Position numbers and translations under genes: made by a program. This document shows, one piece after another, positions 1-64,000 of a stretch of 64,000 nucleotides of DNA; position 1 is the stretch's first letter, and each line of letters starts with the position of its first letter. Below the pieces are notes generated by a model that ran no database searches, was not told the origin of the DNA, and saw nothing but the letters and a program-made list of their open reading frames with translations. The stretch is from Janibacter massiliensis (GTDB lineage Bacteria; Actinomycetota; Actinomycetes; Actinomycetales; Dermatophilaceae): contig NZ_LT985196.1 in assembly GCF_900289115.1 (NCBI RefSeq), positions 124,001-188,000 of the forward strand. Direction: 5' to 3'.

Positions 1-504
1 GATCCGCAGCAGCGGGTTCGAGGGGGTCTCGAGCCAGACGACCTTCGGGGCCTGCTCGGCACCCAGCGCGGCGGCGACGGCCTCCTCGTCGGTGAAGTCG
101 ACGCTGATGACGGTGAAGTGCTCCTTCGCGCCGAGCGAGTCGAAGAGGCGCCACGTGCCGCCGTAGCAGTCGTGCGGGAGCAGGACGGTGCCCCCGGGCG
201 ACAGGAGGGCGTGCACGGCGATGGTGATCGCGCCCAGGCCCGTCGCGGCGACGACGCCGCCGGCCCCACCCTCGAGGTCGGCGAGCGCGTCGCCGAGCAG
301 GTCCCGGGTCGGGTTGCCGCTGCGGGTGTAGTCGTACTTCCGGGGTTCGGCGAAGTCGGCGAACGTGAAGTTGCTCGACAGGTGCAGCGGCGGCACGACC
401 GCGCCGAACTGCGTGTCGGACTCCAGCCCCGAGCGGACGCCGCGGGTCATGCCCGAGCCGCGGGTCGCGTCAGTGGTGGTGGGGTTCGTCTCGCTCGTGG
501 TCAT
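1..504 (-). CDS. metB: Cystathionine gamma-synthase / trans-sulfuration PLP enzyme, partial (3' end outside window)
   Basis: The first 168 codons, from an ATG at 504, read into the window edge. The protein belongs to the Cys/Met-metabolism PLP enzymes, which join an activated homoserine with cysteine (or a related thiol) on the way to methionine. Visible family motifs are YTRSGNPT at residues 59-66, the TGLGAI segment near 88-93, DCYGGTWR at 112-119 and LETPSNP near 157. The PLP-binding lysine lies beyond the window. A SAM-I riboswitch sits directly upstream on the same strand, which supports a methionine-pathway role. Which homoserine ester is used cannot be told, and a cystathionine gamma-lyase or O-acetylhomoserine sulfhydrylase role is possible but fits less well. 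Confidence 0.85.
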   Translation of the reverse strand, partial: MTTSETNPTTTDATRGSGMTRGVRSGLESDTQFGAVVPPLHLSSNFTFADFAEPRKYDYTRSGNPTRDLLGDALADLEGGAGGVVAATGLGAITIAVHALLSPGGTVLLPHDCYGGTWRLFDSLGAKEHFTVISVDFTDEEAVAAALGAEQAPKVVWLETPSNPLLRI

Positions 505-585
505 CGGGTGCACCTTTCCGTGGTTCGAGGGGCGCCTCGACCTGCGGGTACCGGGTGCATCGCGACGACCGCGGGGGCCGCTCGC

Positions 586-705
586 GATCCATCTGCCGGC
601 CGGTCCGAGGACCACCGCAGGACTTGGCACCGTGACCGCGGATCGCTCCGCGGGTGGTTGCCCCGGCGTCGTCGGGCCTGTCCCTCAGCCGGTCGTGATG
701 GATGT
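586..705 (-). promoter_or_regulatory. SAM-I (S-box) riboswitch controlling metB
   Basis: Read on the minus strand, the leader has the S-box order. A P1 strand ATCCATC (about 697-703) pairs with GATGGAT (about 587-593). Inside are the conserved core pieces GAGGGACAGGCCCGACGA, CCGGGGCAACC and GGTGCCAAGTCC. These match the SAM-I aptamer consensus (GAGGGA, GGCCC, CGGCAACC, GGTGC..A.TCC). The aptamer ends about 82 nt before the metB ATG. In Gram-positive bacteria this RNA turns off methionine genes when S-adenosylmethionine is abundant. Whether control acts on termination or translation is not clear from the sequence. Confidence 0.9.
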
Positions 706-778
706 CGGGAGCACCGTACAACCGGCACCACCCGCAGGCGAAACCCGGGTCCGGCACCCGGACACACCAGCAGACGGC

Positions 779-813
779 GAGGCCCCGCGCGCCGTGGTGG
801 CGTGCGGGGCCTC
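779..813 (-). terminator. Hairpin terminator after the stress-protein gene
   Basis: GAGGCCCCGC at 779-788 is complementary to GCGGGGCCTC at 804-813, a 10-bp GC stem with a 15-nt loop. It lies 17 bp past the stop of the gene at 830-1402. There is no U-tract, as is common in high-GC actinobacteria. Confidence 0.65.
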
Positions 814-829
814 GTCACGGGTCGGCCGG

Positions 830-1402
830 TCAGACCCGCGGCTGGCCCGGCCCCCCGGACTGCTGCGGCCGGGCGGCCTCCTGGGCGGCCCGGATCCTCT
901 CCTGCGCCGCCGCCCGAGGGTCGAGCTTCGCGAGCAGCTCCCGGCCCATCGCCGCGTGCTTGTGCTCGGTGAGCACCTCGTACCGGGTGGCGACGACCTG
1001 GCTGACCGACGTGAAGTCACGGCGGCCGCGGGTCACGGCATAGCCGATCGCCGCCCAGACGATGCCGAAGACCGCACCGGTGAGCACGGTCGACAGCAGG
1101 ATCGCGAGGATCGGGCCCTCGTCGAAGAGCGAGAGGATCACACCGATGAACAGACCGAGCCACATGCCCGACAGCGCGCCACCGGCGATGACGGAGCCCC
1201 ACGTCAGCCGGCCGGTGACCCGCTCGATCTGCTTGAGGTCGGTGCCGACGATCATCACGTCGGCGACGGGGAACTCGTGGTCGGCGAGGTGGTCCACCGC
1301 GCGCTGGGCGTCCTCGTAGGCGTCGAACACCCCGAGGCTCATGGGGTAGGCGAGGCGGAGACGGGAGGTCGGCAGGGACGCTGCGGTCGTCTGGGCGGTC
1401 AT
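830..1402 (-). CDS. General-stress-type integral membrane protein (YflT/GSP17M-like N-terminus)
   Basis: 190 aa. The N-terminal 60 residues (LGVFDAYEDAQRAVDHLADHEFPVADVMIVGTDL) match the small alpha/beta domain of general stress protein 17M. This domain is followed by two or three hydrophobic segments at about residues 68-90 and 95-125, then a charged C-terminal tail rich in Ala, Arg and Gln. The family is widespread in actinobacteria and has no firm biochemical role; a link to stress at the membrane is inferred from the domain. It stands alone between two terminators. Family assignment is good, function unknown. Confidence 0.7.
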   Translation of the reverse strand: MTAQTTAASLPTSRLRLAYPMSLGVFDAYEDAQRAVDHLADHEFPVADVMIVGTDLKQIERVTGRLTWGSVIAGGALSGMWLGLFIGVILSLFDEGPILAILLSTVLTGAVFGIVWAAIGYAVTRGRRDFTSVSQVVATRYEVLTEHKHAAMGRELLAKLDPRAAAQERIRAAQEAARPQQSGGPGQPRV

Positions 1403-1422
1403 GCCCCGATCCTCTCAGAGAA

Positions 1423-1460
1423 CGTCGGAACCCCGCACCGTTCGGTGCGGGGTTCCGACG
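1423..1460 (-). terminator. Strong hairpin terminator after acyl-CoA dehydrogenase
   Basis: A near-perfect inverted repeat (stem of about 17 bp, tiny loop near 1441) lies 23 bp past the stop codon of the acyl-CoA dehydrogenase gene and 21 bp before the start of the next gene on the same strand. Confidence 0.8.
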
Positions 1461-1482
1461 TCCGGGGCTCCGGCGTGCGGGC

Positions 1483-2682
1483 TCAGCCCTTGAGCTTGTA
1501 GTCCTTGAGCAGCGCCTTGCCGATGATCATCTTCTGGATCTCCGCCGTGCCCTCACCGATGAGGAGCATGGGCGCCTCACGGTAGAGCCGCTCGATCTCG
1601 TACTCCTTCGAGTACCCGTAACCACCGTGGATGCGGAAGCTCTGCTCGACGACGTCGGCGCAGTACTCGGCGGCGAGGTACTTCGCCATCCCGGCCTCGA
1701 GGTCGTTGCGCTCGCCGCGGTCCTTGAGCTTGGCGGCCTTGACCATCATCTGGTGCGCGGCCTCGACCTTCGTGCCCATGTCGGCGAGCCGGAAGAGGAT
1801 GCCCTGGTGCTCGGCGATCTTCTTGCCGAAGGTCTCGCGCTGCTGGGCGTAGGAGATGCCGAGCTCGAACGCACGACGGGCCAGGCCGCACGCGCGCGCG
1901 GCGACGTTGACGCGACCGACCTCGACGCCGTCCATCATCTGGTAGAAGCCCTTGCCCGGCTCGCCGCCGAGGATCTGGGCCGTCGTGGTCTTGTGGCCCT
2001 CGAGGACGAGCTCGGTCGTGTCGACGCCCTTGTAGCCCATCTTCGCGATCTTGCCCGGGACGGTGACGCCCTGCGCGGTCTCACCGAAGCCCGACTCCTT
2101 CTCGACGAGGAACGTCGTCATGTTCTGGTGCGGCCGCTCGCCCCCGAGGTCGGTCTTGACGAGGACGGCGACGAGGTTGGCGGAGCCACCGTTGGTCAGC
2201 CACATCTTCTGGCCGGTGATCGTCCACTCGTCGCCCTCGCCCTGGACGGCCTTGGTCCGGATGCCGGCAACGTCGGACCCCAGGCCCGGCTCGGACATCG
2301 AGAACGCGCCCCGGATCTCACCCGTGGCCATGCGGGGGAGGTAGCGCTGCTTCTGCTCGTCCGTGCCGTGCTTGAGGAGCATGTAGGCCACGATGAAGTG
2401 GGTGTTGATGATCCCGGAGACGCTCATCCAGCCGCGGGCGATCTCCTCGACGCACAGCGCGTAGGTGAGGAGCGACTCGCCGAGACCGCCGTACTCCTCG
2501 GGGATCATCAGGCCGAAGATCCCCATCTCCTTCATCGCCTCGACGATCTCGGTGGGGTACTCGTCCTTCGCCTCGAGCTCCTGGGCGACGGGAATGATCT
2601 GCTCCTCGACGAACTCCCGGACGAGCTTGATCAGCTCGGTCTGCTCCTCGGTGAGGCCGTCGGTCGTCTGCAGTCGGGACAT
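1483..2682 (-). CDS. Acyl-CoA dehydrogenase
   Basis: 399 aa, the normal length. The enzyme uses FAD to make an alpha,beta double bond in an acyl-CoA and passes electrons to ETF. The all-alpha N-terminal domain (residues 10-120) is followed by the flavin-contact segment SMSEPGLGSD near 130, the RETFGKKIAEHQ helix near 275-287, and the signature RIHGGYGYSKEYEIERLYREAPMLLIGEGTAEIQ. The Glu at about 377 is in the position of the catalytic base of short-chain enzymes. Substrate chain length cannot be read. Two CitE-like lyases lie 1.9 kb away on the same strand, so a role in branched-chain or dicarboxylic acyl-CoA breakdown is possible. They are separated from it by two cell-wall genes. Confidence 0.93.
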   Translation of the reverse strand: MSRLQTTDGLTEEQTELIKLVREFVEEQIIPVAQELEAKDEYPTEIVEAMKEMGIFGLMIPEEYGGLGESLLTYALCVEEIARGWMSVSGIINTHFIVAYMLLKHGTDEQKQRYLPRMATGEIRGAFSMSEPGLGSDVAGIRTKAVQGEGDEWTITGQKMWLTNGGSANLVAVLVKTDLGGERPHQNMTTFLVEKESGFGETAQGVTVPGKIAKMGYKGVDTTELVLEGHKTTTAQILGGEPGKGFYQMMDGVEVGRVNVAARACGLARRAFELGISYAQQRETFGKKIAEHQGILFRLADMGTKVEAAHQMMVKAAKLKDRGERNDLEAGMAKYLAAEYCADVVEQSFRIHGGYGYSKEYEIERLYREAPMLLIGEGTAEIQKMIIGKALLKDYKLKG

Positions 2683-2797
2683 GCGGTGGTTCGCCGCCTT
2701 CGGGTCGGGGATGGGGCTGCCTACCAGTATCCCGCGTCGACCGCGGCCATCGGAAGGCTCCCCGCGGTGACATCGACCACCGCCAGGCCCCGGGGCG

Positions 2798-3613
2798 TCA
2801 GTCGTGGACGAGCACCCGGCTGCCGACCGGCATGAGGTCCTTCGCCCAGATCATGTCCATCGCCGCGTTGCTCAGCCGGGCGCAGCCGTGCGAGGCGGGG
2901 TACCCGGGGATGTACGGGGCACCGTGCACCGCGTACCCGCCGTTGAAGTAGCGCGGCCGGTACAACGTCCCGAGCGGCCCCGTGTCCGGACCGTTCACCG
3001 TGCGACCGACCCGGTAGTCGCCCCGGGGGGTGTACGCGACCCGGGTCTCGCCCTGACTGACGTACGTCTCGCCCGAGGCCGTGCTCGTGTTGAACGTCAT
3101 GGCGACGCGGCCGTCGCGGACGACGAGCAGCAGCTGGGAGCTGATGTCGATCTCGACGAGATCGCCCGAGGCCGTCGTCGTCGGGCGGACGCCCTCGGCG
3201 AGCGCCTTCATCGTCTTGCTGCCGGCCACCCCGTCGGGCGCGAGGTCGGCTGCCTTCTGCAGCGCGAGCACCGCCTGGGAGGTCAGCTCGCCGTACGTGC
3301 CGTCGGCCTTCCCGTTCCAGTACCCGAGCTCGGTCAGACGCTTCTGCAGGCGGATCACCCGGGCCCCGCGGTCGCCCGGCCCCAGCGGCGTGCGGCCGAC
3401 CGTCGTCGCGGGTGGGGATGCCTGGACCTCCGGGACGTCGCCGCCGGTGGACGAGGTCGACGACGTCCCGGTCGGGCTCGAGGTCCCCGTGATGCGGTCC
3501 CATGCGGCAGCGTCCGTCGATGTGCTGCCCGCGACGGCCGCGCCGCCGATCCCGACGCCCACGGCAAGCGCTCCCCCGAGCGCAGCCTTCGCCAGCCGTG
3601 CCGTCATCCCCAT
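2798..3613 (-). CDS. L,D-transpeptidase with peptidoglycan-binding domain (Sec-exported)
   Basis: 271 aa from the ATG at 3613, chosen because GAGGGGA lies 11 nt upstream and the N-terminus becomes a clean signal peptide (MGMTARLAKAALGGALAVGVG). A Ser/Thr-rich linker is followed by a PG_binding_1 repeat (GDRGARVIRLQKRLTELGYWNGKADGTYG is the diagnostic stretch, read in parts) and a YkuD catalytic domain. The active site is visible as HGAPYIPGYPASHGCARLSN, with the nucleophilic Cys near residue 244. These enzymes form 3-3 cross-links in peptidoglycan or attach proteins to it. It is a tandem paralogue of the next gene, 138 bp away. Confidence 0.88.
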   Translation of the reverse strand: MGMTARLAKAALGGALAVGVGIGGAAVAGSTSTDAAAWDRITGTSSPTGTSSTSSTGGDVPEVQASPPATTVGRTPLGPGDRGARVIRLQKRLTELGYWNGKADGTYGELTSQAVLALQKAADLAPDGVAGSKTMKALAEGVRPTTTASGDLVEIDISSQLLLVVRDGRVAMTFNTSTASGETYVSQGETRVAYTPRGDYRVGRTVNGPDTGPLGTLYRPRYFNGGYAVHGAPYIPGYPASHGCARLSNAAMDMIWAKDLMPVGSRVLVHD

Positions 3614-3751
3614 GATGAATCCGGTCCCCTCGTCCTGCCCGGGCATGCCCCGTCGTCCAGTATCACCCGATCCGACGCCGACGCGCCGCATCCGGTTGCC
3701 CGGGCGGCCCCGGTCGTTGCCGACCTGTGACCGCGCCCGGGGGTCGACCGG

Positions 3752-4420
3752 TCAGTAGATCCAGATCTGGCGGCCGATCGGCGCGAGGTTGTGCGCCCAG
3801 ATGAAGTCGATCGCCTTGTTGTGCAGGCGGGCGCACCCGTGGGAGGCCGGGTAGCCGGGGATCGAGCGCGACCCGTGGATCGCATAGCCACGGTAGAAGT
3901 ACCGCGGCCGCCACAGGGTCCCAAGCGGCGACCGGTCCATCCCGTTGATCGCGCGCTGGAAGCGCCAGCGCCCGACCGGCGTCGGCGTGCTCGGCGCTCC
4001 GGTGCTCGTGTTGAAGACCCACGCGACGCGACCGTTGACGACCGCGATCATCACCTGGCGGCGCTTGTTGACCTCGATGATGCTGCCGCTCTTGGTCCGG
4101 GCGACCGGTCGGGTGATGCTGTCGAGCGCCCGCCACGTCGCCGGGCCGCAGATGCCGTCTCGGGTCAGGCCCCGCATCTTCTGGAACGCCATGACCGCCT
4201 GCGCGGTCGTCGTGTCGAAGTAGCCGGGGTAGCGCCGGTCGAGCCAGTAGCCGTGGCTGTAGAGGCGCCACTGGAGCTTGCGCACCCACTGGTTGCGCGA
4301 GCCGACGCGCAGGGTGGGGCGGGTGACGGCGGCCGCGGGATCCATCCCGGTCGCGACGAGCGCGCCGGTGACGGTGGCAGCGCCAGCCCCGCGCAGGAGG
4401 ACTCGACGGGACAGGCTCAT
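3752..4420 (-). CDS. L,D-transpeptidase with peptidoglycan-binding domain (Tat-type signal)
   Basis: 222 aa from the ATG at 4420, where AGAGAAG lies about 8 nt upstream. The N-terminus MSLSRRVLLRGAGAATVTGA carries a twin-arginine motif (SRRVLLR) before a hydrophobic stretch, so Tat export is likely, unlike its neighbour. A PG_binding_1 repeat (about residues 35-90) is followed by the YkuD domain with SIPGYPASHGCARLHN, active Cys near 196. It has the same domain order as the gene at 2798-3613, so an old duplication with a switch of export route is likely. It probably makes 3-3 peptidoglycan cross-links. Confidence 0.88.
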   Translation of the reverse strand: MSLSRRVLLRGAGAATVTGALVATGMDPAAAVTRPTLRVGSRNQWVRKLQWRLYSHGYWLDRRYPGYFDTTTAQAVMAFQKMRGLTRDGICGPATWRALDSITRPVARTKSGSIIEVNKRRQVMIAVVNGRVAWVFNTSTGAPSTPTPVGRWRFQRAINGMDRSPLGTLWRPRYFYRGYAIHGSRSIPGYPASHGCARLHNKAIDFIWAHNLAPIGRQIWIY

Positions 4421-4487
4421 GGCGGTCACTTCTCTCGATCGGCTCAGGACGGGTACTCGGTTGCGGCCGTCCACCCCGTCGGACGCG

Positions 4488-4538
4488 GCAGCGGCCGGTC
4501 CGGCGGCACCGTCAAGGATGCCACGAACCGGCCGCTGC
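4488..4538 (-). terminator. Inverted repeat after the CitE-like gene, candidate terminator
   Basis: GCAGCGGCCGGT at 4488-4499 pairs with ACCGGCCGCTGC at 4527-4538, a perfect 12-bp stem. The 27-nt loop is long for an intrinsic terminator, but the position, 12 bp past the stop of the lyase gene, fits. Confidence 0.5.
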
Positions 4539-4549
4539 GAGGGGCGCGG

Positions 4550-5419
4550 TCAGGCCGTGCGCGAGATGATCGCCTCGTGGGTCGCGAGCACGCGGCGGGC
4601 GATGTCGACGTGGAGGTTCTCGATCATCTTGCCGTTGTAGGTGACGACGCCGGTGCCGGCGCCCGCCTCCCACGCCTGCAGGATCCCGCGGGCCTCCTCG
4701 ACGTCCTTCTCGCTCGGGGCGTAGGTCTCGTTGCAGACCTCGACCTGGCCGGGGTGGATGAGCGTCTTGCCGTCGAAGCCCATCTCGCGGCCCTGCCGGC
4801 ACTCGGCGGCGAAGCCCTCGGCGTCCTTGACGTCGTTGTAGACGCCGTCGAGGATCGCGACCCCGGCCTCGCGGGCGGCGAGCAGCGCCCACGAGAGCGA
4901 CGTGATCAGCGGGGTCCGACCCGGGACGTGCGCGGCCTGGAGCTCCTTGACGAGGTCGTTCGTCCCCATGACGAGGACGGCGAGCCGGTCGGAGGCGGCG
5001 GCGATCTCGCGGGCGTTGAAGATCGCCTGCGGGGTCTCGACCATCGCCCACAGCCTCGTGTGCTCGGGCGCGCCGGCCTGCTTGATCGCGGCGACGAGCT
5101 GGCGGACCTCGTCCGCGGTCCCGACCTTCGGCACGACGATCCCGGCGGGGCCGGCCTTCGCGGCCGCGGCGAGGTCCTCGTCGTGCCACTGCGTGCCGAT
5201 CCCGTTGATCCGGATCGTCAGCTCGCGCTCGCCGTACTCGCCGGAGGTGACGGCGGCGCAGGCGGCCTCTCGGGCGGCCGGCTTGTCGTCCGGCCCGACG
5301 GCGTCCTCGAGATCGAGGATGAGCGCGTCGACCGGGAGGGTCTTGGCCTTCTCCAGGGCGCGGGCGTTGCTGCTCGGCATGTAGAGGACCGAGCGGCGGG
5401 GGGTGTACTCGTTCGTCAT
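4550..5419 (-). CDS. CitE-like CoA-ester lyase (HpcH/HpaI aldolase family)
   Basis: 289 aa from the ATG at 5419. The N-terminus RRSVLYMPSSNARALEKA and the C-terminal metal/CoA segment GFDGKTLIHPGQVEVCNETYAPS are typical of the CitE branch, as is LILDLEDAV near residue 45. Family members cleave or hydrolyse malyl-CoA, beta-methylmalyl-CoA, citryl-CoA or citramalyl-CoA. The gene starts 5 bp after the stop of a second lyase of the same superfamily, so the two are co-transcribed and may act on related substrates. The exact substrate is not resolved; there are no citrate lyase alpha or gamma subunit genes nearby, so a role in citrate fermentation is unlikely. Confidence 0.85.
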   Translation of the reverse strand: MTNEYTPRRSVLYMPSSNARALEKAKTLPVDALILDLEDAVGPDDKPAAREAACAAVTSGEYGERELTIRINGIGTQWHDEDLAAAAKAGPAGIVVPKVGTADEVRQLVAAIKQAGAPEHTRLWAMVETPQAIFNAREIAAASDRLAVLVMGTNDLVKELQAAHVPGRTPLITSLSWALLAAREAGVAILDGVYNDVKDAEGFAAECRQGREMGFDGKTLIHPGQVEVCNETYAPSEKDVEEARGILQAWEAGAGTGVVTYNGKMIENLHVDIARRVLATHEAIISRTA

Positions 5420-5424
5420 GGCGC

Positions 5425-6528
5425 TCAGCCCTTCGCGTTGTCGGTGTTCTCGGTGGTCTCGGGCGTCGCGTAGAGCTCCGCCAGCTCGGGGTCGTTGGCC
5501 GACAGTCGGTCGGCGAGCTCGAGGATGACCAGGCACTGCTTGAGGCTCGCGTCGTCCTCCATCTTCCCGTCGAGCATGACGGCGCCGGTCCCGTCACCCA
5601 TCGCCTCCTTGACGCGGCGGGCGTGCGCGACGTCCTCGGCCGAGGGGGAGAAGACCTTTTTCGCGATGGCGATCTGCACGGGGTGGAGGGTCCACGTGCC
5701 GACGCACCCGAGGAGGAAGGCGTTGCGGAACTGGTCCTCGCACGCGACGACGTCCTTGATGTCCCCGAACGGGCCGTAGTACGGGAAGATCCCGTGCATC
5801 GCGCACGCGTCGACCATGCGCGCGATCGTGTAGTGCCACAGGTCCTGCTGGAAGACGGTGCGCTCGGCGTCGTACTGCGGGGCGCCGTCCGCGTCCTTCG
5901 GCGGGTCCTGGCGAACGAGGTAGCCGGGGTGGCCGCCGCCGACGCGCGTCGTCTTCATCCGCCGGTCGGCCGCGAGGTCGGCCGGGCCGAGCGAGATGCC
6001 CTGCATCCGGGGGCTCGCCCCGCAGATCGCCTCGACGTTCGCGACACCCCGCGCCGTCTCGAGGATCGCGTGGACGAGGATCGGCCGCTGCAGGCCCGCC
6101 TTCGCCTCGAGCTGGGCCAAGATCCGGTCCACGTAGTGGATGTCCTCGGGGCCCTGGACCTTCGGGACCATGATCACGTCGAGCTTGTCGCCGATCTGCG
6201 TGACGAGCGTCGTGAGGTCGTCGAGCACCCACGGGCTGTCCAGCGCGTTGACCCGCGTCCACAGCTGGGTGTGCTCGCCGAAGTCGGTCGCCTTGGCGAT
6301 GTCGACGAGGCCCTGCCGGGCCGCCTCCTTCTTGTCGGCCTTGACGGCGTCCTCGAGGTTGCCCAGGAGGACGTCGACGGTCCCGATCATGTCCGGGACC
6401 TTCGCGGCCATCTTGGGGTTGCTCGGGTCGAAGAAGTGGATCATCCGGCTCGGGCGGGCCGGCACCTCTCGGACCGGTGCCGGAGCACCCACCGCGAGGG
6501 GGGCGAAGAAGTCCTTGGCGCTGCGCAT
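5425..6528 (-). CDS. HpcH/HpaI aldolase/citrate lyase family protein (malyl-CoA lyase-like)
   Basis: 367 aa from the ATG at 6528, which has GGAAGG about 6 nt upstream. The longer form of the family is seen here: [23 protein letters not shown] near the start, [15 protein letters not shown] (the acidic metal-binding loop), [20 protein letters not shown] with a conserved Glu, and [20 protein letters not shown] near the end. Length and motifs resemble the malyl-CoA/beta-methylmalyl-CoA lyase group more than CitE. It heads a two-gene operon with the CitE-like gene 5 bp downstream. Together they suggest cleavage of a C4-C5 hydroxyacyl-CoA; the substrate is an inference. Confidence 0.82.
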
Positions 6529-6635
6529 GGTCGACCTTCCGGTGCGGGGACGAGGATCCGCTCGAACGTAGCAGCGCACCCGCGCCGCCCGCCGTGACGG
6601 CCCGCACGGCGGACCGCTCGACTTGCGCGCGTCGT

Positions 6636-6647
6636 TAGCCTTGCCGC
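6636..6647 (+). promoter_or_regulatory. -10 box of a leaderless promoter (MgtE-N/CBS gene)
   Basis: TAGCCT is followed by 6 nt and then the GTG at 6648. No Shine-Dalgarno sequence is present. This fits the actinobacterial leaderless pattern TANNNT-N(6-8)-start. Confidence 0.55.
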
Positions 6648-7994
6648 GTGAGCGCCCCCACCCGTGTCTACGTCGCCAGGCTGGCCAGCCTTGACGTCTT
6701 CGACCCGCTCGGGGACCGCGTCGGCCGGGTCCGGGACGTCGTCGTCACCTTCCCGCCGAAGCGCCGCCCGCGGGTCATCGGGCTCGTCGTCGAGGTCCCC
6801 GGACGTCGCCGGGTCTTCGTCCCCATGACGAGGGTGACCTCGGTCGAGGGCGGCCAGGTCATCACGACCGGGCTGGTGAACATGCGCCGGTTCGAGCAGC
6901 GGCGCACCGAGACCCTCGTCCTCGCGGAGCTCGTCGAGCGCCCCGTCACCGCCCTCCAGGACGGCGAGCTCGTCGCCGCGACGGTCGAGGACGTCGCGAT
7001 CGAGCGTGGCCGGACGCGGGACTGGGAGATCGTGCGGGTGTTCTGCCGCCTCGGGCGCTCGCGCACGACGCTGTCGCGGCTCTCCCGGCGGCGTGGCGAC
7101 ACCTTCGTCGTCCCGGTCGAGGACGTCACGGGCCTCGCCGCGACCCCGGGCCAGCAGTCCGCCGACCGGCTCATCGAGTCGTGGGGCGACCTCAAGCCCG
7201 CCGACATCGCCGAGCAGATCCACGACCTCTCGCCGCAGCGCCGCGCCGAGGTCGCCGCCGCGCTCGACGACGACACGCTCGCCGACGTCCTCCAGGAGCT
7301 GCCGGAGGACGACCAGGTCGAGATCATGGCGACCCTCAAGCAGTCCCGCGCCGTCGACGTCCTCGAGGCGATGGAGCCCGACGACGCCGCCGACCTCCTC
7401 TCCGAGCTCACGCCCGAGAGCGCCGAGAGCCTCCTGCGTCTCATGGAGCCGGCCGATGCCGGCTCGCTGCGCCGCCTGCTGTCGTACGACGAGAACACCG
7501 CCGGCGGTCTCATGACGACCGAGCCGGTCATCCTCGGCCCGGACGCGACCGTCGCGGAGGCGCTCGCCGTCGTCCGGCGCGAGGAGATCTCCCCCGCGAC
7601 GGCCGCGGCCGTGTACGTCTGCCGGGCGCCGCACGAGACCCCGACGGGCAAGTACCTGGGGATGCTCCACATCCAGCGTCTGCTCCGCGAGCCGCCGCAC
7701 GCCGCGGTCGGCGACTTCCTCGACAAGGACATCGAGCCGGTCGCCGTCGACGTCCGCATCGGCGAGGTCACCCGGACGCTCGCGACGTACAACCTCGTCT
7801 CGCTGCCCGTCGTCGACGAGGACCAGCGCCTGCTCGGCGCGGTGACGGTCGACGACGTCCTCGACCACATCCTCCCCGAGGACTGGCGCGAGGACCGGCA
7901 CGAGGAGATCTCCGAGGACGACATCGACCCCGACCAGGACGAGCCGGGCGCGGCGCCCGCGCGGGACGGAGCGAGCGTGGTGACCCGTGGCTGA
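6648..7994 (+). CDS. PRC-barrel / MgtE N-terminal / CBS domain protein without a membrane domain
   Basis: 448 aa. A PRC-barrel-like N-terminus (residues 1-90, [39 protein letters not shown] read in parts) is followed by a second barrel-like stretch, an MgtE_N superhelix (about 180-290, repeats such as [16 protein letters not shown] and [13 protein letters not shown]), and two CBS motifs (about 295-415; [17 protein letters not shown] and [17 protein letters not shown]). The Mg2+ channel membrane domain of real MgtE is absent, so this is a soluble sensor-like protein, not a transporter. CBS pairs bind adenosine nucleotides. It overlaps the DUF1003 membrane gene by 8 bp, a conserved actinobacterial pairing, so the two products probably work together. 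Confidence 0.85.
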
Positions 7995-8547
7995 CCGTCC
8001 CTCCTCCCGGCTCGACCAGCCGCTGCCCACCCGTCGGCGGTTGATCCGGCGCCCGTCGGTGTTCTCCGAGGAGGCCTTCGGGGTCCTGTCCGAGCGGTTC
8101 GCGCGCTTCATGGGGACCCCGACCTTCCTCATCTGGATGTCGGTCTTCGTCGTCGTGTGGCTCGCGTGGAACACCTTCGCGCCGGAGTCGGTCCAGTTCG
8201 ACCCGCGCTCGCTCAACTACACCCTGCTCACGCTCATCCTCAGCCTGCAGGCGAGCTACGCCGCGCCGCTCATCCTCCTCGCGCAGAACCGGCAGGACGA
8301 CCGCGACCGGGTCGCCATGGAGAGCGACCGCGTCCAGGCCGAGCGCAACCTCGCCGACACCGAGTTCCTCACCCGCGAGGTCGCCGCGCTGCGCCTGGCC
8401 CTCCGTGATGCCGCCACCCGCGACTTCGTCCGGTCCGAGCTGCGCTCGCTGCTCGAGGAGATGGAGGAGCGTGGCCTCGAGGTCCGCCGTCGCGAGGGCG
8501 TCGAGGACGGGACCTCGGACACGCCGGAGAGTCGCGACCCGCGCTGA
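7987..8547 (+). CDS. DUF1003 membrane protein
   Basis: 186 aa from the GTG at 7987 inside the end of the upstream gene. Two transmembrane segments are seen at about residues 45-65 (FLIWMSVFVVVWLAWNTF) and 77-98 (LLTLILSLQASYAAPLILLAQNRQ), the DUF1003 signature with its FDP...LN..LS..ASY..P.IL..QNRQ pattern. A charged coiled-coil tail (about 100-165) follows. The function of DUF1003 is unknown. Translational coupling to the MgtE-N/CBS gene suggests that protein is its soluble partner. Confidence 0.88.
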   Translation: MADRPSSRLDQPLPTRRRLIRRPSVFSEEAFGVLSERFARFMGTPTFLIWMSVFVVVWLAWNTFAPESVQFDPRSLNYTLLTLILSLQASYAAPLILLAQNRQDDRDRVAMESDRVQAERNLADTEFLTREVAALRLALRDAATRDFVRSELRSLLEEMEERGLEVRRREGVEDGTSDTPESRDPR

Positions 8548-8593
8548 GCGTCCGCACCCCCGGGGTCGGGCCGGACGGTGGACCCGGACGACC

Positions 8594-8606
8594 TACGATG
8601 GCCGCC
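8594..8606 (+). promoter_or_regulatory. -10 box of a leaderless promoter (mrp)
   Basis: TACGAT is followed by exactly 7 nt and then the ATG at 8607. This spacing decides between the two in-frame ATG codons at 8598 and 8607 in favour of 8607. Confidence 0.6.
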
Positions 8607-9749
8607 ATGCCCGAGTCGACCGTTCCCACCCAGGACCAGCTGCACGCGGCCCTCGCGACCGTCATCGATCCCGAGATCCGCAAGCCGATCACCGAGCTGG
8701 GGATGGTCGAGAGCGCCGAGGTCGACGCCGACGGCCGCGCCACCGTGAAGATCCTCCTCACCGTCGCCGGCTGCCCGATGAAGCAGACCCTGACGAAGGA
8801 CACCGAGGCCGCCGTGCGTCGCCTGCCCGGGGTCACCGACGCCACCGTCGAGCTCGGGGTCATGGACGAGGAGCAGCGGGCCGCCCTGCGTCAGCACCTG
8901 CGCGGTGGCCAGGCCGAGCGCGAGATCCCCTTCGCCAAGCCCGGCTCCCTCACCCGCGTCTACGCGATCGCCTCCGGCAAGGGCGGCGTCGGCAAGTCCT
9001 CGATCACGGCCAACCTCGCGGCCGCGCTCGCCGACGAGGGGCTCAAGGTCGGGGTCGTCGACGCCGACGTCCACGGGTTCTCGATCCCCCGGATGCTCGG
9101 GGTCGAGCACCGGCCGACGCAGGTCGACGACATGATCCTGCCGCCCGTGGCCCACGAGGTGAAGGTCATCTCGGTCGGGATGTTCGTGCCCGGCAACCAG
9201 CCCGTCGTCTGGCGCGGCCCGATGCTGCACCGCGCGCTCCAGCAGTTCCTCGCCGACGTCTTCTGGGGCGACCTCGACGTCCTGCTGCTCGACCTCCCGC
9301 CCGGCACGGGGGACATCGCGATCTCCGTCGCCCAGCTCATCCCGGGGGCCGAGATCCTCGTCGTCACGACCCCGCAGCAGGCCGCGGCCGAGGTCGCCGA
9401 GCGTGCCGGGTCGATCGCCGTCCAGACCCATCAGCGGATCGTCGGCGTCGTCGAGAACATGTCGTGGCTCGAGCTCCCGGACGGCTCGCGGCAGGAGATC
9501 TTCGGCGCCGGCGGCGGTCAGCGCGTCGCCGAGTCCCTCACGCGGACGATCGGCGCGGACGTGAGCCTCCTGGGCCAGGTCCCGCTCGACACCCGCCTGC
9601 GCGAGGGCTCCGACACCGGCACCCCCGTCGTCCTGGGCGACCCGACGAGCCCGGCGGCGGTCGCCCTGCGCGGCGTGGCCAAGGGCCTGGCCCAGCGCTC
9701 CCGTGGCCTCGCGGGACGCTCGCTCGGGCTCTCCCCCAGCGGCCGCTGA
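8607..9749 (+). CDS. mrp: Mrp/NBP35-family iron-sulfur carrier ATPase
   Basis: 380 aa. The start at 8607 (MPESTVPTQDQ) is preferred over the ATG at 8598 because a TANNNT box sits 7 nt before it. An N-terminal MIP18/DUF59 domain (about residues 5-85) precedes a deviant Walker A site, IASGKGGVGKSSITANLA, near 120. The Walker B-like segment DVLLLDLPPGTGD and switch-like VTTPQQAAAEVAERAG follow. Mrp proteins hold a transient [4Fe-4S] cluster and pass it to apo-proteins. The CxxC near the C-terminus found in many homologues is not visible here (the C-terminal third has no Cys pair), so cluster binding may differ. The gene is monocistronic. Confidence 0.9.
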   Translation: MPESTVPTQDQLHAALATVIDPEIRKPITELGMVESAEVDADGRATVKILLTVAGCPMKQTLTKDTEAAVRRLPGVTDATVELGVMDEEQRAALRQHLRGGQAEREIPFAKPGSLTRVYAIASGKGGVGKSSITANLAAALADEGLKVGVVDADVHGFSIPRMLGVEHRPTQVDDMILPPVAHEVKVISVGMFVPGNQPVVWRGPMLHRALQQFLADVFWGDLDVLLLDLPPGTGDIAISVAQLIPGAEILVVTTPQQAAAEVAERAGSIAVQTHQRIVGVVENMSWLELPDGSRQEIFGAGGGQRVAESLTRTIGADVSLLGQVPLDTRLREGSDTGTPVVLGDPTSPAAVALRGVAKGLAQRSRGLAGRSLGLSPSGR

Positions 9750-9760
9750 TCAGCGGCCGC
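9739..9760 (+). terminator. 22-bp palindrome spanning the mrp stop codon
   Basis: Bases 9739-9760 form a perfect 22-bp palindrome built of two GCGGCCGCTGA half-sites. The mrp TGA (9747-9749) is next to its centre. As RNA it can fold into a hairpin, so it may end transcription, but it overlaps coding sequence and has no loop beyond the centre. Confidence 0.4.
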
Positions 9761-9795
9761 CGCACGCGCGGCGCGCCGTCCCGTGACTCGAGGCC

Positions 9796-10221
9796 TCAGG
9801 TGGCCTCGATGTCGTAGGGCACCGCGAGGTCGGGGTCGTACGACGTCGACCGCGTCGGCACCGCGTGCGCGGCGGCGTCGTCATCCGCGTCCTGCGCCGA
9901 CATCCCCGTGGCCCCCGCGGTCGCGGCGGTCCCGACGGCCGTCGCTCCGACAGCCGTGGCCCCGGGCGATGGCTCGAGGAGGGCCTCTCGGACGATCCGA
10001 CGCGGGTCGTACTGGCGCGGGTCGTACTGGCGCCAGTTGATGTCCTCGAACTCCGGACCCATCTGGTCCTTGATCTGGCCCTTGGCGTCGTTGGCCATGT
10101 CCCGGACCCGCACGACGAGCCGGGCGAGCTTCGCGGCGTACTCCGGCATGCGCTCGGGGCCGAGGACGACGACGGCGAGGACGACGAGGACCACCATCTC
10201 CCAGCCGTTCATGCCGAGCAT
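9796..10221 (-). CDS. tatB: Sec-independent translocase subunit TatB-like
   Basis: 141 aa. It has a short N-terminus, a transmembrane helix (WEMVVLVVLAVVVLGPERMPE with the conserved LGPE motif) and an amphipathic helix (AAKLARLVVRVRDMANDAKGQ), the Tat A/B architecture. The longer acidic C-terminal part contains a small tandem repeat, RQYDPRQYDPRR near residue 65. TatB receives twin-arginine substrates with TatC. It lies 14 bp after htrA at the end of the sigE operon, as in mycobacteria. Starts at 10221 and 10212 are both possible. The tatA/tatC genes are not in the window; the Tat-type L,D-transpeptidase at 3752 could be a client. Confidence 0.85.
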   Translation of the reverse strand: MLGMNGWEMVVLVVLAVVVLGPERMPEYAAKLARLVVRVRDMANDAKGQIKDQMGPEFEDINWRQYDPRQYDPRRIVREALLEPSPGATAVGATAVGTAATAGATGMSAQDADDDAAAHAVPTRSTSYDPDLAVPYDIEAT

Positions 10222-10235
10222 GCGCGTGTTCTCCC

Positions 10236-11531
10236 TCAGTCGCCGGATGCCTCGAGGGTCATCTTGACATCCTTCTCGGCACCCCCGCGCCGGATGGTCA
10301 GGGCGACGGTCTCCCCGACCTTCCGCGAGCGGATGAGCACGACGAGCGCGTCGGGGCTCGAGACCGGCCGGCCCTCGAAGGCGGTGATGACGTCCCCCGG
10401 CTCGATGCCGGCCTTGGCCGCCGGCCCGGACGCCTCGACGGCCTCGGGGCGGTCGAGGACCCGGACGCCCTCCCCGGAGTACTGGAGATCGAGCTGCACG
10501 CCGATGACGGGGTGCACCGCCCTGCCCGTACGGATGAGCTCATCCGCGATGCGGACGACCTGGTCGCTGGGGATGGCGAACCCGAGGCCGATGCTCCCGC
10601 CCTGGCCGCCCGAGGCGCTCGGCAGCTGGGCGATCGCCGAGTTCACGCCGATGACCCGACCGTCCATGTCGAGCAGCGGGCCACCGGAGTTGCCCGGGTT
10701 GATCGCCGCATCGGTCTGGATCGCGTTGAGGTACGAGCGGTCGTCGTCCCGCCCCGCGGTCACGGGACGGTCCAGCGCGCTCACGATCCCGGAGGTGACC
10801 GACCCCGACAGCCCCAGCGGCGCACCGACGGCGACGACCTCGTCGCCGACGACGACGTCGGAGGATCGTCCCATCGTCACCGGCTGCAGCCCCTCCGGGT
10901 CGACCTCGAGGACCGCGAGATCGTAGGAGGCGTCGCGACCGACGACCTTCGCATCGAGCTGCTCGCCCTTCGAGGTCTGGACGGTGACCCTCCCGCCGTC
11001 CGCCGCCGCGGCGACGACGTGGTTGTTGGTCACCACGTGCCCCTGCCGGTCGAGGACGAAGCCGGACCCGACGCCCTGCTCCCCCGATCCGCTCGCCCGG
11101 ATGGTCACGACGCTCGGGACGACCTCATCGGCGATCCGCGCCACCGACCCGGCGGTGCTGGACCCGGCGCCGGACGGCCGCCCGGACGCCACGCTGACGC
11201 TCGTCGTGCCGGCGTCGTCGTCCTGGTCCTCCAGCCAGCCGCCGGTGTACCCGCCGAGCAGGCCGGCGACCGTCGCCGAGGCGACGGCCATCGTCAGCGC
11301 GCCCGCCCAGCCCGGGCCGCGTCGTGCGCGGGGCGCCGCGGTGGCGCGCGCGGGCGGCGTCGAGGTCGCGTGCGCGGGCGGCGTGGAGGGTGCAGGCTCG
11401 GTCACCGGCAGCGGCGTCGTCGCGCCGGTGGGGATCTCCTGCGTGGGGTCGTGCGGGCGGGGCTCGTCAGTCTCGGGCACGGGGCGATTGTGCCGGGCGG
11501 ACCAAGGCTGGTTCTCGGGAGGCGTCGTCAT
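10236..11531 (-). CDS. htrA: HtrA/DegP-type membrane-anchored serine protease
   Basis: 431 aa from the ATG at 11531, 4 bp after the stop of the upstream gene. A Pro-rich cytoplasmic region (1-100) is followed by one membrane segment (GALTMAVASATVAGLLGGYTGG, about 105-125), a trypsin-like domain and a C-terminal PDZ domain (about 330-425). The catalytic triad is visible: His in VVTNNHVV, Asp in YDLAVLEVD and Ser in INPGNSGGPLLD. It degrades or chaperones misfolded envelope proteins. It is part of the sigE - anti-sigma - htrA - tatB operon, so induction by envelope stress is expected. Confidence 0.93.
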   Translation of the reverse strand: MTTPPENQPWSARHNRPVPETDEPRPHDPTQEIPTGATTPLPVTEPAPSTPPAHATSTPPARATAAPRARRGPGWAGALTMAVASATVAGLLGGYTGGWLEDQDDDAGTTSVSVASGRPSGAGSSTAGSVARIADEVVPSVVTIRASGSGEQGVGSGFVLDRQGHVVTNNHVVAAAADGGRVTVQTSKGEQLDAKVVGRDASYDLAVLEVDPEGLQPVTMGRSSDVVVGDEVVAVGAPLGLSGSVTSGIVSALDRPVTAGRDDDRSYLNAIQTDAAINPGNSGGPLLDMDGRVIGVNSAIAQLPSASGGQGGSIGLGFAIPSDQVVRIADELIRTGRAVHPVIGVQLDLQYSGEGVRVLDRPEAVEASGPAAKAGIEPGDVITAFEGRPVSSPDALVVLIRSRKVGETVALTIRRGGAEKDVKMTLEASGD

Positions 11532-11535
11532 GGGC

Positions 11536-11919
11536 TCAGCACCACCCCGAGGGACCGGAGGAGCACCGCAGCCGGGCCGGACGGACGTCGACGGCTCCCG
11601 CCGGCCCCGCACCGCCGGCAGGGCGCGACGGGGCAACCGTCGGGCCGGCCGGGGCGGGCGATCCCTGGGGCACCGCGACGCCTGCGACCCACGCCGCGGC
11701 GACCGACGAGGCGCCGACGACGATCGCGCACACCCCGGCCCGGACCGGGGACTGGTGCGCCGGCGGCTCGCCCGGCGCCACGCGCGGGAGGGCATCGTGC
11801 GGACGGTCGACGATCGGACGCCCCGGGTCCTCCGCGAGCGCCAGCAGGCGGGCGACGAGCTCCTCCCTCGGCTCGGGCCCGGCCACGGCACGGGGGGTGG
11901 GGACGGTCGGCGCGCTCAT
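11536..11919 (-). CDS. Putative membrane anti-sigma factor of SigE lacking the zinc motif
   Basis: 127 aa. The ATG at 11919 shares a base with the sigE stop (TGATG), and the gene ends 4 bp before htrA, which is exactly the position of rseA in mycobacteria. A short N-terminal region (PREELVARLLALAEDPGRP) precedes one hydrophobic segment (AGVCAIVVGASSVAAAWVAGVAV, about residues 63-85) and a Pro/Ala-rich tail. The usual HxxxCxxC zinc motif of such anti-sigma factors is absent; the only cysteines are in the membrane segment and at the very C-terminus. The role is therefore inferred from position and topology, not from sequence similarity. It could also be a SigE-linked protein of another kind. 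Confidence 0.6.
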   Translation of the reverse strand: MSAPTVPTPRAVAGPEPREELVARLLALAEDPGRPIVDRPHDALPRVAPGEPPAHQSPVRAGVCAIVVGASSVAAAWVAGVAVPQGSPAPAGPTVAPSRPAGGAGPAGAVDVRPARLRCSSGPSGWC

Positions 11920-12542
11920 CAGATCCCCGCCAGACGGACGGTCGGCAGCGTCGAGACCGGCGTCGAGGGACGGGTGCGGGTCCCGCGCCGCGGGCTCGTC
12001 GACCGGGCCGGGTCGCGGTGCGCGAGCGCCTCGCGCAGGCGCGCGCGGCCGCGGTGGATCCGCGAGCGCACCGTGCCGAGCTTGATGCCGAGCGTGGCGC
12101 TCACCTCCTCGTAGGTCAGGCCCTCGATGTCGGAGAGGACGACGGCGGCGCGGAACTCCGGGGGGAGGGCGTCCAGCGCGCGCTGCACGTCGTCGTCGAG
12201 GGTCGCGTCGAGGACTGTCTGCTCCGGGCCACGGCCCGTGCTCGGCAGCCGCGCCGAGGACTCCTCGCTCAACGCGTCCATCCGGATCCGCTGGCGGCGG
12301 CGGGCGCGGTCGAGGAAGGCGTTCGTCGTGATGCGGTGCAGCCAGCCCTCGAAGGTGCCGGGCTCGTACGTGTGCAGGCTCCGGAAGACCTTGACGAAGA
12401 CGTCCTGGGTGAGGTCCTCGGCGTCGTGGACGTCTCCGGTGAGGCGGTACGCGAGCCGGTAGACCCGGCCGGAGTGCTCGCCGACGATCTCCTCCCACGA
12501 CGGGGCCGACCACGTCGTGGGTGTGTGCTCCGCTCTCTGCAC
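11919..12542 (-). CDS. sigE: ECF RNA polymerase sigma factor, SigE type
   Basis: 207 aa. A GTG start at 12542 has GAGGAGG 5-6 nt upstream. Sigma region 2 (residues 15-85) shows [29 protein letters not shown] and [19 protein letters not shown]. Region 4 (about 115-170) shows [48 protein letters not shown] in parts. A roughly 35-residue basic C-terminal extension follows. The neighbours (anti-sigma, htrA, tatB, and a divergent O-methyltransferase) match the mycobacterial sigE locus, where the regulon responds to envelope stress. Confidence 0.93.
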
Positions 12543-12665
12543 TGCATCCTCCTCGGCCCGGGACCGGCCGCTCGCTGCGCCGGGCGCTCCGCCCGGCCTG
12601 CGCCATCGTCACGGGAGCCCCTGTGAGGCGGCTGGGACCGGGCCGTCGACGTAGGGTGTGCCGCC

Positions 12666-13298
12666 ATGAGCGCGTCACGAGCGGCCAGCTGGGCCCATGC
12701 CGAGTCCTTCGTCGAGGAGGCGCCGGTGGTGGAGCGCGCCCGCCGGGACGGCGAGCGTCTCGGGGCCGCGCCGGTCGGGACGGGGACGGGCGCGGCGCTG
12801 CGGGTCATCGCCGCCATGCTCCGCGCACGGCACGTCATCGAGATCGGTACGGGCGCGGGCACGTCGGGGGCGTGGCTCCTGGACGGCATGCCGTCGGACG
12901 GGGTCCTCACGACGATCGACGTCGAGCCGGAGCACGCGAGCCGCGCGCGCCGCACGTTCGCCGAGGCCGGGATTCCGCCGCAGCGGACCCGGGTGATCAC
13001 CGGCCGGGCGCTCGACGTCCTGCCCCGGCTCAACGACGGCGCCTACGACCTCGTGCACGTCGACGCCGACACGGAGGGATACCCCGAGTACGCCGAGCAC
13101 GGCATCCGGCTGCTGCGACCGGGAGGGGTCCTCGCGCTCGAGAACATGCTGTGGCACGACACCGTCGCCGACCCGGCCTCCCGGGACGCGACGACCGTGC
13201 TGCTGCGCGACCTGGGCAAGAGCCTCCGGGACGACGAGCGTCTCGCGAGCGCCCTGCTGCCCGTCGGGGGCGGGCTCCTGGTCGCGGTGCGGCGCTGA
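12666..13298 (+). CDS. SAM-dependent O-methyltransferase (class I, COMT-like)
   Basis: 210 aa. The ATG at 12666 has no Shine-Dalgarno but TAGGGT 8 nt upstream. The fold is visible in motif I (HVIEIGTGAGTSGAWLL, about residues 57-73), the acidic residue after strand 2 (TTIDVEPEH), and the metal-binding region VHVDADTEGYPEYAEHGIRLLRPGGVLALENMLWHD, with an Asp cluster as in catechol-type enzymes. The substrate is unknown. An O-methyltransferase divergent from sigE is a conserved actinobacterial arrangement. Confidence 0.85.
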   Translation: MSASRAASWAHAESFVEEAPVVERARRDGERLGAAPVGTGTGAALRVIAAMLRARHVIEIGTGAGTSGAWLLDGMPSDGVLTTIDVEPEHASRARRTFAEAGIPPQRTRVITGRALDVLPRLNDGAYDLVHVDADTEGYPEYAEHGIRLLRPGGVLALENMLWHDTVADPASRDATTVLLRDLGKSLRDDERLASALLPVGGGLLVAVRR

Positions 13299-13308
13299 GG
13301 CCGAGCCG

Positions 13309-13689
13309 TCAGTCGTCGCTGTCCATCGACCCCGGGCCGGGGCCGCGGCGGAACCCGGCCGGGCCCTCCGCGATGGCGACGACCTCGAAGTCCTCGATGC
13401 TGACCGGGGCCGAGCCGATGATCTGCGAACCCGGGGAGTCGGCCGCGCCCTCGACGAACTCGTCGCGGAACAGGTCGCGCTCACGCGCGGAGTCGAAGAC
13501 GTAGGTCCCCTCGAACCACTCCCCCTCCCGCATCCGCCACGTCTTGAAGCCGAGCCCGTCGAGGAACATGAACTTCGCCATCGAGGTCCCGACGACGTAC
13601 TCGCGCAGCCGGTCCGCGACGTCGGTCGGCGCATCGGCGAGGGACCAGCGGACCGCGAGCCCGTAGCCGGCGTTCATCGAGTGGTTCAT
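13309..13689 (-). CDS. Conserved hypothetical protein (possible antibiotic-monooxygenase-like fold)
   Basis: 126 aa, no signal peptide and no membrane segment. The sequence has alternating strand/helix patterns: YGLAVRWSLADAPTDVADRLREYV, a central MAKFMFLDGLGFKTWRMREGEWFEGTYVFDS, and RERDLFRDEFVE. This resembles small ferredoxin-like (ABM/YdhR) proteins, but I cannot assign a function. The C-terminal 20 residues are Gly/Pro-rich and probably disordered. It stands alone and is convergent with the O-methyltransferase gene 11 bp away. Confidence 0.6.
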   Translation of the reverse strand: MNHSMNAGYGLAVRWSLADAPTDVADRLREYVVGTSMAKFMFLDGLGFKTWRMREGEWFEGTYVFDSARERDLFRDEFVEGAADSPGSQIIGSAPVSIEDFEVVAIAEGPAGFRRGPGPGSMDSDD

Positions 13690-13782
13690 GACGGCCTTCC
13701 GAGAGGGGATGGACCGGCACCGTAGGCCGACGCGCCGCGTCGCCGGTGAGCCGTGTCACGATGCGGTCTGGGGAACGACCAC

Positions 13783-13813
13783 GGGCCCCGACCGAGCACG
13801 TCGGTCGGGGCCC
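13783..13813 (-). terminator. Hairpin terminator after the DUF3117 gene
   Basis: GGGCCCCGACCGA at 13783-13795 pairs with TCGGTCGGGGCCC at 13801-13813, a perfect 13-bp stem with a 5-nt loop, 21 bp past the stop of the DUF3117 gene. Confidence 0.75.
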
Positions 13814-13834
13814 GGCGTCCGGGGCGTCAACGGA

Positions 13835-14008
13835 TCACTTGAGCCCGTCGCAGCTGTCGATCGCCGCGCCGAGGGCGCGGACCTCGTCCGGCGTCATCTC
13901 GACGACGAGCCGTCCGCCACCCTCCAGGGGCATGCGCAGGACGATGCCGCGTCCCTCCTTGACGACCTCGAGGTCGCCGTCTCCGGTCCTGGGCTTCATC
14001 GCCGCCAT
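13835..14008 (-). CDS. DUF3117 family small protein
   Basis: 57 aa. The start at 14008 (MAAMKPRTGDGD) is preceded by GGAGG, and nearly all family members begin this way, so upstream in-frame codons are not used. The whole protein is the DUF3117 domain: DLEVVKEGRGIVLRMPLEGGGRLVVEMTPDEVRALGAAI. It is a highly conserved small actinobacterial protein of unknown function, predicted to form a small beta-rich fold. The strong terminator behind it suggests an independent, well-expressed transcript. Confidence 0.88.
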   Translation of the reverse strand: MAAMKPRTGDGDLEVVKEGRGIVLRMPLEGGGRLVVEMTPDEVRALGAAIDSCDGLK

Positions 14009-14151
14009 CGTCTGTCCTCCATCGTGCCGGGCATCACCGGTCCCGACGCGTTGCGCGACGGGTCTGACGTCCATTATCGCCCGACGCCGGCCGCCCGGCG
14101 AAATCAGGTGCCGACGACCGCCGACGCCGGGTCCTCGGGGAGGATGGGTCC

Positions 14152-14958
14152 ATGAGCGAGAACGCAGCCACCTCCCCCGTCCGCCTCGACCGGGCGGGCG
14201 CCGTCGCGACCGTCGTCCTCGACCGGCCTGAGGCGATGAACGCCCTCGACACCGCGACGAAGGACGGGCTGCTCGACGCCCTGCGCGAGGTCGCCGAGGA
14301 CGGGACCGTGCGCGTCGTCGTCCTCACCGGCGCCGGGGATCGTGCCTTCTGCGTCGGGCAGGACCTGCGCGAGCACGCCGCCGGGCTCGCCGACCCCGAC
14401 ACCGACCTCGGCTCCACGGTCCGCGAGCACTACAACCCGATCGTCGAGCTGCTGTCGACGATGCCGAAGCCGGTCGTCGCAGCCGTCAACGGGGTCGCGG
14501 CGGGCGCGGGGGCGGCGTTCGCCTTCGCGTGCGACCTGCGGATCGCAGCCGACACCGCGGCGGTCAACCTCGCGTTCGCCGGGGTCGCGCTCTCGTGCGA
14601 CTCCGGGGCGAGCTGGACGCTGCCACGCCTCGTCGGTGCCGGGCGCGCGCTCGACCTCCTGCTCCGCCCGCGGACGATCTCGGCGGCCGAGGCGCTCGAC
14701 CTCGGCATCCTCACCGAGGTCGTCCCGGCGCCCGAGCTGTCCGACCGGGTGGCGCAGGTCGCCGCCGAGCTCGCCGCCGGGCCGACCCTCGCCTACGCCT
14801 CGATCCGCGCCGCGGTGCGCTTCTCTGCCACCCACGGCCTGGCCGAGTCCCTCGAGAACGAGGCGCGGGGCATGGACCGCACCGGGGCCAGCGCCGACCA
14901 CCGCGAGGCCGTCGCTGCCTTCCTCGAGAAGCGCCGCCCGGAGCTCACCGGCCGCTGA
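14152..14958 (+). CDS. Enoyl-CoA hydratase/isomerase family protein
   Basis: 268 aa, with GGAGG 8 nt before the ATG. Crotonase-fold features are in order: VVLDRPEAMNALDTATKDGL, the oxyanion-hole segment GDRAFCVGQDLREH, and KPVVAAVNGVAAGAGAAFAFACDLRIAADTA. In the second acidic position the sequence reads VALSCDSGASWTLPRLVG; an acidic residue (Asp) precedes SGASW, as in PaaG/PaaB-like isomerases and hydratases. It may act in phenylacetate or fatty-acid breakdown. Its last 14 bp overlap the end of the convergent SRPBCC gene. Confidence 0.87.
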   Translation: MSENAATSPVRLDRAGAVATVVLDRPEAMNALDTATKDGLLDALREVAEDGTVRVVVLTGAGDRAFCVGQDLREHAAGLADPDTDLGSTVREHYNPIVELLSTMPKPVVAAVNGVAAGAGAAFAFACDLRIAADTAAVNLAFAGVALSCDSGASWTLPRLVGAGRALDLLLRPRTISAAEALDLGILTEVVPAPELSDRVAQVAAELAAGPTLAYASIRAAVRFSATHGLAESLENEARGMDRTGASADHREAVAAFLEKRRPELTGR

Positions 14959-15412
14959 GGACCTCGGTGTCCATCCCCGCGTCGGCCAGCAGGCGGTCGA
15001 CGACGCGACCGAAGACCACCGATCCGGCCCGGGCGAAGACCCGACGGCTGACGGCCTGCGTGCCCGGCACCCGGAGCGCGAGCGTCTCCCGCCACGTCAG
15101 GAGCGTCCCCGACGGGCGTCCGACGACGAGGATGTCCGCGTGCCCGGAGAGGAACCCCGTCTTCAGCAGACGGGCGCTGCCGGGGCACCCCGGAGCCGGC
15201 GGCCGCCACTGCCGCACGAGCATCGCGTCGTCGAGGACGAGCGGCCCGAGCCGGGTCAGGGCGTGGACGGTCGACCCGACGACGACCGGGTCGGGCATCC
15301 TCACGGTCGTCAGAGGCACGTACCGCCCGTGCGCCCCCAGGTCGGTGACGACGTCCCAGACGTCATCGGGCGGCGCCTGGACCAGGCGACGCAGCACGAA
15401 CTCGGTCGGCAC
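14945..15412 (-). CDS. SRPBCC (polyketide cyclase/START-like) family protein
   Basis: 155 aa from the GTG at 15412, chosen because AGGAGG lies 6 nt upstream and the START-like domain begins right there (TEFVLRRLVQAPPDDVWDVVTDLGAHGRYVPLT). This family binds hydrophobic ligands in a deep cavity. The start lies 50 bp inside the end of the DivIVA-like gene, so the two are translationally close. No catalytic residues can be named. Confidence 0.75.
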   Translation of the reverse strand: MPTEFVLRRLVQAPPDDVWDVVTDLGAHGRYVPLTTVRMPDPVVVGSTVHALTRLGPLVLDDAMLVRQWRPPAPGCPGSARLLKTGFLSGHADILVVGRPSGTLLTWRETLALRVPGTQAVSRRVFARAGSVVFGRVVDRLLADAGMDTEVLSGR

Positions 15413-15731
15413 CGGGGTCCTCCTCTCGGGACGGGTCGGTCCCGGCGCGCAGCCGGGCGATGAGGCGGTCGCGGTCTGCGATCTCGCCCTGGAGGCGGTC
15501 GAGCACACGGTCGACCTGGTCCATCCGGTACCCGCGCAGCGCCGTGTCGAAGGCGATGACGGGCACGTCCCCGGCGGTCACCGGGCCGTCCGGCAGGCCC
15601 TCGTCCGGGACGGTCGAGGTGGCCGGCGCCATCGGGTCGTACGGCAGCCGACCGGCGAGCAGGGCGCCGATCACCCCGAGGACGACGATCGCGGCGGCAC
15701 CCAGGACGACCCAGACGACCTCAGGCCCCAT
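15363..15731 (-). CDS. DivIVA-domain membrane protein
   Basis: 122 aa. One N-terminal membrane helix (VVWVVLGAAAIVVLGVIGALLAG, residues 5-27) is followed by a linker and a short DivIVA-type motif, VIAFDTALRGYRMDQVDRVLDRLQGEIADRD (about 58-88), whose FDTALRGYRMDQVD segment is typical of actinobacterial DivIVA-domain proteins. Its start overlaps the end of the LOG-family gene by 11 bp. It may help recruit cell-wall or division factors, by family inference. Confidence 0.8.
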   Translation of the reverse strand: MGPEVVWVVLGAAAIVVLGVIGALLAGRLPYDPMAPATSTVPDEGLPDGPVTAGDVPVIAFDTALRGYRMDQVDRVLDRLQGEIADRDRLIARLRAGTDPSREEDPGADRVRAASPGPGAAR

Positions 15732-16485
15732 CGTCGATCACCGCGGCGAGCCGGGCCGCCTCCTTCGGGTCGTCCGTCACCTGGATGAGCGCGAGGTCCT
15801 TCTCGGACACCACCCCGGCAGGCAGGAGCGTGCTGCGGAACCAGTCGAGCATCCCGCTCCAGAACTCCGTCCCGACGAGGATGATCGGGAAGGAGGTGAC
15901 CTTGCCCGTCTGGACGAGGGTCACGGCCTCGAACAGCTCGTCGAAGGTGCCGAACCCGCCGGGCAGGACGACGAAGCCCTGGCTGTACTTGGCGAACATC
16001 GTCTTCCGGGCGAAGAAGTATCGGAAGTTCACGCCGATCTCGACGTACTCGTTGAGGCCGGACTCGAAGGGCAGCTCGATCCCAAGACCGACGGAGGTGC
16101 CACCAGCCTCGAGGGCGCCCTTGTTCGCCGCCTCCATCGCGCCGGGGCCGCCGCCGGTGATGACGGCGTACCCCTGCTCGACGAGCGCGTCGCCGAGCCG
16201 GACGCCGAGGTCGTACGTCGGGGAGTCCCGCGGCGTGCGGGCGGAGCCGAAGACGGAGATCGCCGGGCCGAGCTCGGCGAGCGCGCCGAACCCCTCGACG
16301 AACTCGGCCTGGATGCGCATCACCCGCCACGGGTCGGTGTGCACCCAGTCGCTGGGGCCCCGGCTGTCGAGGAGGCGCTGGTCCGTCGTCGTGCCGGGGA
16401 CCTTCGACCCCCGGAGGGTGACCGGGCCCTTGAGGTGGGTGTGCCGGCGGCGCGCGGGCTCGGGGGGCGGCGGCTGGATGCTCAT
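15721..16485 (-). CDS. LOG-family Rossmann-fold protein (TIGR00730)
   Basis: 254 aa from the ATG at 16485, with GGAAGGA 7 nt upstream. The family motif PGGFGTFDELFE (PGGxGTxxE) is present, as is VITGGGPGAMEAANKGALEAGG for the nucleotide pocket. These proteins hydrolyse N6-modified AMP or similar nucleoside monophosphates to a free base and ribose phosphate; older annotations call them lysine decarboxylases. It lies 17 bp after dapE and leads into the DivIVA and SRPBCC genes by short overlaps, so these four are likely one operon. Confidence 0.87.
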   Translation of the reverse strand: MSIQPPPPEPARRRHTHLKGPVTLRGSKVPGTTTDQRLLDSRGPSDWVHTDPWRVMRIQAEFVEGFGALAELGPAISVFGSARTPRDSPTYDLGVRLGDALVEQGYAVITGGGPGAMEAANKGALEAGGTSVGLGIELPFESGLNEYVEIGVNFRYFFARKTMFAKYSQGFVVLPGGFGTFDELFEAVTLVQTGKVTSFPIILVGTEFWSGMLDWFRSTLLPAGVVSEKDLALIQVTDDPKEAARLAAVIDDGA

Positions 16486-16502
16486 GCGGGCATCCTTCCC
16501 CA

Positions 16503-17609
16503 TCACGCGAGGACCCACCGCACGAGCGCGGACGCGCACGAGCGCAGCTGGTCCACCGGCACGTGCTCGTCGTCGTGGTGCGCCAGGCCGGGGTCACCGG
16601 GCCCGAAGTTGACGGCCGGCATCCCGAGCGCGGTGAACCGGGCGACGTCGGTCCAGCCCTCCTTCGGCCCGACCTCGACCCCGAGCCCGTCGACGAGGGC
16701 GCGGGCGGCGGGCCGGTCCAGGCCGGGGCGGGCACCCGGGGCGAGGTCGGTGACGACGAGCTCGTGGTCGGGGAAGAGCCCCCGGACGTACGCGAGCGCC
16801 TCCTGCCCGTCCCGGTCGGGCGCGAAGCGGTAGTTGATCGTCACGACGCACTCGTCAGGGATGACGTTGCCCGCGATCCCGCCGCGGATCCCGACCGCCT
16901 GCAGCCCCTCGTGGTACGTCAGGCCGTCCACCTCGACGACGCGTGCGAGGTGCTGCGAGAGCAGGGCGAGCACGTCGGCCGCGTCGTGGATCGCGTTGTG
17001 CCCCTTCCACGGTCGCCCGGAGTGCGCGGCGGTGCCGGTGAGCGTCAGCTCGACCCGCAGCGTCCCCTTGCAACCGCCCTCGATGGTGCCGCCCGTCGGC
17101 TCGAGGAGGACCGCGAGGTCACCGGCGAGCAGGTCGGGGTCCGACGCGACGAGGTGGCCCAGGCCGTTGTGCTCGCTCGCGATCTCCTCCGCGTCGTACA
17201 GGACGACGGTGAGGTCCCGTGGGATGGACCGTCCGGCGGAGAGCGCCTCCTCGACGGCCTGGACGACGGCGAGCTGGACGGCCACCCCGCCCTTCATGTC
17301 GACGGTGCCGCGCCCCCACAGGACCTCCGCCCCGTCCCGGTCCTCGCGGCGGGTGGGCAGGTTCGGCGGGTCGGCCAGGGGCACGGTGTCGACGTGCCCG
17401 GCGAGGACGACGCGCTCCGGGGCCCCGGTGTCCGTCCGGGCGACGAGGACGTTCCCGCGCCGGGTGACCGACCAGCACGACAGCGCGGCCAGGGCCGCCT
17501 CCAGAGCGTCGACGAGGGGCCCCTCGTGGAGGCTGACCGACTCCGCGTCGCACAGGGCGGCAGCGAGGTCGACGACGTCCGCGGACAGGTCGAGGCGGGC
17601 GATCGGCAT
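16503..17609 (-). CDS. dapE: Succinyl-diaminopimelate desuccinylase
   Basis: 368 aa from the ATG at 17609, with TAGAGT 7 nt upstream (leaderless). The M20 metallopeptidase signatures are present: [16 protein letters not shown] with the first metal His/Asp, [17 protein letters not shown] with the bridging Asp, and [22 protein letters not shown] with the catalytic Glu pair. A dimerisation domain (about 170-285) follows. It releases succinate from N-succinyl-LL-diaminopimelate. The divergent dapD gene 70 bp away and dapC further on support the pathway assignment over a generic peptidase. Confidence 0.92.
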
Positions 17610-17679
17610 GCCGGCCACTCTACGGACGCCCCGCCGCCCGATTCGTGGTCCGCCCGTGCCCTCCTTACCCTTGGGCACC
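17610..17679. promoter_or_regulatory. Divergent dapE/dapD promoter region
   Basis: The 70-bp gap holds TAGAGT on the minus strand (17617-17622), 7 nt before the dapE ATG, and TACCCT on the plus strand (17666-17671), 8 nt before the dapD ATG. Neither gene has a Shine-Dalgarno sequence, so both are probably leaderless. Confidence 0.55.
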
Positions 17680-18612
17680 ATGACGAGCGACGCACGCACC
17701 GCCTGGGGCCACGGCCTCGCCACGACGACCGACACCGGCCAGGTCCTCGACACGTGGTTCCCCGCGCCCGCCCTCGGCGCCGCCGACGGCACCGCCGCCC
17801 CGGCCGAGCTCGCGGCGCTCGTGACCACCGACGGGGCCCGTGGGGTGCGCACCGCGGTCGTCACCATCGAGATCGACCTCGACGCCGCCCCCGCCTCCAC
17901 GAGCGACGCGTACCTGCGCCTGCACCTGCTCTCCCACCGTCTCGTCGAGCCGAACACGATCAACCTCGACGGCCTGTTCGGGGTGCTGCCGAACGTCGTG
18001 TGGACCGATCGCGGCCCGTGCGCCGTCGAGGGCTTCGAGTCGACGCGCGCTCGGCTGCGGGCGACCGGGCACGTCACCGTCCTCTCGGTCGACAAGTTCC
18101 CGCGGATGGTCGACTACGTCACCCCGTCGGGCGTGCGCGTGGCCGACGCGGACCGGGTCCGGCTCGGGGCGCACCTGGCCCCCGGCACCACCGTCATGCA
18201 CGAGGGCTTCGTCAACTTCAACGCCGGCACGCTCGGCAGCTCGATGGTCGAGGGACGGATCAGCCAGGGCGTCGTCGTCGGCGACGGCTCCGACATCGGT
18301 GGCGGCGCGTCGACGATGGGCACCCTGTCCGGCGGCGGTACCCAGCGCGTCTCGATCGGTCGGCGGTGCCTCGTCGGCGCCGAGGCGGGCGTCGGCATCG
18401 CGCTCGGTGACGACTGCGTCGTCGAGGCCGGCCTCTACCTCACGGCCGGTACGAAGGTGACGATGCCCGACGGCTCCGTCGTCAAGGCCCGGGACCTGTC
18501 CGGGGCGAGCAACGTCCTCTTCCTGCGCGACAGCGTGAGCGGGACGGTCCTCGCCAAGGAGCGTGAGGGCCACGGCATCGTCCTCAACGACGCCCTCCAC
18601 GCGAACGACTGA
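17680..18612 (+). CDS. dapD: Tetrahydrodipicolinate N-succinyltransferase
   Basis: 310 aa. The ATG at 17680 gives the actinobacterial DapD N-terminus ([22 protein letters not shown]). The C-terminal half is a left-handed beta helix of hexapeptide repeats: [52 protein letters not shown] read in parts, then [20 protein letters not shown]. It transfers succinyl from succinyl-CoA to tetrahydrodipicolinate in lysine and diaminopimelate synthesis. It is divergent from dapE. Confidence 0.93.
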
Positions 18613-18626
18613 GCCTCCCGGGACCG

Positions 18627-19502
18627 ATGGACCACCGCGACACCCACCGCGACCCGGACGGCCCCGGGTGGCGCCGCTGGTTCGTCCCGCTCGTCGCCGC
18701 TCTCGTGGTCGTCGGGCTGATCGGCCTCGGGGTCCACCTGGGTGTCGAGCGCGTCCGCGGCCTCGTCACCCCGACGTGCCGGGCGGCCGCAGCGGGGCGG
18801 ACCGCGGCGCTCGACCCGGAGCAGACGCACAACGCGGCCGTCATCGCCGCCGTGGCGCAGCGGCGGGGGCTGCCGCCGCGGGCCGTGACGATCGCGCTCG
18901 CGACGGCGATCCAGGAGTCGAAGCTGCGGAACATCACGTACGGCGACCGGGACTCGGTCGGCCTGTTCCAGCAGCGGCCGAGCCAGGGCTGGGGCAACCG
19001 CGCGCAGATCCTCGACCCGGCCTACGCCGCCAACCGCTTCTACGACGCCCTCGTGCGGATCGAGGGCTACGAGGACATGCGGATCACGGAGATCGCCCAG
19101 CGGGTCCAGCGCAGCGCCTATCCCGAGGCCTACGCCGACCACGAGTGGGAGGGGCGGGTGTACGCCTCCAACCTCACCGGCCACACCGAGAGCGGTCTCG
19201 GCTGCCGGCTCAAGGACCCCGACGGCCCCGGGGACGCCTCCCGCCTGAGCGCGGCGTTGTCGGAGGAGCTCGGCGTCCGGGGGACGGCCACCGGCCGTGA
19301 CGTCACCGTGGCCGCGGCCTCCCGGCGGCAGGCGTGGGCCGTGGGCACGTGGGCGGTCGCGCAGGCGCAGGCCCGTCGCACCACCTCGGTCACCGTCGGC
19401 GACCGGGTGTGGACGCGGGCGCGCGGCGAGGAGGCGTGGTCGTGGCAGCAGGCCTCCGACCCGCTGCCGGAGCAGCAGGTGCGGATCACCGTCGCCGGAT
19501 GA
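18627..19502 (+). CDS. Membrane-anchored lysozyme-like (transglycosylase-fold) protein
   Basis: 291 aa. A transmembrane segment (WFVPLVAALVVVGLIGLGVHLGV, about residues 19-41) anchors an extracellular domain. The segment VTIALATAIQESKLRNITYGDRDSVGLFQQRPSQGWG looks like a lysozyme/lytic-transglycosylase core, with the Glu of IQESK in the catalytic position and GLFQQRPSQGWG like the SLT GLMQI motif. A C-terminal 100 residues follow with no known domain. Homologues are often mislabelled as heavy-metal transporters. A role in peptidoglycan is inferred and fits the diaminopimelate genes next to it. Confidence 0.7.
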   Translation: MDHRDTHRDPDGPGWRRWFVPLVAALVVVGLIGLGVHLGVERVRGLVTPTCRAAAAGRTAALDPEQTHNAAVIAAVAQRRGLPPRAVTIALATAIQESKLRNITYGDRDSVGLFQQRPSQGWGNRAQILDPAYAANRFYDALVRIEGYEDMRITEIAQRVQRSAYPEAYADHEWEGRVYASNLTGHTESGLGCRLKDPDGPGDASRLSAALSEELGVRGTATGRDVTVAAASRRQAWAVGTWAVAQAQARRTTSVTVGDRVWTRARGEEAWSWQQASDPLPEQQVRITVAG

Positions 19503-19547
19503 CCGGACCCCGGTCGTGACCGGGGCGGTCACGACCGGGGTCCGGTC
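19501..19547. terminator. Bidirectional 21-bp-stem terminator between convergent genes
   Basis: Bases 19501-19521 are perfectly complementary to 19527-19547 around a 5-nt loop. It serves the plus-strand lysozyme-like gene, whose stop codon it touches, and the minus-strand citrate synthase gene, 16 bp away. Confidence 0.88.
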
Positions 19548-19562
19548 CTGCAGGGGGATGGG

Positions 19563-20861
<1,299 letters not shown>

Positions 20862-21005
20862 GTCATCCGTCCTTGTCGCGGGCCGCCCGGTCGGCGGCGG
20901 GTGCGTCGTACCCCCGGTCGCGCGGGGCACGGGATCACCTCGAACCTACACCTGACGTGGCGCGGCCCACGCCCGACCGCCGCCGACGGGCACCGCACGG
21001 GCTGC

Positions 21006-22127
21006 TCAGCGCCGACGGGTGAGCCGCTCCACGGCGGTCGCGATCCGCTCGTCGGACGCGGTGAGCGCGACACGGACGTGCCGACGGCCGGCGGCGCCGT
21101 AGAAGGCGCCCGGCGCCACGAGGATGCCGGCGGCGCACAGCCGGTCGAGCGTGTCCCAGCAGTCCTCGTCCGCCGTAGCCCAGAGGTACAGGCCCGCCTC
21201 GGAGTGCTCGATCCGCAGGTCGAAGGCCTCGAGAGCGGGCCGGAGCGCATCGCGGCGGGCGCGGTACCGCTCCTTCTGCTCGGCCACGTGGGCGTCGTCG
21301 GTCACCGCGGCGAGCAGCGCCGCCTGGACCGGTGCGGGCACGATCATCCCGGCGTGCTTGCGGACCTCGAGGATCCGCCTGACGAGCGCGGCGTCGCCGG
21401 CGACGAAGGCCGCCCGGTACCCGGCGAGGTTGCTCTGCTTGCTCGTCGAGTACACGGCGAGCAGGCCGGTGTGGTCACCGTCGCAGACCCGCGGGTCGAG
21501 GATGCTCGGGGTGCTCGGGCCGTCCGCATCCGGGCGCCAGTCGAGCGCTGCGTAGCACTCGTCGCTCGCGACGACGACGCCGTGCTGCCGCGCCCACCCG
21601 ACGACCTTGCGCAGGTGATCGACACCGAGGACCTTGCCCGTCGGGTTCCCCGGGCTGTTGACCCACAGCAGCTTCGGCGTGCGGGACGGGGTCGGCGGCC
21701 CGAACGCCGCGAGGCCGTCGACGACGACCGGATCGGCACCCGCGAGGCGCGCGCCGACGTCGTAGGTCGGGTACGCGACGGCGGGGATGCCGACGACGTC
21801 CCCGGGGCCGAGGCCCAGGAGCGTCGGCAGCCAGGCGACGAGCTCCTTGCTCCCGATCGTCGGCAGGACCGAGTCGGCGTCGACCCCGGGGCAGCCGCGG
21901 GTGCGCTCGAACCAAGCGGCAACCGCCTCCCGGAGCGCGGGCGTCCCCCACGTCGTCGGGTACCCGGGGGCGTCGGCGGCCCGCCGCAGGGCGTCCTGGA
22001 GGACGGCGGGCGTCGGGTCGACCGGGGTCCCGACGGAGAGGTCGACGATCCCACCGGGAACGGCACTCGCCCGCTCCTTGTACGAAGCGAGCGAGTCCCA
22101 GGGGAAGTCGGGGAGCGTCAGCGCCAC
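21006..22127 (-). CDS. dapC: N-succinyldiaminopimelate aminotransferase
   Basis: 373 aa fold-type I aminotransferase. Motifs include DLSVGTPVDPTP, GYPTTWGTPALREAVAAWF, WVNSPGNPTGKVLG (PLP-pocket Asn), VVASDECYAALDW (PLP ring Asp) and STSKQSNLAGYRAAFVAG, where the Lys forms the aldimine. This actinobacterial DapC type is typically coded directly after ferredoxin fdxA, as here (10 bp apart). It gives the missing transamination step between dapD and dapE in the same window. Confidence 0.92.
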   Translation of the reverse strand: MALTLPDFPWDSLASYKERASAVPGGIVDLSVGTPVDPTPAVLQDALRRAADAPGYPTTWGTPALREAVAAWFERTRGCPGVDADSVLPTIGSKELVAWLPTLLGLGPGDVVGIPAVAYPTYDVGARLAGADPVVVDGLAAFGPPTPSRTPKLLWVNSPGNPTGKVLGVDHLRKVVGWARQHGVVVASDECYAALDWRPDADGPSTPSILDPRVCDGDHTGLLAVYSTSKQSNLAGYRAAFVAGDAALVRRILEVRKHAGMIVPAPVQAALLAAVTDDAHVAEQKERYRARRDALRPALEAFDLRIEHSEAGLYLWATADEDCWDTLDRLCAAGILVAPGAFYGAAGRRHVRVALTASDERIATAVERLTRRR

Positions 22128-22137
22128 GGGGCGCCTG

Positions 22138-22464
22138 TCACTCGTCGTGCGACTGCGGCGGGAGCGCCTTGATCAGGGGGTGGTCCTTGGCGATGAGGCC
22201 CATCTTCGCCGCGCCGCCGGGGCTGCCGAGGTCGTCGAAGAACTCGACGTTGGCCTTGTAGTACTCGGCCCACTCCTCGGGGACGTCGTCCTCGTAGTAG
22301 ATCGCCTCGACGGGGCAGACGGGCTCGCACGCACCGCAGTCGACGCACTCGTCGGGGTGGATGTAGAGGCTGCGCTCACCCTCGTAGATGCAGTCGACCG
22401 GGCACTCGTCGATGCAGGCCTTGTCCTTGAGGTCGACACAGGGCTGCGCGATCACGTACGTCAT
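22138..22464 (-). CDS. fdxA: 7Fe ferredoxin (3Fe-4S/4Fe-4S)
   Basis: 108 aa. The N-terminus MTYVIAQPCVDLKDKACIDECPVDCIYEG holds the 3Fe-4S ligands, and CVDCGACEPVCPVEAIYYEDD holds the 4Fe-4S set, followed by the family C-terminal helix region (WAEYYKANVEFFDDLGSPGGA). It is a small soluble electron carrier. The start at 22464 follows TAGTAT by exactly 7 nt, so the mRNA is probably leaderless. dapC follows 10 bp downstream, a conserved actinobacterial pair. Confidence 0.95.
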   Translation of the reverse strand: MTYVIAQPCVDLKDKACIDECPVDCIYEGERSLYIHPDECVDCGACEPVCPVEAIYYEDDVPEEWAEYYKANVEFFDDLGSPGGAAKMGLIAKDHPLIKALPPQSHDE

Positions 22465-22485
22465 GCCGCACATACTATTCGGGCC
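22465..22485. promoter_or_regulatory. Shared divergent promoter of fdxA and the SH3-like gene
   Basis: Only 21 bp lie between the two start codons. The 7-bp core ATACTAT (22472-22478) reads TACTAT on the plus strand and TAGTAT on the minus strand. Each is followed by exactly 7 nt and a start codon (GTG at 22486; ATG at 22464). One symmetric -10 element can thus serve both leaderless genes. Confidence 0.7.
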
Positions 22486-22740
22486 GTGCGCGACGCCGAC
22501 GACGGACCGGCCCCGGCACGTCGCGACCCCGCAGACGGCCTCGTACCAGGCCTGCGCGCCGCCGTCCGGCACCGTCTGCCCGAGCGGGACCCGGCGACCG
22601 GCGCCTCGCTCACGGACACCGTCGGGGACGTCATCACGATCGATGCTGAGACGGTGACGCTGCGGACCCGGCGACGCGGTGACGTCGTCGTCGAGCGCTC
22701 CCGCATCACCGCCGCCCGGGTCGTGCCCGCCCGCGACTGA
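22486..22740 (+). CDS. Small SH3-like domain protein (N-terminal domain of actinobacterial GNAT proteins)
   Basis: 84 aa from a GTG at 22486. The region LRAAVRHRLPERDPATGASLTDTVGDVITIDAETVTLRTRRRGDVVVERSRITAARVVPAR, read in parts, has the beta-barrel pattern (V-R-RLP....LTD.VG.v..id..tvt..TRRG.vvv.R..I.aAr.VP.R) that precedes the acetyltransferase domain in a family of actinobacterial GNAT proteins. Here the acetyltransferase domain is missing and the gene stops after the barrel. It may be a stand-alone binding domain or what is left of a larger gene. It is 18 bp from the convergent PPTase gene. Confidence 0.65.
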   Translation: MRDADDGPAPARRDPADGLVPGLRAAVRHRLPERDPATGASLTDTVGDVITIDAETVTLRTRRRGDVVVERSRITAARVVPARD

Positions 22741-22758
22741 CCCGCACCCGGCGCGGTG

Positions 22759-23319
22759 TCACCCCTCGCGCCGCAGCCGGGCGAGCGGCTCGTTCGCCCG
22801 GCGGTGACGGACCGTCGGCGGGGCCGGGGCGACCACGGCGAGCGCGCCGGTGTACCCGGGCAGGGGCGCCTCGAGCGCGACCAGCGCCCCCTCGTCGCCG
22901 GCCTTGAGCACCGCCTCGTCGACCACCCAGCGGTCCCGGCGCCGGCGTTCCCCGGGGTCGGCACCGTCCTCGACGCGCTCGAGGTCGACGCCGACCGGGA
23001 CGTCCGCCGCGGCGACGACGACGAGGACACCCGCGTGCGACAGCGACAGGTGCGGGCCGCCGGCGACGACCGGCCTCCCGTGGGGCTCACCGCAGTCCGG
23101 GCAGGTCCGGGTGAGCTCGACCTCGCCCGCCTTGCGCCCGCGTCGGTCGGCCGCGGCGATCCGCAGCAGCGCGGAGCCGACGAGGAAGCGACCGGCGGCG
23201 GCTCCGGCCCCGAGCCCCTCGAGCCTCCGGCTCTCGGCCGCCGTGAGGCAGCCAGCGAGAGCGATGTCGGCAGACGTCAACGTGGCCCACCACACGTCCA
23301 CCTGCGCACCGTTCGTCAT
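22759..23319 (-). CDS. 4'-phosphopantetheinyl transferase, Sfp-like (short)
   Basis: 186 aa. The two diagnostic PPTase motifs are present: VGVDLE (residues 109-114, metal-binding Asp and Glu) and WVVDEAVLKA (131-140, with Glu135 and Lys139). The CoA-contact stretch HLSLSHAG lies at 90-97. It moves phosphopantetheine from CoA to a carrier-protein serine. It is shorter than Sfp (about 220 aa). It is divergent from, and only 23 bp away from, an 878-aa protein that contains one carrier domain, its most likely client. An iron box lies in the gap, so it should be iron-repressed. Confidence 0.85.
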   Translation of the reverse strand: MTNGAQVDVWWATLTSADIALAGCLTAAESRRLEGLGAGAAAGRFLVGSALLRIAAADRRGRKAGEVELTRTCPDCGEPHGRPVVAGGPHLSLSHAGVLVVVAAADVPVGVDLERVEDGADPGERRRRDRWVVDEAVLKAGDEGALVALEAPLPGYTGALAVVAPAPPTVRHRRANEPLARLRREG

Positions 23320-23323
23320 GGGG

Positions 23324-23342
23324 CAAGGTTAGGCTTACCTAC
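23324..23342. promoter_or_regulatory. DtxR/IdeR-type iron box overlapping divergent promoters
   Basis: CAAGGTTAGGCTTACCTAC matches the 19-bp iron-box consensus TTAGGTTAGGCTAACCTAA at 15 positions, with a strong dyad AGGTTAGGCTTACCT. Inside it, plus-strand TAGGCT (23330-23335) is 7 nt before the ATG at 23343, and minus-strand TAACCT is 6 nt before the ATG at 23319. An Fe(II)-loaded repressor bound here would block both genes. Confidence 0.85.
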
Positions 23343-25979
23343 ATGACGGTGGTCGAGGAGGTGCGCCCGCTGGCGGCGCCGACGGCGGGGCCGTCCCTGG
23401 ACCTCCTCGGCGAGCAGCACGACGACGTCCGCTCCGCGGTCGTCCTGCCCGGCGGACGGGTCCTCGACCGCGGCCAGCTCCGCACCCGGGTCATCGCTGC
23501 CGCCGCCCACCTGCCGGACGCGGCGGACGGGCGCCGCCTCGTCCACGTCCCCCTGAGCCGGGACCTCGACGCCGTCGTCGCCCACCTCGCCGTCCTCGCT
23601 GCCGGGCACGTGGGTCTCGTCACCGCCCCCGACGCACCGCAGGACCTCCTCGACCGCTGGTCACCGGACGTCCGTGCGACGGGCGAGGGCGCCATCCCCT
23701 TCGAGGTCGACCGCGGCGGCCCGCGCCATCTGCTCCACGACGACCTCGCGCTGCTCCTCCCGACCTCGGGCTCGACCGGCTCACCGAAGCTCGTCCGCCT
23801 GTCGCGCGAGGGCCTCCTGTCCAACGCGCGGGCCATCGCCGCCTCGCTCGGGCTGCGGGAGGGGGACGTCGCGCTGACGACGCTCCCGCTGCACTACTGC
23901 TTCGGCCTCTCGGTGCTGCACAGCCAGCTCGTCTGCGGCGGCGGCATCGCGCTCACCGACGCCTCGGTCACCGACCCGGCCGCCTGGGACCTGGCCCGGA
24001 CGGCGGACGTGTCCGTCGTCCCGGCCGTCCCGCACACCCTCCGGCTGCTCGAGCACACCGACCACCTCGACACCCTCCCGAGCCTCCGCCTGGTCACCCA
24101 GGCCGGCGGCGGGCTGCCCGCCGAGGAGGTCCGCGCCTGGTCCCGCCGCGGCCGGGCCGCCGGGTGGGGCCTGGCCGTCATGTACGGCCAGACGGAGGCG
24201 ACGGCACGGATCGCCGTCCACCGGCCGGAGGAGGTCGCCGCCGCCCCAGGGCTCGTCGGTCGCCCCGTCCCCGGGACGACGGTGCGGCTGGACGGGTCGG
24301 TGGACGGGGCAGCCGAGCTGAGCGCGCGCGCCGGACGACCCGTCGGCGAGCTCGTCGTCGAGGGCCCCGGGGTGATGCTCGGCTACGCCCACGAGCCGGC
24401 CGACCTCGCGCTCGGTCGGATGGTGCCGGAGCTGCGCACCGGCGATCTCGCCTCGGTCACGCCCGACGGCCGCCTCCGGATCCACGGGCGGCGCAGCGGG
24501 TTCGCGAAGATCATGGGCCTGCGCATCGACCTCGCCGCCGTCGAGTCACGGTTGCGCGCCGCCGGCCTGGAGACCTGCGTGACGAGCGACGACGCCGTCC
24601 TGCGCGTCACCACCACGTCCGGGCCCGACCGCGCCGCGCGGGTGGCGGCCTCCGCCGCAGGGCTCGCCCCGGCCAACGTGTCGGTCGCGCTCGTCGACGA
24701 GCTGCCCCGGCTGCCCAGCGGCAAGGTGGACCGGATGGCGGCCGCGGCCGCGCACGACCGACCGCCCGCCCGCGGTCGGCGGACCCGGCACGCCGGCCGC
24801 GAGGGCGCCGTGCCAGCGGCGGAACGGGTCGCCGCCGTCGTCGAGGGGGCGCTGGGCCGCCCGGTCGACCTCGAGCTCTCGTTCGCCGCCCAGGGCGGCG
24901 ACTCGTTCACGCTCGTGCCGGTGAGCCTCGGCCTGACCGACGTCCTCGGCCCCCTCCCGCGCGGTTGGCAGCACCGCCCGCTGCGCGAGCTCCTCGAGCG
25001 CCCGGCCCCGACCGGCTCAGCGCGCTGGAGCACGGTCGAGACCTCCATGGTGCTCCGTGCGCTGGCGGTCCTGACCATCTGCGCAACCCACGCGACGGTG
25101 GTCGACGTGCCCGGCGGGGCGCACACCCTCCTGGCGATCGCCGGCGCGAACCTCGCCGGGCTCACCCTGTCCGCACCCTCGGTCGGCGAGCTGCTCGCCC
25201 GGACGGCCCGGTCGGTCCGCGCCATCGCGATCCCCTCGATGCTTGTCGCCCTGCTGGTCCATCTCGCCACCGGGGCCTACGGCTGGGAGAACGTGCTCCT
25301 GCTCAACTGGGCCATCGGAACCGTCGAGTGGGGCCCGCGGATCGAGCTCTGGTTCGTCGAGGCGATGCTGGCGTGCACCGTCGCCGTCGCGGGCGCGGTC
25401 GCGCTCGTCCGGGCCCTGCCCGATCTCGTCCCGACTCGCTGGCGGGATCCGGTCCGCAGCGCCGTGGGACTCGCCGCGCGCCACCGTTGGGCGCTCGCCC
25501 TCGGGTGCACCGCGATCGCCCTCGTTCCCCGCTTCGCTCTCGTGCCCGACGGCACGGGCCCGACCCGCGGCACGCCGCCCACCGTGCTGTGGCTCGTCCT
25601 CGCCGGGGTGACCCTCGGTCTCGCCCGCCGACGTCGCGAGTCCCTCATCACCCTCGCCGTCGTCGCCGCGGGGGGCGCCACCTTCTTCCCCGACCCCCAG
25701 CGCAACGCGACCGTCCTCGCTGGGATCGCGCTCCTGGGGCTCGTCCCCCACGTGCGGGTCCCACGAGCCCTCGTGCCCGCGCTCGGAGCGCTCGCCGCCG
25801 CCTCGCTGCACATCTACCTCGTCCAGTTCCACGTCCTGGGGCGCGTCGGGCACTCCTGGACCGGCGTCGTCGCCTCGCTGGCCGTCGGCCTCGCGTACTG
25901 GGCGCTCGCCCGTGCCGTCAGCACCGCCTGGCGCACCGCTCGGGTCCCGTCCCCCTCCCCGACCCCGACCACCACCTGA
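23343..25979 (+). CDS. Adenylation - carrier - membrane acyltransferase (AT3) fusion protein
   Basis: 878 aa, three parts. (1) An AMP-forming adenylation domain, residues about 15-470: TSGSTGSPKL (141-150), YGQTEA (281-286), RTGDLA (365-370) and LPRLPSGKVDR with Lys461. (2) A carrier domain, about 490-555, with the phosphopantetheine Ser521 in QGGDSF. (3) A polytopic acyltransferase-3-like membrane domain, about 565-865, beginning LRALAVLTICATHATVV with the usual Arg and His and later WFVEAMLAC. The chain reads as: activate an acid, load it on the carrier, pass it to an acceptor at or across the membrane. There is no condensation domain. An iron box sits on its promoter, its PPTase is divergent, and ferric-transport genes follow after 20 bp. 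The acid and the acceptor are unknown. Confidence 0.85.
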   Translation: MTVVEEVRPLAAPTAGPSLDLLGEQHDDVRSAVVLPGGRVLDRGQLRTRVIAAAAHLPDAADGRRLVHVPLSRDLDAVVAHLAVLAAGHVGLVTAPDAPQDLLDRWSPDVRATGEGAIPFEVDRGGPRHLLHDDLALLLPTSGSTGSPKLVRLSREGLLSNARAIAASLGLREGDVALTTLPLHYCFGLSVLHSQLVCGGGIALTDASVTDPAAWDLARTADVSVVPAVPHTLRLLEHTDHLDTLPSLRLVTQAGGGLPAEEVRAWSRRGRAAGWGLAVMYGQTEATARIAVHRPEEVAAAPGLVGRPVPGTTVRLDGSVDGAAELSARAGRPVGELVVEGPGVMLGYAHEPADLALGRMVPELRTGDLASVTPDGRLRIHGRRSGFAKIMGLRIDLAAVESRLRAAGLETCVTSDDAVLRVTTTSGPDRAARVAASAAGLAPANVSVALVDELPRLPSGKVDRMAAAAAHDRPPARGRRTRHAGREGAVPAAERVAAVVEGALGRPVDLELSFAAQGGDSFTLVPVSLGLTDVLGPLPRGWQHRPLRELLERPAPTGSARWSTVETSMVLRALAVLTICATHATVVDVPGGAHTLLAIAGANLAGLTLSAPSVGELLARTARSVRAIAIPSMLVALLVHLATGAYGWENVLLLNWAIGTVEWGPRIELWFVEAMLACTVAVAGAVALVRALPDLVPTRWRDPVRSAVGLAARHRWALALGCTAIALVPRFALVPDGTGPTRGTPPTVLWLVLAGVTLGLARRRRESLITLAVVAAGGATFFPDPQRNATVLAGIALLGLVPHVRVPRALVPALGALAAASLHIYLVQFHVLGRVGHSWTGVVASLAVGLAYWALARAVSTAWRTARVPSPSPTPTTT

Positions 25980-25999
25980 TTCCCGAAGAAAGGCCCTCC

Positions 26000-27025
26000 A
26001 TGCGCCGCCGCACCCTGCTCGCCGCCGCCGTCGTCTCGGTCCCTCTCGCCCTGTCGGCGTGCGGGTCCTCGAGCGACGCCGGCTACTCCCCCGACCCCGA
26101 GGCGCTGCAGGTCTACTCCGCGCAGCACGACGCGGTGACGACGGCGTGGGCCGAGGGATTCACGAAGAAGACCGGGATCAAGGTGCAGATCCGCGACGGC
26201 GAGGACGGCTCGATGGGCCACCAGATCGTCGAGGAGGGTGAGCGCTCGCCCGCCGACGTCTTCCTCACCGAGAACAGCCCGGCGATGACGCTCGTCGAGG
26301 ACGCGGGCCTGTTCGCCCCCGTCCCGGCGAAGGTCGCCGCCCAGGTCCCGGCGGGGCGCCGACCGAGCTCGGGGGCGTGGACGTCCGTCGCCGCCCGCTC
26401 GACCGTGATCGTCTACAACCCGGAGAAGATCGCGGAGAAGGACCTGCCGGCCTCGCTCATGGACCTCCAGGAGCCGGAGTGGAAGGGCCGCTGGGGCGCC
26501 GGGGCCGCCAAGCCCGACTTCCAGGCGATCGTCGCCGGGATGATCGTCCAGCGCGGCGAGGACGAGACGAAGGCGTGGCTCGAGGGCCTGAAGGAGAACG
26601 CGAAGATCTACGAGAACAACATCGCCACGATGAAGGCGGTGAGCGCCGGCGAGGTGCCCATGGGGGTCATCTACCACTACTACTGGTACAAGGACCAGGC
26701 CGGCACGAAGGAGAGCTCGGGCAGCACGAAGCTTCACTACCTGAAGAACGAGGACCCGGGCGCCTTCATCAGCTTCTCCGGCGGCGGGATCCTCAAGAAC
26801 GGCAAGCACCAGGCCGAGGCGAGGAAGTTCCTCGAGTACGTGACGAGCGTCGAGGGGCAGCAGGTCCTGGCCGACTCGGGATCGATGGAGTACGCCGTCT
26901 CGAAGGGCGCGACCTCCGACCCCGCCCTCCCGCCGCTCGACAGCCTCGACCCGCCGACCGTCGACCCGAGCAAGGTCGACTCGGAGAAGGTCGCCACGCT
27001 CATGACAGATGTCGGCATCCTCTGA
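26000..27025 (+). CDS. fbpA: Ferric-iron ABC transporter substrate-binding lipoprotein
   Basis: 341 aa, with GAAGAAAGG before the ATG. A lipoprotein signal (LALSAC, Cys21) is followed by an FbpA/FutA-type fold: LQVYSAQHDAVTTAWAEGFTKKTGIKVQIRDGEDG, then VFLTENSPAM and the Tyr-rich iron site IYHYYWYKDQ near 221-230. It captures free ferric iron (or a simple ferric complex) at the membrane surface for the permease FbpB. It lies 20 bp after the adenylation/acyltransferase gene and overlaps fbpB by 17 bp, so all four genes are probably under the iron box. Confidence 0.9.
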   Translation: MRRRTLLAAAVVSVPLALSACGSSSDAGYSPDPEALQVYSAQHDAVTTAWAEGFTKKTGIKVQIRDGEDGSMGHQIVEEGERSPADVFLTENSPAMTLVEDAGLFAPVPAKVAAQVPAGRRPSSGAWTSVAARSTVIVYNPEKIAEKDLPASLMDLQEPEWKGRWGAGAAKPDFQAIVAGMIVQRGEDETKAWLEGLKENAKIYENNIATMKAVSAGEVPMGVIYHYYWYKDQAGTKESSGSTKLHYLKNEDPGAFISFSGGGILKNGKHQAEARKFLEYVTSVEGQQVLADSGSMEYAVSKGATSDPALPPLDSLDPPTVDPSKVDSEKVATLMTDVGIL

Positions 27026-28550
27026 CCTCCGCGCGACGGCCGGGCGGGCCACCGTCTCGACAGCAGCCCTCGCCGTCGCGGCGATCAGCCTCGCCCCCCT
27101 CCTCGTCGTCGCCTCGCGCGCGTTCGGCGCCCCCTGGCACGAGGTGACCGCCTACTTCCTGCGTCCGCGGATGGGCGAGCTCGTCGGTCACACCCTTGCG
27201 CTCGTCGGGGTCACCGTGCCCGCGACGGTCGTGCTCGGCATCGGCTGCGCGTGGCTCGTCGAGCGCACCGACGTCCCGGCGCCGAGCCTGTGGCGGATCC
27301 TCCTCACCGCCCCGCTCGCGGTCCCCGCCTTCGTCAGCAGCTACGCGTGGACCTCGGCGGTCCCGGGTATGGAGGGTCTGGGCGGGGCTGCGCTCGTGAC
27401 GACGCTGGCCTACCTGCCGTTCGTCCTGCTGCCGGTCGCGGCCGTGCTGCGCGACCTCGACCTCGCCGACGAGGAGGTCGCCCGGTCGCTCGGCCTGGGA
27501 CCCCGCGCCGCCGTGCTGCGCACCGTCCTGCCCCGTCTGCGTCCGGCCGCGAGCGGCGGTGCGCTCCTCGTCGCGCTCCACCTGCTCGCCGAGTTCGGCG
27601 TCCTCGAGATGATGCGCTACCCCACGGTGACGACCGCGATCCTCACCCAGTACTCGATGGGCTTCAGCAACGACGAGGGCGCGATGCTCGCCATGGTCCT
27701 CGTCGTCATGTGCCTGGCCCTGCTCGGCCTCGAGATGCTCCTGCGGGGCCGGGCGCGCACCGCCCGGCTCGGCCGCGGTGTCCACCAGCGCGCCGGACGC
27801 TCCGCACTAGGCCCCTGGCGCTGGCCCGCCACGGCCCTCCTCGCCGTCGTCGTGCTGCTGGCCGTCGCGGTCCCCCTCGGCCAGGTCGGCCGGTGGCTGG
27901 TCCGATGGGTCGACCGGGGCGCACCCGGCGCCGCGGAGCTGCTGGCGGCAGCCGGGTCGACCCTCCTGCTCGCCGCCGCCGCCGCGGTCGTCGCGATCCT
28001 CGCCGCCCTCCCCGGCGCGTGGCGGCTCGACCGCCACCGCAACGTCGGGACCATCGCCATGGAACGGGTGACCTACCTCGCCAGCGCCCTGCCCGGCGTC
28101 GTCGTCGGCCTGGCGATGGTGACGATCGCCGTGCGCTGGTTGCCCGCGCTGTACCAGAGCGCCGGCATGCTCGTCGTCGCCTACTCGGTGCTCTTCGTCC
28201 CGCGCGCGATGGTCACCCTGCGCTCGGGACTCGCCGCCGCGCCGCCGGAGCTGTCCGAGGCCGCCCGGGCCCTGGGGTCCGACGGCTTCGACACCTTCCG
28301 CCGGGTCGTCGCCCCGCTCGTCCTCCCCTCGGCGCTCACCGGCGCGGCGCTCGTCTTCATCGCCGCGAGCACGGAGCTCACGGCGACCCTCCTGCTCGCC
28401 CCCACCGGGACCGAGACGCTCGCCACCGGGTTCTGGGAGGCGACCTCCGAGATCGATTACGTCGCCGCCGCGCCCTACGCTGCCCTGATGATCGTCCTCT
28501 CCGCGCCGGTCACCCTGCTCATGCTGCGGCAGTCCGGGGCCTCCCGGTGA
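27009..28550 (+). CDS. fbpB: Ferric-iron ABC transporter permease (fused, two permease halves)
   Basis: 513 aa with about 12 membrane segments in two binding-protein-dependent permease halves (about residues 45-240 and 285-505), as in FbpB. Each half has an EAA-type loop: DEEVARSLGLGPRAAVLRTVLPRLRPAASGG in the first, LSEAARALGSDGFDTFRRVVAPLVLPSALTG in the second. It starts 17 bp inside fbpA and its TGA overlaps the fbpC GTG (GTGA), so translation is coupled. Confidence 0.92.
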   Translation: MSASSDLRATAGRATVSTAALAVAAISLAPLLVVASRAFGAPWHEVTAYFLRPRMGELVGHTLALVGVTVPATVVLGIGCAWLVERTDVPAPSLWRILLTAPLAVPAFVSSYAWTSAVPGMEGLGGAALVTTLAYLPFVLLPVAAVLRDLDLADEEVARSLGLGPRAAVLRTVLPRLRPAASGGALLVALHLLAEFGVLEMMRYPTVTTAILTQYSMGFSNDEGAMLAMVLVVMCLALLGLEMLLRGRARTARLGRGVHQRAGRSALGPWRWPATALLAVVVLLAVAVPLGQVGRWLVRWVDRGAPGAAELLAAAGSTLLLAAAAAVVAILAALPGAWRLDRHRNVGTIAMERVTYLASALPGVVVGLAMVTIAVRWLPALYQSAGMLVVAYSVLFVPRAMVTLRSGLAAAPPELSEAARALGSDGFDTFRRVVAPLVLPSALTGAALVFIAASTELTATLLLAPTGTETLATGFWEATSEIDYVAAAPYAALMIVLSAPVTLLMLRQSGASR

Positions 28551-29581
28551 GCGCCGTCCGCGTCCGCGGCGTCACCGCCTCCTACACCCCCGGCGTCCCC
28601 GTCCTGCACGCGGTCGACCTCGACGTCCCCGCAGGGTCGACGACCGCCGTGCTCGGCGCCTCCGGGTGCGGGAAGACGACGCTGCTGCGGATCATCGCCG
28701 GCTTCGTCCGTCCCGACGCCGGCGAGGTCGAGATCGGCGACCGGCTCGTCTCGGGCCCCGGCCGCCACATGCCCCCGGAACGGCGCGGCATCGGGTACGT
28801 CCGCCAGGACGGCGGGCTGTTCCCCCACCTCGACGTCGGGGGGAACGTCGCCTTCGGCTGGGACCGGCGCCGACGACGCCGGCGCGAGGGCGTGGAGGAC
28901 CTCCTCGAGCTCGTCGGGCTCGACCCCCGGCTGGCCGCACGCCGGCCCGACGAGCTCTCCGGCGGGCAGCAGCAACGGGTCGCCCTCGCCCGCGCGCTGG
29001 CGCTCGAACCGGACGTGGTCCTCCTCGACGAGCCGTTCTCCTCCCTCGACACCGGCCTGCGGGCGCAGACCCGTGCCGCGGTGGCGCAGGCGCTCGCCGA
29101 GCGCGGCGCGACCGCGGTCCTCGTCACCCACGACCAGGGCGAGGCCCTCTCCTTCGCCGACCAGGTGGCGATCCTGCGCGGCGGCCGGCTGACCTCCGTC
29201 GGCGCGCCCCGCACGGTCTACGAGCAGCCGGCCGACCTTGCCGAGGCGGCCTTCCTCGGCGACGCCGTGCGGCTGGAGGGTGTCGCCGACGCAGGCGTCG
29301 TGCGCACCGCGCTCGGTGACCTCACGGTGGACGGTCCTCCCAGCCGCGGGGAGGTCGAGGTCCTCGTCCGCCCTGAGCAGGTCCGGCTGCGCCCGCCGGG
29401 CGACGGGGCGGTCGGCGCCGTCGTCGAGCGGACCTCCTACTTCGGTCACGACGCCCTGGCGATCCTGCGAGCCGGCGACGTGGTCGTCAGCGCGCGGGTG
29501 CGCGGCAGCGAGCTGCCCGAGCCGGGGGACGCGGTGTCGCTGACCGTGGAGGGGCCGGTGCGGACCTTCGCCCGCGCCTGA
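28547..29581 (+). CDS. fbpC: Ferric-iron ABC transporter ATP-binding protein
   Basis: 344 aa from a GTG overlapping the fbpB stop. Walker A is GASGCGKTT (near residue 38), the Q-loop is in VRQDGGLFPHLDVGGNVAFG, the signature is LSGGQQQRVALARALA, and Walker B is VVLLDEPFSSLD, followed by the switch His in VTHDQGEAL. A C-terminal TOBE-type regulatory domain (about 265-340) is present, as in FbpC. It energises ferric uptake. It ends 3 bp before the convergent VanW gene, with no room for a terminator. Confidence 0.93.
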   Translation: MSAVRVRGVTASYTPGVPVLHAVDLDVPAGSTTAVLGASGCGKTTLLRIIAGFVRPDAGEVEIGDRLVSGPGRHMPPERRGIGYVRQDGGLFPHLDVGGNVAFGWDRRRRRRREGVEDLLELVGLDPRLAARRPDELSGGQQQRVALARALALEPDVVLLDEPFSSLDTGLRAQTRAAVAQALAERGATAVLVTHDQGEALSFADQVAILRGGRLTSVGAPRTVYEQPADLAEAAFLGDAVRLEGVADAGVVRTALGDLTVDGPPSRGEVEVLVRPEQVRLRPPGDGAVGAVVERTSYFGHDALAILRAGDVVVSARVRGSELPEPGDAVSLTVEGPVRTFARA

Positions 29582-29584
29582 ACG

Positions 29585-31390
29585 TCAGTCGGAGCTACCG
29601 CCGCCGCCGGTCGGGCCGGCGCACACGACGTGGTCCTCGGGGATGTAGCGGGTGACGAACGAGCTCGTACGCACCTGCTTGCCGTCGCGGCTGAAGATCC
29701 GCCCGATCGTCACCTCGAAGCCCTCCGACGGCGACTGCGGGACGCAGCCGGGCGACCGGTCGACGATCCGCTTCGGCTGGCGGATGTTCCGGCGCGGGCT
29801 CTTCGTCGCCTTCACGTCCCACGTCTTCGTGCCCCACAGCTCGACCGTCACGGCGTTGCCCGAGACGAAGGACCGCACGAGGATCCCACCCTTGGTGTCG
29901 TTCGTGAACCGGTTGTCGACGTCGGGCCAGGAGATCGTCGCCTCCCGCCCCTCGGGATAGCGGGAGATGTAGAACGAGTGCGGGTGGAACTCCTCGATCT
30001 TCGCGCCGGAGAAGAAGACCGCGTTGAAGAGGGTCGTCGACAGCTGTGAGATGCCGCCGCCGTAGCTGTTCGTCAGCCGGCCGGCGTTGATGACCGGCGC
30101 CTTGTTGTAGCCCTTCGCGGCCGTCCGTTCGCCGAGGACCGCGTTGAGGCTCAGGGTCTTGCCGCGCGGGACGTAGGTCCCGTCGAGCGTCCGCGCGGCA
30201 ATGACGATGTTCTCCGTCCGCGGCGGGTTCGGCGGCATGTACGTCGTGAAGGTGGAGATCTTCTCCTTCGGCAGGTCCGCCTTGGCCTGCGCGGTCGTCA
30301 GCTCCGGCTCGAGACGGGTGACGCGCACCCGTGCCGTCCGGGCGCCGGTGTCCGTCATCGCACGCCACACGGACTTGGAGACGCTGGCGCGGTCGATGCC
30401 GTGGCCGACCTTCGAGGGGGTCACGGTCGGCGTCCGCCCCGTGAACGCGACCGTCGCGTCCTGCGCGGGTCGCACCACGCCGGCCCGCTCGCCCGCCGCG
30501 ACGACCGCGGCCGCGAGCTTCTTGTCGTCGACCCTGGCACCGAGCGCGCCGCCCTCCTCCTCGACCGAGAGCGCGGGCGTCACCTCGGCGGGCTGGACCT
30601 GGAAGGACCGCGCCCCCGCACGGATGGTCACCGGTCCGGAGACGACGCGCTCGGCGACGTCCCGGACGAAGGCGTCCACCGCCTCCTTGCCGATGCGCGG
30701 GCGGGTGACCTCCGTCGTCGCGGTGAAGGAGTTCACCGCGGGCCACCCCTCGGCGATCCGGTCCCGGGTCGCGGTCGTGTCCACCGACAGCCCCTCCACC
30801 GGCTGGGTCGTGACGACCTTCCCGCCCGAGAACCGGACGGCGCCGTCGACCGACCTCCGCTCGGCGGACGCCGTCCGCTTCTCGACCGCGTCCGTGAGGG
30901 TCTGCTCGTCGATCCGGGTCTCGATGTCCCGGCGCACTCCCCCGCGGTAGTGGTGCCACAGGTCGGCGGGCGCGAGGCTGAACCCCGTGAGGCCGGACAG
31001 CGAGGCCTCGGTGTCGATGGCCAGTCCCGCCTCGTCGGGATCGATGCGGACCCGCTTGCCATCCACGTCGACCGTGACCGGGGCGTCCACGCGGTCGGCG
31101 AGACCGTCGCGCAACGCCTGCTTCGCCTCGTCGTGCGTCATCCCACCGACGGCCACGCCGGAGATGCGGGTGTCCCGTGGGACGCGGTCGCCGCCCAGCA
31201 GGGCGAGGCCCACGTAGAGCCCGGCGAGCAGAGCGATACCGGCGAGGACGGCGACGCACCCGGGGGCACGGCCCGGCCGTTCGGCGGCGGGGGCGGTCTC
31301 CCAGAAGACGTCGTCCTCCCGAGGCCCGGCCCCGTGCCGGGGGCCGGGGTCGTCCGCGACGGCACCATCGACGTCGTAGTCGTCTCTCAC
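29585..31390 (-). CDS. VanW family membrane protein with YoaR-like peptidoglycan-binding domains
   Basis: 601 aa. A single membrane helix (GCVAVLAGIALLAGLYVGLALLGG, about residues 44-67) anchors an extracellular protein. Two YoaR-like domains follow (about 75-190 and 235-340), each ending in a beta-rich segment. A VanW domain (about 375-510) is marked by PRTENIVIAARTLDGTYVPRGKTLSLNAVLGERTAAKGY and SYGGGISQLSTTLFNAVFFSGAKIEEFHPHSFYISRYPEGREAT, read in parts. VanW is linked to vancomycin-resistance loci and cell-wall metabolism but its activity is unknown. No other van genes are nearby, so a resistance role should not be assumed. Confidence 0.87.
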   Translation of the reverse strand: MRDDYDVDGAVADDPGPRHGAGPREDDVFWETAPAAERPGRAPGCVAVLAGIALLAGLYVGLALLGGDRVPRDTRISGVAVGGMTHDEAKQALRDGLADRVDAPVTVDVDGKRVRIDPDEAGLAIDTEASLSGLTGFSLAPADLWHHYRGGVRRDIETRIDEQTLTDAVEKRTASAERRSVDGAVRFSGGKVVTTQPVEGLSVDTTATRDRIAEGWPAVNSFTATTEVTRPRIGKEAVDAFVRDVAERVVSGPVTIRAGARSFQVQPAEVTPALSVEEEGGALGARVDDKKLAAAVVAAGERAGVVRPAQDATVAFTGRTPTVTPSKVGHGIDRASVSKSVWRAMTDTGARTARVRVTRLEPELTTAQAKADLPKEKISTFTTYMPPNPPRTENIVIAARTLDGTYVPRGKTLSLNAVLGERTAAKGYNKAPVINAGRLTNSYGGGISQLSTTLFNAVFFSGAKIEEFHPHSFYISRYPEGREATISWPDVDNRFTNDTKGGILVRSFVSGNAVTVELWGTKTWDVKATKSPRRNIRQPKRIVDRSPGCVPQSPSEGFEVTIGRIFSRDGKQVRTSSFVTRYIPEDHVVCAGPTGGGGSSD

Positions 31391-31393
31391 TGC

Positions 31394-31903
31394 TCAGCCC
31401 ACGCTTCCGTACGTGCTGCGGTGCCGTACCAGGGCTGCGCCGGCACGGTCGGGTCGGTCGACGAAGAGTACGTCTCCGACGACGATCTCGTGGTCACCGT
31501 CGCGGTGCGTCGCCCGGGTCCGGCACTCGAAGGCGGCCAGCGCGCCCTCGACGAGGGCGACCCCGGTGCGAGGTCCGCGGTGGTGCGGGACGCGGTCGAG
31601 CTGACCGAGGACCGGTCGACCCGGGGCCGACAGCCAGTCCGCGACGGACCGCTGCCCGCCACCCAGGACCGAGACCCCCCAGACGCCGGCGCTGAGCACG
31701 GCCTCGTGGAAGCGGGACCCGACCGCCACGCAGAACAGCAGGGCCGGTGGTTCGAGGGAGAGCGAGACCACCGAGCTCGCGGTCATCGCGTGGTCGTGAC
31801 CGTCGGCGATCGTGGTCACCGTGGCCACGCCGGTGGGGAAGCGCGCGATCGCGTGGCGGAACTCGTCCGGCGTCGGGAGCCGGTCGTCGGCGGCCCGGGT
31901 CAT
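31394..31903 (-). CDS. Flavin reductase-like (FMN-binding split barrel) protein
   Basis: 169 aa. The flavin reductase domain covers the protein: FRHAIARFPTGVATVTTIADGHDHAMTASSVVSLSLEPPALLFCVA (FMN phosphate contacts), SRFHEAVLSAGVWGVSVLG, and HRDGDHEIVVGDVLFVD near the C-terminus. Such proteins supply reduced flavin to two-component monooxygenases. No partner monooxygenase is near. The GTG/ATG start overlaps the end of the mshB-like gene by 4 bp, so they are co-translated. Confidence 0.85.
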   Translation of the reverse strand: MTRAADDRLPTPDEFRHAIARFPTGVATVTTIADGHDHAMTASSVVSLSLEPPALLFCVAVGSRFHEAVLSAGVWGVSVLGGGQRSVADWLSAPGRPVLGQLDRVPHHRGPRTGVALVEGALAAFECRTRATHRDGDHEIVVGDVLFVDRPDRAGAALVRHRSTYGSVG

Positions 31904-32772
31904 CCGGCGCTCCGGTGCTCGCCCGTGACCGGGTCGATCTCGGCGTAGCCCTCCCGGTCGGGCAGCCGGGCGGCGACGAGGTTGGACAGGGCGTGGGCCT
32001 GCCCGTCGGCCGTGACGATCACCTGGGTGCGGTGGTGGCGGAGGGCCTCAGCGCGGCTCCGGGCCGCAGCAGGATCGACGACCCGGATCGGGACGAGCGC
32101 GTCGTCGACGACGGAGACGGGGTACCCCTCGTCCTCGGCGGGGATGCGCCAGCCGAGCGCCTCGAGCTGCTCCGCGTGCTCCCGGACCCACGCGCGGTCC
32201 TCACGCGCCCACGAGGCGGGGGTGAGGGCGATCTCGAGGCGGATCGGTGCCCGGCCGTCGGCGGCCAGCTCGGCGTTCTCGGCGATGACGGCGGCACGGG
32301 TCACGGCATGGGTCCGGACGTGGTCGGGGTGCTGGTACCCGCCGCCGGCGTCGTAGGTGACGACGACGTCGGGGGCGACGCGGGCGAGGACCTCCCGGAC
32401 CGCGTCCACAGCCTCGTCGTCGTCGGAGCCGACCCAGGCGTCGGGGTGGTCCGCCGCGGCCGAACCGGCCATCCCGCTGTCGCGCCAGCGCGCGCGACCG
32501 TCGGCCTCCGCCAGGACGTGGCTCGTGGCCCCCGCCGCGGCGAGGGCCGCCCGCAGCTCCCCGAGGCGGTGGGACGCGAGCGCGCCCTCACGCCCCGCGA
32601 CCAGGTGCGCGAGCCCGGGGGGGATGACCTCGCCCTCGTCCCCGAGCGTGCACGTGAGGACGTGCACGTCACGACCGGCGGCGACGTCGTGGCAGAGGCG
32701 GACGCCGGTCGAGAGCAGCTCGTCGTCAGGGTGGGCGTGGACGAGCAGGACGGTCCCCGCCGCGACGGTCAC
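31900..32772 (-). CDS. mshB: PIG-L family deacetylase, MshB-like (mycothiol biosynthesis)
   Basis: 290 aa from the GTG at 32772, which overlaps the stop of the upstream gene (GTGA). The zinc motif LLVHAHPDDELLSTG is at residues 8-22, and the third ligand lies in GGGYQHPDHVRTHAVT. The length and the C-terminal part match MshB, which deacetylates GlcNAc-inositol to GlcN-inositol in mycothiol synthesis. Other PIG-L enzymes (e.g. Mca) look alike, but Mca does not usually have this EVIPPGLAHL segment. The assignment fits an actinobacterium. Confidence 0.85.
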   Translation of the reverse strand: MTVAAGTVLLVHAHPDDELLSTGVRLCHDVAAGRDVHVLTCTLGDEGEVIPPGLAHLVAGREGALASHRLGELRAALAAAGATSHVLAEADGRARWRDSGMAGSAAADHPDAWVGSDDDEAVDAVREVLARVAPDVVVTYDAGGGYQHPDHVRTHAVTRAAVIAENAELAADGRAPIRLEIALTPASWAREDRAWVREHAEQLEALGWRIPAEDEGYPVSVVDDALVPIRVVDPAAARSRAEALRHHRTQVIVTADGQAHALSNLVAARLPDREGYAEIDPVTGEHRSAG

Positions 32773-34490
32773 CTCGCCACCCGGATCGTCGCGAGGTCGA
32801 CCGCACCGCCGTAGGCGTCGTTCGTCGTCACCTCGGAGACGTCGGGGCCGTGGACGAGGACCGAGCGCCGCTGCGCGATCGGCACGTACATCCCGCGCTC
32901 GAGCAGCCGGATGTCGGCCGAGGCCCACAGCCCGGCACGTCTCCGGGAGGAGCGCATCGCGCTCGCACGGTCGAAGGTCGCGTTGGTCCGCACGTCCTTC
33001 ACCGCGCCGTAGTCACGGCCGTTGCTCGTCGACGTGAGGTTCGTGCGCGAGTCGAACAGGGGCGGGAGGACGGTCGAGGCCGAGGGCCAGTCGGCACCCC
33101 AGTTCGACCAGAAGACGTCCACGGTCCGGGCAGTCGCCGGCTGGGCGGCCTTCGCGAAGTAGTCCTTGCCGAACGGCTCGAGGGTCACCTCGAAGCCGGC
33201 GGACTCCCATCCCTTCTCGAGCGCCTTCATCCCCTCGGTGACCTGCGGGCTGTCCCGGTAGGCGACGACGATGCGCGGGGTACGGTCCTTCGCCTTCCGC
33301 AGCTCGGCCCGCGCCCTGGCGGCGTTCCCGTGCGCGCCCCTCTCCAGCCGCGGGGGGTGGCTCGAGGGGAGGGCGGGGGTGAGCAGCGACCACGTCGGCT
33401 CGGCCGCGCGGTCTCCGCCGAGGGCGTCGACGAACGCCTGACGGTCGGTCGCCAGGGCGAGGGCCCGCCGGGTGTGCTCGTCGGCCATCGGGCCGCGGCG
33501 GACGTTCGGCGCGAGGTAGTCGACGAGCTGGTTGGGCGTGACGACCGTGCTCAGGCCGGCCGCCTGGTCGACGACGGGCCACAGCGCCCGGGGGACCGGC
33601 TCGATCGCGATCGCCGCCCGGTTCGCGCCGCCACCGACGAGGTCCTCGACGACGGCCTGCGGGTCGAGCCCCTCCCGGTGGAGGACCCGGTCCGGCTGCG
33701 CGCGACGGATGGGGTCGGCGGACGGCGTCCAGTACCGGTTGCGCACCCACGTGCCGCCCTTCGAGGGCGTCCACCGCCCGTCGAGCCGGTACGGCCCCGT
33801 CGAGAAGGCGTCGTAGAGGCTGTCCTTCTTCCGCTCCCGGCTCTTCTTGAACGGGGCGAACGCCGGTGTCGAGACGACCTGGTCGAAGTCACCCATCGGC
33901 TCCGCGAGCCGGAAGGTGATCGCCCGGCCCGTGCAGGTCACTGCCCGGTCGAACGCCCGCCGACCAGCGGCGGACCCCTTCGCGGTCTCCCACGGCCCAC
34001 GGTAGATGCTGCGGCCCGACGCGCTGCGCGGGACGTCGAGGAGGACCGGGGGGTAGGCGCCGGCCATCTCCCGGGCGAAGGACCGGCTCACCCCGTACTT
34101 GACGTCCGCGCACGTGACGCGGGAACCGTCCTGCCACCGCACGTCCTTGCGGAGGGTGAACGACCACCGGGTGCGGGTGCTGTCCGCGGTCCCCGTCCCG
34201 GTCGCGAGGTCCCCGACGAGCCGCGGGCGCCCCTGGCCGTCCGCCACCGCGGTGTAGCCCGTGAGGCTGCGCAGGAAGAGGCGGTTGGCGTACCCCGCCG
34301 TCTCCCGCCCGCTCACCCGCTGCGGATCCCACGCCAGGACCGGCCCGAGCGACAGGAGCGTGAGCTCGCCGCGGCGGGGCTCCTCCGTCGGGAGCGCGGG
34401 CCCGGTGCCGCCGTCCTGGCACCCCGACAGGGGCAGGAGGGCGCCGGCGAGGGTGGCGGCGAGGAGGGGCAGGCGGAGGCGTGCGATCAC
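32769..34490 (-). CDS. Peptide-type ABC substrate-binding lipoprotein (SBP family 5), orphan
   Basis: 573 aa. A lipoprotein signal (LAGALLPLSGC) is followed by an SBP_bac_5 fold: WSFTLRKDVRWQDGSRVTCADVKYGVSRSFAREMAG, LALATDRQAFVDALGGD and VDVFWSNWGADWPSASTVLPPLF. It is a paralogue of the dpp-operon binding protein at 40239-41963 (same segments, including GADxPSxxTVLPxLFD). No permease or ATPase genes adjoin it, so it likely delivers ligand to the dpp transporter nearby. It is coupled to mshB by a 4-bp overlap. Confidence 0.87.
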   Translation of the reverse strand: MIARLRLPLLAATLAGALLPLSGCQDGGTGPALPTEEPRRGELTLLSLGPVLAWDPQRVSGRETAGYANRLFLRSLTGYTAVADGQGRPRLVGDLATGTGTADSTRTRWSFTLRKDVRWQDGSRVTCADVKYGVSRSFAREMAGAYPPVLLDVPRSASGRSIYRGPWETAKGSAAGRRAFDRAVTCTGRAITFRLAEPMGDFDQVVSTPAFAPFKKSRERKKDSLYDAFSTGPYRLDGRWTPSKGGTWVRNRYWTPSADPIRRAQPDRVLHREGLDPQAVVEDLVGGGANRAAIAIEPVPRALWPVVDQAAGLSTVVTPNQLVDYLAPNVRRGPMADEHTRRALALATDRQAFVDALGGDRAAEPTWSLLTPALPSSHPPRLERGAHGNAARARAELRKAKDRTPRIVVAYRDSPQVTEGMKALEKGWESAGFEVTLEPFGKDYFAKAAQPATARTVDVFWSNWGADWPSASTVLPPLFDSRTNLTSTSNGRDYGAVKDVRTNATFDRASAMRSSRRRAGLWASADIRLLERGMYVPIAQRRSVLVHGPDVSEVTTNDAYGGAVDLATIRVAR

Positions 34491-34509
34491 GGCGGTCCCG
34501 GGCTCGGGG

Positions 34510-36405
34510 TCAGGAGTTGCGCGCCCGCGACGCGGCGCGGGAACGGGTGTTCTGGTCGAGCTCGACCTTGCGGATGCGGACCGCGTCGGGCGTGACCTCG
34601 ACGCACTCGTCCTCCCGGCAGAACTCGAGGGACTGCTCGAGGGAGAGCTTGCGCGGCGGGACGACCTTCTCGAAGTTGTCGGCCGACGACGCGCGCACGT
34701 TCGTCAGCTTCTTCTCCTTCGTGATGTTGACGTCCATGTCGTCCGCCCGGGAGTTCTCGCCGACGATCATCCCCTCGTACACCTCGGTGCCCGGCTCGAC
34801 GAACAGCGTGCCGCGCTCCTGGAGGTTGACCATGGCGTACGACGTCACGGGCCCCGAGCGGTCCGCGACGAGCGAGCCGGAGACACGGGTCTGGATCGGC
34901 CCGAACCACGGCTCGTAGTCCTCGAAGACGTGGTGCGCGATGCCCGCGCCGCGGGTCTCGGTGAGGAACTCGGTGCGGAAGCCGATGAGGCCACGGGAGG
35001 GGACGAGGAACTCCATGCGGATCCAGCCCGTGCCGTGGTTGGTCATCTGCTCCATCCGGCCCTTGCGGGCGGCGAGGATCTGGGTGATCGCGCCGAGGAA
35101 CTCCTCCGGGGTGTCGATCGTCAGCCGCTCGACCGGCTCGTGGACCTTGCCGCCGACCTCGCGGGTGACGACCTGCGGCTTGCCGACGGTGAGCTCGAAG
35201 CCCTCGCGGCGCATCTGCTCGACGAGGATCGCCAGGGCGAGCTCGCCGCGACCCTGGACCTCCCACGCGTCGGGGCGCTCTGTCGGCAGGACCCGGAGGC
35301 TGACGTTGCCGACGAGCTCCTTGTCGAGCCGGTCCTTGACGAGGCGGGCGGTGACCTTCGTGGCACGGGTCGGGCCGCGGCCGACGAGCGGCGAGGTGTT
35401 CGTCCCGATCGTCATCGAGATCGCCGGCTCGTCGACGGTGATCACCGGCAGCGGGACGGGGTTCTCGGCGTCGGCGATGGTGTCGCCGATCATGATCTCG
35501 GGGATGCCGGCGATGGCGATGATGTCGCCGGGCAGCGCGGGCTTGTCCTCGAGCGGCTTGCGCTCCAGGCCCTCGGTCATGAGCAGCTCGGTGATCTTCA
35601 CCCGCTGCTGGCTGCCGTCGTGGCGGCACCACGTCACCTGCTGGCCCTTGCGGATCTCGCCGTTGAAGACCCGCAGGAGCGCCAGGCGGCCGAGGAAGTT
35701 CGAGGAGTCGAGGTTCGTCACGTGCGCCTGGAGCGGGGCGTCCTCGTCGTACGACGGCGCCGGGATCGTCTCCATGATCGTCGCGAACAGCGGCTCGAGG
35801 TCGTCGTTGTCCGGGAGGGTGCCGTCCGCCGGGCGGGTGAGCGAGGCGGCGCCGGCCTTGCCCGAGGCGTAGACGATGGGGAAGTCGATCTGGTCCTCGT
35901 CGGCGTCGAGGTCCATGAACAGCTCGTAGGCCTCGTCGACGACTTCGGCGATCCGACTGTCGGGCCGGTCGACCTTGTTGATGCAGAGGATGACCGGCAT
36001 CTTCGCCGCGAGCGCCTTGCGCAGCACGAAGCGGGTCTGCGGCAGCGGGCCCTCGGAGGCGTCGACGAGGAGGACGACCCCGTCGACCATCGACAGGCCG
36101 CGCTCGACCTCACCGCCGAAGTCGGCGTGGCCGGGGGTGTCGATGATGTTGATCGTCACCCCGTCGGGGGCGCCGTGCTCCGCGGCCGACGGCCCGGTGT
36201 ACCGGATCGCGGTGTTCTTCGCGAGGATGGTGATGCCCTTCTCGCGCTCGAGGTCGCCGCTGTCCATCGCGCGCTCGTCGACGTGGTCGTGCTCGCCGAA
36301 GGTGCCGGCCTGCCAGAGCATCTTGTCGACGAGGGTCGTCTTCCCGTGGTCGACGTGGGCGACGATGGCGACGTTGCGGACGTCGGACCGATGGGTCATG
36401 GGCAT
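34510..36405 (-). CDS. typA: Translational GTPase TypA/BipA
   Basis: 631 aa from the ATG at 36405. Domain order is typical of the family: G domain (VAHVDHGKTTLVDKML, G3 DTPGHADFGGE, G4 NKVDRPD), a beta-barrel domain II, EF-G-like domain III, and the TypA-specific C-terminal domain (EFLVPSRGLIGFRTEFLTETRG). It binds the ribosome and is important under stress and in cold. The GTP-binding motifs are complete. It starts 42 bp from the end of the NUDIX gene, on the same strand. Confidence 0.94.
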   Translation of the reverse strand: MPMTHRSDVRNVAIVAHVDHGKTTLVDKMLWQAGTFGEHDHVDERAMDSGDLEREKGITILAKNTAIRYTGPSAAEHGAPDGVTINIIDTPGHADFGGEVERGLSMVDGVVLLVDASEGPLPQTRFVLRKALAAKMPVILCINKVDRPDSRIAEVVDEAYELFMDLDADEDQIDFPIVYASGKAGAASLTRPADGTLPDNDDLEPLFATIMETIPAPSYDEDAPLQAHVTNLDSSNFLGRLALLRVFNGEIRKGQQVTWCRHDGSQQRVKITELLMTEGLERKPLEDKPALPGDIIAIAGIPEIMIGDTIADAENPVPLPVITVDEPAISMTIGTNTSPLVGRGPTRATKVTARLVKDRLDKELVGNVSLRVLPTERPDAWEVQGRGELALAILVEQMRREGFELTVGKPQVVTREVGGKVHEPVERLTIDTPEEFLGAITQILAARKGRMEQMTNHGTGWIRMEFLVPSRGLIGFRTEFLTETRGAGIAHHVFEDYEPWFGPIQTRVSGSLVADRSGPVTSYAMVNLQERGTLFVEPGTEVYEGMIVGENSRADDMDVNITKEKKLTNVRASSADNFEKVVPPRKLSLEQSLEFCREDECVEVTPDAVRIRKVELDQNTRSRAASRARNS

Positions 36406-36446
36406 TGCCGCATTGTCGCAGCCGAGCCCCGCCAGCCCCAATCCGG

Positions 36447-36908
36447 TCAGCCGCGCAGCAGCTCGCCCAGCGCGTCGACGATCGGCAGGTCGGCCTCGAT
36501 CCACGGGACGTCGCGCAGCTCGTGGGCGGCGAGCCAGCGCAGCTCGTCGTGGTCCTCGAGCGGGCGCGGGGCGCCCTCGGCGATCGCGACGAGGGTCACG
36601 GCCATGACGTACCGACCGGTCAGCGGCCACGTGCGGTCCGCCAGCGGACCCGGCACCTGCTCACCCACCCGCACGCGCACCCCGAGCTCCTCGGCGAGCT
36701 CCCGGTGCAGCGCGTCGGTCGGGTCCTCCCCCGGCTCGACCTTGCCCCCGGGCAGCTCCCACCGTCCGGCGAGCGCCTCCGGGGCGGTGCGCCGGGCGGC
36801 GAGCAGCCGAGTCGGTCGGTCGAGGTCGTCGACGATCGCCGCCCCGACGACGAGGACCCGGTCCTCGCTCGGGGCGTGGACCGGGTCCCGGGGTCGCTCG
36901 GCGGTCAG
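36447..36908 (-). CDS. NUDIX hydrolase (8-oxo-dGTP diphosphatase-like), CTG start
   Basis: 153 aa. The NUDIX box is complete: GGKVEPGEDPTDALHRELAEELGV (GX5EX7REUXEEXGU, read in parts). MutT-like enzymes clean damaged nucleotides from the pool. There is no ATG, GTG or TTG in frame at the domain start. The best candidate is a CTG at 36908 that overlaps the stop of the upstream ABC gene (CTGA), with AAGGCG about 5 nt upstream. A start further inside the ABC gene lacks a usual start codon too. Domain assignment is firm; the start is not. Confidence 0.78.
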   Translation of the reverse strand: MTAERPRDPVHAPSEDRVLVVGAAIVDDLDRPTRLLAARRTAPEALAGRWELPGGKVEPGEDPTDALHRELAEELGVRVRVGEQVPGPLADRTWPLTGRYVMAVTLVAIAEGAPRPLEDHDELRWLAAHELRDVPWIEADLPIVDALGELLRG

Positions 36909-37993
36909 ACGATCGCCTTGTCGGTCGTCGCCGCGAAGTGGCAGGCGACCTCGTGGTCGGCCCCGATCCGCCGCTGCTGGGGGACCTCGCCGGTGCAACG
37001 GGCCTTGTCCGCGTCGCTCAGCTCGGTGCGGAACTTCGGGCAGCGGGTGTGGAAGACGCAGCCGCTCGGCGGGTTGATCGGGCTGGGCAGGTCGCCGGTG
37101 AGGAGGACGCGCTCGCGCTTGTCCTCCTTGCGCGGGTCCGGCAGCGGGACGGCAGACAGCAGCGCCTGGGTGTACGGGTGCTGGGGGTTGGCGTACAGCT
37201 CGTCGCGGTCGGCGATCTCCATGATCTTGCCCAGGTACATCACCGCGACGCGGTCGGAGATGTGCCGGACGACCGAGAGGTCGTGGGCGATGAACATGTA
37301 GGTGACGCCGAACTCCTTCTGGACGTCCTCGAGGAGGTTGACGACCTGCGCCTGGATCGACACGTCCAGCGCGGAGACCGGCTCGTCGCAGACGATGACC
37401 TCCGGGCGCAGCGCCACGGCGCGGGCGATGCCGATCCGCTGGCGCTGACCGCCGGAAAACTCGTGGGGGTAGCGGTTGTAGTGCTCGGGGTTGAGCCCGA
37501 CGCGCTCCATGAGGCTCTGGACCTCGGCCTTCACCCCGCCCTCGGGCGTGATCCCCTGGATGTCGAAGGGGGCGCCGATGATCGAGCCGACCGTCTGGCG
37601 CGGGTTGAGCGAGCCCACCGGGTCCTGGAAGACCATCTGCATCTCGGTGCGCATCTTCCGCAGGCGCTCGCCCTTGATACCGGTGATGTCCTGGCCCTTG
37701 AAGGTGATCGTCCCCGAGGTCGGCGGCAGGAGCTGGAGCGTCGTGCGCCCCGCGGTGGACTTCCCGCACCCGGACTCGCCGACGACGCCGAGCGTCTCTC
37801 CCGGGTAGAGGTCGAAGGAGATGCCGTCGACGGCCTTCACCGGGTCGTCGGCCCGGCGGATGATGCCGCGGGTCTTGCGGGGGAAGTGCTTCCTCAGGTC
37901 GCGGACGGAGAGGATCGCCTCGCGCGGGTCGTGGCGCGCGTCCGACCGGTCCGTCGTGCCCGCCGTGGTCGCGCTGGTGATCGAGCTGCTCAT
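36905..37993 (-). CDS. dppF: Dipeptide/oligopeptide ABC transporter ATP-binding protein (DppF-like)
   Basis: 362 aa. The ATG at 37993 overlaps the stop of dppD (ATGA). Walker A is VGESGCGKSTAGRT, the signature FSGGQRQRIGIARAVAL, and Walker B VIVCDEPVSALDVS. The C-terminal oligopeptide-transporter extension contains CVFHTRCPKFRTELSDADKARC, a Cys cluster known from OppD/DppD-type ATPases that can hold an Fe-S cluster. It is the fifth gene of the dpp operon. Confidence 0.92.
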   Translation of the reverse strand: MSSSITSATTAGTTDRSDARHDPREAILSVRDLRKHFPRKTRGIIRRADDPVKAVDGISFDLYPGETLGVVGESGCGKSTAGRTTLQLLPPTSGTITFKGQDITGIKGERLRKMRTEMQMVFQDPVGSLNPRQTVGSIIGAPFDIQGITPEGGVKAEVQSLMERVGLNPEHYNRYPHEFSGGQRQRIGIARAVALRPEVIVCDEPVSALDVSIQAQVVNLLEDVQKEFGVTYMFIAHDLSVVRHISDRVAVMYLGKIMEIADRDELYANPQHPYTQALLSAVPLPDPRKEDKRERVLLTGDLPSPINPPSGCVFHTRCPKFRTELSDADKARCTGEVPQQRRIGADHEVACHFAATTDKAIV

Positions 37994-39072
37994 AGGGTCG
38001 GCTTCACCTTCGTCTGGAAGATCTCGCGGCGGGTCTCGTGCGGGATGTGGCACCGGACCGGGTGCGGCGAGCTCTCGTCGAACGCCGGGGGCTTCGACAC
38101 GCAGCCGAGCCGGGCCTCGTCGACGTACGGGCAGCGCGGGTTGAACACGCAGCCGGCCGGCGGGTTGATGAGCGAGGGCGGGTTGCCCGCGATCGGCCGC
38201 AGCCGCTCCTCGCGGACCCGGTCCATGCGGGGCATCGACGAGAGCAGACCCCAGGCGTACGGGTGCTCCGGGGCGTAGAAGATGTCGTCGACGCTCCCGC
38301 GCTCGACCGCCCGCCCGCCGTACATGACGAGGATCTGCTCGGCCATCTCCGCGACGACCCCGAGGTCGTGGGTGATGATGATGATCGAGCTGCCGAACTC
38401 CGTCTGCAGGCCCCGCAGCAGGTCGAGGATCTGCGCCTGGACCGTGACGTCGAGCGCGGTCGTCGGCTCGTCGGCGATGATCAGCCGCGGGTCGTTGATG
38501 AGGGCCATCGCGATCATCGCGCGCTGCCGCATGCCGCCGGAGAACTCGTGCGGGTACTGGTCGACGCGAGCCGAGGCGTTCGGGATGCCGACGCGGTCGA
38601 GCATCTCGACGGTCCGCGTCCGGGCGGCCTTCTTCGACACGTCGTGGTGGACGCGGTAGGCCTCCATGATCTGGTTGCCGACCGTGTAGTACGGGTGGAG
38701 GGCACTCAGCGGATCCTGGAAGACCATCGCGATGTCCCGGCCGCGCAGCTGACGCAGCTCCTCGTCGCCGATCGTCAGCAGGTCCTTGCCGTCGAAGATG
38801 ATCTCCCCCGACAGCTGGGCACGGGTGCCCCGGTGAAGACCCATGATCGCCTGGCTCGAGACGGACTTGCCGGACCCGGACTCGCCGACGATGCCGATCG
38901 TGCCGCCCTGGGCGAGGTCGTAGGACAGGCCGTCGACGGACTTCACGAGGCCGTCGTCGGTCGGGAAGTGGACCTTGAGGTCCCGGACGGACAGCAGGGG
39001 CTCGCCGACGGTGTGGTGCGTCGGGCGCGCGCCGGCGGCGGTGGCCGCGGAGGGGGTGCTGGAGGGTGTCAC
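37990..39072 (-). CDS. dppD: Dipeptide/oligopeptide ABC transporter ATP-binding protein (DppD-like)
   Basis: 360 aa. Walker A is VGESGSGKSVSSQ (a DppD-type variant), the signature FSGGMRQRAMIAMALI, and Walker B LIIADEPTTALDVT. The C-terminal extension has CVFNPRCPYVDEARLGC. It pairs with dppF to drive the heterodimeric peptide importer. It starts 16 bp after the dppB stop. Confidence 0.92.
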   Translation of the reverse strand: MTPSSTPSAATAAGARPTHHTVGEPLLSVRDLKVHFPTDDGLVKSVDGLSYDLAQGGTIGIVGESGSGKSVSSQAIMGLHRGTRAQLSGEIIFDGKDLLTIGDEELRQLRGRDIAMVFQDPLSALHPYYTVGNQIMEAYRVHHDVSKKAARTRTVEMLDRVGIPNASARVDQYPHEFSGGMRQRAMIAMALINDPRLIIADEPTTALDVTVQAQILDLLRGLQTEFGSSIIIITHDLGVVAEMAEQILVMYGGRAVERGSVDDIFYAPEHPYAWGLLSSMPRMDRVREERLRPIAGNPPSLINPPAGCVFNPRCPYVDEARLGCVSKPPAFDESSPHPVRCHIPHETRREIFQTKVKPTL

Positions 39073-39088
39073 AGGCGGTCCTCGGCGA

Positions 39089-40105
39089 TCAGACGTACTT
39101 CACGCGCGGGTCGATGACCGCGTAGAGCACGTCGACGATGATGTTGGCGATGATGACGAACGTCGCGAGCAGCAGGACGATCCCGACGGTGATCGGCAGG
39201 TCCCAGGTCGTCGCGGCATCTCGGGCGAGCTTGCCCAGGCCGTCGTAGTTGAACACCGACTCGGTGATGATCGCGCCGCCGAGCAGGGCCGCGAAGTCGA
39301 GCCCGGCGATGGTGACCAGCGGCGTGAGCGCCGCGCGCATCGTGTGCTTCCACAGGATCTTGCGGGGCTGGAGCCCCTTGGCCTTCGCCGTCCGCAGGTA
39401 GTCCTCGGACATGGACTCCAGCACGTACGCGCGGGTGATGCGGACGTACCCGGCCATGTAGAACAGCGCGAGGGTCAGCGCCGGGAGGAAGAGGCCGAGC
39501 GCCCAGGCGCCGACACCCCCGTCGGCGATCGACACGTACTCGGGCACGGGGAGCAGCTCCCACCGCACGGCGATGAAGCGGTAGGCGAAGCTGCCGATCC
39601 AGAACGTGGGGAAGGCGAAGAAGAGGAGCGAGCCACCGACGAGCAGCTTGTCGAGGAACTTCCCCTTGTTCAGCGCAGCGATGACGCCGAAGAGGACGCC
39701 GAACACGATCCACAGGATGAAGGCGGCGATGGCGAGGGAGACCGACACGGGGATCTTGTCCCCGATGACGGAGGTGACGGTCGCGCTCTGCTGCGGGGAG
39801 TAGCCCAGGCAGGGCGCGTCGCAGCGGGCGATCGTCTCTGGGGAGGTCTTCGCGAGCTCGGGGTCGTCGGGGTAGTTGCGCCCGACGAAGATGCCCTTGA
39901 CGAACTTGCCGTACTGGACCGGGACCGGGTCGTCGAACCCGAGGGTCTTGCGGTTCGTCTCGAGGACCGTGGGCGTGCAGGCCTTGCCGCACGTGAAGCG
40001 CACCGGATCGACCGCGCCGTTGAAGAAGAGCAGGAACGTCACGAAGCTCATCACGACGAGCATGATCAGTCCGGAGAACATGCGTCGGATCACGTAGGCG
40101 AACAT
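39089..40105 (-). CDS. dppB: Dipeptide ABC transporter permease (DppB-like)
   Basis: 338 aa, six predicted membrane segments beginning FAYVIRRMFSGLIMLVVMSFVTFLLFF. After the first helix there is a long extracellular loop with four cysteines (FTCGKACTPT and RCDAPCLGY), likely disulfide-linked. The EAA loop is YVLESMSEDYLRTAKAKGLQPRKILWKHTMRAALTPL, in parts. It is separated from the upstream binding-protein gene by a 12-bp-stem hairpin that may lower its expression. Confidence 0.9.
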   Translation of the reverse strand: MFAYVIRRMFSGLIMLVVMSFVTFLLFFNGAVDPVRFTCGKACTPTVLETNRKTLGFDDPVPVQYGKFVKGIFVGRNYPDDPELAKTSPETIARCDAPCLGYSPQQSATVTSVIGDKIPVSVSLAIAAFILWIVFGVLFGVIAALNKGKFLDKLLVGGSLLFFAFPTFWIGSFAYRFIAVRWELLPVPEYVSIADGGVGAWALGLFLPALTLALFYMAGYVRITRAYVLESMSEDYLRTAKAKGLQPRKILWKHTMRAALTPLVTIAGLDFAALLGGAIITESVFNYDGLGKLARDAATTWDLPITVGIVLLLATFVIIANIIVDVLYAVIDPRVKYV

Positions 40106-40177
40106 GGCACCAGCCGCGGGGGCTCGACCTCTCGGGTGGAGGGGCAGAAGGGGTGGGCACCCGGGCCGGGCGCCCGA

Positions 40178-40206
40178 GGTGGGGGCCGCTCGTCGCGGCC
40201 CCCACC
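40178..40206 (-). terminator. Hairpin between the binding-protein gene and dppB (attenuator)
   Basis: GGTGGGGGCCGC at 40178-40189 pairs with GCGGCCCCCACC at 40195-40206 around TCGTC, 33 bp past the stop of the substrate-binding gene. A partial terminator at this place is typical of operons where the binding protein is made in excess over the membrane parts. Confidence 0.75.
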
Positions 40207-40238
40207 CAGGTCAGGCGTCGTTCATGCGGGACGCTGCG

Positions 40239-41963
40239 TCACTTGGCGACGCCGATGGTCCCCAGGTCCGGGAACATCGAGGTGGCCTCGGTCTGCTGGT
40301 ACCCCGTGACCTTCGAGCCGCGGAGGAAGTAGAACTTCTGGATGTCGAGCGGGATGTAGGCGTAGTCCTCACCCAGCGTGACGTCCACCTTCTGGTAGGC
40401 GGCCGCGGCCTCCTTCGGGTCCTCGATCGTCAGGGCGTCCTCGAACGCCTTGTTGACCTCCGGGTTGTCGTAGCGGCCGTAGTTGTTGCCGACGTTGGCC
40501 GCAGACAGCTGACCGCCGTCGAAGAGCAGCGGCAGGACCGTGGCGAGCGACGGGTAGTCGGCACCCCAGCCGCCCTGGAAGACGTCGGAGTCGTTGCTCG
40601 GCTTGTTGATGACGTCGTAGTACGTGTCCGCCAGCGGGTTGAGCTGGGTGTCGAACCCGGCCTTGTCCCAGCCCTCCTTGAGGGCGCGGAACGCCTTGTC
40701 CATGATCGGGGACTTCTGGTACGTCACCTTGAGCTTGACCGGCGTCTTGACGCCCGACTCCTCGAGGAGCTTCTTGGCGGCGGCGGGGTCACCGGCGGCG
40801 GGGATGTCCTTGAACGCCGGGTTCTCCGCGTAGCCCTCCATCGAGGGGTTGATGATCGAGACCGCAGGCTCGGAGGCCTTGCTGCCACCCTCGGCCGCGA
40901 TGTAGGCCTCCTTGTCGGTCGCCGTCGCGAGCGCCTGACGCACCTTGACGTTCGGCATGTTCTTGACGTTCGGGACCAGGTAGAAGACGTACGGCGAGGT
41001 GACGTTCGTCGTCCGGGACTCGGCCGGCTTGACGGTCGCGAACTTCGACGGCGGGATGTTGCGGTCGGTGATCGCGTACTTGTCGTCGCCGGAGTCCTTC
41101 ACGAGGCGGTCGGCGATGATCTCGTTCTCGAGGCCCTGGGTGAAGACGATCTTGTCGGGGTTCGCGGCGCGCGTGCCCTCGTCCGTCTTCGGGTCGTACT
41201 GGTCGTTGCGGACGAACGTCCCGCCCTTGTTCTTGCTCCAGGCGCCCTCGAGCTTGTAGGGGCCGTTGGAGAACACGACGAGCTTGTTCTTCGCGCCCTG
41301 GTCCTTGTCCTCACGGTAGGGGGCGAAGGCGTGCAGGCCCGCGACCGCGGCCGGGAAGTCGGCCCACGGCTTGTTGAACTTGTAGGTGAGCTCGTTGCCC
41401 TTGCAGGTGACGGCCTTGTCGAAGAGGTCCTGGCCGGTCTTCTTGTAGGGGCCCTTGTACCTCGAGGAGCCGTCCTTGTCCTTCGGGATGTCGAGGTAAC
41501 CCGTCGGGTACTGGAACGGGCCGCCGTCGAGGACGTCCGAGGCGAAGTTGCGCGAGACGCCGTACTTGAAGTCCTCGCAGGTGACGTCCTTGCCGTCCTC
41601 CCACTTGACGCCGGACTTGAGCTTGAACGTCCAGGTCTTGCCGTCCTTGGACGTCGGGACCTCCTCGGCGATGTCCGGGATCGGCGTCTGGGCCTTGATC
41701 GGGTCCTGCTCGCCCACGGGGAACTGGAGCAGGCCGCGGTAGACCAGGCGGCTCGTGTTGAAGATGTCACGGCCGATGTAGATGCGCTGCGGGTCGAGCG
41801 ACTCGGCGGGACGGAAGGTCAGGTAGTGGAGGGTGCCCCCCTTCTCCGCCTCTCCCCCGGCGGCCTCGCCGCCGTCCTTGCTGCCGCCGCCACAGGCGGC
41901 GAGGGAAAGCGCGGCGACGGCGGTGAGCGCCGCGGCGCTCGTGGCCTTCGTCTTGCGGATCAT
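40239..41963 (-). CDS. dppA: Dipeptide/oligopeptide ABC substrate-binding lipoprotein (SBP family 5)
   Basis: 574 aa from the ATG at 41963, with AAGGAG 6-7 nt upstream. The lipoprotein signal ends in LSLAAC followed by GGGSKDGG. SBP_bac_5 features follow: LHYLTFRPAESLDPQRIYIGRDIFN, WTFKLKSGVKWEDGKDVTCEDFKYGVSRNFASDVLDGG and DVFQGGWGADYPSLATVLPLLFDGG. It binds peptides (or a related ligand) for the DppBC permease. It lies between the two permease genes. A paralogue is at 32769. Confidence 0.92.
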   Translation of the reverse strand: MIRKTKATSAAALTAVAALSLAACGGGSKDGGEAAGGEAEKGGTLHYLTFRPAESLDPQRIYIGRDIFNTSRLVYRGLLQFPVGEQDPIKAQTPIPDIAEEVPTSKDGKTWTFKLKSGVKWEDGKDVTCEDFKYGVSRNFASDVLDGGPFQYPTGYLDIPKDKDGSSRYKGPYKKTGQDLFDKAVTCKGNELTYKFNKPWADFPAAVAGLHAFAPYREDKDQGAKNKLVVFSNGPYKLEGAWSKNKGGTFVRNDQYDPKTDEGTRAANPDKIVFTQGLENEIIADRLVKDSGDDKYAITDRNIPPSKFATVKPAESRTTNVTSPYVFYLVPNVKNMPNVKVRQALATATDKEAYIAAEGGSKASEPAVSIINPSMEGYAENPAFKDIPAAGDPAAAKKLLEESGVKTPVKLKVTYQKSPIMDKAFRALKEGWDKAGFDTQLNPLADTYYDVINKPSNDSDVFQGGWGADYPSLATVLPLLFDGGQLSAANVGNNYGRYDNPEVNKAFEDALTIEDPKEAAAAYQKVDVTLGEDYAYIPLDIQKFYFLRGSKVTGYQQTEATSMFPDLGTIGVAK

Positions 41964-42039
41964 GCGATCTCCTTCGAATCTTGCGCCGCATGAGCGGTGC
42001 ACTTTCCCCGAGCTGATGGCCCAGGGGGTCTGGTGGGGG

Positions 42040-43047
42040 TCAGCGGTTCGACTTGGGGTCGAGCGCGTCCCGGAGCCCGTCGCCCAGCAGGTTGAGGCTG
42101 AGGACGAGGGTGGCGATGACGAGCGCGGGGATCGTGAAGAACACCGGGTCCGCGTCGGCGTAGTTCACCGAGTCGGCGAGGATGTTGCCGAGGGTGGGCA
42201 TGGGGGGCTTGATGCCCACGCCGAGGTAGGACAGCGCGGCCTCGGCCGAGATGAACGAGGGCAGCAGGAGCGTGAAGTACACGAGCACCGGCGCCCACAG
42301 GTTGGGCAGCAGCTCCTTGAAGTAGATCCGGCCGGGCTTGGCCCCGAGGCTGCGCGCGGCCTCGACGAACTCGCGCTCGCGCAGCGAGAGCACCTGACCG
42401 CGAATGATGCGGGCGAACCCGGGCCAGCCGAAGATGCCCAGGACGAGGGCGACGTAGAGCCCGTTGACGAGCGCACCGTCGGAGAGGTGGAGCACCCGCT
42501 TGAGCAGCTCGACGGCGACGCCGGAGAGGGCGATGAGCATGAGGGTCTGCGGGAACGTCAGCGTGAGGTCGATGAGGCGGCTGAGGGCGAAGTCGACCCA
42601 CCCTCGCGAGTAGCCGGCCACGATCCCCAGCACGGTGCCGAGACCGACCGCGATGAAGGCGGCTGCGAGGGAGATGACGAGGGAGAGCGAGACGCCGACG
42701 ATGACGCGAGACATGACGTCCGCGCCGGTCCCGGGCTCCACGCCGAAGGGGTGCGCCGCGCTGATCCCGCCCCACGGGGCCTTCGGGATCGACCCCTCCT
42801 CGATGTTGAGCAGGGAGATGTCACCCTTGGTCGGGTTGATGACGCCGAGCTTCCACAGCAGGGGTGCCAGAACGGCGAGGACCAGCGCGAAGACGACGAT
42901 CCCGAGGACGACGAGGGTCGGCTTGTCCTTGAGGAGGCGGGCACGGAAGAGCTCCCACGGGCTGCGGCCCTCGATGGCCTTCGCCTTCCCGTCGGTCTCC
43001 GTGACCTGGACCGATGCAGGATCGATCTCCGTCGGCGTCGTCGCCAT
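42040..43047 (-). CDS. dppC: Dipeptide ABC transporter permease (DppC-like)
   Basis: 335 aa. A cytoplasmic N-terminus of about 45 residues precedes the first helix (PTLVVLGIVVFALVLAVLAPLLW), followed by an extracellular loop with HPFGVEPGTGADVMSRVIVG (the OppC/DppC signature: HPFGTDxxGRDVxSRvixG) and five more helices. The EAA loop is VLSLREREFVEAARSLGAKPGRIYFKELLPNL. It is the first gene of the operon, behind a recognisable promoter. Confidence 0.92.
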   Translation of the reverse strand: MATTPTEIDPASVQVTETDGKAKAIEGRSPWELFRARLLKDKPTLVVLGIVVFALVLAVLAPLLWKLGVINPTKGDISLLNIEEGSIPKAPWGGISAAHPFGVEPGTGADVMSRVIVGVSLSLVISLAAAFIAVGLGTVLGIVAGYSRGWVDFALSRLIDLTLTFPQTLMLIALSGVAVELLKRVLHLSDGALVNGLYVALVLGIFGWPGFARIIRGQVLSLREREFVEAARSLGAKPGRIYFKELLPNLWAPVLVYFTLLLPSFISAEAALSYLGVGIKPPMPTLGNILADSVNYADADPVFFTIPALVIATLVLSLNLLGDGLRDALDPKSNR

Positions 43048-43122
43048 GTGCGGTCCTCCTGGATGGCGCCGGACTCACGGGTGTGCGGGTCGGGACCACC
43101 GTCGGTCTGTCTGAATGGTCGG

Positions 43123-43151
43123 ACGTTAGTGCCCTCACCGCGCCGACTCAA
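43123..43151 (-). promoter_or_regulatory. Promoter of the dpp operon
   Basis: On the minus strand TTGAGT (43146-43151) and TAACGT (43123-43128) are 17 bp apart, a good housekeeping-type -35/-10 pair, about 75 nt before the dppC start. GGAGGACCGCAC next to the ATG gives a Shine-Dalgarno sequence. Confidence 0.65.
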
Positions 43152-43250
43152 AGGCGCCCCCGTCGCGGTGATCAAAATGAGACCTCCGGAGGCGGATCCG
43201 CCACCGCTGCACGCCATTTCGCCCGACCCGCGGTCACCCGGCGGGAACGG

Positions 43251-43284
43251 GTCGGCCGGCCGCCCCTCAGGACGACCGGCCGAC
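43251..43284 (-). terminator. Inverted repeat after the secreted-protein gene
   Basis: GTCGGCCGG at 43251-43259 pairs with CCGGCCGAC at 43276-43284; 9-bp stem, 16-nt loop, 21 bp past the stop of the gene at 43305-43997. Confidence 0.45.
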
Positions 43285-43304
43285 GCGCGACCCGACAGGG
43301 CAGA

Positions 43305-43997
43305 TCAGCCCTCGCTGATCCAGTTGCTGTACTTGCCCCACGTGTTCGACGTCGACGACGTGCGCAGGTGGAAGTCGTAGCCGTACGGCGCGTAGGTGGT
43401 GAACGAGACGCGGCCGTAGCGGTCGGCGTTCTTGCTCGACCGCAGGACCCACGGGCTGCTCGAGCTCTTGCGGACGTAGAGCTTCACCTTCACCCCGCTC
43501 CACGCGCGGTAGGTGTTGGCGGCGGGCGAGTAGCGCTTCGCGCGGCCGCGGATGACGACCTTGTCACCGGGGTCGTAGGCCGTGCCGCTGATGGACAGGA
43601 GCGAGCGCAGACGGATGAGGGTGTAGTCGTAGTTCTGCTCGAGACGGGCGCCGGTGGCCTGGTTGATCGCACCGCCGGCCGACGACTTCCAGCGGCCCAG
43701 GCGCGAGCCGTCGGTGATGCTCGCCGAGCGACGGGCACCCGAGCCGTCCGAGTCGTAGATCCAGTGGTCGCGCTTGACCCCGCCCGGGTCCACGGCGTAC
43801 CAGAGCGCCCGAGCGTTGTACGTCTTGCAGGAGTCGCTGAAGACCGCGCGGACCCACTCGGTGGAGGAGTCGACGTAGACCCGCGGCGTGACTGCCGTGT
43901 AGCAGGCGCCGCCGGCTGCCTGGCTCGGCGCGGCGGTCGAGACCGCCAGCCCGGCGGAGAGGGCGACGGCCGAGGCCGCCGCAAGCATGGTGCGCAT
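43305..43997 (-). CDS. Secreted protein of unknown function
   Basis: 230 aa with a Sec signal peptide (MRTMLAAASAVALSAGLAVSTAAPSQAAG, cleavage near 28). The mature part is rich in Ser, Tyr, Arg and Trp, with strand-like repeats such as YDYTLIRLRSLLSISGTAYDPGDKVVIRGRAKRYS and GVKVKLYVRKSSSSPWVLRSSKNADRYGRVSFTTYAPYGYDFHLRTSSTS. The second half resembles the Ig-like surface domains of actinobacterial exoproteins (K.V.LQ.R...S.W..v.s..T...G...F....). Two cysteines (CYTAV and DSCKTY) may form one disulfide. I cannot name a function. Confidence 0.75.
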   Translation of the reverse strand: MRTMLAAASAVALSAGLAVSTAAPSQAAGGACYTAVTPRVYVDSSTEWVRAVFSDSCKTYNARALWYAVDPGGVKRDHWIYDSDGSGARRSASITDGSRLGRWKSSAGGAINQATGARLEQNYDYTLIRLRSLLSISGTAYDPGDKVVIRGRAKRYSPAANTYRAWSGVKVKLYVRKSSSSPWVLRSSKNADRYGRVSFTTYAPYGYDFHLRTSSTSNTWGKYSNWISEG

Positions 43998-44062
43998 CTG
44001 AGAACCAACCCCTTCTGATGACTGCGGGGCCCCTCCCCGCGCCCACAGGGTAGCCCCGCGGG

Positions 44063-46198
44063 TCAGGCGCGTCGCGGCAGGACGTCGCGCGCGGCGACGG
44101 CGCGCGGGACGTCCTCGAGCGCGAGCACCCGGCCGTCCGCGCCGGTGAGCGCGAGCGACCAGTTCGGGTACTCCCGGTGGGTCCCGGGCTGGTTGATCGG
44201 CCGCCGGTCGCCGACGAGGTCGGTGAGGGCGTACGCCACGAGCCGTGACGGGGTCCGGGCGACGTAGGCGTGCAGCGCCCGCACGCCGGGAGCCCCCTGC
44301 AGCGACTCGTCGTCACCGAGGACGCCCTCGGCCCGGAGGGCATCGGCCATGAGCCGGTGGGCGGCCTCCTCGTCGGCGCGTTCCTCCTCGACGGGCCGGG
44401 TGAGCTGGCCGAGCTCGTCCCGCAGGTCGACGTGGACGAGGTCGAGGAAGCCCTCGGTCGGAGGAAGGTCGTGGGTCGTCACGGTCGCCAGGCACAGCTC
44501 GCGGTAGGCGGCTGGCGGGATGACGGCGCCGGCGTCGTCGTGCTCGAACCACACGATGGATGTCCCAAGGATCCCGCGCTCGCGCAGGTGGTCGCGCACC
44601 CACGGTTCGACGACACCCAGGTCCTCCCCGACGAGGACCGCGCCGGCCCGGTGCGCCTCGAGCGCGAGGATCCCCACGAGCGCCTCGTGGTCGTAGCGCA
44701 CGTAGGTCCCGGCCGAGGGCTCCTGGTCCTCCGGGATCCACCACAGCCGGAAGAGGCCGATGACGTGGTCGACGCGGATGCCCCCGGCGTGGGCGAGGAT
44801 GGCGCGCACCATGTCGCGGTACGGCGCGTACCCGGCCTCCGCGAGGCGGGTGGGGTGCCACGGCGGCTGGCTCCAGTTCTGGCCCTTCTGGGTGAACTGG
44901 TCCGGCGGCGCGCCGACGGTGACACCGCGGGCGAGGACGTCGGGCAGCGCCCAGGCATCGGCCCCCTCGGGGTGCACCCCCACGGCGAGGTCGTGAAGGA
45001 TCCCCAGTCCCATCCCGGCGTCGGTGGCGGCGGCCTGCGTGGCGCCGAGCTGCTCGTCCGCGAGGAGCTGGAGCCACAGGTGCAGGTCGACCCGGTCGGC
45101 GTGCTCGAGCGCGAACTCCTCGACGGCCGGCGACGTCGGTGAGCGCAGCTCCTCGGGCCACTCGGGCCACGTCGCGCCGTGGACCTCCGCGATCGCGCAC
45201 CACCGCGCCCACCGCACGAGGGCCTCGCCGCGCGCCTGGACGAGGTCGTCGAGATCGGCCTGCCGGTCGGCCGAGCGGGGCAGGCGGTGGAGCAGCTCGA
45301 GGGCCTCGGACTTCACGCGCCAGACGGCGTCCCGGTCGACCGTGTCGTCCGCGTGGAGCCGGTGGCCCTCGGCCGCGAGCGCGAGGACGCTCGCCCGGGT
45401 CAGACCGTCGGCGCCGTCGAGCTCCGGGACCTCGTCGACCGCGATGTACAGCGGGCTGACGAACGAGCGGGTGCTCGGCAGGTACGGCGAGGGCTCGATC
45501 GGGGCGATCGGATCGCTCGCGTGCAGCGGGTTGATGAGGACGAAGTCCGCGTCGAGGTCCGCCGCCGCCCAGCGGGAGATCTCCCGGAGGTCGGCGAGGT
45601 CCCCGATCCCCCACGAACGAGCGCTGCGGACCTGGTACAGCTGCGCGGCGAGCCCGGTGCCCCGCTCCCCCAGGGTGTCGGGCAGCTCGAGCTTCTGCGG
45701 GGTGACGACGAGGGTGGCGGACGCCGTCGGGTCGTCCTGCGGGTCGCGGCCCTCGACCTCGGCGACGAGACGGTGCCACCCGAGCGGGAGGTCGGCGTCG
45801 AGCTCGAAGGTCGCCTCGCCGACGAGCTCGCCGTCGATCTCGCTCGGCTCGACCCAGTGGTCGAGCTGACGAACCCGGCGCCGGCCCCCACCCTCGAGCT
45901 CGACGTGGAGGGCGACCCCGGTGCCGTGCGGGACGTGCACCGCCACCCACGGCGTCCAGCCCGCGCGCGTGACGACGGTCGGGGGGAGGGTGCACCGCCA
46001 CGGTGCGTCGTCGAGGTCACGGTGGGCGCGGGCGACCGCGTCGTCGTCGGAGGCGTCGATGCCGAGCGCGTCGAGCACGGCGACGAGGGTGGACGCGGGG
46101 ACGCGGACGTGATGCTGCTGCCAGTCCCAGTAGTCGGTAGCGACACCGCGGCGGTCGGCGAGCCGGACGAGCTGGTCGGACGCGGGTTCGGCGCTCAC
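44063..46198 (-). CDS. malQ: 4-alpha-glucanotransferase (amylomaltase)
   Basis: 711 aa from the GTG at 46198, preferred over an in-frame start at 46216 because TAGGGT lies exactly 7 nt upstream. An actinobacterial N-terminal extension (about 1-150) precedes the GH77 domain. GH77 landmarks: QLYQVRSARSWGIGDLADLREISRWAA, the nucleophile region GIRVDHVIGLFRLWWIPE (Asp of RxDH), the acid/base GEDLGVVEPWVRDHL and TVTTHDLPPTEGF. It transfers maltooligosaccharide units in glycogen or maltodextrin metabolism. No other mal/glg genes are in the window. Confidence 0.93.
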   Translation of the reverse strand: MSAEPASDQLVRLADRRGVATDYWDWQQHHVRVPASTLVAVLDALGIDASDDDAVARAHRDLDDAPWRCTLPPTVVTRAGWTPWVAVHVPHGTGVALHVELEGGGRRRVRQLDHWVEPSEIDGELVGEATFELDADLPLGWHRLVAEVEGRDPQDDPTASATLVVTPQKLELPDTLGERGTGLAAQLYQVRSARSWGIGDLADLREISRWAAADLDADFVLINPLHASDPIAPIEPSPYLPSTRSFVSPLYIAVDEVPELDGADGLTRASVLALAAEGHRLHADDTVDRDAVWRVKSEALELLHRLPRSADRQADLDDLVQARGEALVRWARWCAIAEVHGATWPEWPEELRSPTSPAVEEFALEHADRVDLHLWLQLLADEQLGATQAAATDAGMGLGILHDLAVGVHPEGADAWALPDVLARGVTVGAPPDQFTQKGQNWSQPPWHPTRLAEAGYAPYRDMVRAILAHAGGIRVDHVIGLFRLWWIPEDQEPSAGTYVRYDHEALVGILALEAHRAGAVLVGEDLGVVEPWVRDHLRERGILGTSIVWFEHDDAGAVIPPAAYRELCLATVTTHDLPPTEGFLDLVHVDLRDELGQLTRPVEEERADEEAAHRLMADALRAEGVLGDDESLQGAPGVRALHAYVARTPSRLVAYALTDLVGDRRPINQPGTHREYPNWSLALTGADGRVLALEDVPRAVAARDVLPRRA

Positions 46199-46211
46199 AC
46201 CCGCAACCCTA
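46199..46211 (-). promoter_or_regulatory. -10 box of a leaderless promoter (malQ)
   Basis: TAGGGT (46206-46211) is followed by TGCGGGT (7 nt) and the GTG at 46198. Confidence 0.6.
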
Positions 46212-46225
46212 GTCACGGGCCGGGG

Positions 46226-47083
46226 TCATCCTGTCGAACGGACCCGCTGCAGGACGAGGTCGGCGACGGCGTCCGGCTCGTTCTCCGGCAACCAGTGGTT
46301 CGCATCGAGCTCGACGAAGCGATACGGCGCGGTGACGAAGCGGCCGCAGCGCTCGGCGGCGGCCCGAGAGATGAACTGGTCGTGCAGGCCCCAGGCGAAC
46401 GTCGTGGGGATGCGCACGGCGCCTGCCGTGGGCGGGCCGGCGAGCGGGCGGAGGTGCGCGACACGGGACCGTCGCGCGGCGCTCCACCCCATCGCGCGGT
46501 ACCAGGCCAGCGGTCCGGTGAACGAGGACGGGTCGGGGAATCGCTCGGCGTAGCCGCGGGCCGCCGCGGGGTCCAGCCCGCTGCGGTGGAGCCGGCCGCG
46601 GGCGTTCGCGAGTGCGCGCTCCGGCAGGACCGGGAGGCAGAAGGCGCCGATGTACCAGCTCCGCACGAGCTGCGGGCCCTTCCGCGTCGCCCATGCCATC
46701 GCCCCGGGCGCCGGTACGGACAGCGCGGTGAGGGTGGCCACCCGGTCCGGGTGCCGGAGGGCCATCTCCCACGCGACGACCGCACCCCAGTCGTGGCCGA
46801 CGACGTGCACCCGATCGGCGCCCGCGGCGTCGGCGAGCGCGCGGACGTCCGCGACGAGCTCGCCGATCTCGTACCGCTCGATCTCCCGCGGGGTGGCTCC
46901 CGGGCAGTACCCGCGCTGCCACGGCGCAAGGGTGCGCAGGCCCGTGCCGCCGAGCACGGGGGTGACCGCGTCCCACGCGTGCGCGTCCTGCGGGAAGCCG
47001 TGAAGGAGGATGACGACGTCACCGTCCACCGGCCCGGCGTCGAGGACGTCGAAGGTCAGCCCGTCCCGGGTGAAGGTGTCCAC
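46226..47083 (-). CDS. Alpha/beta hydrolase (epoxide hydrolase/haloalkane dehalogenase-like)
   Basis: 285 aa. The GTG at 47083 has TACCGT 7 nt upstream, so leaderless expression is likely. Fold markers: VVILLHGFPQDAHAWDAV (oxyanion hole HGFP), the nucleophile elbow VHVVGHDWGAVVAWEMA with Asp as nucleophile (GHDWG, typical of epoxide hydrolases and dehalogenases), and the late catalytic His in LDANHWLPENEPDAV. The cap domain lies at about 125-210. The Asp nucleophile makes an esterase less likely. The natural substrate is unknown. Confidence 0.85.
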   Translation of the reverse strand: MDTFTRDGLTFDVLDAGPVDGDVVILLHGFPQDAHAWDAVTPVLGGTGLRTLAPWQRGYCPGATPREIERYEIGELVADVRALADAAGADRVHVVGHDWGAVVAWEMALRHPDRVATLTALSVPAPGAMAWATRKGPQLVRSWYIGAFCLPVLPERALANARGRLHRSGLDPAAARGYAERFPDPSSFTGPLAWYRAMGWSAARRSRVAHLRPLAGPPTAGAVRIPTTFAWGLHDQFISRAAAERCGRFVTAPYRFVELDANHWLPENEPDAVADLVLQRVRSTG

Positions 47084-47096
47084 CTCGACGACGGTA
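47084..47096 (-). promoter_or_regulatory. -10 box of a leaderless promoter (alpha/beta hydrolase)
   Basis: TACCGT (47091-47096, minus strand) lies 7 nt before the GTG at 47083; no Shine-Dalgarno sequence. Confidence 0.5.
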
Positions 47097-47187
47097 CCGA
47101 GGTCTCGGGCGCCGCGCGCCACGGCTCCTCTCCGGGTGGGGCACCACGGAGCGAGCCCACCACCGCCGAGGGCCCGCCGTCCGGGCG

Positions 47188-47580
47188 TCAGTCGTGCGGC
47201 AGGAGCATCGTGACGGCGAGGGTGCTCGGCTCGAGCGCCTTCACGGCGTGACGCAGCATCGGGGTGAGGTGGATCACCGCGCCGGGTGTGAGCTCGACCT
47301 GCCGGTCCGGCAGCTCGAGCTCGACCCGGCCGCGCACGACCTGGATGAGGACGGGGTGGCGAGCTGCGTGGTCGTTGAGCACGTCGCCGGTGTCGAACTC
47401 GAACGTGACGACCTTGGCCGACGCGACGTCGAGGACTGCCTTCGCACCCGGCCGACCACCCCGAGGGCTGGCGCGTCCGAGCAGCTCGACAAGGGTCGCG
47501 CTGCCGTCCCTCCCGCCGGCCTCGCTCCCCTGCTCGACCGCTCCGGCGGTGACCACCTCCGGCGACTCCTGCTCGCTCAT
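47188..47580 (-). CDS. Cupin-domain protein
   Basis: 130 aa. The cupin fold is seen in the second half: VVTFEFDTGDVLNDHAARHPVLIQVVRGRVELELPDRQVELTPGAVIHLTPMLRHAVKAL, with His residues in motif 1 (HAARHPVLIQVVRG) and the last His in LRHAV that usually bind metal. The first 40 residues are low-complexity. The function is unknown; it may be a metal-dependent sensor or small enzyme. The ATG overlaps the stop of the upstream hydrolase by 4 bp, so the two are co-translated. Confidence 0.8.
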   Translation of the reverse strand: MSEQESPEVVTAGAVEQGSEAGGRDGSATLVELLGRASPRGGRPGAKAVLDVASAKVVTFEFDTGDVLNDHAARHPVLIQVVRGRVELELPDRQVELTPGAVIHLTPMLRHAVKALEPSTLAVTMLLPHD

Positions 47581-48557
47581 GGCTCGCCCCCTTCAACGGT
47601 CAACGTACCCATGCGGTCGATGACGAGCTCAAGGGCGTGGGCGAACCCCTTCGGGTCGGCGACCACCGGCAGGTGACCGGCATCCGGGATGACGACCGTC
47701 GGTGGGTCCCCGAGGGCGGCACGGGCGCCGTCGAGCGAGCCGCCGGAGGTGGTGTCCTCCTCGCCCCAGACGATCCCGCGCGGCACCCGGATCTGCCGGA
47801 CCTGCTCGGGCGTCATCGCGACCATCGGCTGGCTCGCCATCGTCCTCAGGGCGTTCTCGGCAGCGCCTTGGCGCATGGGCCGGACCCACGCATCGATCAG
47901 CTCGTCGGTCGCCGCGGGGCAGACCGACCCGCAGGCCTGCTCGAAGAACTCGCGCCGCACCCACCGGGACCGCAGGCCCAGGCGCAGCGCCGAGGTGGCG
48001 TAGGGCGACCCGACGACGACCTCCGCCGCCCGCGACGGACGGTCGCGGCCCTCGAAGGCGAGTGCGTCCCCGTCGGCGAAGACGACGGCGGAGACGAGGT
48101 CGGGACGGCGGCGCGCCAGCTCCCCGACGACACCGGCACCCATCGAGTGGCCGACGAGGATCGGGCGACCGATGCCGAGCGCGTCGAGGAAGGCCTCCAG
48201 CGCCGCCACCTCGTCGTCGAGGGTGTAGCGGCCGGTGTACTCGCTGTACCCGAAGCCGGGCAGATCGAGCGCGTAGACCCGGTGGTGACGCGCGAGCTCG
48301 GGGGCGGTGAGGGACCAGGCGAGCGTCGACTCGGCGAACCCGTGCACGAGGACCACCGGGGTGCCGTGCTCGCCCCACCGTTCGTAGTGGATCCGACCGA
48401 CCGAGGTCTGGACGTCGCGCCCGCCGGGAGCCGGCAGCGTGCGCTCCGGGGTCGTCGCCGCGTTGAACGTCAGCGACGCGAGGGTGAGCGCCACGATGAC
48501 CGCGACGACGGCGACCAAGGCACGACGCCCGCGCCTGGCCCACCTGCGCTCGTTCAC
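47577..48557 (-). CDS. Alpha/beta hydrolase with N-terminal membrane anchor
   Basis: 326 aa from the GTG at 48557, 7 nt after a GACAAT box. An N-terminal helix (ALVAVVAVIVALTLASLTFNAA) anchors or exports the protein. The hydrolase domain has VVLVHGFAESTLAW, the Ser elbow ILVGHSMGAGVVGELA, Asp in IVWGEEDTTSGGS, and His in IPDAGHLPVVADP, so the Ser-Asp-His triad is complete. It is probably an esterase-like enzyme at the membrane. It is coupled to the cupin gene by an ATGA overlap. Confidence 0.83.
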   Translation of the reverse strand: MNERRWARRGRRALVAVVAVIVALTLASLTFNAATTPERTLPAPGGRDVQTSVGRIHYERWGEHGTPVVLVHGFAESTLAWSLTAPELARHHRVYALDLPGFGYSEYTGRYTLDDEVAALEAFLDALGIGRPILVGHSMGAGVVGELARRRPDLVSAVVFADGDALAFEGRDRPSRAAEVVVGSPYATSALRLGLRSRWVRREFFEQACGSVCPAATDELIDAWVRPMRQGAAENALRTMASQPMVAMTPEQVRQIRVPRGIVWGEEDTTSGGSLDGARAALGDPPTVVIPDAGHLPVVADPKGFAHALELVIDRMGTLTVEGGEP

Positions 48558-48600
48558 GGCGATGATTGTCCCCCGGTTGCGGGGGGGCGACCGGCAGCGG

Positions 48601-48989
48601 TCAGACCGTGCGCCGCGGGCCGACCCGCTCCGGCACCGGCGGGACATCGCTCACGGCGCCCGCAGGGGCGTCCCCGACCCGCAGACAGACCGGGTTCGTG
48701 ATCGCCTCCATGCCGCCCTCGGGCCCGTTCGGCCGGCCACGGACCTCGGCCCGGACGTAGCCGCCGCCCTCGGGGATGCTCACCCGGATCCGAGCCGTCT
48801 CGTCGTCGGAGGTCAGCCAGCGCAGGTGGAGGAGCGTGCCGCCCTTGCCCTTGACGAGCAGCCGCATGCCACCGGCGTTGCGGACGCGGACCGTCACGGT
48901 CACCCGGTCGCCGACGTCCCCGTGGACGGCGCCGCCCATGCCCGCCGACAGCCCGCCGTGGGTGACGACGGGGTCGGCCGGCAGGACGC
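48601..48989 (-). pseudogene. 3' remnant of a PHP-type (CehA/McbA-like) metallohydrolase gene
   Basis: Read on the minus strand, ADPVVTHGGLSAGMGGAVHGDVGDRVTVTVRVRNAGG and YVRAEVRGRPNGPEGGMEAITNPVCLRVGDAPAG resemble the C-terminal beta-sandwich and end of CehA/McbA-family PHP metallohydrolases. The whole catalytic PHP domain is missing. The homology stops near 48985, where a fragment of another gene on the opposite strand begins. It has no start codon at the homology boundary. It is a gene remnant, not a functional enzyme. Confidence 0.6.
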
Positions 48990-49272
48990 GGACTTCCAGG
49001 ACGAGTACTGGGAGCAGGTGGTCGGGGCGACCGGGCCGCGGCTCGTCGTGCCGATCCACTGGGACGACTTTGGCCGACCCCTCTCGCGCGGCCTCCGGCC
49101 GATGCCCTTCCCCCTCGACCGGCCCCGGCGTACCCGTGCCTTCGTCACGCGCAAGGCCCGCGCGTCGGGCGTCACGGTGCACGTGCCACAGGCCTTCGAG
49201 ACGATCCTCCCCTTCCGGTCTGGCATGGAAGCCACGTCGTCACGTGCTGCAGCGACCCGGACGAGGCGCTGA
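48984..49272 (+). pseudogene. 3' remnant of an MBL-fold metallohydrolase gene
   Basis: The plus-strand frame reads DADFQDEYWEQVVGATGPRLVVPIHWDDFGRPLSRGLRPMPFPLD, then FVTRKARASGVTVHVPQAFETILPF. This matches the last third of an MBL-fold hydrolase family, in which VVPIHWDDF holds the last metal His. The N-terminal HxHxDH domain is absent. Homology starts abruptly at about 48984, next to the broken end of the minus-strand PHP remnant. Confidence 0.65.
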
Positions 49273-49279
49273 CGACGGC

Positions 49280-49291
49280 TACGGTCGGGGG
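49280..49291 (+). promoter_or_regulatory. -10 box of a leaderless promoter (Imm1-like gene)
   Basis: TACGGT is followed by 6 nt and the ATG at 49292. Confidence 0.5.
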
Positions 49292-49636
49292 ATGGACCGT
49301 TCGCCGCGCGAGTACTCCCTACGAGGCCCCGAGGGTGTGCTGACGGCATGCTCGGACGGGGACCGCGCTTGGCTGATGTACCTGGGCGACGACGACGCCT
49401 GCTGCTTCGTCTCGCGCGACCCGGACGGTGAGAGCTCCACCGCGGTACGGCGGTTCCGGCTGGAGAACGGGCAGGTCGACGAGTACCCGGAGTCGTGGAC
49501 CGTCCCGGTGGCGGTCGCGGAGGATGTGCTCGCGACCTTCCGTCGGAACGGGTGGCTCAGCGACGCAGTGCTGTGGGTCGACGACTACGGGACGGGCGCG
49601 CGCCCCCCTGATCCGGTCGGTGGGCACGACACCTGA
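49292..49636 (+). CDS. Imm1-like immunity protein family (orphan)
   Basis: 114 aa from the ATG at 49292, which follows TACGGT by 6 nt. The pattern AWLMYLGDDDACCFVSRDPDGESSTAVRRFRLENGQVDEYPESWTVPVAVAEDVLATFRRNGWLSDAVLWVDD fits Imm1-type immunity proteins of polymorphic toxin systems: strand, acidic turn, SRDP, then a VP...A...F...G.....V.W helix/strand. No toxin gene is in the window. It could be a domesticated or orphan immunity gene, and the match is by eye, so the call is tentative. Confidence 0.5.
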   Translation: MDRSPREYSLRGPEGVLTACSDGDRAWLMYLGDDDACCFVSRDPDGESSTAVRRFRLENGQVDEYPESWTVPVAVAEDVLATFRRNGWLSDAVLWVDDYGTGARPPDPVGGHDT

Positions 49637-49698
49637 CGCCGGCCCGGGTCGCGACCCGGGTGATCGCCCCCCGAGGCTCCGTGACGGCCCGCGGGTCC

Positions 49699-50313
49699 TC
49701 AGGGATCGAGGCCGTTGCGCGACGCCAGCTCGTCGACCGCGTCGAGGTGCCCCGCGAGGATCGACCAGCGTCTTGCGTCGCTGACCGAGGCCCGAAGCTC
49801 GGCCCGGAGGTTCGCGGCCTCGGCCGGGCGACCGGTGCGGAGGTACCAGCCGTAGACCGCCTCATAGGCGGCGAGGGACTGCGTGCGCGCGACGTCGACG
49901 AGGTCGTCGACCGATCGGATGCGATCGAGCGCCTCGAGAAGGAGGGTGAGGTCAGCGACGGCGAGGGCGGCGAGGGCGGCGGCGTCCGCACCGGGCTCGA
50001 GGTCGTAGGACCTGGCCGCTCCCCCCACGTCGTCGGCGCGCCACCGGAGCTGACAGTCCGGTTCACGGGGTGCATCCTGCACCGGCAGGCCCAGGATGTC
50101 GTCGAGGACCCCGGCGTACACCGCGCCGTTGAGGTAGAAGCGCGCCCCGAACGGGCCGTTGTAGGTGCTGCGCTGGACCTGCACCACATGGACGACCTCG
50201 CTCGACGAGCGACGCCAGGTCGGGCCCCGACCCTTGTACCCGCGGGCGCGGATGATGGGTGCGAGGTGGTCCCGCACGACCCGGTCGACGATCTCGCTCG
50301 GGCTGGTCGTCAT
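49699..50313 (-). CDS. DUF4304-domain protein
   Basis: 204 aa from the ATG at 50313, with GGAAGG 6-7 nt upstream. The segment IVRDHLAPIIRARGYKGRGPTWRRSSSEVVHVVQVQRSTYNGPFGARFYLNGAVYAG, read with small differences at its start, is the DUF4304 pattern (F.K.L...GF.k.g..f.r.......vi..Q.s......f.vn.gi). The role is unknown; the family is often seen near toxin/immunity genes. The C-terminal 90 residues are helical. It is convergent with the Imm1-like gene. Confidence 0.7.
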   Translation of the reverse strand: MTTSPSEIVDRVVRDHLAPIIRARGYKGRGPTWRRSSSEVVHVVQVQRSTYNGPFGARFYLNGAVYAGVLDDILGLPVQDAPREPDCQLRWRADDVGGAARSYDLEPGADAAALAALAVADLTLLLEALDRIRSVDDLVDVARTQSLAAYEAVYGWYLRTGRPAEAANLRAELRASVSDARRWSILAGHLDAVDELASRNGLDP

Positions 50314-50428
50314 GCCCTGCCTTCCCCGGTCGGCGGCTCGGTCGTCATGGGACATGATCCCAGACACCTCCAGCCTCACCTCCCCGGTTCTCCGCCCCGG
50401 CACGCGACGCGGCTGGCACGCGGGCTCC

Positions 50429-50440
50429 TAGTCTACTCGC
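50429..50440 (+). promoter_or_regulatory. -10 box of a leaderless promoter (HEAT-repeat gene)
   Basis: TAGTCT is followed by 6 nt and the GTG at 50441. Confidence 0.5.
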
Positions 50441-51175
50441 GTGACCTTCGTCGAGCGGCTCGTACATGCCCTCTCCTCGACCGACCCGAACCGCCGCCAG
50501 CGCGCGGCGATGCAGCTCGGTGCGCTCGACGTGTCGCCGGTGATGCCCCGGCTCGTCGAGGCGATGGCCTCGGAGGCCGACGACTTCGTCCGCGAGACCC
50601 TCATCTGGGCGGTCGTCGCCCGTCCCGCGGCCGCGGCCCCGGCGCTCGTCGACGCGCTCGGGCACGACCTGCCGCACGAACCGGTGCTCCACGCGCTGAG
50701 CAAGATCGGCGACCCGGAGACGGCGGAGGCGATCGTCCCCTGGGCGCAGCACCCCGACGACGCCGTCGCGGCGAAGGCGTGGTGGGCCCTCGCGAGGATC
50801 GGAGCTCCGGTCGCGCTGCCGACGCTGCTGCCGCACCTGGGCGCCGAGCGGGCCGAACGCCGGCACGGCCTGACCCGCGCCCTCCTCGAGCTCGGTCAGA
50901 CCGTGATCGACCCGCTCGCCGACGCGTTGGCCGACCCGTCACCGGCGGTCCGGTCGCACGCCGCCGAGGTCCTCGTCGCCCTCGCCGACCCGACCCGCTA
51001 CGGCGTCATGGAGCGTCAGTCCGGCGAGAAGCACGCAGGCCGCGCGGCCGCCGTCCTGCGGTCTGCCACCGCCTCCGAGGTCGATGGTGCACTCCTGCTC
51101 GCGACCGTGAGCGACGACCGGCCCGGTCTCGTCGCGGTGGCCCAGCGGCTGCGCAAGGAGCGCGCACGGGGGTAG
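50441..51175 (+). CDS. HEAT-repeat (PBS-lyase-like) protein
   Basis: 244 aa, almost entirely helical repeats of about 31 residues: RQRAAMQLGALDVSPVMPRLVEAMASEADDFVRETLIWAVV, VLHALSKIGDPETAEAIVPWAQHPDDAVAAKAWWALARIGAPVALPTLLPHL and LTRALLELGQTVIDPLADALADPSPAVRSHAAEVLVALADP, in parts. Such proteins are scaffolds or enzymes' partners. The GTG start follows TAGTCT by 6 nt. No partner is evident from the neighbours. Confidence 0.8.
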   Translation: MTFVERLVHALSSTDPNRRQRAAMQLGALDVSPVMPRLVEAMASEADDFVRETLIWAVVARPAAAAPALVDALGHDLPHEPVLHALSKIGDPETAEAIVPWAQHPDDAVAAKAWWALARIGAPVALPTLLPHLGAERAERRHGLTRALLELGQTVIDPLADALADPSPAVRSHAAEVLVALADPTRYGVMERQSGEKHAGRAAAVLRSATASEVDGALLLATVSDDRPGLVAVAQRLRKERARG

Positions 51176-51205
51176 CCACGGAGTTCACCCGGCAGGGTGG
51201 GCCTC

Positions 51206-51933
51206 ATGCGCTCTTCAATCATGGCGGCACTGGCCCTGCTCGCGGCCACCGCCACGGCGGGCTCCGCCCCGGCCGACTCCCCTACCTCGACCGACGCCTC
51301 GACGACGTCCATGACGAGCGCATCGTCGAGTTCCTCGTCGAGCTCGACGTCCGGCACGAGCTCATCCCCGGCGTCGCCCGACCGACGTGCGGACGCGGCC
51401 TCGCAGAACTTGGTCCGTGCGACCACCTCAGACGTGCGCTTCGAGCGCATCACTCCCCCGGCGCAGCTCGCCGAGGACCTGCGCCGTTGCCGAGCTCGTT
51501 GCAGGGCAAGGTGAAGGACGACGGGCAGCGCATCTCCGCCGAGAGCGTCGAGCGGATGAGGGCCTACGGCTCCGCGTACCGCACGAAGCGGATCCCGGTC
51601 AGCCGGGTCGTGAGCTCGGAGTACTACTTCGTCTGGCAGCACGCCGAGGCGGCCTTCGGCGCCCCGATCGACATCCACCGCGACCTCACGGGCTCCCTCG
51701 ACTTCTCCGACGAGCGGGAGCTCGAGGCGTCGCTCCAGGGGCTCCGGAACCGCACCGTCACCCCGCCGGATCCGGGGAGCAACACGGTCCTGTTCACCCA
51801 CCAGGGCAAGTTCGACAAGGCCTACGGCTACTGCCCCGACGCGGGCACGACGATCATCTTCCGGCCGGACGGGAGCGGGACCCCACGTGTCGTCGCGGTG
51901 CTCGACCTCGACAGCTTCTTGAACTTGAGCTGA
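51206..51933 (+). pseudogene. Frameshifted, degenerate histidine-phosphatase-like secreted protein
   Basis: The first frame (51206-51514) gives a Sec signal peptide (MRSSIMAALALLAATATAGSAPA), a Ser/Thr-rich linker and DVRFERITPPAQLAEDLRRC, then stops. The rest continues from about 51500 in the frame one base off: GQRISAESVERMRAYGSAYRTKRIPVSRVVSSEYYFVWQHAEAAFG and SNTVLFTHQGKFDKAYGYCPDAGTTIIFRPDGSG. This looks like the histidine phosphatase family, with QR.LS...G, VLSS.yCRt..TA..AFG and NTVLVsHqG. The RHG motif is missing at the expected place, and the second Arg of the SSxxCR block is gone. A frameshift plus lost catalytic residues indicate an inactive gene, unless the frameshift is a sequencing error. 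Confidence 0.6.
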
Positions 51934-52248
51934 ATCACACGGCGAACCGGTGCTGACCGTCCATCCGACGCGCGCGACTCGAGCGACCTGCACGACACGC
52001 TGCGCGACCCGCCGGTCACGAGCCATGTGGTCTTGGCGTTCAGGTGGCGGGGCCTTGTCGGTGTTCTGTGGCGGTCGGGTCAGCTGGCGCCGACAACCAG
52101 GGGGTGATCGCGGGTCTACCGCGAGATCTGCCAGCGCGGCCACGCGATGGCAACACCGGCGCGGCTATCCACCATGCCTCTCCTCGGAGCTCTTCGCTCC
52201 GTGCGTGCAGTCTCTCAACCGAGATGCGTCATGGGCCGGGGCAGGGCG
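51934..52248. other. 315-bp gap at the edge of the cadmium module
   Basis: No gene is seen on either strand. The only structure is a short hairpin, CGGAGC (52185-52190) with GCTCCG (52196-52201), which could end transcription of the minus-strand cadD gene. Base composition is slightly less GC-rich than the flanks. A mobile-element end could lie here, but I found no terminal repeat. Confidence 0.4.
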
Positions 52249-52848
52249 TCAGAGGCCGAAGGCTCCGCCGCTGACGAGGATGACGATGCCCAGGCCGATC
52301 AGAACGATCGGGAACAGCACGTGTTCCCAGCGTTCGAGGACTTCGGCGATCGGTCGGCGCGTGGCGGTGAACTTGGCCAGCATGACGAGGATCGCGACGA
52401 GCAGGAGGAAGACGACACAGTAGGCGACCACGGCTACAGGTCCCACGTTGAGGAAGACCGGGACGTAGACGCCGATGTTGTCTCCTCCGTTGGCGAAGGT
52501 GACCGCGGCGACGGTCAAGACGCCGACGTTCTTGCCCTCAACCTTGGCGTCATCGTCATCGTCGTCGCTCCCGCGCCAGGCCCGCCATGCGGCCCACAGG
52601 CCTAGGGCCAGGGGGATGAGCCCGAAGTAGGGGATGGCTTCTTCAGGAAGGAATGCTCCCGCGCCCAGTGACACGAGCACGGCGGTGCCCAGGATGCCGG
52701 CGAACCCGAGGTACTGGCCTGCGGTGATCCGGGCCGTCGTCCCGCGTTGCCCTGCGCCCCGGGCGAAGAACAGCGAGAGCACGATGATGTCGTCGATGTT
52801 GGTGGCAACGAACAGGCCGATCGCCTGCAGGACCGAGGAAACGATCAC
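52249..52848 (-). CDS. cadD: CadD-family cadmium resistance transporter
   Basis: 199 aa, five to six membrane helices. The CadD signature pieces are present: FVATNIDDIIVLSLFFARG near the N-terminus and FANGGDNIGVYVPVF near the middle, each with paired acidic residues in the membrane, around an Asp-rich cytoplasmic loop (SDDDDDDAKVEGKN). The family exports cadmium (some members other divalent metals). The ATG overlaps the stop of the cmtR regulator gene by 4 bp, so both are co-transcribed and de-repressed by metal. Confidence 0.9.
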   Translation of the reverse strand: MIVSSVLQAIGLFVATNIDDIIVLSLFFARGAGQRGTTARITAGQYLGFAGILGTAVLVSLGAGAFLPEEAIPYFGLIPLALGLWAAWRAWRGSDDDDDDAKVEGKNVGVLTVAAVTFANGGDNIGVYVPVFLNVGPVAVVAYCVVFLLLVAILVMLAKFTATRRPIAEVLERWEHVLFPIVLIGLGIVILVSGGAFGL

Positions 52849-53204
52849 GCGTCAGGCTCCGCGTTGGCGCACCCGGGAACAGGGCAGGCAGGATCGATGC
52901 AGGGAGCGTTCTCGTTCACGGCGAGGGTGACCTCGACCAGTGCGTTGAGCGCCCGTGCCAGGTGCGGGTCGGCGATCTCGTAACGTGTCTGGCGGCCCTC
53001 GGGCTCGGCGACCACGATGCCGCAGTCGCGCAGGCAAGCCAGATGGTTCGACACGTTCGAGCGCGTCAGCCCGAGGTCGCGTGCCAGCTCTGCCGGATAG
53101 GCGGGCCGCTCCAACAACGCCATCAGGAGCCGTGACCGTGTTGGGTCGGCCATTGCCCGGCCCAACCGGTTCATCACGTCCAGGCGAGTAGCAATGATCA
53201 GCAT
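52845..53204 (-). CDS. cmtR: ArsR-family Cd/Pb-sensing repressor (CmtR-like)
   Basis: 119 aa winged-helix regulator. The recognition region is PAELARDLGLTRSNVSNHLACLRDCGIVVAEPEGRQTRYEIAD. The two Cys of LACLRDCG match the Cys57/Cys61 metal ligands of mycobacterial CmtR; the C-terminal ligand corresponds to one of the Cys in APCIDPACPVPGC. Metal binding releases DNA. The start at 53204 is set by TATAGT 7 nt upstream. An operator dyad covers that promoter. Confidence 0.92.
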   Translation of the reverse strand: MLIIATRLDVMNRLGRAMADPTRSRLLMALLERPAYPAELARDLGLTRSNVSNHLACLRDCGIVVAEPEGRQTRYEIADPHLARALNALVEVTLAVNENAPCIDPACPVPGCANAEPDA

Positions 53205-53223
53205 GTGCTGAACTATACAGCAC
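53205..53223. promoter_or_regulatory. CmtR operator enclosing the leaderless cmtR-cadD promoter
   Basis: GTGCTG (53205-53210) and CAGCAC (53218-53223) form a perfect 6-bp dyad around AACTATA. On the minus strand TATAGT (53212-53217) inside it lies 7 nt before the cmtR ATG, so a bound repressor would cover the -10 box and the start site. Confidence 0.75.
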
Positions 53224-53258
53224 TGACTGAACCGGCAGCCTGTGCCGCAAACGAACGA

Positions 53259-53323
53259 TTCCGCTACACGCGCCGGAGGGCCGGGCGGCGCGCGTCGTCG
53301 ACGAGGCGCCTGATGTAGCGGAA
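53259..53323. repeat. 10-bp inverted repeat before the resolvase gene, candidate res subsite
   Basis: TTCCGCTACA at 53259-53268 and TGTAGCGGAA at 53314-53323 are perfect inverted copies 45 bp apart, in the non-coding stretch between cmtR and the resolvase. Serine resolvases act at res sites next to their own gene, so this may be part of one. Confidence 0.45.
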
Positions 53324-53394
53324 CTGCGTGCCGAAAACTACGGCGCGATACTTCCCGTGTCGGACGGGTTTCGCGTCGACGCGAGGGGCATCTC

Positions 53395-53982
53395 CTGGGG
53401 TACGCGCGCGTGTCGACAACCGATCAGGACGCGTCGCTGCAGGTCGATGCGCTGACCAAGGCCGGGTGCTACCGGGTGTTCGTCGACACCGGCTCCGGGT
53501 CGCTGCAGCACCGGCCGGAGCTGGACAAGCTGCTGGACCAGCTGCGCCCGGGGGACACCCTGGTGGTGTGGCGGCTGGACCGGCTCGGCCGGTCGATCCG
53601 CCACCTGATCGACCAGCTGCAGGTCCTGGCCGACCGCGGCGTGGGGTTCCGGTCGTTGCAGGAGACCATCGACACCACCTCCCCAGGCGGACGGTTGGTG
53701 TTTCACGTCTTCGCGGCACTGGCCGAGTTCGAGCGCGACCTGATCCGAGAGCGCACCAACGCCGGCCTGGCGGCCGCTCGTGCTCGGGGCCGCAGCGGTG
53801 GGCGGCCGTCGGCGTTGTCCGCGGACCAGGTCCGGGCGGCCCGACGGATGTATGAGCAGAAGGACATGACCGTCGCCCAGATCGGGCAGGTGCTCGGCGT
53901 CTCCCGCACCACCATCTACCGGGCCCTGAACCGCGCGCCCGCCGCAGCGGCCCCGTCACGACGAGCCACGAGCGCCGTGTAG
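53395..53982 (+). CDS. tnpR: Serine resolvase (Tn3/Tn552 type)
   Basis: 195 aa if started at the CTG at 53395 (GGGTACGCGCGC follows), which has GAGGGG 6-8 nt upstream. A start at the GTG at 53410 would remove the conserved first strand GYARVS of the catalytic domain, so the longer form is preferred. Catalytic Ser is in YARVST, and the other active-site segments are VVWRLDRLGRSIRHLI and ALAEFERDLIRERTNAGLAAARARGRSGGRPS. A C-terminal helix-turn-helix (VAQIGQVLGVSRTTIYRAL) binds the res site. It resolves cointegrates of the transposon. Confidence 0.88.
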   Translation: MGYARVSTTDQDASLQVDALTKAGCYRVFVDTGSGSLQHRPELDKLLDQLRPGDTLVVWRLDRLGRSIRHLIDQLQVLADRGVGFRSLQETIDTTSPGGRLVFHVFAALAEFERDLIRERTNAGLAAARARGRSGGRPSALSADQVRAARRMYEQKDMTVAQIGQVLGVSRTTIYRALNRAPAAAAPSRRATSAV

Positions 53983-53989
53983 GCCGGCC

Positions 53990-55393
53990 GTGGACGCGGA
54001 CGGGCGATGGCAGATCCTGCGGCTGCATGTCGAGGACCAGGTCCCGCTCGCCGCGCTGGCCCGTCACCACGGCCTGGGAGTGCGCACGCTGGAACGCTGG
54101 CATGCCCGCTACCGCGCCGGCGGCCTGTCGGCCCTGGGCCGAGTGCCGCGGGCGGACGCGGGCGGGCATCACCTGCCGGCGGACCTCATCGCGCTAATCG
54201 AAGGGCTCGGGCTGACCCGGCCCCGCCCACCGATCGCCGCGATCCACCGGACGGTGGTGAAGGTCTGCGCCGGCACCGCGTGGCCGGTCCCGTCCTACGG
54301 CGTCGTCCGGTCGATCATCACCGCCCTGGACCCCGGCATGGTCACCCTCGCCCTCGAGGGAGCAGGCTCCTACCGGGACAAGTACGAGCTCGCGTTGCGG
54401 CGGACGGCCGACCGCCCCAACGCGATGTGGCAGGCCGACCACACCTTGCTGGACATCGTGCTCGTCGGCACGGACGGCAAGCCGGCCCGGCCGTGGCTGA
54501 CCGTCGTGATGGACGACTGCTCCCGCGCGATCTGCGGCTACACGGTCTTCTTCGGTGCGCCGTCAACGATGCACACCGCCCTGGCGCTACGGCAGGCGAT
54601 CTGGCCCAAGGCCGACCCCCGGTGGCCGATGTGCGGCATCCCCGACCTGTTGTACGTCGACCACGGGTCGGACTTCACCAGCGACCACCTGGCCCGCACC
54701 GCCGTCGACCTGCACATCCGCCTGATCCACTCCGCCGTCGCGCGACCCCAAGGGCGAGGCAAGGTCGAGCGCTTCTTCGGCACGGTCAACACCGAGCTGC
54801 TCACCACCCTGCCCGGACACCTCCACAGCGGCGCGGAGCGCTGGCCCGCGCCAGCCCTGTCCTTGGCTGACCTCGACGCCGCCGTCGGGGCGTTCGTCCT
54901 GGACTACAACGACCGCGCCCACGGCGAGCTCGGCGTCTCGCCGCGGTCGGCGTGGATCGCCGACGGCTGGCTGCCACGCCTTCCCGACAGCCTCCAGGCG
55001 CTGGACGGGCTGCTGCTGACCGTGGCCCGATCCAGGACGGTGCGCCGCGACGGCATCCACTTCCAAGGCATGCGCTACGTCTCACCGACCCTCGCCGGCT
55101 TCGTCGGCCGCCCCGTGGTCATCCGCTACGACCCCAGAGACATCACCGAGATCCGCGTCTTCGACCACGACCAGTTCCTGTGCACCGCCGTCGATCAGGA
55201 ACACCACGCCAAGCAGATCAGCCTCAAGGACGTCCAGGCCGCCCGCAACGCCCGTCGCCGCGCCCTGCGCCGAGGCATCAACGAGCGGATCGCCGTCGTC
55301 GCCGCCCACACCCCCGACGCCCCTGCCAGGCCCGTGCCGCCGCGCGTGCCGACCGTGGCGCGGCTCAAGGTCTACAAGGAGGAGCTCAGGTGA
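53990..55393 (+). CDS. DDE transposase of the Mu/TniA/Tn552 type
   Basis: 467 aa from a GTG 7 bp after the resolvase stop. An N-terminal helix-turn-helix (about 15-45: VPLAALARHHGLGVRTLERWHARYRAGG) is followed by an RNase-H-like core with Asp150 (MWQADHTLLDI), Asp224 (LYVDHGSDFTS) and Glu260 (GRGKVERFFGTVN); the Asp-Glu distance of 36 gives DD(35)E. A Mu-transposase C-terminal beta-barrel (about 320-400) follows. It joins transposon ends to target DNA with help of the ATPase coded by the overlapping next gene. Confidence 0.92.
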   Translation: MDADGRWQILRLHVEDQVPLAALARHHGLGVRTLERWHARYRAGGLSALGRVPRADAGGHHLPADLIALIEGLGLTRPRPPIAAIHRTVVKVCAGTAWPVPSYGVVRSIITALDPGMVTLALEGAGSYRDKYELALRRTADRPNAMWQADHTLLDIVLVGTDGKPARPWLTVVMDDCSRAICGYTVFFGAPSTMHTALALRQAIWPKADPRWPMCGIPDLLYVDHGSDFTSDHLARTAVDLHIRLIHSAVARPQGRGKVERFFGTVNTELLTTLPGHLHSGAERWPAPALSLADLDAAVGAFVLDYNDRAHGELGVSPRSAWIADGWLPRLPDSLQALDGLLLTVARSRTVRRDGIHFQGMRYVSPTLAGFVGRPVVIRYDPRDITEIRVFDHDQFLCTAVDQEHHAKQISLKDVQAARNARRRALRRGINERIAVVAAHTPDAPARPVPPRVPTVARLKVYKEELR

Positions 55394-56208
55394 GCGAACG
55401 CTTCATCGTCACCAAGGAGCACCGCCGCTTCACCGAGTTCGCCGACTCCGTCCGGCGCGGGCGCACCATCGGGCTGTGCTTCGGGCCGGCCGGGGTCGGC
55501 AAGACCGTCTCCGCACGCCGCTACGCCCACTGGGACCAAGCCCACGAGCTGCTCACCGACTGGGGCCCGCGCTGCGATGACGACGCCAAGATCTACGCCG
55601 CGCTGGCCAAGAACCGCACCGCCCTGTACACCCCCGGGGTCCTGACCACCCCGCGGCTGCTGCGCGAGGACCTGGACCGGATCATCACGCGCACCAGCAT
55701 CTGCATCCAGCAGCACGTCGAAGCCCCCGACCGCATCCCCTTGGACCGGTGGGGCACCCGGCGCACCAGCAACTACGTCCAGCTCGTTATCGTCGACGAG
55801 TCCGAACGCCTGAGCCCCACCGCGCTCGAGCTCCTACGGGACCGCTGCGACCGCGACCAGATCGCCCTGATCCTCATCGGCATGCCCGGGCTGGAGAAGC
55901 AGTTCAGCCACTACCCCCAGTTCTACAGCCGCGTCGGCTTCGCCCACCAGTACCGGCCCCTGAGCACCGACGAGATGCTCTTCGTCCTCCAACGCCACTG
56001 GCGCTCCCTGGGCAAGACCCTCAACCCCGACGACTTCACCGACGCCCAGACCATCGCCGCGATCAGCCGCATCACCCGCGGCAACTTCCGCCTCCTGGAG
56101 CGACTCTTCCCCCAGATCGAACGCGTCCTGAAGATCAACGAGCTGCAGACCATCACCAACGACGTCGTCGAAGCCGCCGCCAGCACCCTCGTCATCGGAG
56201 TCAACTAA
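55390..56208 (+). CDS. TniB/Tn552 p271-type transposition AAA ATPase
   Basis: 272 aa. The GTG overlaps the transposase stop (GTGA). Walker A is GPAGVGKTVSARR (about residues 32-44), Walker B LVIVDESERLSPTALELL, with a sensor-like LILIGMPGLEKQF, and a C-terminal lid (NFRLLERLFPQIERVL). It selects targets and activates the transposase, like MuB, TniB or TnsC. Together with the transposase and resolvase it makes a complete transposition unit except that no TniQ is found. Confidence 0.9.
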   Translation: MSERFIVTKEHRRFTEFADSVRRGRTIGLCFGPAGVGKTVSARRYAHWDQAHELLTDWGPRCDDDAKIYAALAKNRTALYTPGVLTTPRLLREDLDRIITRTSICIQQHVEAPDRIPLDRWGTRRTSNYVQLVIVDESERLSPTALELLRDRCDRDQIALILIGMPGLEKQFSHYPQFYSRVGFAHQYRPLSTDEMLFVLQRHWRSLGKTLNPDDFTDAQTIAAISRITRGNFRLLERLFPQIERVLKINELQTITNDVVEAAASTLVIGVN

Positions 56209-56489
56209 CCGTGCCCCTGAGCGGCTGAAGACCGCCGCCACTCACCGGAGAAAGTCACACACGAGCCACGCCCGTCACGGCCCGTCGGGGCCGTGCCGAG
56301 CCCATGGGCGCCCCGGTTGTGCACGCCCAACTCGGACGTTGAGCGGAACTCCACCCAGTTCCGTACCCGATTGGCACCACGCCGAGCGCCGGAGCACGAA
56401 GTCGTCACCAGAGGGCGTTCACCGCTCACCGACCTGCTCCAGCGCCCCGCCGTCCCCCTCCCACCGGCTGTCATGGGGTGGTAGGGCCT

Positions 56490-56894
56490 TCATAGGGCCA
56501 CGACGTCAAGGACTGGCTCAAGGCCGGAGAAATCGTCCGGATTGCGCGTGTAGAGAGGCAGATCCTCGGCGACGGCCACACTGGCGATCAGGAGGTCAAC
56601 AAAGCGTCGGCGGGGTTGACGACCCGCCGCGACCACTGCGGCGTAGACACGCCCGTACGCTCGGGCGGCTTCCGCTCCAAAGGCAATGGGCTCAAACGCC
56701 GCCTCCACCCGTTGCAGGCGATCCTGCCGACGGGCTCGCTCGGCGCGGTCCTCGGTGGCCGCGGGACCGGCGGACAGCTCCGCCAGGGTGACCGCACAGA
56801 TCGCCACCCGCTGCGGCAGCAGCGCGGCGTCCAAGTGGCCCAGGTCGATGACGACGGACGTATCCAGCAGGCCGGCCTCACGCGGCTCAGGCAC
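56490..56894 (-). CDS. vapC: PIN-domain ribonuclease toxin (VapC-like)
   Basis: 134 aa from the GTG at 56894, which overlaps the antitoxin stop; an ATG at 56924 is an alternative start. PIN motifs: LLDTSVVIDL (first Asp), AICAVTLAELSAG (Glu), and RRFVDLLIASVAVAEDLPLYTRNPDDFSGL with the two later acidic residues. VapC cuts specific RNAs when freed from VapB. It forms a pair with the gene just upstream. Confidence 0.9.
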   Translation of the reverse strand: MPEPREAGLLDTSVVIDLGHLDAALLPQRVAICAVTLAELSAGPAATEDRAERARRQDRLQRVEAAFEPIAFGAEAARAYGRVYAAVVAAGRQPRRRFVDLLIASVAVAEDLPLYTRNPDDFSGLEPVLDVVAL

Positions 56895-57141
56895 GAGGTT
56901 CCATGTCCTGGTCCGTTGCGGCATCGAGGTCGTTCACGAACCGTCGTCGGTCGATCTCGGGTGCGCCGCGGAAGATCTCCGCCACGACCGCCCGGTCGAC
57001 CAGTCGATGGCGGCGCAGCGGACGCAGCTCGCCAACGGGGGCTGCATGTCGCGTGACGACGAAGGATCGCCCGGCATCCAGCTCACGCATGATGCGCCCA
57101 CTGTCGTTGCGCAGCTCCCGCTGGCTGATCGTCTCGGACAT
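56887..57141 (-). CDS. vapB: Antitoxin of the VapB/Phd type
   Basis: 84 aa. The N-terminus SETISQRELRNDSGRIMRELDAGRSFVVTRHAAPVGELRPL is the Phd/YefM DNA-binding fold; the C-terminus (FVNDLDAATDQDMEPRA) would be the toxin-neutralising tail. It overlaps the toxin start by 8 bp. It probably represses its own promoter. It follows the transposition unit after a 280-bp gap on the other strand. Confidence 0.87.
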   Translation of the reverse strand: MSETISQRELRNDSGRIMRELDAGRSFVVTRHAAPVGELRPLRRHRLVDRAVVAEIFRGAPEIDRRRFVNDLDAATDQDMEPRA

Positions 57142-57335
57142 GTATCCAGCGTAGCGCCCTGTGCTACGGAGATCGCCACCGTGCAGCCACCAGTTCGGTG
57201 TGAGCCGATCTGCCTCACGACGCGGTCGGGACGACACTTACGAGCCTCCACCGAACCCGGAGCGATTCACTGCAGACCGGCAAGGGGGTCGCAATCTCGA
57301 AGCCGGAAGTTCGTCCACGCTCTGCACCGCCGCAG

Positions 57336-57370
57336 CACGGATCTGCGGCAGGCGACCCGTCGGCGCAGCC
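57336..57370 (+). repeat. 35-bp direct repeat, copy 1
   Basis: Identical over 35 bp to 57856-57890 (begins CACGGATCTGCGGCAGG). Copy 1 runs into the IS3-type transposase remnant. Confidence 0.9.
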
Positions 57371-57583
57371 GGCGACAACGCCGCGATGGAGTCCTTCTTC
57401 GCCCTGCTCCAGAAGAACGTCCTGGACCGCCGGCCCTGGACGACCCGTCAGGAGCTGCGCATCGCCATCGTTACCTGGATCGAGAGGACCTACCACCGCC
57501 GTCGCAGGCAAGACGCTCTCGGCCGATTGACCCCCATCGAGTACGAGACCATCATGACCACACCGGCCGCTCACGCAGCCTGA
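57353..57583 (+). pseudogene. 3' remnant of an IS3-family transposase gene (OrfB)
   Basis: Only the last 70-odd codons remain: VGAAGDNAAMESFFALLQKNVLDRRPWTTRQELRIAIVTWIERTYHRRRRQDALGRLTPIEYETIM. The Glu of MESFF is the last catalytic residue of the IS3 DDE domain and this stretch is its C-terminal end. The N-terminal domain and both Asp residues are missing, so it cannot act. The fragment starts inside the first copy of a 35-bp direct repeat. Confidence 0.85.
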
Positions 57584-57909
57584 CCCAACCTGTCACCTAC
57601 CCGTGCAGCGGTCCCGAGCGCCCGAGCCCGGGACGGCAATGAGGGGCTTCGCGCAATCGTTCACGAGCCGCTTCATCGCAGCATCGAGAACGGCGGAGGT
57701 GAAGACGATCGCGGACCGTACAGCATCCTGCTCCACCGTCGCCTTTCGGCCGACCGGTGACTGATGTCAAGACCGGAGGTTCTGTTCGAGGACCGCTGCC
57801 GCGCCAGAAAGCCCCGTCACGGACACGTGTGCCCGCCCTAGGATCCGATGTGCAACACGGATCTGCGGCAGGCGACCCGTCGGCGCAGCCCCAAGAGCGG
57901 GAAGGTGGC
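57584..57909. other. 326-bp gap between the IS3 remnant and ychF
   Basis: No gene is seen. It contains the second copy of the 35-bp repeat (57856-57890). No promoter or terminator for ychF is visible. Confidence 0.5.
57856..57890 (+). repeat. 35-bp direct repeat, copy 2
   Basis: Identical to 57336-57370; the 4 bp in front of each copy differ by a single base. It lies 19 bp from the ychF stop codon. Confidence 0.9.
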
Positions 57910-59019
57910 TCACTTCTTACTCCCAGACGTCAGTCCCGTTCGGAACTCGACGACGTCACCGTCCTGCATGACGTAGTCCTTGCCCTCCATGCGCACGCGG
58001 CCTGCCTCCTTGGCCTTGACCATCGACCCGGCGGCGTCGAGGTCGTCGAAGGAGACGACCTCGGCCTTGATGAAACCGCGCTCGAAGTCGGTGTGGATGA
58101 CCCCCGCGGCCTGCGGCGCCGTCCACCCCTTGCGGATCGTCCACGCCCGCGACTCCTTCGGCCCCGCGGTGAGGTAGGTCTGCAGCCCGAGGGTGTGGAA
58201 CCCCTTGTGCGCGAGCTGGTCGAGGCCCCGCTCGCTGACGCCGACCGACTCGAGCAGCTCGGCAGCGTCCTCGTCGTCGAGCTCGGCGACCTCGGACTCG
58301 AGCTTGGCGTTGAGGAAGATCGCCTCGGCCGGCTCGACGAGCGCCTGCATCTCCGCCTGGAACGCCTCGTCGGTCAGCTGGTCCTCGTCGACGTTGAAGA
58401 CGTAGAGGAACGGCTTGGTCGTCAGCAGCCCGAGGGTGCGGGCGTGCACCGGGTCGATGTCGGAGGCGCCGCCGGCCATCGCCTGGAAGAGGGTCCGGCC
58501 CTCCTCGAGGACGGTCCGCGCAGCGAGAGCGGTGTCGAGGACGGCCTTGTCGGTCTTCTTGCCCTTGACCTCCTTCTCGATCCGCGGGATCGCGTTCTCG
58601 AGGGTCTGGAGGTCGGCGAGGATGAGCTCGGTGTTGATCGTCTCCATGTCGGAGGCGGGGGCGACCTTGCCGTCGACGTGGGTGACGTCGTCGTCGACGA
58701 AGGCGCGGACGACCTGGCAGATCGCGTCGGCCTCGCGGATGTTCGCGAGGAACTTGTTGCCCAGGCCCTCACCCTCGCTCGCGCCGCGGACGATGCCGGC
58801 GATGTCGACGAAGCTCACCGTCGCCGGGAGGACCTTCTCGCTGCCGAAGATCTCCGCGAGGCGCTGCAGCCGCGGGTCCGGCAGCGGGACGACGCCGACG
58901 TTGGGCTCGATCGTCGCGAACGGGTAGTTCGCGGCGAGGACGTCGTTCTTGGTCAAGGCGTTGAACATCGTCGACTTGCCGACGTTGGGGAGCCCGACGA
59001 TTCCGATGGTGAGTGCCAC
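57910..59019 (-). CDS. ychF: Ribosome-binding ATPase YchF (Obg family), with altered C-terminus
   Basis: 369 aa from a GTG at 59019. G1 is GLPNVGKSTMF, G3 DIAGIVRGASEGEGLGNKFL, and the G4 motif is changed to YVFNVDEDQL (NxxE type), which explains ATP rather than GTP preference. The TGS-like C-terminal domain ends KDYVMQDGDVVEFRTGLTSGSKK. In YchF proteins generally, the last residues are ...EFRFNV; here FNV is replaced by TGLTSGSKK. The break falls next to the mobile-element region, so the original tail was probably cut off by an insertion. Whether the protein still works is open. Confidence 0.93.
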   Translation of the reverse strand: MALTIGIVGLPNVGKSTMFNALTKNDVLAANYPFATIEPNVGVVPLPDPRLQRLAEIFGSEKVLPATVSFVDIAGIVRGASEGEGLGNKFLANIREADAICQVVRAFVDDDVTHVDGKVAPASDMETINTELILADLQTLENAIPRIEKEVKGKKTDKAVLDTALAARTVLEEGRTLFQAMAGGASDIDPVHARTLGLLTTKPFLYVFNVDEDQLTDEAFQAEMQALVEPAEAIFLNAKLESEVAELDDEDAAELLESVGVSERGLDQLAHKGFHTLGLQTYLTAGPKESRAWTIRKGWTAPQAAGVIHTDFERGFIKAEVVSFDDLDAAGSMVKAKEAGRVRMEGKDYVMQDGDVVEFRTGLTSGSKK

Positions 59020-59067
59020 GGGGACGAGAGTCTAGTGCGCTGCCGGTCCACCGCGGCCCGCGCGACG

Positions 59068-59604
59068 TCAGGCCCGCGGGAGGCCGTCCTCGAGGTAGAC
59101 CGTGCCCGGGCCGGCGGCCAGGACCGAACCGAGCATCCGGGCGACGTACGGCGCCACGTGCTCGCCCAGCTCCTCCGGCGGGCACCAGTGGACGGCCTTG
59201 ATCTCCTTGGCCAGCAGCGTCATCCCCGCGACGACGTCGGCCGGGCGTTCCCCGAGGTCGAACAGGCACAGCACCGCGTCGTCCCAGCCGCGGTACGGCG
59301 GCAGCCAGTTCACGGCCCGCAGCTGGCCCACCGGCCACTCGACGCCGAGCTCCTCGGAGATCTCCCGCCGCACGCACGTCGCAGGCGACTCCTTCGGGTC
59401 GACGACGCCGCCCGGCAGGTCCCACTCCTTCTTGTACGCCAGCTCGCACAGGAGGATCTCGCCGCGCTCGTTGCGCACGAGGCCCTGGGCAATGTTCCGC
59501 TTCTTCGGCAGCCGCGAGTTGAGGATGCCGATGAACCGTCGCCGCCCGTCCTCGGTCGCGAGGTCGGGGCGCCGGGCGCCGGGGGGTGCTGCGTCATCGG
59601 CCAT
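59068..59604 (-). CDS. NUDIX hydrolase
   Basis: 178 aa. The NUDIX box is complete: GGVVDPKESPATCVRREISEELGV (GX5EX7REUXEEXGU, read in parts), and the fold is clear from RNERGEILLCELAYKKEWDLPGGVVDP onward. It is longer than MutT at both ends. The substrate is unknown: the family includes ADP-ribose, NADH and CoA hydrolases. It is 48 bp upstream of ychF on the same strand and may be co-transcribed with it. Confidence 0.87.
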   Translation of the reverse strand: MADDAAPPGARRPDLATEDGRRRFIGILNSRLPKKRNIAQGLVRNERGEILLCELAYKKEWDLPGGVVDPKESPATCVRREISEELGVEWPVGQLRAVNWLPPYRGWDDAVLCLFDLGERPADVVAGMTLLAKEIKAVHWCPPEELGEHVAPYVARMLGSVLAAGPGTVYLEDGLPRA

Positions 59605-59656
59605 GCGTCGACGCTACCCGCGGGCCCGGACATCGGCGAACGCACCGGCGCCGCCC

Positions 59657-59668
59657 TAGGCTTCGCGC
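59657..59668 (+). promoter_or_regulatory. -10 box of a leaderless promoter (DUF389 gene)
   Basis: TAGGCT is followed by 6 nt and the GTG at 59669. Confidence 0.5.
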
Positions 59669-60619
59669 GTGATCGTGCACCTGCGGCTGTCGACCCCCGC
59701 CGACATGACGGACCCGGTCGTGGGCCTGCTCGTCGAGGACCCGCGCGTCACCGACGTCACCCTCGTCCGCGGCGCCGGGATCGAGCCACCCCGAGACGTC
59801 GTCGAGGCCGACGTCGCCCGTGAGGCGGCCTCGGACGTCCTCGGGACCCTCACCCGCATGGGGCTGGGGACCCGGGGCGGCATCTCGATGACTGAGACGA
59901 CCGTGGCACCGTGCGAGTCCGCCCGGGAGCTCGAGCGGCAGGCGGTCGGCTCGCCGGACGACGCGGTCATCTGGGACGTCGTCCTCTCCCACGCCGAGTC
60001 GGCCACCCGCCACACCGTGTCCTTCCACGCCTTCCTCACCCTCGCGACCGCCCTCGCCGCGATCGCCGTCATCACCGACTCCCCCGTCCTCGTCGTCGGC
60101 GCGATGGTCGTCGGGCCGGAGTTCTCCACGATCGCCGCGATCTGCTGCGGCCTCGCGTTCGGGCGCTGGCTGCTCGCGTGGCGGGCCCTGGTGATGCTCG
60201 TGATCGGATTCGCGGGCGCGATCGCCGTCGTCACCCTCGTCTCGTTCGTCTCGCACGAGCTGGGGATGTTCACGCGGGAGCAGGTGACCGCCCCGCGTCC
60301 GCTCACCGGCTTCATCTGGCACCCGGACCGGTGGTCGTTCGTCGTCGCGCTGCTCGCCGGGGCGGCCGGCGCGCTCGCCGCGACCATCGGCCGGGCCGAG
60401 GCGATGGTCGGAGTGTTCATCTCCGTGACGACCGTCCCGGCGGCTGGGAACCTCGCGCTCGCCCTGGGCGCCCGGGCGCCGGAGGAGATCACCGGCTCGG
60501 TGCTGCAGCTGATCGTCAACGTCACGGGCATGGTGCTCGCCGGGACGGCCGTCATCCTCGCCCAGCGACTCGTCTGGTCCCGGCTCGGACGGATGGGGCG
60601 CAGCACCGCTGGCCATTGA
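59669..60619 (+). CDS. DUF389 membrane protein
   Basis: 316 aa. An N-terminal soluble domain of about 110 residues (MIVHLRLSTPADMTDPVVGLLVEDPRVTDVTLVRGAG) is followed by a DUF389 membrane domain with five to six helices: SFHAFLTLATALAAIAVITDSPVLVVGAMVVGPEFSTIAAICCGLAFGR, then ITGSVLQLIVNVTGMVLAGTAVIL. The GA MVVGPE motif is diagnostic. The function is unknown; a channel or transporter role has been suggested from sequence. The GTG is preceded by TAGGCT 6 nt upstream. Confidence 0.87.
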   Translation: MIVHLRLSTPADMTDPVVGLLVEDPRVTDVTLVRGAGIEPPRDVVEADVAREAASDVLGTLTRMGLGTRGGISMTETTVAPCESARELERQAVGSPDDAVIWDVVLSHAESATRHTVSFHAFLTLATALAAIAVITDSPVLVVGAMVVGPEFSTIAAICCGLAFGRWLLAWRALVMLVIGFAGAIAVVTLVSFVSHELGMFTREQVTAPRPLTGFIWHPDRWSFVVALLAGAAGALAATIGRAEAMVGVFISVTTVPAAGNLALALGARAPEEITGSVLQLIVNVTGMVLAGTAVILAQRLVWSRLGRMGRSTAGH

Positions 60620-60657
60620 CCCGCGGCGTTGTCGGACGTCGGCGGGACGCTGTGCGC

Positions 60658-61890
60658 ATGACTCCGACGTGGACGCTGACGCTGGCCATCGCCCTGGTCT
60701 CCGCCCTGCTCGCCGGGGTGGTCTCCGCCCTGCTCGCCCGGGCGTCGGCGACCGCCTCGACGCGGGTGCGTCTGGCGGCCGCCGAGACCGAGCGGGACGT
60801 CCTGCGCGATCGGGTCGTCGACCTCGAGGCCAGCGTCGCGGACTCCGCGGAGACGTCAGCAGCGCTGGCGCCGGTGCGCGAGGCACTGACCCGCGTCGAA
60901 CGGCACGTCGACCGGATCGACCGCGAGCGCGTCGACCAGTTCGCGGCGGTCCGGGAGGCGCTGGTCCGGGTCGGCGAGTCCTCCGACGCCGTCGGCCGGG
61001 AGGCCGCCTCGATCGCCGGGTCGTTGCGCGCGTCGTCGGTACGCGGTTCCTGGGGCGAGGTGCAGCTGCGCCGGGTGCTCGAGGCCTCGGGGATGCTCCA
61101 CCGCTGCGACTTCGACACCCAGGTGTCCCTCCCCCACCCTGCGGGCGGGGTGGTCCGGCCCGACGCGATCGTCGCGCTGCCCGGAGGGCGACGCTGCGCG
61201 CTCGACGCCAAGGCCCCGATGGAACGCTTCCTCGCCGCCCAGGCGGCCGACCTGCCCGATGCCGAGCGTGCGCAGCACCTGAGGGCCCACGCGGACGCGC
61301 TCGCGGGGCACGTCAAGGCGCTGGCGGGCAAGGCGTACTGGCGGGCCATCGAGCCTGCGCCGGAGTTCGTCATCGCCTTCGTCCCGTCCGAGCCGGTGCT
61401 GGCCGTCGCGCTCGACCACCGGCCGGGGCTGGTGGAGGAAGCCCTCGACGCGCGGGTGGTCCTCGCGTCGCCGGCGACGTTGCACGCCGTGCTGCGGGCG
61501 CTGGCGTTCGCCTGGCAGCAGGACGCCCTCGCCGACAACGCGCGCGAGCTCCTCGCCGTCGGTGCCGAGCTCCACTCGCGGATCGGGACGCTCGCCGAGC
61601 ACACCGGACGTCTGGGCCGGTCGCTGAGGTCGAGCGTGGAGGCCTACAACAAGTTCGTCGGCACCTTGGAGTCCCGGGTGCTCATCACCGCTCGGTCGAT
61701 GCGCGATCTCGGCACCGGCGGTGACGAGATCGGTTCGCCCCCCGCCGTCGAGGCCACACCCCGGGTCCTCACCGCGCCCGAGCTCATCGCCCCCGAGATG
61801 TCCGACCCGCGGGGTGTGGCCGCGGAGCCGTCCGCCCAGGAGCAGGATGCGCTCCGACCTCGGCTCGAGGTCAGTGGAGCGGGTCGGTGA
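60658..61890 (+). CDS. rmuC: DNA recombination protein RmuC
   Basis: 410 aa. An N-terminal membrane helix ([23 protein letters not shown]) is followed by a coiled coil (about 35-120) and the RmuC nuclease-like core: [48 protein letters not shown] with the conserved Asp/Lys (D-A-K), and [17 protein letters not shown]. RmuC limits recombination at inverted repeats. Its last 20 bp overlap the end of the convergent ispH gene. Confidence 0.9.
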
Positions 61891-62932
61891 CGCCGTCGGT
61901 GGCCGCGGCCGCGTCGTGGGTCATCTTGTCCGACATCCCCGCGGCCTTGAGGTCGCGCCGGATCTCGTTCGGCAGCGCGAACGTCAGGGACTCCTCCGCG
62001 GCGATGACCGGCTCCGGGTCCCCGAACCCGCGCTCGGTGAGGAAGGCGAGAACGTCGCGGACGAGGATCTCCGGCACCGAGGCGCCGGAGGTGACGCCGA
62101 CGGTCGACACGCCCTCGAGCCACGCCTCGTCGATCTCCTCGGCGTAGTCGACGAGATGACCTGCCCGCGCGCCGTGCTCGAGCGCGACCTCGACGAGCCG
62201 GACCGAGTTCGAGGAGTTCCGCGACCCGACGACGAGCATGAGATCGCAGTCCGCTGCCATCTGCTTCACCGCGAGCTGACGGTTCTGCGTCGCGTAGCAG
62301 ATGTCGTCGCTCGGCGGGTCCTGCAGGTTCGGGAAGCGCTCACGCAGCCGCCGGACGGTCTCCATCGTCTCGTCCACCGACAGGGTGGTCTGGGAGAGCC
62401 ACACGACCTTGTCCGGGTTCCGGACGACGACGTTGTCGACGTCGTCCGGCCCGTCGACGAGCGTGATGTGATCGGGTGCCTCGCCCGAGGTGCCGATCAC
62501 CTCCTCGTGGCCGTCATGGCCGATGAGGAGGATGTCGTGGTCGCTCTCGGCGAACCGCACGGCCTCCCGGTGGACCTTCGTCACGAGCGGGCAGGTCGCG
62601 TCGATCGTCCGCAGGGACAGCGCCCGGGCCTCCTCGTGGACGACCGGGGCGACGCCGTGGGCGGAGAAGACGACCGTCGCGCCCTCGGGCACCTCGTCGG
62701 TCTCCTCGACGAAGATCGCGCCGCGCTGCTGCAGCGTCGAGACGACGTGCTTGTTGTGGACGATCTCCTTGCGGACGTACACCGGCGGGCCGTACAGCTC
62801 GAGGGCCTTCTCGACGGTGACGACCGCCCGGTCGACCCCGGCGCAGTACCCCCGTGGCGCAGCGAGGAGCACCCGCTTCGCGGTCTCGGCGGCACTCTCG
62901 GGCGCGGTCGGTACGGTCGCGGCGTCGGTCAT
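61871..62932 (-). CDS. ispH: 4-hydroxy-3-methylbut-2-enyl diphosphate reductase
   Basis: 353 aa from the ATG at 62932, which follows TACGAT by 6 nt (leaderless). The three Fe-S cysteines are seen: [31 protein letters not shown] and [13 protein letters not shown]. Substrate motifs [25 protein letters not shown] and [14 protein letters not shown] are typical of LytB/IspH, including the catalytic Glu in [13 protein letters not shown]. The last step of the MEP isoprenoid pathway. The 20-residue N-terminal extension before [10 protein letters not shown] is normal in actinobacteria. Confidence 0.95.
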
Positions 62933-62944
62933 GCCCCCATCGTA
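62933..62944 (-). promoter_or_regulatory. -10 box of a leaderless promoter (ispH)
   Basis: TACGAT (62939-62944, minus strand) lies 6 nt before the ATG at 62932. Confidence 0.55.
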
Positions 62945-62987
62945 GGGATGGTTCCGCAACGCCCCCTGAACCCGCCACCCTCCCCCG

Positions 62988-63005
62988 CAATTGCGCGCGC
63001 AATTG
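62988..63005. promoter_or_regulatory. 18-bp palindrome overlapping a TTGACA box (candidate operator)
   Basis: CAATTGCGCGCGCAATTG is a perfect palindrome between ispH and pabB. Its right half runs into TTGACA (63003-63008), a consensus -35 box, and GATATC follows nearby. It looks like an operator for a dimeric regulator on the pabB side; no regulator is identified. Confidence 0.5.
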
Positions 63006-63084
63006 ACATCCACGCGCGATATCTCACGCGCAGATGCCCCGTTTCGCGCGCGCACGTGGTGCGCCGCCGGGTGACCATGGACCG

Positions 63085-64000
63085 ATGATCCCCGGTGACG
63101 AGTACCCGCGAGCGAGCCGCGCGCGGCACCCGGGACCGCACCGGCGCGTCGAGTGGCGGCGCATCGAGGGCGCCCCCGACCCCGAACGGCTCCACGCCGC
63201 GCTCGCGCTCGACCCGCGGGCCTCGTTCTGGCTCGACAGCTCCGACGCCGGCGCCGCCGTACCCCCGGACGGGCGGATCTCGATCATGGGTGATGCCTCC
63301 GGTCCGCTCGCCGAGGTCCTCCGCTACGACGTCGCCGCTGCGCGGTGGGACGTGCGCACGGCCGCGGGCCGCCACACCGTCCGCGCCGCCTTCCACGACC
63401 ACCTCCGCTCACTGCTGGCCAGCTGCCCCGTCGCCGTCCCGGAGGACCTCCCCATCGACTTCGCCCTCGGCTGGGTCGGCGCGCTCGGGTACCAGCTCAA
63501 GGACGAGCGGATGCACCCGCCGCCCCACCGCTCGACGCATCCCGACGCGGCGCTGATCCTCGCCGACCGCGCCGTCGTCCTCGACCACGCCAGCGCGACC
63601 GTCCTGCTCCTGGCGCTCGTCGACGACGCCCTGCCCCACACCGCGTCCGCCGCCGCCGAGTGGTTCGCCCGCACGTCGGCGACGATCAAGGCCACGCCCG
63701 CAGCCACCGCCGAGCCCCTAGAACCCCCGCCACCGTGCCTCGACCGCACCCCCGCAGCAACCCCGCCCCGGTTCCGCCTCGACCAGGACGAGGCCTCCTA
63801 CATCGCGAGCATCGAGCGCTGCCTGGAACACATCCGCGCGGGCGACTCCTACGAGATCTGCCTGACGAACATGGCGACCGGTGCCCCGTTGGCCGACCCG
63901 GCAGCCGCCTACCGCGCCCTTCGCCGCACGAGCCCCGTCCCGTACGGCGCGCTCCTGCGATTCGACGACCTCGCGATCCTCTCCGCCTCGCCCGAACGCT
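63085..64000 (+). CDS. pabB: Aminodeoxychorismate synthase component I / chorismate-binding enzyme, partial
   Basis: The first 305 codons from an ATG at 63085; the window ends inside the gene. After an N-terminal domain with FWLDSS and [14 protein letters not shown], the chorismate-binding domain begins: [28 protein letters not shown], then [23 protein letters not shown]. These are PabB/TrpE-type motifs (GD.YQ.nLt, SPE). The Cys/Leu in YEICLT and the N-terminus favour PabB over TrpE. It makes 4-amino-4-deoxychorismate for folate. The catalytic part lies outside. Confidence 0.85.

Follow-up and report, generated by a model that had tools for sequence, protein, structure and literature searches.

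A SAM-I riboswitch before metB in Janibacter massiliensis, its predicted translational switch and its apparent kinship with riboswitches of another phylum

The window analysed here is a 64,000-nucleotide stretch of Janibacter massiliensis DNA (contig NZ_LT985196.1, positions 124,001 to 188,000). Near its start the minus strand carries the 5' part of metB, preceded by a leader with a SAM-I (S-box) riboswitch aptamer. The full metB, read from the genome, encodes 403 amino acids, and the protein matches TIGR02080 (cystathionine gamma-synthase) with 557.8 bits over a cut-off of 504.55; its best three solved structures are all cystathionine gamma-synthases. The metB ATG is at 504..502, and 81 nt separate it from the end of the aptamer. 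The features of the locus are as follows.

713..718, minus strand: TACGGT, a -10-like box of the form TANNNT, 8 nt before the first base of the aptamer
586..704, minus strand: SAM-I (S-box) aptamer, P1 to P4 with a long P3, by RF00162
677..680, minus strand: CAGG, the L2 strand of the pseudoknot, with 4/4 pairs to CCUG 621..618
615..621, minus strand: CCUGCGG, comprising the pseudoknot partner CCUG and the 5' strand of P4; target of a complementary leader strand
559..565, minus strand: UCGCGAU, pairing in the core-anti fold (below) with AUCGCGA 588..582, a stretch that shares bases with the 3' end of P1
554..570, minus strand: predicted 5' arm of the OFF stem, GGUCGUCG, a short irregular stretch and then UGCACC, from minimum-energy folds of both the leader and the aptamer-forced RNA
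541..547, minus strand: CCGCAGG, candidate anti-aptamer strand, complement of CCUGCGG in the aptamer
513..519, minus strand: GGAAAGG, Shine-Dalgarno-like by sequence, 8 nt before the ATG, a spacing as in relatives
499..514, minus strand: predicted 3' arm of the OFF stem in minimum-energy folds, containing the AUG and the final GG of the Shine-Dalgarno
1..504, minus strand: metB, cystathionine gamma-synthase (TIGR02080), 5' part, extending past the window start

The stretch 704..586 of the minus strand scores 67 bits with the RF00162 covariance model (SAM, S-box), whose gathering score is 44.4 (E = 2e-13; cmscan, Rfam release 15), with model positions 1-108 of 108 aligned. RF00162 is the best model of its clan at this place, and its site is the only one above gathering score in the Rfam scan of the 64-kb window; a permissive search of 400..900 (E up to 1, best per clan listed) found no second match. 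Searching the whole genome (2.45 Mb, completeness 99.51) found the site again at the same place, as the genome's single SAM-I match. Judged by these scores, the element in the metB leader is an ordinary, well-scoring SAM-I riboswitch. An earlier note on this DNA had placed a SAM-I riboswitch before metB at 586-705 and proposed a check with the covariance model; the match proves to be full-length and scores over the threshold, not under it, the gene is confirmed by its TIGR02080 score, and the coordinates were right to within one base, the strand, which that note had left out, being minus.

The anatomy of the aptamer has been compared across 115 sequences, of which 24 precede metB and 43 lie at other sites in the family (Dermatophilaceae), with 48 from outside it. 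The pseudoknot, formed by L2 with J3/4-P4, has 4/4 Watson-Crick pairs in 96 of the 115, taking the best of four registers. Its partners covary between subtypes, with six partner pairs found (CAGG/CCUG, CUGG/CCAG, ACGG/CCGU, GUGG/CCAC, UUGG/CCAA and CCGG/CCGG). For pair covariation and alignment 21 of the 24 metB aptamers were used, in which 7 of the 31 consensus pairs have two-sided changes with the pairing kept in some rows; these 7 all belong to P3 or P4, where several pairs also have broken cells; the P4 hairpin is present in the consensus fold, two of its pairs having two-sided changes. P1 and P2 are mostly invariant. By sequence, G19 A20 and G35 A36 are the same in all 21, and this tandem G-A of P2 may form a kink-turn. 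Both P1 and P2 had been described as GC-rich, which is true of P2 (all G-C) and not of P1, where 3/7 pairs are G-C.

Upstream of the aptamer, a TANNNT box occurs 5 to 11 nt before its first base in 24/24 metB loci, within the 22 nt inspected, as compared with 12/43 at the other SAM-I sites of the family and with a background of 0.011 per 22-nt window in the DNA farther upstream. Given this enrichment, transcription probably starts at about 706-705, the transcript thus beginning with P1; a strict sigma-70 scan found no promoter. Downstream, the lack of an obvious terminator reported earlier is borne out by a consensus scan for intrinsic terminators in 300..1500, both strands, which gives 0 sites where shuffles expect 0.3. 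Elsewhere in this region, a GC-rich hairpin at 779-813 with a 10-bp outer stem (GAGGCCCCGC/GCGGGGCCTC) lies between a YflT-domain stress gene (830-1402, minus strand; PF11181) and the riboswitch, and is perhaps the terminator of the stress gene although it lacks a T-run.

Folding of the leader alone leaves the start region (-18 to +3) 0.24 unpaired, as against 0.51 in shuffled leaders (p 0.016), and the AUG 0.00 unpaired against 0.45 (p 0.033). GGAAAGG is 0.41 unpaired, and the six-base Shine-Dalgarno pick of the window, AGGUGC, which overlaps GGAAAGG only in AGG, is 0.15 unpaired against 0.40 in shuffles (p 0.01). The start region is likewise more paired than shuffles in 24 family leaders (Wilcoxon p 9e-5) and 47 outside leaders (p 0.005), as is the six-base pick (family p 0.0012, outside p 0.0057), although, the leaders being related, these and the other group p-values exaggerate the significance; the AUG by itself is not significantly more paired in either set (p 0.06 and p 0.45). 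In the full-length RNA the Shine-Dalgarno is more open than in the leader alone in 32/47 outside leaders (p 0.001), and in the family in 13/24, which is not significant (p 0.25). These tests leave out locus L128 for want of a clear start codon; for 12 outside leaders the start codon was assigned manually, and that of several more (L104, L119, L123, L124, L143) is in doubt. Pairing of the start region beyond shuffles, together with the empty terminator scan, supports the translational control that the earlier note had proposed.

A strand of the leader that could compete with the aptamer is CCGCAGG, whose complementarity to CCUGCGG exceeds that of dinucleotide-shuffled sequences in the window leader (p 0.03); such a complement to the aptamer core reaches p < 0.05 in 11/24 family leaders and 8/47 outside leaders. 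Energies were computed with neither pseudoknot nor ligand: the unconstrained minimum is -101.7 kcal/mol, the fold in which the CCGCAGG helix is forced (core-anti) -98.5 and the fold in which the native aptamer is forced -97.2. The AUG is unpaired at 0.45 in the core-anti fold and at 0.00 in the aptamer-forced one, a large change, whereas GGAAAGG moves little, from 0.41 (aptamer-forced) to 0.53. In the unconstrained minimum the aptamer is non-native while the OFF stem is retained, and thus folding alone predicts no ON state. For the Xanthomonas riboswitch it has been reported that the Shine-Dalgarno is sequestered in vitro even without SAM (PMC7270179).

What has been computed for this leader comprises the aptamer, its gene, the lack of a terminator by scan, and start pairing and complementarities beyond those of shuffles. 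From these we infer that SAM is bound, in which direction the RNA switches and through which strands, in a model by which the riboswitch would lower translation of metB when S-adenosylmethionine is plentiful. Transcription would, most likely, begin immediately upstream of P1. Once SAM is bound, the aptamer would retain its own strands, and the leader stem would sequester the AUG together with the final Shine-Dalgarno bases (OFF). When SAM is lacking, a strand of the leader, for which CCGCAGG 547..541 is the best candidate, would pair with CCUGCGG of the aptamer, taking up bases of both the pseudoknot and P4; the OFF stem would then open and the ribosome could start (ON).

Translational control might also be exerted through a different strand, 571..558 (CGGUCGUCGCGAUG), which is the complement of the aptamer 5' strand CAUC-ACGACCG (P1 5' arm, J1/2 and P2). 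This is the strand brought forward by a three-way score, in which one leader strand is complementary both to the aptamer and to the start region: the window scores 19 against 13.8 (p 0.02), and its score arises from GGUCGU of this strand, which pairs either ACGACCG or CGAUGACC at the start codon, and not from CCGCAGG. Three-way scores are above shuffles in the family (p 0.001, 6/24 below 0.05) and outside it (p 1e-6, 10/47), one-sided. Many Xanthomonadales leaders seem alike in this respect (CUCGAUGG against CCAUCGAG), and a complement to the aptamer 5' strand is found at p < 0.05 in 18/47 outside-family leaders, as opposed to 0/24 in the family, with the window at 0.083. Folds with this helix forced, at -86.4 and -83.5 kcal/mol, are moreover >10 kcal/mol above the other states. 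We regard the model with the OFF stem, and with CCGCAGG as best candidate for the switching strand, as likely, short of firm, and switching by 571..558 as the less probable course; that GGAAAGG is only partly paired, and that the three-way score of the window comes from the other strand, lowers the first a little and raises the second.

A SAM-I riboswitch acting on transcription, through a Rho-dependent or non-canonical terminator and not through a block to translation, appears improbable. Several strong hairpins do lie downstream of the aptamer, and in Xanthomonas campestris, where the riboswitch SAM-I_Xcc precedes metA-metB-hom, a transcriptional fusion is lowered by ~24% with SAM; the translational fusion is, however, lowered by ~98% (both figures from PMC7270179), and in the window the empty scan of 300..1500 for an intrinsic terminator and the pairing of the start region both argue against it. 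That the aptamer has no regulatory role, being a relic or a match by chance, is scarcely credible, even though no experimental work is known for this genome, given its 67 bits, its covarying pseudoknot, its recurrence at this position before metB in 24 genomes with proteins of 53-72% identity to that of the window, and the TANNNT box in 24/24; chance was rejected on these grounds.

SAM-IV was also considered for the metB leader and rejected. As the window scans list only the best model of a clan, this exclusion rests on a whole-genome search with RF00634 (E up to 0.001), whose three matches are all elsewhere. One of these three SAM-IV riboswitches (G000:C1:2084339-2084448, 2149472-2149581 and 2159967-2160074; L076-L078) precedes a gene that reads as an ABC permease, for which the nearest NCBIfam model, TauC, gives 172.7 bits and so falls short of its cut-off of 342; the targets of the other two are MetX, homoserine O-acetyltransferase (PRK00175.1, 430.6 vs 331), and MetY, O-acetylhomoserine sulfhydrylase (PRK07812.1, 742.3 vs 703). 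With SAM-IV before metX and metY and SAM-I before metB, methionine synthesis in this genome therefore appears to be divided between the two classes, direct sulfhydrylation standing under SAM-IV and transsulfuration under SAM-I.

SAM-I, which the earlier note called best known in Firmicutes and less often discussed in actinobacteria, proves to be no rarity there in the sampled genomes. RF00162 is found at E up to 0.001 in 50/186 genomes of the family, 161/396 of the order and 199/396 of the phylum Actinomycetota, and over its cut-off in 50/186, 142/396 and 192/396, so the phylum is unsurprising for this riboswitch. The family holds 67 SAM-I sites, 66 of them over the cut-off, and by tblastn 24 of the 67 lie directly before a metB orthologue, the MetB proteins at such loci having 53-72% identity to that of the window; three further sites precede distant sulfhydrylase-like homologues (31% identity). 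This MetB is present in 30/186 family genomes at E up to 1e-130, and 23 of those 30 have SAM-I, the 24th metB site (G024) being one whose metB is cut off by the contig end. For the remaining seven, stretches of 0.7-1.15 kb, which include ~0.4-0.8 kb upstream of the MetB match, contained nothing that Rfam recognises at E up to 0.1, and replacement by another Rfam riboswitch was rejected on this result. In two family metB loci that lack SAM-I (L213, L214) a TTCGANATCGAA palindrome precedes the start and may be an operator that stands in for the riboswitch. Two other actinobacterial records carry an msiK RNA motif (RF01747; L116:224-280, L120:250-306) >1 kb upstream of a metB of the same type.

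Relatives of MetB were sought by a profile scan of named genomes, from which the best 80 of 588 were used; 41 of the 76 non-family entries among these 80 are Xanthomonadales (Lysobacterales) by title. RF00162 lies within 1.5 kb upstream of metB in 52 of the best 80 of 588 (19, 13, 11 and 9 per successive 20). Four of the 52 are family members already counted, leaving 48 outside loci, of which 47 are titled Pseudomonadota and one (L156) Eremiobacteraeota. Outside the family, among the best 80 of 588, the aptamer is usually 1.1-1.4 kb before metB, with one gene between; L081 and L123, unlike most, have it directly before metB.

Over a core of ~75 nt, the metB aptamers of the family share a mean identity of 0.821 (maximum 0.932) with the 48 outside aptamers, as compared with 0.694 (maximum 0.779) with the 43 other SAM-I aptamers of their own family, figures in which L056, L100 and L118 stand too low through a wrongly taken middle segment that also makes their rows in the complement test uninformative. 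For 24/24 metB aptamers the nearest aptamer beyond their own group is one from outside the family, with the outside set drawn from the best 80 of 588. The same result, again 24/24, is obtained on adding 48 further actinobacterial SAM-I controls, from a set of 50 in which L177 and L185 were skipped. The window's own nearest aptamer among the best 80 of 588 belongs to L104, a MAG titled Sphingomonas; the MetB tree places L104 and L156 alike with Xanthomonadales. Judged by core identity, SAM-I in this family comprises distinct subtypes, and the metB subtype is nearest to the met-operon SAM-I of Xanthomonadales and kin.

The 43 other family sites, likewise members of RF00162, mostly have a short P3, and in 29/43 the pseudoknot is CUGG/CCAG, unlike the CAGG/CCUG of the metB subtype; their identified targets are flavin reductase-like or OsmC-like, with ABC transporter and sulfhydrylase genes assigned by eye. 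Flavin reductase-like genes, a less expected target for SAM-I, stand by eye behind short-P3 aptamers at about 20/43 of these sites, with PF01613 found in the 3 tested (L041, L030, L042). Five sites form a third subtype with pseudoknot ACGG/CCGU (L008 at 323-438, L010, L018, L025, L039), and that of L008 precedes an OsmC-like gene (PF02566).

The MetB of the window is of the same type as that of Xanthomonadales and kin. In the MetB tree, 29 of 30 actinobacterial rows cluster (SH-aLRT 99) next to 71 rows that are mostly gammaproteobacterial; five of these 29 lack SAM-I. The 30th, from an Acidimicrobiales MAG (L127), has a MetB that sits with Rhodanobacteraceae, through contamination or another transfer. 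A constraint that unites the 24 SAM-I-bearing actinobacterial rows is not rejected (p-AU 0.789), and the constrained tree has a log-likelihood 17.7 above that of the free quick tree, so that a likelier tree exists than this quick one, which has SH-aLRT support only, midpoint rooting and long branches, and from which the direction of transfer is unreadable. The tree requires at least 7 changes between presence and absence of the riboswitch.

The shared aptamer subtype and gene type, and the patchy presence of the riboswitch, agree with a joint transfer of both, and suggest that riboswitch and gene passed together between phyla, in either direction, with promoter and expression platform rebuilt; convergence of both aptamer and MetB is less likely. 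Horizontal transfer has been proposed by Barrick and Breaker for scattered gammaproteobacterial SAM-I (PMC2258182). We lean slightly towards a fuller account, in which SAM-I and metB would have travelled as a single module between Gammaproteobacteria and Actinomycetota, with the aptamer core preserved at up to 93% identity, with promoter, gene order and platform rebuilt, different switching strands in each phylum, and an unrelated SAM-IV alongside. What is new, on the sequences compared, is a metB SAM-I subtype whose nearest relatives, together with those of its gene, lie in another phylum; a search of titles and the beginnings of abstracts, in which few subscription journals were covered, brought up no treatment of a metB SAM-I in the family or of its proteobacterial kinship. 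If confirmed, the two lineages would provide a natural test of one conserved aptamer on different expression platforms.

The closest characterised system is SAM-I_Xcc, compared here by its published description (PMC7270179), according to which its action is mainly on translation. It has in common with the window a SAM-I riboswitch before a cystathionine gamma-synthase gene or operon, the lack of an intrinsic terminator, and pairing of anti-Shine-Dalgarno and anti-AUG type; it differs in preceding metA and the whole operon, where the riboswitch of the window precedes metB alone. SAM-I_Xcc is also described there as responding to uncharged initiator tRNA, and base pairing, whether to the 3' CCA or to the anticodon, does not account for the recognition. 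A locus labelled Xanthomonas (L105) bears the metB aptamer subtype, with a leader that, by eye, is unlike that of the window. The RF00162 members of Firmicutes, such as that of Bacillus subtilis yitJ, belong to the same aptamer family; those that have been characterised use Rho-independent terminators (PMC7270179), of which the scan found none in the window, and translation attenuation has been predicted as the commoner mode outside Firmicutes (PMC2258182). The riboswitch class, the target gene and the mode of regulation are thus already known from other systems, and what is less usual in this one is its company and its descent.
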